A stretch of 14,125 nt of DNA from positions 1 through 14,125 of the forward strand of contig SLDM01000210.1 of the NCBI GenBank assembly GCA_007125255.1, read 5' to 3'. Shown one piece after another: positions 1 through 14,125 of the stretch. The position numbers were made by a program, and so were the translations under genes. Position 1 is the first letter of the stretch; the number at the start of each line of letters is the position of its first letter. The stretch is from Phycisphaerales bacterium. Lineage in GTDB: Bacteria; Planctomycetota; Phycisphaerae; Phycisphaerales; SM1A02. The notes beneath the pieces are model-generated. The model was given only the letters and a program-made list of their open reading frames with translations. It did no database searches and was not told the origin of the DNA.

Positions 1-75
1 CGAAGGGGCGAAGGCGAGGGCGTCCCTTCCGGCCCGGTCGCCCCCGCCGGGCCCGTGTGCCGGACATGACGAGCC

Positions 76-96
76 GGGGCGGGGGGGGTGGGGGGG
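76..96 (+). other. G-rich tract with G-quadruplex potential
   Basis: Three uninterrupted G runs of 4, 8 and 7 bases are separated by single C and T bases. The 8-base run can supply two G-triplets, so the four tracts needed for an intramolecular quadruplex with very short loops are present. It lies about 250 bp upstream of the promoter for the RNA gene at 361. Function is unknown. Confidence 0.55.
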
Positions 97-252
97 CATC
101 GTGCGGCGGAGGGAAAATTTTCTGTTGTCATCAGGCGTCATCGATCCGAGGGCCGGCGGGGCGACCACCGCGCCGCGGGTGAGCAGGGGACTTCTCCGCA
201 AGGCATTGACCCGAAAGAATTTCCGCCGGTGAGAACGCTGAAGTGCTCGCGA

Positions 253-277
253 TCCGGCAACCACTTCGGCTGCCGGA
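253..277 (+). other. 7-bp perfect hairpin upstream of the RNA promoter
   Basis: TCCGGCA at 253-259 is exactly complementary to TGCCGGA at 271-277, with an 11-nt loop. The left arm sequence recurs at 296-302, so the right arm could pair with either copy. It sits just before the DnaA box and promoter. It may be an upstream terminator or a protein site; no T-run follows, so termination is not supported. Confidence 0.35.
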
Positions 278-303
278 CCGGTCGCCGGACCATGCTCCGG
301 CAA

Positions 304-312
304 TGTGGATAA
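304..312 (-). promoter_or_regulatory. Perfect DnaA-box 9-mer
   Basis: TGTGGATAA on the plus strand is the complement of TTATCCACA, an exact match to the bacterial DnaA-box consensus. It ends one base before a perfect TTGACA (314-319) and lies about 16 bp upstream of the -35 element of the promoter at 328-355. I noticed no second box and no dnaA/dnaN gene in the window, so an origin is not supported. A DnaA-responsive promoter is possible. Confidence 0.45.
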
Positions 313-327
313 CTTGACAATTCGCTT

Positions 328-355
328 TTGCGCGTCCGCAATCTTGTGGTAAAAT
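328..355 (+). promoter_or_regulatory. Extended -10 promoter of the 361-1052 RNA
   Basis: The -10 element TAAAAT (350-355) is preceded by TGG, which gives the extended -10 TGn arrangement. A TTGCGC -35 element (328-333) lies 16 bp upstream. The predicted start at about 361 coincides with the first base of a 10-bp 5' terminal helix. A perfect TTGACA at 314-319 lies too far away to pair with this -10; at a 17-bp spacing it would face only a weak CGCAAT. Confidence 0.6.
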
Positions 356-974
356 CCTCTCGTCGTGGTTCCCTCCCGCACTGAATCACGACGGGCTACC
401 GCGACGTGGCCGCGACATGCAATCAGCGAACGGAGGGCATGCACGGGACATCTTTGGGACTCCCAGGGAGATCCGTTGAAAAGTGCATGACGAGTCTGAA
501 GCAGAGGCCCGAAATGGTCTGGTGGGTGCCTGGTCGAGCGTGATCAGCCAGCTTGAACTTCCATTTCGGGTTTCCAATCGGCGTTGAGTTGGTGCGTGCG
601 TCGGCGAGGGTCAGCGGATCGATCGAATTCAATCCGGCATCGCTGTGGAGTCTGCATCGCAAGGCGGTGCCTCCTCGGGTGGTTCCTCGGACGAGTTCGT
701 TCATCAGCCCCGGCAGGAGTGCTTTTCACTCCGGTCTCCCTCTTGCTTGGCCGAACACCCCTTCAGGAGCTCTTCCGCCGTGAGTGGAGTGCTCCCTCGG
801 CCTCCCGGTGGTGGAGGCATGTCGCAGGCTCTTGGCTGGTCTGTCCCGATCGCGATTCTTCGCCGGGAGGTGAAGTACCGGGAGAGGGACAGGACGACGT
901 TCGCCGGAAGGGATGCTGCCTGCCGTTGTATTGGTTGGTTCGTCTGAAACGGAAAAGGTGGCGAAGGAAGAAGA

Positions 975-1006
975 AGGACGAGGAGAAGGAAGGACGAGGA
1001 GAAGGA
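975..1006 (+). repeat. Perfect 16-bp tandem repeat, two copies, purine-rich
   Basis: AGGACGAGGAGAAGGA occurs at 975-990 and again, identically, at 991-1006. It forms the end of a purine-rich tract (about 950-1008) just before the terminator of the RNA. Each copy contains AGGAG and AAGGA, both Shine-Dalgarno-like. Confidence 0.85.
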
Positions 1007-1008
1007 TC

Positions 1009-1052
1009 GGTCCGCTTTGCTTTCAAGAGCAAGGCGGACCACTTCGTTTTTT
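1009..1052 (+). terminator. Rho-independent terminator of the ncRNA
   Basis: GGTCCGCTTTGCT (1009-1021) pairs with AGCAAGGCGGACC (1028-1040) as a 13-bp stem with one G-U and a 6-nt loop. A six-T run follows at 1047-1052, six bases after the stem. Its plus-strand orientation fits only a transcript coming from the left. Confidence 0.8.
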
Positions 1053-1123
1053 GGGGGGTTGGGGGCGCGGGCGTTTTTTCAGGTGCTTCGCCGGATTGCC
1101 TGGCCCCGACCGGGACCGCTCGT

Positions 1124-1852
1124 TTACGGCGTGCGCCGATCAAGAGCGTGCCGGAGAGATCCGGTCAGAGCCTGGAGCGCCTGGTCGCTGGTTCGCCGCA
1201 ACCGAAGCAGCGAGCGAATCGTCATCGGCCGCTTCAGACACGCCGCCATGATTCGCAGCGGCCGGACCTGACCCGACCCATCGATCCAGCCGTCGATGCC
1301 GGCGGGTAGTCGATCCTCGACCCCGTCACTGACCGCCCGGATGATCGCCCATGGCCGCCGGGTACGCTCGGCCAGGGCGACAAACGACGCGGCTTCCTGA
1401 TCCACCAGGGTGGCGCCGGTCGATCGGTGGAGGCGGTCACGCTCGCCGCGCGTGCTGAGAGCCCCGGCCGAGGTCGTCAGTGAGGCGGCCGGGAGATCCG
1501 CGAACGGATCGTTCCACGACGGGGTATGGGGTGCACCCTCGGCGTCGATGACACGATCGATGCGGAGGACATCGCCCACGTGGTGAGCCTCGGTCAGCGC
1601 GCCGGCAAGGCCCACCAGAACCAGCGGCGCGCCGGGTGATCCGGCCGGAGCCGCTTCTTCGATCATCACCGCGGCACGCGCCATCCCCCTGCTCCCCGGA
1701 CCGGTGCAGAGGACGCAAGCGGCCGAACCGGGAACCGCGCGGCGGATCGCGCGCCACTCATGGCGCAAGGGGCAGATCAGAATTGCATCGCAGCGAGCGG
1801 CTCGCCGTGAGGGGGCTGGCATGGCTCTGCAGCGTATCGCATTGCCATCCAT
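1124..1852 (-). CDS. Nucleoside phosphorylase / MTAN-superfamily protein
   Basis: The 242-residue protein has the layout of purine/uridine phosphorylase and MTA/SAH-nucleosidase family enzymes, which cleave the N-glycosidic bond of nucleosides. The first strand is DAILICPLRHEW (22-33). A glycine turn GLAGAL (81-86) matches the family G-x-A-G motif. VDQEAASF (150-157) corresponds to the ribose-binding V-D-M-E-A segment, with Gln in place of Met. RAVSDG (172-177) supplies the S-D pair whose Asp is the usual proton donor. The ATG at 1852 is chosen because the upstream extension to 2038 is low-complexity and overlaps the neighbouring gene; ATG 1822 is an equally good start, since neither has a strong ribosome site. 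The protein is somewhat divergent, so substrate is not predicted. Hopanoid-associated phosphorylases of the same superfamily are an alternative, but no hopanoid genes are nearby. Confidence 0.75.
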   Translation of the reverse strand: MDGNAIRCRAMPAPSRRAARCDAILICPLRHEWRAIRRAVPGSAACVLCTGPGSRGMARAAVMIEEAAPAGSPGAPLVLVGLAGALTEAHHVGDVLRIDRVIDAEGAPHTPSWNDPFADLPAASLTTSAGALSTRGERDRLHRSTGATLVDQEAASFVALAERTRRPWAIIRAVSDGVEDRLPAGIDGWIDGSGQVRPLRIMAACLKRPMTIRSLLRLRRTSDQALQALTGSLRHALDRRTP

Positions 1853-1916
1853 CGCGAGCGGCGGAGGGCGGGATGATTTTCGCGCGGGACGGGCCGCTTT
1901 CGGTTGGCCCTGGACG

Positions 1917-1934
1917 TGGCCATACACATGGCCA
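1917..1934. promoter_or_regulatory. Inverted repeat in the phosphorylase 5' region, operator-like
   Basis: TGGCCAT (1917-1923) and ATGGCCA (1928-1934) are perfect inverted arms around a 4-nt spacer. The same sequence also reads as a 12-bp direct repeat (1917-1928 and 1929-1940, one mismatch in the last base). It sits in the 95-bp gap between the upstream gene's stop (1948) and the phosphorylase start (1852), where a repressor site or an RNA hairpin could act. The regulator is unknown. Confidence 0.4.
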
Positions 1935-1947
1935 TACACGCAGCGAG

Positions 1948-2361
1948 TTACGGATGGCGGTGATCGTGAAGCGGCACGAGCATGTACTTCTTCGGCGCCT
2001 CGAACTCCGCGTCGCGGAGCGGGATCTCGGGAAACCACTCGCTGACCTGTTCCTCGCTCAAGAGAACACCGAGCTCGCGGCCATCAATACGATCGTAGAT
2101 CGAGTATCGCGGCTCCCGCGCTGTCGCGTAGATCTTCACCAGGTAGCAGGAGTCTTCCAGCGTGCCGATCCGGGCGAGGCCATCGTGGGGATCGACGGAC
2201 GCGAACTCCCCTTCAGGATGCACGTCGTTCTCGGCATCCGGAGGGAAGCTCGGCACGCCCTGGGAGTCGAAAGGCACAAAGACGCTGGCCATGGCGATGA
2301 AGGCGACGCCGCAGGCCAGGATCGTCAGAACACGTTGCAGTCGGAGGCGTGGAGTGCTCAT
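1948..2361 (-). CDS. Small single-pass membrane-anchored protein, function unknown
   Basis: The protein has 137 residues. After a short basic start (MSTPRLRLQR) comes one hydrophobic helix (about 11-30), then a soluble domain of about 100 residues that is probably outside the inner membrane. The soluble part contains SCYLVKIYATAREPRYSIYDRIDGRELG in pieces that suggest a compact beta-rich fold, followed by LSEEQVSEWFPEIPL. I do not recognise the family. ATG 2361 is chosen because AGGA lies 5 nt upstream and the membrane helix follows directly; the extension to 2469 would run into the tRNA on the other strand. The gene lies 95 bp upstream of the phosphorylase in the same direction and may share its transcript. 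A cleavable signal peptide is possible, but no clear cleavage site is seen. Confidence 0.7.
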   Translation of the reverse strand: MSTPRLRLQRVLTILACGVAFIAMASVFVPFDSQGVPSFPPDAENDVHPEGEFASVDPHDGLARIGTLEDSCYLVKIYATAREPRYSIYDRIDGRELGVLLSEEQVSEWFPEIPLRDAEFEAPKKYMLVPLHDHRHP

Positions 2362-2418
2362 ATCGGTCCTATCGGCCTGATTTTGTGCCGGACTGAGCCG
2401 AAACTGAAGCTGAGCCAC

Positions 2419-2446
2419 TTGCCCGGACCAAAAAAATGCGTACGAT
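2419..2446 (+). promoter_or_regulatory. Promoter of tRNA-Glu
   Basis: TTGCCC (2419-2424) and TACGAT (2441-2446) are separated by 16 bp, which predicts a start near 2452, about 10 nt before the tRNA. It lies in the divergent gap between the minus-strand membrane protein gene (start 2361) and the tRNA. Confidence 0.45.
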
Positions 2447-2461
2447 GTTCCTCTCGTTCGG

Positions 2462-2536
2462 GACCCCATCGTCTAGTCAGGTCCAGGACACCAGGTTTTC
2501 ATCCTGGGAACAGGGGTTCGAATCCCCTTGGGGTCG
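2462..2536 (+). tRNA. tRNA-Glu (anticodon TTC)
   Basis: A complete cloverleaf can be folded. The acceptor stem is GACCCCA (2462-2468) with TGGGGTC (2529-2535) and discriminator G2536. The anticodon stem CCAGG/CCTGG encloses the loop TTTTCAT, with anticodon TTC. The T-arm is AGGGG-TTCGAAT-CCCCT. The D-arm AGTCAGGTCCAGGAC resembles typical bacterial tRNA-Glu. The 3' CCA is not encoded (CTT follows), so CCA must be added by the nucleotidyltransferase. It reads Glu codons GAA/GAG. Confidence 0.97.
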
Positions 2537-2546
2537 CTTGAATGCG

Positions 2547-2576
2547 CAATCGGACCCGCCTGTGCGGGTCCGATTG
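2547..2576. terminator. 13-bp perfect hairpin between tRNA-Glu and the kinase operon
   Basis: CAATCGGACCCGC (2547-2559) and GCGGGTCCGATTG (2564-2576) pair perfectly around a CTGT loop. It lies 10 nt after the tRNA and downstream of the convergent kinase operon, the place for a bidirectional terminator. Neither strand has a proper T-run after the stem, so it may instead be a 3' processing or stabilising structure. Confidence 0.5.
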
Positions 2577-2600
2577 TCGTAATCTGGAACTCGCGCCCTG

Positions 2601-2630
2601 TCCGGGCTAGTCCGGGCTAGTCCGGGCTAG
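2601..2630 (+). repeat. 10-bp tandem repeat, three perfect copies
   Basis: TCCGGGCTAG is repeated three times without mismatch (2601-2610, 2611-2620, 2621-2630), with a further TC at 2631-2632. The array lies in the convergent gap between tRNA-Glu and the stop of TMK-like kinase 1. The 10-bp period is close to one helical turn, so a protein bound to each copy would lie on one DNA face. Replication slippage is the simpler origin. Confidence 0.9.
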
Positions 2631-2719
2631 TCTTGGATCGCCCGGGGCGTTCCGGTTGATCGGTCCGGCCGTTGCCCCCCCGCCCCCGCGCGAGCCTGCG
2701 ATCTCCCCGTCCAAAGCGG

Positions 2720-3502
2720 TTATTCGTGACGCCAGTCGCCGGCGAGTTCGCCGATGTACCGTCCGACCAGCCCCTCCTCCCGGAAAACCTCGGCGTGCGG
2801 CATGACCGGGTTCTTCAGCACCCCTTCCAGGTGCGGGCGGACCCGTTCTCTCATCATCGCCTGCTGCTGGGCGATCGGGAGCGTGGCGTCGATCACCTTG
2901 AGGTCGTATTCACTCGTCATCTGATCGTACTGTTCGAGAATGCGACCCTGGAACAGTTCAAAGCTCTTGTAGGGATCCTCGCTCAGCCCGAGGTCCATGC
3001 CGGCTTCGTAATATTTCAGTTCCGGTCGGCCGGAAAGGATCCGGCTCAGCGCTTCCTGCAGCGGCACGCGGAAGTAGAAGGCGACGGTCGGCCGGGGTGC
3101 GAAGCGATAGTTGCGCCGCACGTACGTCGGGTCAATTCCGCGGGCCACGTCGCGGGCGAACGCGGTGTAGATGTAACGGTCCGCGAGCACGATCGCGCCC
3201 GCGCGCAGCGGGGGCAGGATGGTCCGTTCCAGGCGATCGGCGAAGTCGGCGGTGTGAATCAGACTGAACGTCATGGGACTGAGCAGACGCTTGGCCTTGC
3301 CGTAGCCGGTGGTCTCGCGAACCAGCGGCGAAGAGTTCCATGCGCTGAAGTACACGCTGTAACCCTGCGAGGAGAGCCACTTCTCCAGGAGATCGAGCTG
3401 GGTACTCTTTCCCGAGCCGTCAATCCCTTCCACGACAATGAGCTTGCCGGGCAGATCGCCGAGGTTCGCGTACTGTTCAAATTCCTGGCTTACGTGCGTC
3501 AT
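2720..3502 (-). CDS. Thymidylate-kinase-like P-loop kinase 1
   Basis: The 260-residue protein belongs to the P-loop kinase fold nearest thymidylate kinase. A strong Walker A, GIDGSGKST (26-34), is preceded by the strand KLIVVE. LADRYIYTAFARD (107-118) matches the DRY-x-x-S-x-A motif of dTMP kinases. RPTVAFYFRVPLQEALSRI (137-155) matches the C-terminal beta-strand plus LID approach. The dTMP-binding REPGG motif expected after Walker A is missing (the region reads FSAWNSSPLVRETTGYGKA), so a canonical dTMP kinase role is doubtful. Catalysis of some phosphoryl transfer is likely because Walker A is intact. It is the last gene of the CHAD-Ppx unit, 66 bp after the Ppx stop. ATG 3502 is chosen; a TTG at 3565 would add 21 residues with no conserved content. 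Confidence 0.85.
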   Translation of the reverse strand: MTHVSQEFEQYANLGDLPGKLIVVEGIDGSGKSTQLDLLEKWLSSQGYSVYFSAWNSSPLVRETTGYGKAKRLLSPMTFSLIHTADFADRLERTILPPLRAGAIVLADRYIYTAFARDVARGIDPTYVRRNYRFAPRPTVAFYFRVPLQEALSRILSGRPELKYYEAGMDLGLSEDPYKSFELFQGRILEQYDQMTSEYDLKVIDATLPIAQQQAMMRERVRPHLEGVLKNPVMPHAEVFREEGLVGRYIGELAGDWRHE

Positions 3503-3568
3503 GGGGGACGATTCCGCTGGGTGAGTGGCCCCGGCATTTCTGCGCGGGTGACCTGGTGGCGTCAACGT

Positions 3569-5248
3569 TTACGGAGACTCTTCGCTGGCGCTGGCGCGGG
3601 GACGGGGACCGGATGCGCGGGCCGGGGCTGATCCCGTGCCGGCAACCGCTTCCCATTCGAAGCGGCAATCCAGCCCGAAAACGCGTTCAAACAGACGGCT
3701 CTTGCGCGACGCGCCCCAGATGTCCACGACCGGATCGGTCTCCGCGGCGACAAAGAACCAGGCGGTGGCGGACTTCACTTCAACGCGCACGCTTTGTACG
3801 AATTGCGAGTGCGCCCGGTCCAGCCCGTCCGCCAGACGCAGAATGGCCACCAGGGCTTTGACGAGCCCGCGTTCCTCGGCGTTCAGTTTCACGAAGTTCA
3901 TGTGCTTTCGTTTCGGACGGGCCCGGCGATGGTAGCGGGCGATGTTGGCGACCAGTTCCAGCTCCCGGTGCGTGAAGCCGGGCAGATCGCTGTGCATGAT
4001 CAGGTGATACGAGTGCTTGTGGTGCCGGGCGTAGTTGATGTAGTACCCGATATCGTGCAGGATCGCGGCGACGTGAAGCAGTTCCCGGGCTTCGGATTGG
4101 GCCCACGGCGCCGAAGGTGCATCGAGGGCTTCGACCAGCTGGTCGAAGATCGAAAGGGTCAACCGAGCGACGTGTTCACTGTGCGGCTCATCGTACTTGC
4201 ATGCCGCGGCGAACTGACGGGCGGTGCGGGCGCGATCCGCCGGAAGCGCTCCGACCGGCTCGGCCCGGGGAACCATCTCCTGAATCGTTTCCAGGATCAG
4301 CCCGTCGCGAATACCGCGATCGTGAACCCGGAGCGTGTTGACGCCAAGGTACTTCATGAGCCGCTCGATGATCGCGATCCCGGCCACGATGATCTCCGCG
4401 CGATCCGGGCTGAGTCCGGGGATCCGGGCTCGTTCCCGCACGGGCATGGCGCTGAGCCAGCGAAAGATGTGCCGGATCTCCGAACGCTTGATTTCGTATC
4501 CCCGGAGGGTGAAGGGATGCGTATCGCCCTGCGGGGCGATGCTGTTTTTCTGGAAGGAGAGGTTGGCGAGCGCGGTGAAGGTTCCGCCGGTTCCGAACAT
4601 GATCTGCGGTTTGACGTCGGGTTTGCCGAGCCCCGCCTTGATCATCCGCGAGATACTGCGCCGAAGGCCCTTGAGGCGCACCTCCAGCGGTTCCGTTCCG
4701 CTTTCGAGCTGCTCGGTCAGCCGGACCGCACCGATCGGCAGCGTCCCGATCTGTTCGATGACGCCGCCCGCGGTCAGAACGACCTCGGTGCTTCCCCCTC
4801 CGATGTCGACCACCGCCGCGGCGCCGAACGGCCGAAGGTCAAAGGCATGGCTCACGCTCAGGAACGCAAGGCGCGCTTCCTCCTCCGCGGTGATCACTTC
4901 GGGAGTCAGACCGGCCCGATCCTCGAGCAGTTTGACGAACTCATCCCGGTTGCGGGCTTCGCGAACGGCGGACGTGCCCACGGCCCGCACCCGGACAATG
5001 CCGTACCCTTCCGCGATCTCCCGCATGCGGGCCACGACCTCGACGGTCTGGTCCATCGCGTCCGGTTGGAGGTTGCCGGTTTCGTTCAGTCCCCGCCCCA
5101 GCCGCGTGACCTCCTTCTCGTCGTCGATCATGCGGTAGCGCCCGTCCTCGGCAACTTCGACCACGATCAGCCGGACGCTGTTGGTGCCGATATCGATCGC
5201 AGCAAGGCGCTGAGCGGTCTCGACCGGTTCCGCGGACAATGCGTTCAT
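3569..5248 (-). CDS. ppx: Exopolyphosphatase / guanosine pentaphosphate phosphatase (Ppx/GppA) with C-terminal HD domain
   Basis: The 559-residue protein matches full-length Ppx/GppA enzymes, which remove terminal phosphate from polyphosphate or hydrolyse pppGpp. The ASKHA-fold N-terminal half shows the phosphate-1 loop AIDIGTNSVRL (17-27), the catalytic Glu region TAEEEARLAFL (120-130), the phosphate-2 loop VVDIGGGSTE (147-156) and GTGGT (219-223). The C-terminal half is HD-type helical: SEHVARL (357-363), AILHDIG (395-401) and RLADGLDR (471-478). A Pro/Ala/Ser-rich tail ends the protein. The ATG at 5248 overlaps the CHAD stop by one base (TGATG), and AGGA lies about 11 nt upstream, so translation is probably coupled; a GTG one codon earlier is possible. 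Ppx versus GppA specificity cannot be told from sequence alone, but the CHAD neighbour favours polyphosphate. Confidence 0.95.
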   Translation of the reverse strand: MNALSAEPVETAQRLAAIDIGTNSVRLIVVEVAEDGRYRMIDDEKEVTRLGRGLNETGNLQPDAMDQTVEVVARMREIAEGYGIVRVRAVGTSAVREARNRDEFVKLLEDRAGLTPEVITAEEEARLAFLSVSHAFDLRPFGAAAVVDIGGGSTEVVLTAGGVIEQIGTLPIGAVRLTEQLESGTEPLEVRLKGLRRSISRMIKAGLGKPDVKPQIMFGTGGTFTALANLSFQKNSIAPQGDTHPFTLRGYEIKRSEIRHIFRWLSAMPVRERARIPGLSPDRAEIIVAGIAIIERLMKYLGVNTLRVHDRGIRDGLILETIQEMVPRAEPVGALPADRARTARQFAAACKYDEPHSEHVARLTLSIFDQLVEALDAPSAPWAQSEARELLHVAAILHDIGYYINYARHHKHSYHLIMHSDLPGFTHRELELVANIARYHRRARPKRKHMNFVKLNAEERGLVKALVAILRLADGLDRAHSQFVQSVRVEVKSATAWFFVAAETDPVVDIWGASRKSRLFERVFGLDCRFEWEAVAGTGSAPARASGPRPRASASEESP

Positions 5249-6375
5249 CACGGATCATCCTTCTTCTCACCGGCACGCGCGGAAGAAGAGGCCAGGGAAG
5301 TGGCGCCGCCGGCGGACCCGTTGCGGCCCGAAGGACCTGGTTCCGCGCCGGGATCCGGAGATGCGTCCGGCGAAAGAAGACGGCGAAGATCACCCAGCAA
5401 CTCATCGAGCCCGAACTCACCGAACCACGCCCGGAACGTCTTGACGTGATCGGCCTGGTGACGCTCGAAACGGCTGCGCAGGCTCTCCAACTGCGAGATC
5501 ATCTGCGTGATCTCGTGATCCTCCACCTGACGCAGGGCGCGGAGGGCGGGTTTCCGGCCTTCGGCCAGTTCATCGGCGTAGCGATTGAGCTGATCGATGA
5601 TTTCCGACGTATCGTTGATGTCGCCCAGGCGTTCCTGCAACGCTTCAACGCGCGGGTAGACCTCCTGGCGGAAGGAAGGGCCGAAGCAGGAAGCAAACAG
5701 CTCCATGCCGTAGCGCAGCCGCTTGATCTTGATGCGCAGTTCATGGAGATTCGTGACGATGGAGAGATCGTCGCGGCCGGCGGACTCCGTGCGATCAACC
5801 AGGCGACCGAGTTCAATTCGCGCCAGATCATGCAGGGTCGTTTCGGCCTGCGGCGATGAGGGCGGCACGTCATCCGGGCCGGGTGACGAGAGGCCCTTGA
5901 TCAATCTGCGGTGCTTGCGACTCAGTCGACTGCCCCGGTAGCGCCGGGTGACCTTGTCCACGTCTTCCTGCGCTTCGCCGCGTTCATCGAGAATGCGCTG
6001 CAGGACATACTGAAGGGCTTCCTGTTCGTGCTGCTCCGCCCGATCAACCTCGCCGGCGAAGATTCCCGCATGAACATCGCAGAGTCGCGCGCCGCCCGCC
6101 GCGCGGCGAATCCGGCGGACATGCTTGCGCATCCTCCGATACTTCTTCTCACGCAGGCACGGCCGAAAGACCATGAGCGCCGCTTCGTAGCGCCGCGTCG
6201 AGACGCGCAGCTGGTGGATGACCCGGGGATGGTCCCCGTCGCCATCGCGGGCAAGCGGCAGCATCGTACAGATGCCGTCGAGCCGGACCGAGAGCACGCG
6301 TTCAGCGGCTTCGGTGACCGGCATGGACGCGTCCAGATCGTCCACCCACTTTCCCGGGGCTCTGGGAACTTTCAC
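5248..6375 (-). CDS. CHAD-domain protein (polyphosphate-binding, putative)
   Basis: The 375-residue alpha-helical protein has the two-repeat signature of CHAD (conserved histidine alpha-helical domain). Repeat 1 is HQLRVSTRRYEAAL (54-67) and repeat 2 is HELRIKIKRLRYGMELF (211-227). The conserved His and Arg/Lys line a basic groove, and CHAD proteins are known to bind inorganic polyphosphate and to sit on polyphosphate granules. A basic stretch (78-98, many Arg/Lys) and an acidic/Pro/Gly-rich C-terminal tail (about 335-375) flank the core. The GTG start at 6375 overlaps the upstream kinase stop by four bases (GTGA) and has GGGAGG six nt upstream. Together with the following ppx gene this suggests a protein that places the phosphatase on polyphosphate. 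That is inference. Confidence 0.93.
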   Translation of the reverse strand: MKVPRAPGKWVDDLDASMPVTEAAERVLSVRLDGICTMLPLARDGDGDHPRVIHQLRVSTRRYEAALMVFRPCLREKKYRRMRKHVRRIRRAAGGARLCDVHAGIFAGEVDRAEQHEQEALQYVLQRILDERGEAQEDVDKVTRRYRGSRLSRKHRRLIKGLSSPGPDDVPPSSPQAETTLHDLARIELGRLVDRTESAGRDDLSIVTNLHELRIKIKRLRYGMELFASCFGPSFRQEVYPRVEALQERLGDINDTSEIIDQLNRYADELAEGRKPALRALRQVEDHEITQMISQLESLRSRFERHQADHVKTFRAWFGEFGLDELLGDLRRLLSPDASPDPGAEPGPSGRNGSAGGATSLASSSARAGEKKDDP

Positions 6376-7142
6376 GCGGTGCCTCCCTGCATGCTCGAGA
6401 CCACCTCGCTGACACCGGCTTTGAGATCTCGAAAAACCGGAAGCACGTCCCGGTTCGCGTCGATCACCGTGAACTCCCGAGTTGCGGCAAGCTCATCAAA
6501 GATCCTGAGCAGTCGCGTCTGGTAGCGCACGAAGGACTCGTAGGTATCCGTCTCCTCCTGGCAGTCCAGGCCGGACTCCCAGTAATCGAACCCGCCCTTG
6601 GCGAGCACCCGCGGGGTCAGGTGTTCCACGTCAATCTTCAGATAAAAGATGGCATGTGGCGCCGGGGCGAAGGCATAGACCTGCCGTATCCACTCCGCGT
6701 CGCCTCCCCGGGCGATCGATCGCGCCATCGCCGAATAGATGTACCGGTCGGTGAGAACGACGAAGCCGGCTCGAAGGGCGGGCAGGATCTGGTTTTCCAT
6801 GCGATCGGCAAAATCGGTCGCGTAGAACAGGTCCATCGTCTGCCGGCCCAGCGTGTGCCCCTGTTTGGCCTTGCGCAGGCCTTCACCCACCAGCCGGGAA
6901 CGCGTCAGCGCGGTATGCGCCACGCCGTATCCGCGCGCCTCCAGCCATTCGCGAAGCAGCGCCATCTGCGTCGATCGGCCGGCGCCATCCGTCCCCTCGA
7001 CGACGATCAGCCGGCCGGGATACCGGGCGATATCCACCGGGCCGGCCCCGCTCGGGCGGAGCTCTGATTCCGAGGGCACCGAACTGCCGCGAAACCCCAT
7101 TTCGTCAAACGAGATCAGTGTTTCGGCCATGGATTGCGTCAC
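6372..7142 (-). CDS. Thymidylate-kinase-like P-loop protein 2, with K-to-R Walker A
   Basis: The 256-residue paralogue of the kinase at 2720-3502 opens with an extra N-terminal segment of about 40 residues. The core shows RLIVVEGTDGAGRSTQ (44-59), DLFYATDFADRMENQILPALRAG (104-126, very close to the paralogue), VLTDRYIYSAMARSIARG (129-146) and APHAIFYLKIDVEHLTPRVL (161-180). The Walker A Lys is Arg (codon CGA), which usually impairs ATP binding, so the protein may be regulatory, weakly active or adapted. The REPGG motif of true dTMP kinases is absent. The GTG start at 7142 has AGGAG eight nt upstream; the in-frame ATG at 7130 lacks a well-placed site. It is the first gene of the four-gene unit, 125 bp after the MBL gene, and a short AT-rich island near 7250-7260 may hold the promoter. 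Confidence 0.85.
   Translation of the reverse strand: MTQSMAETLISFDEMGFRGSSVPSESELRPSGAGPVDIARYPGRLIVVEGTDGAGRSTQMALLREWLEARGYGVAHTALTRSRLVGEGLRKAKQGHTLGRQTMDLFYATDFADRMENQILPALRAGFVVLTDRYIYSAMARSIARGGDAEWIRQVYAFAPAPHAIFYLKIDVEHLTPRVLAKGGFDYWESGLDCQEETDTYESFVRYQTRLLRIFDELAATREFTVIDANRDVLPVFRDLKAGVSEVVSSMQGGTA
6382..6387 (-). promoter_or_regulatory. Ribosome binding site deciding the CHAD GTG start
   Basis: On the minus strand GGGAGG lies six bases before GTG 6375. This supports initiation at the GTG that overlaps the upstream stop, rather than at the in-frame ATG 6324. Confidence 0.75.
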
Positions 7143-7150
7143 CGCTGCTG

Positions 7151-7155
7151 CTCCT
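7151..7155 (-). promoter_or_regulatory. Ribosome binding site deciding the TMK-like 2 GTG start
   Basis: AGGAG on the minus strand is eight bases before GTG 7142 and 20 bases before ATG 7130, so the GTG is the better start. Confidence 0.65.
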
Positions 7156-7267
7156 GAGTCGCGCCGGTCCGAGCCGCACGGCGGCTGCGATCCCGCGGGA
7201 TTTCAACGTCAGCGGCATCCTAAGACTGTAGGCGAGCGGGACGGATGAAGAAAATATTTACGTTGCG

Positions 7268-8017
7268 CTAATTCGGCTGTGGCAGCACGTCACCCGGCCG
7301 CAGGACATGCATGCTCGTGGAAGTCGGATCGAAATCATCGGGCAGGTGGATGAGGTGGATCCGCCGGCGGAGATCCTGCGGCAGATCCTCCAGTTCTTCG
7401 ATCGGCGTATGCGCGGGCCCCCGATTGCATTCGTGCACGACGAGACCGGCCGCGCTCAGCCAATCGACATGGTCACCTTCAAACGGCGTGTCCCCCGACC
7501 AGCCGATGATTCGTTCCTGATCCCGGAAGCGCAGACCGATCGTCGGAATCGGGTGTCTGGTAAATCGGCAGGACACCTCGATGCCGGCAATCTCGCGCGG
7601 CTCGTCGGGGTCGAGCAGTTGCACCTCGAAGTAGTCCGCCAGGGTGCTCCGGCGCCCATCGGCCATGGGGGAGTCCATCGCCGGCGCGAGGCGTTCCCAG
7701 AGGCGGTCCGCGACCGGCTGGGGGCAGTGGATGCGCGGGAGGGGAAGGTCACCGCCCTGGGCGCGGGTCATTCGGCGGAGGAACCCGAACGATTCCAGCC
7801 CGTTGCAGTGGTCGCCGTGCAGGTGCGTGAGGACGATGTCGTGAATGTCGTGGGCATCGACCTGCCATCCGGCCCGGCGACTCGCCTCGGCGATCACGCG
7901 ATGAATCGGATCGGGGCAGTCAATCAGCACCAGCCCCGAGTCGGAGCGCAGAAGTCCGCTGCTGCCAAAGTGCTTGCGCGTAAACGCGTCACCGACGCCG
8001 AGAATGAGAAGTTCCAT
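7268..8017 (-). CDS. Metallo-beta-lactamase-fold hydrolase, RNase Z-like
   Basis: The 249-residue protein shows the metal-site signature HLHGDH (65-70) after IVLT. Further ligands expected for this fold can be placed: His155 in TRHPIPT, Asp176 in WSGDTPF, and His221 or His224 in HLIHLPDD. The N-terminal strand MELLILGVGDAFT is typical of the tRNase Z/arylsulfatase-like branch of MBL hydrolases. Length is shorter than tRNase Z (about 300), and no exosite arm is obvious, so the substrate is unassigned. The ATG at 8017 is chosen because homology-like sequence begins there; the upstream extension to 8278 overlaps the divergent promoter region. Lower similarity to lactonase or phosphodiesterase branches is possible. 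It lies upstream of the kinase operon in the same direction but with a 125-bp gap, so co-transcription is uncertain. Confidence 0.85.
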   Translation of the reverse strand: MELLILGVGDAFTRKHFGSSGLLRSDSGLVLIDCPDPIHRVIAEASRRAGWQVDAHDIHDIVLTHLHGDHCNGLESFGFLRRMTRAQGGDLPLPRIHCPQPVADRLWERLAPAMDSPMADGRRSTLADYFEVQLLDPDEPREIAGIEVSCRFTRHPIPTIGLRFRDQERIIGWSGDTPFEGDHVDWLSAAGLVVHECNRGPAHTPIEELEDLPQDLRRRIHLIHLPDDFDPTSTSMHVLRPGDVLPQPN

Positions 8018-8157
8018 GGTCCGCACCGTTCCGGGATTGGGGCTCACGTGGGTTCGACTCGTGAAGAGCATATCGGATGATCTGCTCTCGGGGGCGTCGC
8101 GGTGAACCGGGCGCCGCGCGACGGGGCCGCAAGAGCCACGGAGCATCGGGCGAATGA

Positions 8158-8191
8158 TTGACAGCCCGCACCCGATCTGACAAGGTATGCC
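8158..8191 (+). promoter_or_regulatory. Possible promoter in the divergent gap before the outer-membrane gene
   Basis: A perfect TTGACA lies at 8158-8163 in the 241-bp gap between the divergent MBL gene and the beta-barrel gene. The best downstream -10-like sequence is TATGCC (8186-8191), but the 22-bp spacing is too long. The closer hexamers are poor, so the assignment rests on the -35 match alone. Confidence 0.3.
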
Positions 8192-8258
8192 GCACTGATC
8201 CGCGACGGTTCGGAAGTGGCCACCCATCCACACGACGAAAAAAGCGAGAGACGCCGTG

Positions 8259-9752
8259 ATGCAACTGATCCGAAGCATTCAGCCGAAGAGGCGAATGTTG
8301 CCGATACTTCTCCTCCTGGCGCTCGGGGCGGCTCGCCCGGCCACCGCGCAGATGACGCCCGATCAGACCGGGCTGCGCCAGCTCGAGCAGCAGCTGCGTG
8401 AGATCGATACCCAGCTTCGCCTCTCCGTGCCGGCCGACCAGCCGGTCTCCGAACGCATGCAGCTCGATGTGGGCGGGTCGATTCGGTTCGGTTTCTTCGC
8501 CATTGACGATGCGACCGGAAGCACCCGCATCCTGCGGCAGACCGACGGAATGCTCTACGCGCAACTCGATCTCGACGGGGCGCACCGCTTCTTCGGCCGG
8601 CTCCGGTTCCGGTACAACGACTTCAACTCCGGCGACAGCTTCGACGGCCGGGGTGATCGTTTCGTGACGCCGATCGGCGACCGCTACTGGTACCAGTTCG
8701 ATCTGCGCGGCCTGCATCGCGCCCGGACCGGCGAGCGGCTCGATCACAACTTCACTCTTCGCGTCGGCCGTCAGTTCGTGACCTGGGGTTCGGGACTGAC
8801 CCTCAGTAACGAGATGTACGCCGCCCTTGTCGATCTGGAAGCGTTTGACTTCGGTCTTGCCGGCATTGCCGGCGTCACGCCGCGATCAAGCACGGTCGAC
8901 TTCGACGGGACCCGCCCTGACTTTGACCGCAATACCAAGCGCCGCTTCTTCGGCGGTCTGCTTGAGTACCGCGGCAACCCGAACTTCCGGCCGTACGGCT
9001 TCGCGCTGGTTCAGCGCGATCGCAATGACGATTTTCGAACGTTCAATACGCCGATCGGCTCGTTCCCGACGGACTTCAACTACGACTCGGAGTACTACGG
9101 GCTGGGAGTTCGCGGCAACCTCGGGCCGCAGGTGCGCTACCGGGCCGAAGTCGTTCACCAGCGCGGGCGGGGGCTGAGCAACTCGTTCGACCCGGCAACC
9201 GGCGCCCAGGTGGAGCAGACGGAGGAGCCGATTCGTGCGTGGGCGGGCCTCCTCGGCGCATCCTGGCTGGCGCGGGATGCCAACGACACGCGGATCGACT
9301 TCGAGTTCATCGGCGGGTCGGGCGACTCCGACCGTGTGCGGCCGGGTGAGACCTTCGGCGGCAACCAGCCCGGCACGACCGACCGGGCGTTCAACTCGCT
9401 CGGCTATGTCAATACCGGTCTGGCGCTCGCGCCGGATGTCAGCAACCTGCTCTCCTTCCGACTGACCTACAGCACCTCGCCCTTCCCCTCCGCCCAGCGC
9501 GGCGACTGGCTCCGGGTCGGCATGAGCGGTTTCATCTTCGCCAAGGCCGACCGGGATGCCCCCTTGAGCGTGCGCACGACGGACGAATCCCGCTTCGTGG
9601 GAGGCGAGGTGGACTTCTTCGTCGATTGGCGCGTGACCTCTGATGTCAGTCTGTCGCTCCGGTACGGTCTGTTCCTGCCCGGCAGCGCGATGCCGAGCGG
9701 CGAGGACGATCCACGCCACTTCTTCTACGCGGGGGTGACCTATGCATTCTGA
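8259..9752 (+). CDS. Outer-membrane beta-barrel protein (porin or alginate-export-like)
   Basis: The 497-residue protein starts with a signal peptide: basic MQLIRSIQPKRR, then the hydrophobic LPILLLLALG, and a likely cleavage at ATA-Q (30/31). A short heptad-like helix GLRQLEQQLREIDTQLRL (38-55) follows. The rest alternates aromatic and polar residues in amphipathic strands (for example DGAHRFFGRLRFRYNDF and YYGLGVRGNLG), and it ends in HFFYAGVTYAF. A C-terminal Phe is the usual recognition signal for BAM-assembled barrels. Size and strand texture fit AlgE-type or other carbohydrate-related porins, but no substrate is shown. The ATG at 8259 follows a GTG at 8256; ATG 8297-region starts inside the signal peptide are less likely. 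The stop overlaps the next gene's start by 11 bp. Confidence 0.85.
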   Translation: MQLIRSIQPKRRMLPILLLLALGAARPATAQMTPDQTGLRQLEQQLREIDTQLRLSVPADQPVSERMQLDVGGSIRFGFFAIDDATGSTRILRQTDGMLYAQLDLDGAHRFFGRLRFRYNDFNSGDSFDGRGDRFVTPIGDRYWYQFDLRGLHRARTGERLDHNFTLRVGRQFVTWGSGLTLSNEMYAALVDLEAFDFGLAGIAGVTPRSSTVDFDGTRPDFDRNTKRRFFGGLLEYRGNPNFRPYGFALVQRDRNDDFRTFNTPIGSFPTDFNYDSEYYGLGVRGNLGPQVRYRAEVVHQRGRGLSNSFDPATGAQVEQTEEPIRAWAGLLGASWLARDANDTRIDFEFIGGSGDSDRVRPGETFGGNQPGTTDRAFNSLGYVNTGLALAPDVSNLLSFRLTYSTSPFPSAQRGDWLRVGMSGFIFAKADRDAPLSVRTTDESRFVGGEVDFFVDWRVTSDVSLSLRYGLFLPGSAMPSGEDDPRHFFYAGVTYAF

Positions 9753-10371
9753 ACCGATCGCCCGTCTCCTGATTCCCGTCATGATCGTGAGCTTGATTCT
9801 GCTGCTGACCGGCGGGTGCGCCATGGAACGCACCGTCGCGCCGGATTCGGTCGCGGAGACCTACGGCTCGCCGGACGATGAACTCGATTTTCTCGATGGT
9901 CTCGAACGCCGGCGGGTGGTGACCAACCACGATGCCCTCTTCGGGCTGCTCATGGCGGCAGATCAGGCCGGGGTCCCGGAGGTCTACGAGGAGCAGCTCG
10001 CCGCCGCGCGGGAGCGCGGCTGGGTGAGTTCGGACCGGGACCTTCCCGCGAACGAGTCGGCCCGGGTCGGCATGATCGCGGTCGCGGTCTGCGACATTCT
10101 CGAGATCAAAGGGGGGGTGACGATGCGCCTCTTCGGCCCGTCACCCCGATACGCCACGCGCGAACTGGTTTTTAGGCGGATTCTTCCGCGAAGGACCGAG
10201 AACCAGTCGATGACCGGCCTGGAGTTCATTGACCTGTTATCCCGGGTCCAGGAACGGCAGGATTTCAGGCGGGCAGAACAGGCCCGCGAAGCCCGCCGGG
10301 AAAACGGGAGCCGGACCGACGCCCGCCCCCGGATCGACGAGGCCGCGGGCGCCACGGAAGAACTCGGCTGA
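9742..10371 (+). CDS. Putative lipoprotein of unknown function
   Basis: The protein has 209 residues. A short N-terminus is followed by a hydrophobic segment (9-24) and the lipobox-like LLTGGC, which makes Cys26 the probable lipidated residue; Thr at -3 is atypical. The mature part contains a helical region with ALFGLLMAADQAG (65-77), YEEQLAAARERGWV (81-94) and IKGGVTMRLFGPSPRYATRELVFRR (122-146), and ends in a charged Arg/Glu-rich tail (about 168-209). I do not recognise the family. Its ATG lies inside the end of the barrel gene (11-bp overlap) with GGGGTG upstream, so the two are translationally coupled. The lipoprotein probably works with the barrel at the outer membrane, a partnership inferred only from context. 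Confidence 0.75.
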   Translation: MHSEPIARLLIPVMIVSLILLLTGGCAMERTVAPDSVAETYGSPDDELDFLDGLERRRVVTNHDALFGLLMAADQAGVPEVYEEQLAAARERGWVSSDRDLPANESARVGMIAVAVCDILEIKGGVTMRLFGPSPRYATRELVFRRILPRRTENQSMTGLEFIDLLSRVQERQDFRRAEQAREARRENGSRTDARPRIDEAAGATEELG

Positions 10372-10507
10372 AACCGGCTGACCGGCCGATCCGTTGCGAC
10401 CCGGCTGCGTATTCTCTAGGAAGCCTGTTGTGGAGCGCGGGCATGATCACTTCCGGTTGCTCGAAGCCGATGGTTCGAAACTGCTCGCACGGAGAAGGAA
10501 TGACGAC

Positions 10508-11842
10508 ATGAAACATCTGACCAAACGATGGCAAGGGCTCACCTGGTGCGCATGCATTCTCGGCGCCGCCACGCTCGCGCATGCCAACGTCGCGCCGGAT
10601 CCCGCGGCTGACGATGAGGCCGCCGATGAGACCGCCGCGACCGTGGACCCGCCGACCGTGCGGGAGATGGGCGAGCTTGCCGAGGAAGTGCTTCGGGCCG
10701 CGGAGGCGTTGAGCGCGGAAGCCCGCGCGATCGCCGAGCCGCTGGAGGAAGGAGAGCAGCGCGTCCTGCAGGCGGTGGTCATGAACGTTACCGGCCGCGC
10801 GCAGTGGCGCGAGGACGCGGAGTCACCCTGGCGAAACGCGGAGATCGACGACGTCTTGAGTCCCGGCGCGATGATCCGAACCGGCGGGCGGGCGCGGCTG
10901 ACGTTGCGCGTCGGAAAGAACGCGACCGTCCAGATCGATCGCAACACCCGCCTGAGTCTGCCGGAGATCGTGCAGGAAGGAGCGACGCTGCGCACCCGGG
11001 CCGGGATCGAGCGCGGCCGCGCTGACTTCAAGGTCGATGAGATCGGCCTGAGAAACGACTTCACCGTCACCTCGCCCTCCACGACCCTCGCCGTCCGGGG
11101 CACCGGTTTCGGCCTGCGCTACGGCGGACTTGACGGGACGCAGGTCGTCGCGGCCCGAACCAACGAGATGGCTTCGATCGAGCTGACCTACTTCCTCTCC
11201 CGGGTCACGGTCCTCCTCTCCGGGGCCGCCATCTCCAGTGACCGGCAGCAGAACCCGGTCCTGGCCGCCCTGTTCCAGACCGTCGGCCCGCCCGCCGCCT
11301 TCACCGCCGCGATGGAAGATGCCGAGATGGTGGACGCGCTGGCCGATGCGTTTGAGCGCAACCCGATTGTCGATCTGCGCCAGGTCGATGTCACGCTCGC
11401 CTCGGTCCAGGATACGCTCAACCTTCCCGTACTGACCGGACCGGCTGATTCCCCGCCCGTCGATGGCTTTGTGCCGATCGATCTGCCAACCTTCAATGGC
11501 GAGCTCTTCACGCTGATCGTCGGATTCGTCTGCCAGCAACTCGGGCAGACCTTTGAATCGTTTGAGTCCGGCCTGATTCAAGCGGAACTGATCACCACGG
11601 TTCCGCAGGAGTTCGGGCAGGCCTTCGATAACATCATGGCGATCTGTGATGCATCGGAAACCTACACCGAGTCGGACTGGATCGGGATCTTCGACGAGAT
11701 CATCACCTTCTGCCAGTCGATCGCCAGCAACCAGGAACAGGTCAATCTCTGCGTCAACATCTTCGGTGACGCGCTGAGCGAGCAGTTCCAGTCCGGCGCG
11801 TTCGAGCAGTACATTCTCGACAATCTCGATCTGCCCCAGTGA
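10508..11842 (+). CDS. Exported FecR-domain protein
   Basis: The 444-residue protein has a Sec-type signal peptide (LTWCACILGAATLAHA, likely cut after Ala26). An acidic, Ala-rich helical stretch (30-85) follows. A FecR-type beta domain (about 88-215) contains VVMNVTGRAQW, LSPGAMIRTGGRARLTLR, NRNTRLSLPEI-like strands (143-155), and FTVTSPSTTLAVRGTGFGL (185-203). FecR domains occur in periplasmic anti-sigma regulators and in many exported sensor or structural proteins. The C-terminal half (about 240-444) is helical and acidic, with Cys at 342, 380, 402 and 415, which could form two disulfides. ATG 10508 is chosen because GGAG and AAGGA lie about 9-15 nt upstream and the signal peptide starts there. 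It precedes the CHASE2 cyclase by 138 bp. No sigma-factor gene is seen, so the anti-sigma role is unsupported. Confidence 0.85.
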   Translation: MKHLTKRWQGLTWCACILGAATLAHANVAPDPAADDEAADETAATVDPPTVREMGELAEEVLRAAEALSAEARAIAEPLEEGEQRVLQAVVMNVTGRAQWREDAESPWRNAEIDDVLSPGAMIRTGGRARLTLRVGKNATVQIDRNTRLSLPEIVQEGATLRTRAGIERGRADFKVDEIGLRNDFTVTSPSTTLAVRGTGFGLRYGGLDGTQVVAARTNEMASIELTYFLSRVTVLLSGAAISSDRQQNPVLAALFQTVGPPAAFTAAMEDAEMVDALADAFERNPIVDLRQVDVTLASVQDTLNLPVLTGPADSPPVDGFVPIDLPTFNGELFTLIVGFVCQQLGQTFESFESGLIQAELITTVPQEFGQAFDNIMAICDASETYTESDWIGIFDEIITFCQSIASNQEQVNLCVNIFGDALSEQFQSGAFEQYILDNLDLPQ

Positions 11843-11980
11843 TCGGCGGTGACCCCGGTCGGTCCGGCGCGACTCGATCCCGCGATCGGCGGGCCTTTCC
11901 CGCTGCGCGAGGGTAGCGCCCCGCCGCTTTGCCGCCGCAGCGGACGCCGGAACGCAGACCAGAACGTATGATGGACCGCC

Positions 11981-14125
11981 ATGCCCCGCGCGACTCCGTT
12001 GACGTTGGCCGTCGGTCTGCTTCTGACCGCAGCACTGCTGACGATCGAGGTCTGGTCGGGCTCGGATCGCGACTCTCCCTGGGAACGCTGGTCCATCAAC
12101 ATGCGGTTTGTACACGCTCCCCGCGCGGACCGGGCGATGAGCCGGGATATCGTGCACGTCGATATCGACGATGGGGCGCTCAAGGCCGTGGGGCGCTGGC
12201 CGTGGGACCGCGCAACCCTGGCCGACGCGATCGACGAGTTGGCCGAAGCGGGAGCGGGCGCGATCGCGCTGGATCTTCTCTTCAGTGAACCCCAGGAGAA
12301 CAGCGATTCCGATCAGCGCCTCTTCCGCGCTATCCAGCGCGTCCCCGCCGTCGTCGCGCTGCATCTGACCGAATCCGACGACCGGCCGGCACCGTGGAGA
12401 GAGCCCGCCCTTGCCGGTGAGTGGAAGCGGATGATGGACGTCCTTTCGCAGGACATCCGTCAGGAGATCTCCTTCGTTGTCGAAGCGGCGGCGGTCGCTC
12501 CGGAACGCCGACACGTGGCGGCCGCCCTGGCGATGACGATCAAGGAACACGCGGTTGATCACGCCGCCCGGAACCTGAAGCAGGTACACGACGGCGAGCT
12601 CACCTTCGAAGTGCTGCTTGACACTCTTGCCCCGGACCGGCCGGAACATCTCCGCTCATTCCCCGAGCGGCGCCTGATCGAGTATCGCTGGCACCAACTC
12701 CGCGCCTGGCAGGCGGTGCGGCCGCACCTCCGGCGTGCGGAGCACTTCGGTCGTGCCAACGACGCGGCTCCGATCCCCGACATTGCCGGGGCCGCCGCCG
12801 CCGCGGGTTTCGTCAACGAACTTCCCGATGCCGACGGGCGCAAGCGCAGCTACGCCCCGACGTTGCCGGCACCGGGGGGAGACGCGCTGCCCTTCGGCCT
12901 CGCCGCCGCGGCGCTTTACCGGGGCATCGATCCCGGTGACGTGGTGGTGAAGGAGGATGCCATCGGCATCGGCGCGGTGACGCTTCCGCTGCACAACGGC
13001 CGGCTCTGGATCGACTGGCCGGCGCCGCCCGCCGACGCCCCGCGTGAGTATCGCTGGTTGCACGTGACGCGGCAGGATGAGAGCGACCGGGTCGGCACCG
13101 GGCACCTCTCCATCGCCGTGCCGGTCGGGCTGGCCGAGCAGCGGCGCGGGCACGAGAGCAATGTGGAAACCTTTCTCGAACTCTCCCGGACGATTGCGCA
13201 GTACGCGCAGCTCCCGGACGATGAGCTGGCGTACGTGGCCGGCCGACCGCTCGACGACTGGTCCGACGCGCTGGAACAGGTCCGCGACGAGGTCGAGTTC
13301 ACGCTCATGGATGGTGTCGATCCCGCTTCGATCGACGATGAGGCGTTTCGCCGGCACGTGGAGCTCTGCCGGCTCTGGGAAGCGGCGGAGACCACGGTCC
13401 GGCACGGTGAAGCGAGAGTCGCAGAGACCGAAGCGGAACTGCGCGAGCTGGTGGAGGATCGGCTCGTTTTCATCGGCTGGACCGCGACCGGCGCGCTCGC
13501 CGACTTCGTGCTGACACCGCTCGGGCCTTCAACGCCGGGTGTCGTCGTTCATGCGGCGACCGCGGACATGGCGCTGACCGGCGCCGCGGTTCGATTTCTG
13601 CCGCGGTGGAGCGAACTGTTCATTCTGGTCATCGTGGGCCTGCTCGCGACCGGCATCGCGGCGCTGCTCACGCCGGTCTGGTCCGTTGCGATCTTCCTCC
13701 TGGTGGCGATCGGCTACGGCGGGCTCAACATCGCCCTCTTCGCGCAGGGTGACTGGCTGGTCCCCCTCGCCGGCCCCCTCGGCGCGATGACGATCATCTG
13801 GGTCGCGAGCATGGCCACCGAAGCGGCGATCTACCAGCGTGAGCGCAGCCGCATCACCCGGCAGTTTCGCGCACGCGTCTCCGCGCAGCTCGTCGACTAT
13901 CTCGTGGAGAATCCCGGCGCGCTCTCCGTCGGCGGCCAGCAGCGGGAGATCACCATCCTCTTCGCCGACCTCGCCGGCTTCACGCGGCTCACCGAATCGC
14001 TGGGCAGCGAAGCCACCGTGAAAGCGCTCAACACCGCGCTCGGGGAGCTGACCGATGAACTCATCGCGCACGATGCGTACGTCAACAAGTTCCTCGGCGA
14101 CGGCGTCATGGCCTTCTGGTCCGCA
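11981..14125 (+). CDS. CHASE2-domain class III adenylate/guanylate cyclase (3' end outside window)
   Basis: There are 715 codons without a stop to the window edge. A first membrane helix (about 8-24) leads into an extracytoplasmic CHASE2 sensor: IVHVDIDDGALKAVGRWPWDRA (57-78), GAGAIALDLLFSEP (91-104), IAGAAAAAGFVNELPDADGRKR (268-289) and LVFIGWTATGALADFVLTPLG (495-515) followed by PGVVVHA. Three membrane helices follow (about 545-565, 568-588 and 593-612). A class III cyclase domain then starts near 651, with EITILFADLAGFTRL (656-670), whose Asp662 is a metal ligand, and NKFLGDGVMAFW (702-713), whose Asp707 is the second. It makes cAMP or cGMP; the specificity residues lie beyond the edge. 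The CHASE2 part carries two apparent insertions of about 130 residues each. The ATG 11981 is the only plausible start, and the two ATGs just before are out of frame. Confidence 0.9.
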   Translation, partial: MPRATPLTLAVGLLLTAALLTIEVWSGSDRDSPWERWSINMRFVHAPRADRAMSRDIVHVDIDDGALKAVGRWPWDRATLADAIDELAEAGAGAIALDLLFSEPQENSDSDQRLFRAIQRVPAVVALHLTESDDRPAPWREPALAGEWKRMMDVLSQDIRQEISFVVEAAAVAPERRHVAAALAMTIKEHAVDHAARNLKQVHDGELTFEVLLDTLAPDRPEHLRSFPERRLIEYRWHQLRAWQAVRPHLRRAEHFGRANDAAPIPDIAGAAAAAGFVNELPDADGRKRSYAPTLPAPGGDALPFGLAAAALYRGIDPGDVVVKEDAIGIGAVTLPLHNGRLWIDWPAPPADAPREYRWLHVTRQDESDRVGTGHLSIAVPVGLAEQRRGHESNVETFLELSRTIAQYAQLPDDELAYVAGRPLDDWSDALEQVRDEVEFTLMDGVDPASIDDEAFRRHVELCRLWEAAETTVRHGEARVAETEAELRELVEDRLVFIGWTATGALADFVLTPLGPSTPGVVVHAATADMALTGAAVRFLPRWSELFILVIVGLLATGIAALLTPVWSVAIFLLVAIGYGGLNIALFAQGDWLVPLAGPLGAMTIIWVASMATEAAIYQRERSRITRQFRARVSAQLVDYLVENPGALSVGGQQREITILFADLAGFTRLTESLGSEATVKALNTALGELTDELIAHDAYVNKFLGDGVMAFWSA

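Follow-up and report, generated by a model that had tools for sequence, protein, structure and literature searches.

Positions 361–1052 on the plus strand of the window form, with a probability that we put at about 85%, one stand-alone non-coding RNA gene of 692 nt, which belongs to an undescribed and lineage-limited family within one Phycisphaerales family. The window, that is, the whole stretch of DNA analysed, is one entire contig (C80) of 14,125 bases; its genome, G000, spans 2.59 Mb, is 63% complete, and holds one copy of the gene. Comparison with related sequences supported descent from a common ancestor at a single locus, in all three genus genomes as well as in one genome of a sister genus; it also supported a kept promoter, kept secondary structure and the lack of coding. 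We infer that the RNA is transcribed and that its terminator is functional.

Promoter, terminator and parts of the predicted gene

A first-pass annotation of this DNA had given the RNA its own extended −10 promoter with a start at about 361, and had placed a terminal helix exactly there; both proposals held up. The promoter, TGTGGTAAAAT (TGG-TAAAAT), lies at 345–355 on the plus strand. The sequence TGTGGTAMAATT was kept in 3/3 genomes of the genus, where it always precedes the 5′ conserved word by 49 nt (start to start), and degenerate forms of the promoter were present in G033, which represents a sister genus, and in G023. A promoter scan that required a −35 box had no entry for the 345–355 site, and no good −35 was seen by eye. 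At the predicted start stands a 5′ terminal hairpin of 11 bp (361–393, plus strand, with 361–371 paired to 383–393). This segment folded at −14.1 kcal/mol versus −6.1 ± 2.3 kcal/mol for shuffles (P = 0.002), and hairpins of differing sequence occupied the same position in the two other genomes of the genus, G001 (P = 0.004) and G002 (P = 0.002).

The RNA contains two near-invariant words, GGCTACCGCGAYGTGGC and AGGACGACGTTCGCCGGAAGGGA. The 5′ word, GGCTACCGCGACGTGGC, is 17 nt long (394–410, plus strand) and showed 0 changes in G001, 1 in G002 and 3 mismatches in G033; the 3′ core, AGGACGACGTTCGCCGGAAGGGA, is 23 nt long (891–913, plus strand) and identical in all three genus genomes. The remaining parts, all on the plus strand, were mostly predicted stems. 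A hairpin CATGCAC/GTGCATG with an inner stem is predicted at 438–489, and a comparable hairpin appeared at a comparable place in the G001 and G002 folds. The stem CCCGAAATGG/CCATTTCGGG at 508–570 (508–517/561–570) has 10/10 pairs and no alignable counterpart established in relatives. A long-range stem (401–420/817–836) and an imperfect hairpin directly 5′ of the core (841–892, with 841–864 facing 869–892) are each 75% paired. The core is followed by a hairpin at 921–963 (921–927/957–963), which corresponds to a TGCCATCG-type stem in G001 and G002 and of which the window keeps 7 of 8 modelled pairs, and then by a GGA-rich polypurine stretch at 964–1008, where GGAGGAGAAGGA is kept in the genus.

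The intrinsic terminator that was said to end the unit at 1052 was upheld in part. Its feature occupies 1009–1052 on the plus strand, with a 14-bp stem at 1009–1040 that was present in both siblings, had both-sided changes at 3 of 14 pairs among the three genomes, and kept its GGTCCGC foot throughout the genus. Against this, a spacer separates the stem from the T-run at 1046–1052, and the T-tracts of G001 and G002 were poor. Terminator-like stems numbered 11 in the window versus 9.0 ± 3.0 in shuffles, so that shuffled sequence has them no less often. Because such stems are frequent in shuffles, the promoter was not listed by the scan, and the single-sequence fold of the window RNA (−302.6 kcal/mol) gave z = −2.3 (20 shuffles), the elements of the window are weak evidence when taken alone.

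Homologues within the genus, conserved structure and neighbours

A DNA search of 101 genomes returned matches in 9/101. Besides G000, only G001 and G002 proved homologous, both with a 26-nt match, and the remaining matches included six on or near the polypurine stretch. The G001 and G002 loci are syntenic with the window, each with a convergent phosphorylase gene 3′ of the RNA, and the G002 contig, which reaches further, also keeps the tRNA-Glu and thymidylate kinase genes. Apart from the kept promoter sequence, the two words, the kept polypurine motif and the terminator foot, the window RNA is mostly hardly alignable to its siblings, which are shorter: about 520 nt in G001 (trimmed 510) and about 580 nt in G002 (trimmed 573).

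The G001 and G002 RNAs were compared with each other, and their identity was 0.785 (517 aligned columns, 71 gap columns). In 40-nt windows, identity was 0.82–0.93 near both RNA ends, with most values of the end modules at 0.85–0.93, and 0.53–0.74 in mid-RNA. Outside the RNA it was 0.60–0.72 directly 5′ of the promoter, 0.35–0.55 in the middle of the upstream spacer (G001 2160–2400) and 0.48 downstream of the RNA, and the flanking genes had values of 0.85 (sugar-kinase-like, named by eye) and 0.80 (phosphorylase). The block of conservation is bounded by the promoter and the terminator stem. In both siblings the RNA 5′ end, CGGCGAAC, is complementary to GUUCGCCG of the invariant core and paired with it in single-sequence folds, and this same end can alternatively form the local 5′ hairpin. 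A switch or a long-range closure would be a possible meaning of the predicted pairing, which was absent from the two-sequence consensus fold; the 5′ end of the window RNA differs in sequence.

The earlier view of the region as a structured RNA was strengthened by these comparisons. The consensus fold of G001 and G002 reached −156.9 kcal/mol versus −123.2 ± 6.6 kcal/mol in 40 shuffles, which preserve column class and not dinucleotides (z = −5.1); the genus sample consists of three close sequences. The value was z = −4.3 without the terminator and z = −4.8 in an earlier run with 60 shuffles. Compensatory pairs numbered 12 versus 6.5 ± 2.4 expected, and the maximum in 40 shuffles was 11. Three control regions gave z = 0.1 (upstream spacer), 0.5 (kinase-like gene) and −1.2 (phosphorylase). 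The reverse complement of the RNA also scored z = −4.8, with 9 compensatory pairs; the strand therefore rests on the promoter, the terminator and the lower energy.

The region had further been described as free of any credible open reading frame. The lack of coding was borne out, and the lack of open frames was not: several overlap the RNA in the window, and the longest on the plus strand runs from 584 to 1309 (241 codons), past the terminator. Open frames alone decide nothing here, because in both the window and G002 the invariant 3′ core falls within open frames of several phases. Substitutions between the G001 and G002 RNAs were spread evenly over the codon phases (39/40/32, P = 0.60), versus 29/22/74 and 71/27/41 in the two flanking genes (P = 5e-9 and 2e-5). 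On this evidence we rejected a protein gene at 361–1052. It is very improbable, and largely refuted, that there is no RNA gene here at all and that the region is either a protein gene, decayed or not recognised as such, or a GC-rich spacer with chance structure. The overlapping open frames, the commonness of terminator-like stems and the single-sequence z of only −2.3 would fit that account, but it is opposed by the flat codon phase, by a fold signal in G001/G002 versus none in three control regions, and by a conservation block delimited by promoter and terminator stem.

The neighbouring gene at 1124–1822 on the minus strand encodes a PNP_UDP_1 phosphorylase (PF01048, 54.2 bits); it is a convergent neighbour and not part of the RNA, and it adjoins the RNA in G000, G001, G002 and G033. 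This arrangement, convergent and with short gaps in all four genomes, together with the poor T-tracts of the siblings, would suit a cis effect, in which the phosphorylase gene is damped when the RNA is transcribed and transcription runs on through its weak terminator. We consider such an effect unlikely: the phosphorylase gene of G023 has the opposite orientation, and damping of this kind would not require kept sequence words.

Other features were seen near these loci. At 2723–7118 of the window, on the minus strand, two thymidylate-kinase-like genes (PF02223) flank Ppx/GppA-HD and CHAD genes. An MBL-fold protein is encoded at 7271–8197, also on the minus strand, and scored 42.7 bits with the Anti-Pycsar Apyc1 profile, below the cut-off of 50. 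A FecR-domain gene, followed by a CHASE2 and cyclase-like gene that is truncated by the contig end, lies at 10454–14125. In G023, a long GGACACGGACGCGG-type tandem repeat, noticed by eye, directly precedes the phosphorylase gene (L229, about 990–1230).

A second conserved element adjoins the RNA on the opposite strand in G001 and G002, outside the window (L176, about 1895–2085, minus strand, in G001; L177, 3476–3671, plus strand, in G002; both in alignment A4). It was found in 57/181 genomes and 26/45 genera, mostly via its last 65 nt, and it combines a terminator hairpin with a near-invariant loop, GGAAGUGUCGGAGCGU, and a GGCCTTCGGGCC-type hairpin. A promoter-like pair, TTGACC ... TACTGT, stands upstream of it in most aligned genomes, and the element is perhaps a small RNA (sRNA) of about 100 nt. 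It had no Rfam match at E up to 10 in G001 or up to 1 at seven other loci.

Relatives beyond the genus and known RNA families

The homologue found outside the genus was in G033, where the same locus, between the putative small sRNA and the phosphorylase gene, holds a shorter RNA of about 390 nt (trimmed 393). Its promoter and 5′ word together had 6/28 mismatches to the genus sequence (shuffle P = 0.003; the best of 110 null sequences had 9), and a core-like word had 4/17 mismatches (P = 0.08). A polypurine run is also present, and TTTT follows a strong GC stem. Its 5′ hairpin was not significant versus shuffles (P = 0.6), and a terminator scan with loops limited to 8 listed none at this locus.

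Weaker candidates were seen elsewhere. That of G023 is about 220 nt long (trimmed 222), with P = 0.06 and 0.11; a 5′ hairpin of its own sequence stands in the same place (P = 0.011), and its best core match in the genus-word test, with 4 mismatches, differs from the choice made by eye, with 6. The G022 candidate is about 120 nt long (trimmed 121); its core reached P = 0.007 and its 5′ word was not found. The G014 candidate is weaker than both (core P = 0.13), and in G036 and G041 just 67 and 57 nt were left within the limits that we set. The test with genus-only words comprised 24 tests in 12 regions, three of which gave P ≤ 0.007: the promoter and 5′ word of G033, the core of G022, and the core of G038, where the match adjoins a different gene. 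The patterns used for the candidate scans were shaped after viewing G023, G022 and partly G033, and are circular for these genomes.

Wider searches were anchored on sequence, on structure and on neighbours. A 21-nt core with ≤3 mismatches occurred at 45 places in 181 genomes, and the 41 outside the genus equalled the reversed control (41); among the loci examined after this search, none outside the genus had the 5′ word at ≤3 mismatches. Two covariance models, R1 and R2, gave convincing matches over the 181 genomes of the family in the genus only. The best outside matches of R1 were in G015 (25.5 bits, E = 2.6e-4) and G152 (24.6 bits, E = 6.9e-4), and no promoter with 5′ hairpin was found at the loci examined for either model. 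The R2 stem was offset by one column, so that R2 acted nearly as a sequence profile, and its repeated matches in genus g39 resemble coding sequence by eye. An 18-nt core in the named genomes gave 24 stretches, of which 2 were the siblings; the best values among the other 22 were 3/17 mismatches for the 5′ word (L170) and 3/12 for the promoter word. Searches of the 181 genomes with the G001 and G033 RNA DNA added nothing convincing. The phosphorylase gene, used as an anchor, was present in 48/61 genomes, own and siblings counted, and 30 of its loci were scanned, 27 of them outside the genus; the small-sRNA anchor covered 57 genomes and 30 loci, from which 12 regions were taken and 14 sequences aligned. 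We conclude from these comparisons that at least one sister genus has the RNA too, that the RNA evolves quickly, and that, of the genomes seen, only those of this genus have it in a large form. The promoter and the pair of short words close to the ends are kept; a large architecture is not.

The first-pass annotation could not match the RNA to RNase P RNA, tmRNA, SRP RNA or 6S RNA, and our searches agree. Rfam 15 identified a tRNA only over the entire window, and no family at 361–1052. At E up to 10, the region 200–1250 had five matches, all far below cut-offs and dismissed: Atu_C3 (22.7 bits, cut-off 100), HOTTIP_3 (18.2 bits, cut-off 50), SNORD15, CsrC and sR10. RNase P RNA and tmRNA are likewise structured RNAs, with housekeeping roles and a similar order of size, but are separate genes here. 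RNase P RNA is excluded, as both G001 and G002 have RF00010 away from this locus, on different contigs, and no match falls on the RNA. A tmRNA is very unlikely, given a clear RF00023 match on another G001 contig and no Rfam or ARAGORN match at the RNA; G002 had RF00023 matches of 31 bits only, below the cut-off. Neither RF00010 nor RF00023 was found in G000, an incomplete genome. 6S RNA and SRP RNA are excluded solely by the absent Rfam match in the window, G001 and G002.

The RNA had also been compared with the large classes OLE, GOLLD and ROOL, a kinship that our results did not bear out. The likeness is that the RNA is large (520–690 nt), structured and free-standing in this genus, which would agree with an ornate RNA of that sort, forming a ribonucleoprotein or an RNA oligomer. 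However, no Rfam model, those of OLE, GOLLD and ROOL included, matched the RNA of the window, G001 or G002 or the sister-genus loci; no similar record was present among 50,697 phage or 72,556 plasmid records; and the size is not kept outside the genus. Large size is a feature of the genus, with a shorter homologue and shorter candidates elsewhere; the analogy is unsupported, and we regard membership of this kind as improbable. A section of one source (PMC12286853) assigns ROOL and GOLLD to phage and prophage genomes, frequently close to tRNA islands; here a single tRNA-Glu lies 1.4 kb from the RNA, and the setting does not fit. The exact core was not found in viral contigs, and although ten of them had the 17-nt 5′ word, none had the 3′ core at <6 mismatches within 800 nt. 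We rejected a phage or plasmid origin on these results.

The motif Rhodopirellula-1 is likewise a candidate structured RNA listed for Planctomycetes; a table row that assigns it to this group and to Proteobacteria shows no Rfam number for it (PMC2864571). The RNA described here is probably a new family of a known kind, the intergenic structured RNA gene. Our literature searches, which define the scope of this statement, returned no paper on this RNA.

Possible function and significance

As a tentative best guess from sequence, the likeliest mechanism is that of a sponge for a CsrA-type protein. The RNA would act in trans, holding the RNA-binding protein on many GGA motifs; the main sites would lie in the polypurine stretch of the 3′ part and in hairpin loops that carry GGA, and the two conserved end words would form a folded core or a second binding site. 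We considered this idea because the 3′ part is purine-rich and GGA-dense. Each of the three genus RNAs contained 26 GGA, versus shuffle expectations of 19.9, 18.6 and 21.5 (z = 1.9, 2.6 and 1.4; P = 0.043, 0.020 and 0.10, the last for G002). Elsewhere the same comparison gave P = 0.009 in G023, 0.34 in G033 and 0.51 in G022, so that G002, G033 and G022 had no significant excess, and the combined value over five lineages was P = 0.003, with G023 and G022 among them only candidates. The positive control, csrB, had 22 GGA versus 14.7 expected (z = 3.1), and RNase P RNAs and tmRNA of the genus had no excess (z = −0.1 to 0.5). CsrA (PF02599) had 2–3 matches each in G000, G001 and G002 and was present in 9/10 genomes examined, including all three of the genus.

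The RNA resembles CsrB, CsrC and RsmZ in its many GGA, some in predicted loops, in the terminator at its end and in the CsrA genes of the same genomes. In the minimum free energy folds, each of six RNAs had at least one GGA-bearing hairpin loop; examples are a GUGGAG loop shared by G001 and G002 and, in G033 and G023, the loop of the terminator. The differences count against the sponge. The RNA falls below the Rfam cut-off, with 11.1 bits for CsrC against a cut-off of 61 and no listed match to another model of this group, and its GGA are not preferentially unpaired: their accessibility did not exceed that of other purine triplets in the genus RNAs (0.26 v 0.41, 0.48 v 0.50, 0.44 v 0.50), unlike csrB in the same computation (0.80 v 0.66). 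The conserved words are unexplained by GGA, the 5′ word contains none, and CsrA also occurs in genomes where the RNA was not found.

A trans-acting antisense regulator is a possible, if doubtful, alternative to the CsrA sponge. The 3′ core, and perhaps the 5′ word, would be seeds for mRNA pairing, and the variable middle would be a scaffold. This would account for the concentration of the strongest conservation in two short words, of 23 and 17 nt, amid sequence that has mostly turned over. Against it, the neighbouring small sRNA, the sole partner tested, paired with the core better than did shuffles in only some genomes: G001, G002 and G023 exceeded them, at z of about −2.2 to −2.7, and G033 and G022 did not.

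The evolutionary evidence for the gene, drawn from few genomes, is clear, and its defined locus shows where further copies can be sought; few papers on planctomycete non-coding RNA appeared in our literature searches. CsrA-binding RNAs are usually studied in groups other than Planctomycetota, and the RNA is a concrete candidate for one. Because its homologues and candidates differ in length, they could be used to trace how a large RNA grows. On a bolder and rather doubtful reading, the gene would represent a new regulatory RNA class of Planctomycetota: the ancestral RNA would have been short, with fixed modules at its two ends, and in one genus it would have gained a large, rapidly evolving structured middle that perhaps serves CsrA or some other protein as a binding platform. 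If true, this would make the RNA a test case of how small RNAs turn into large ornate ones.
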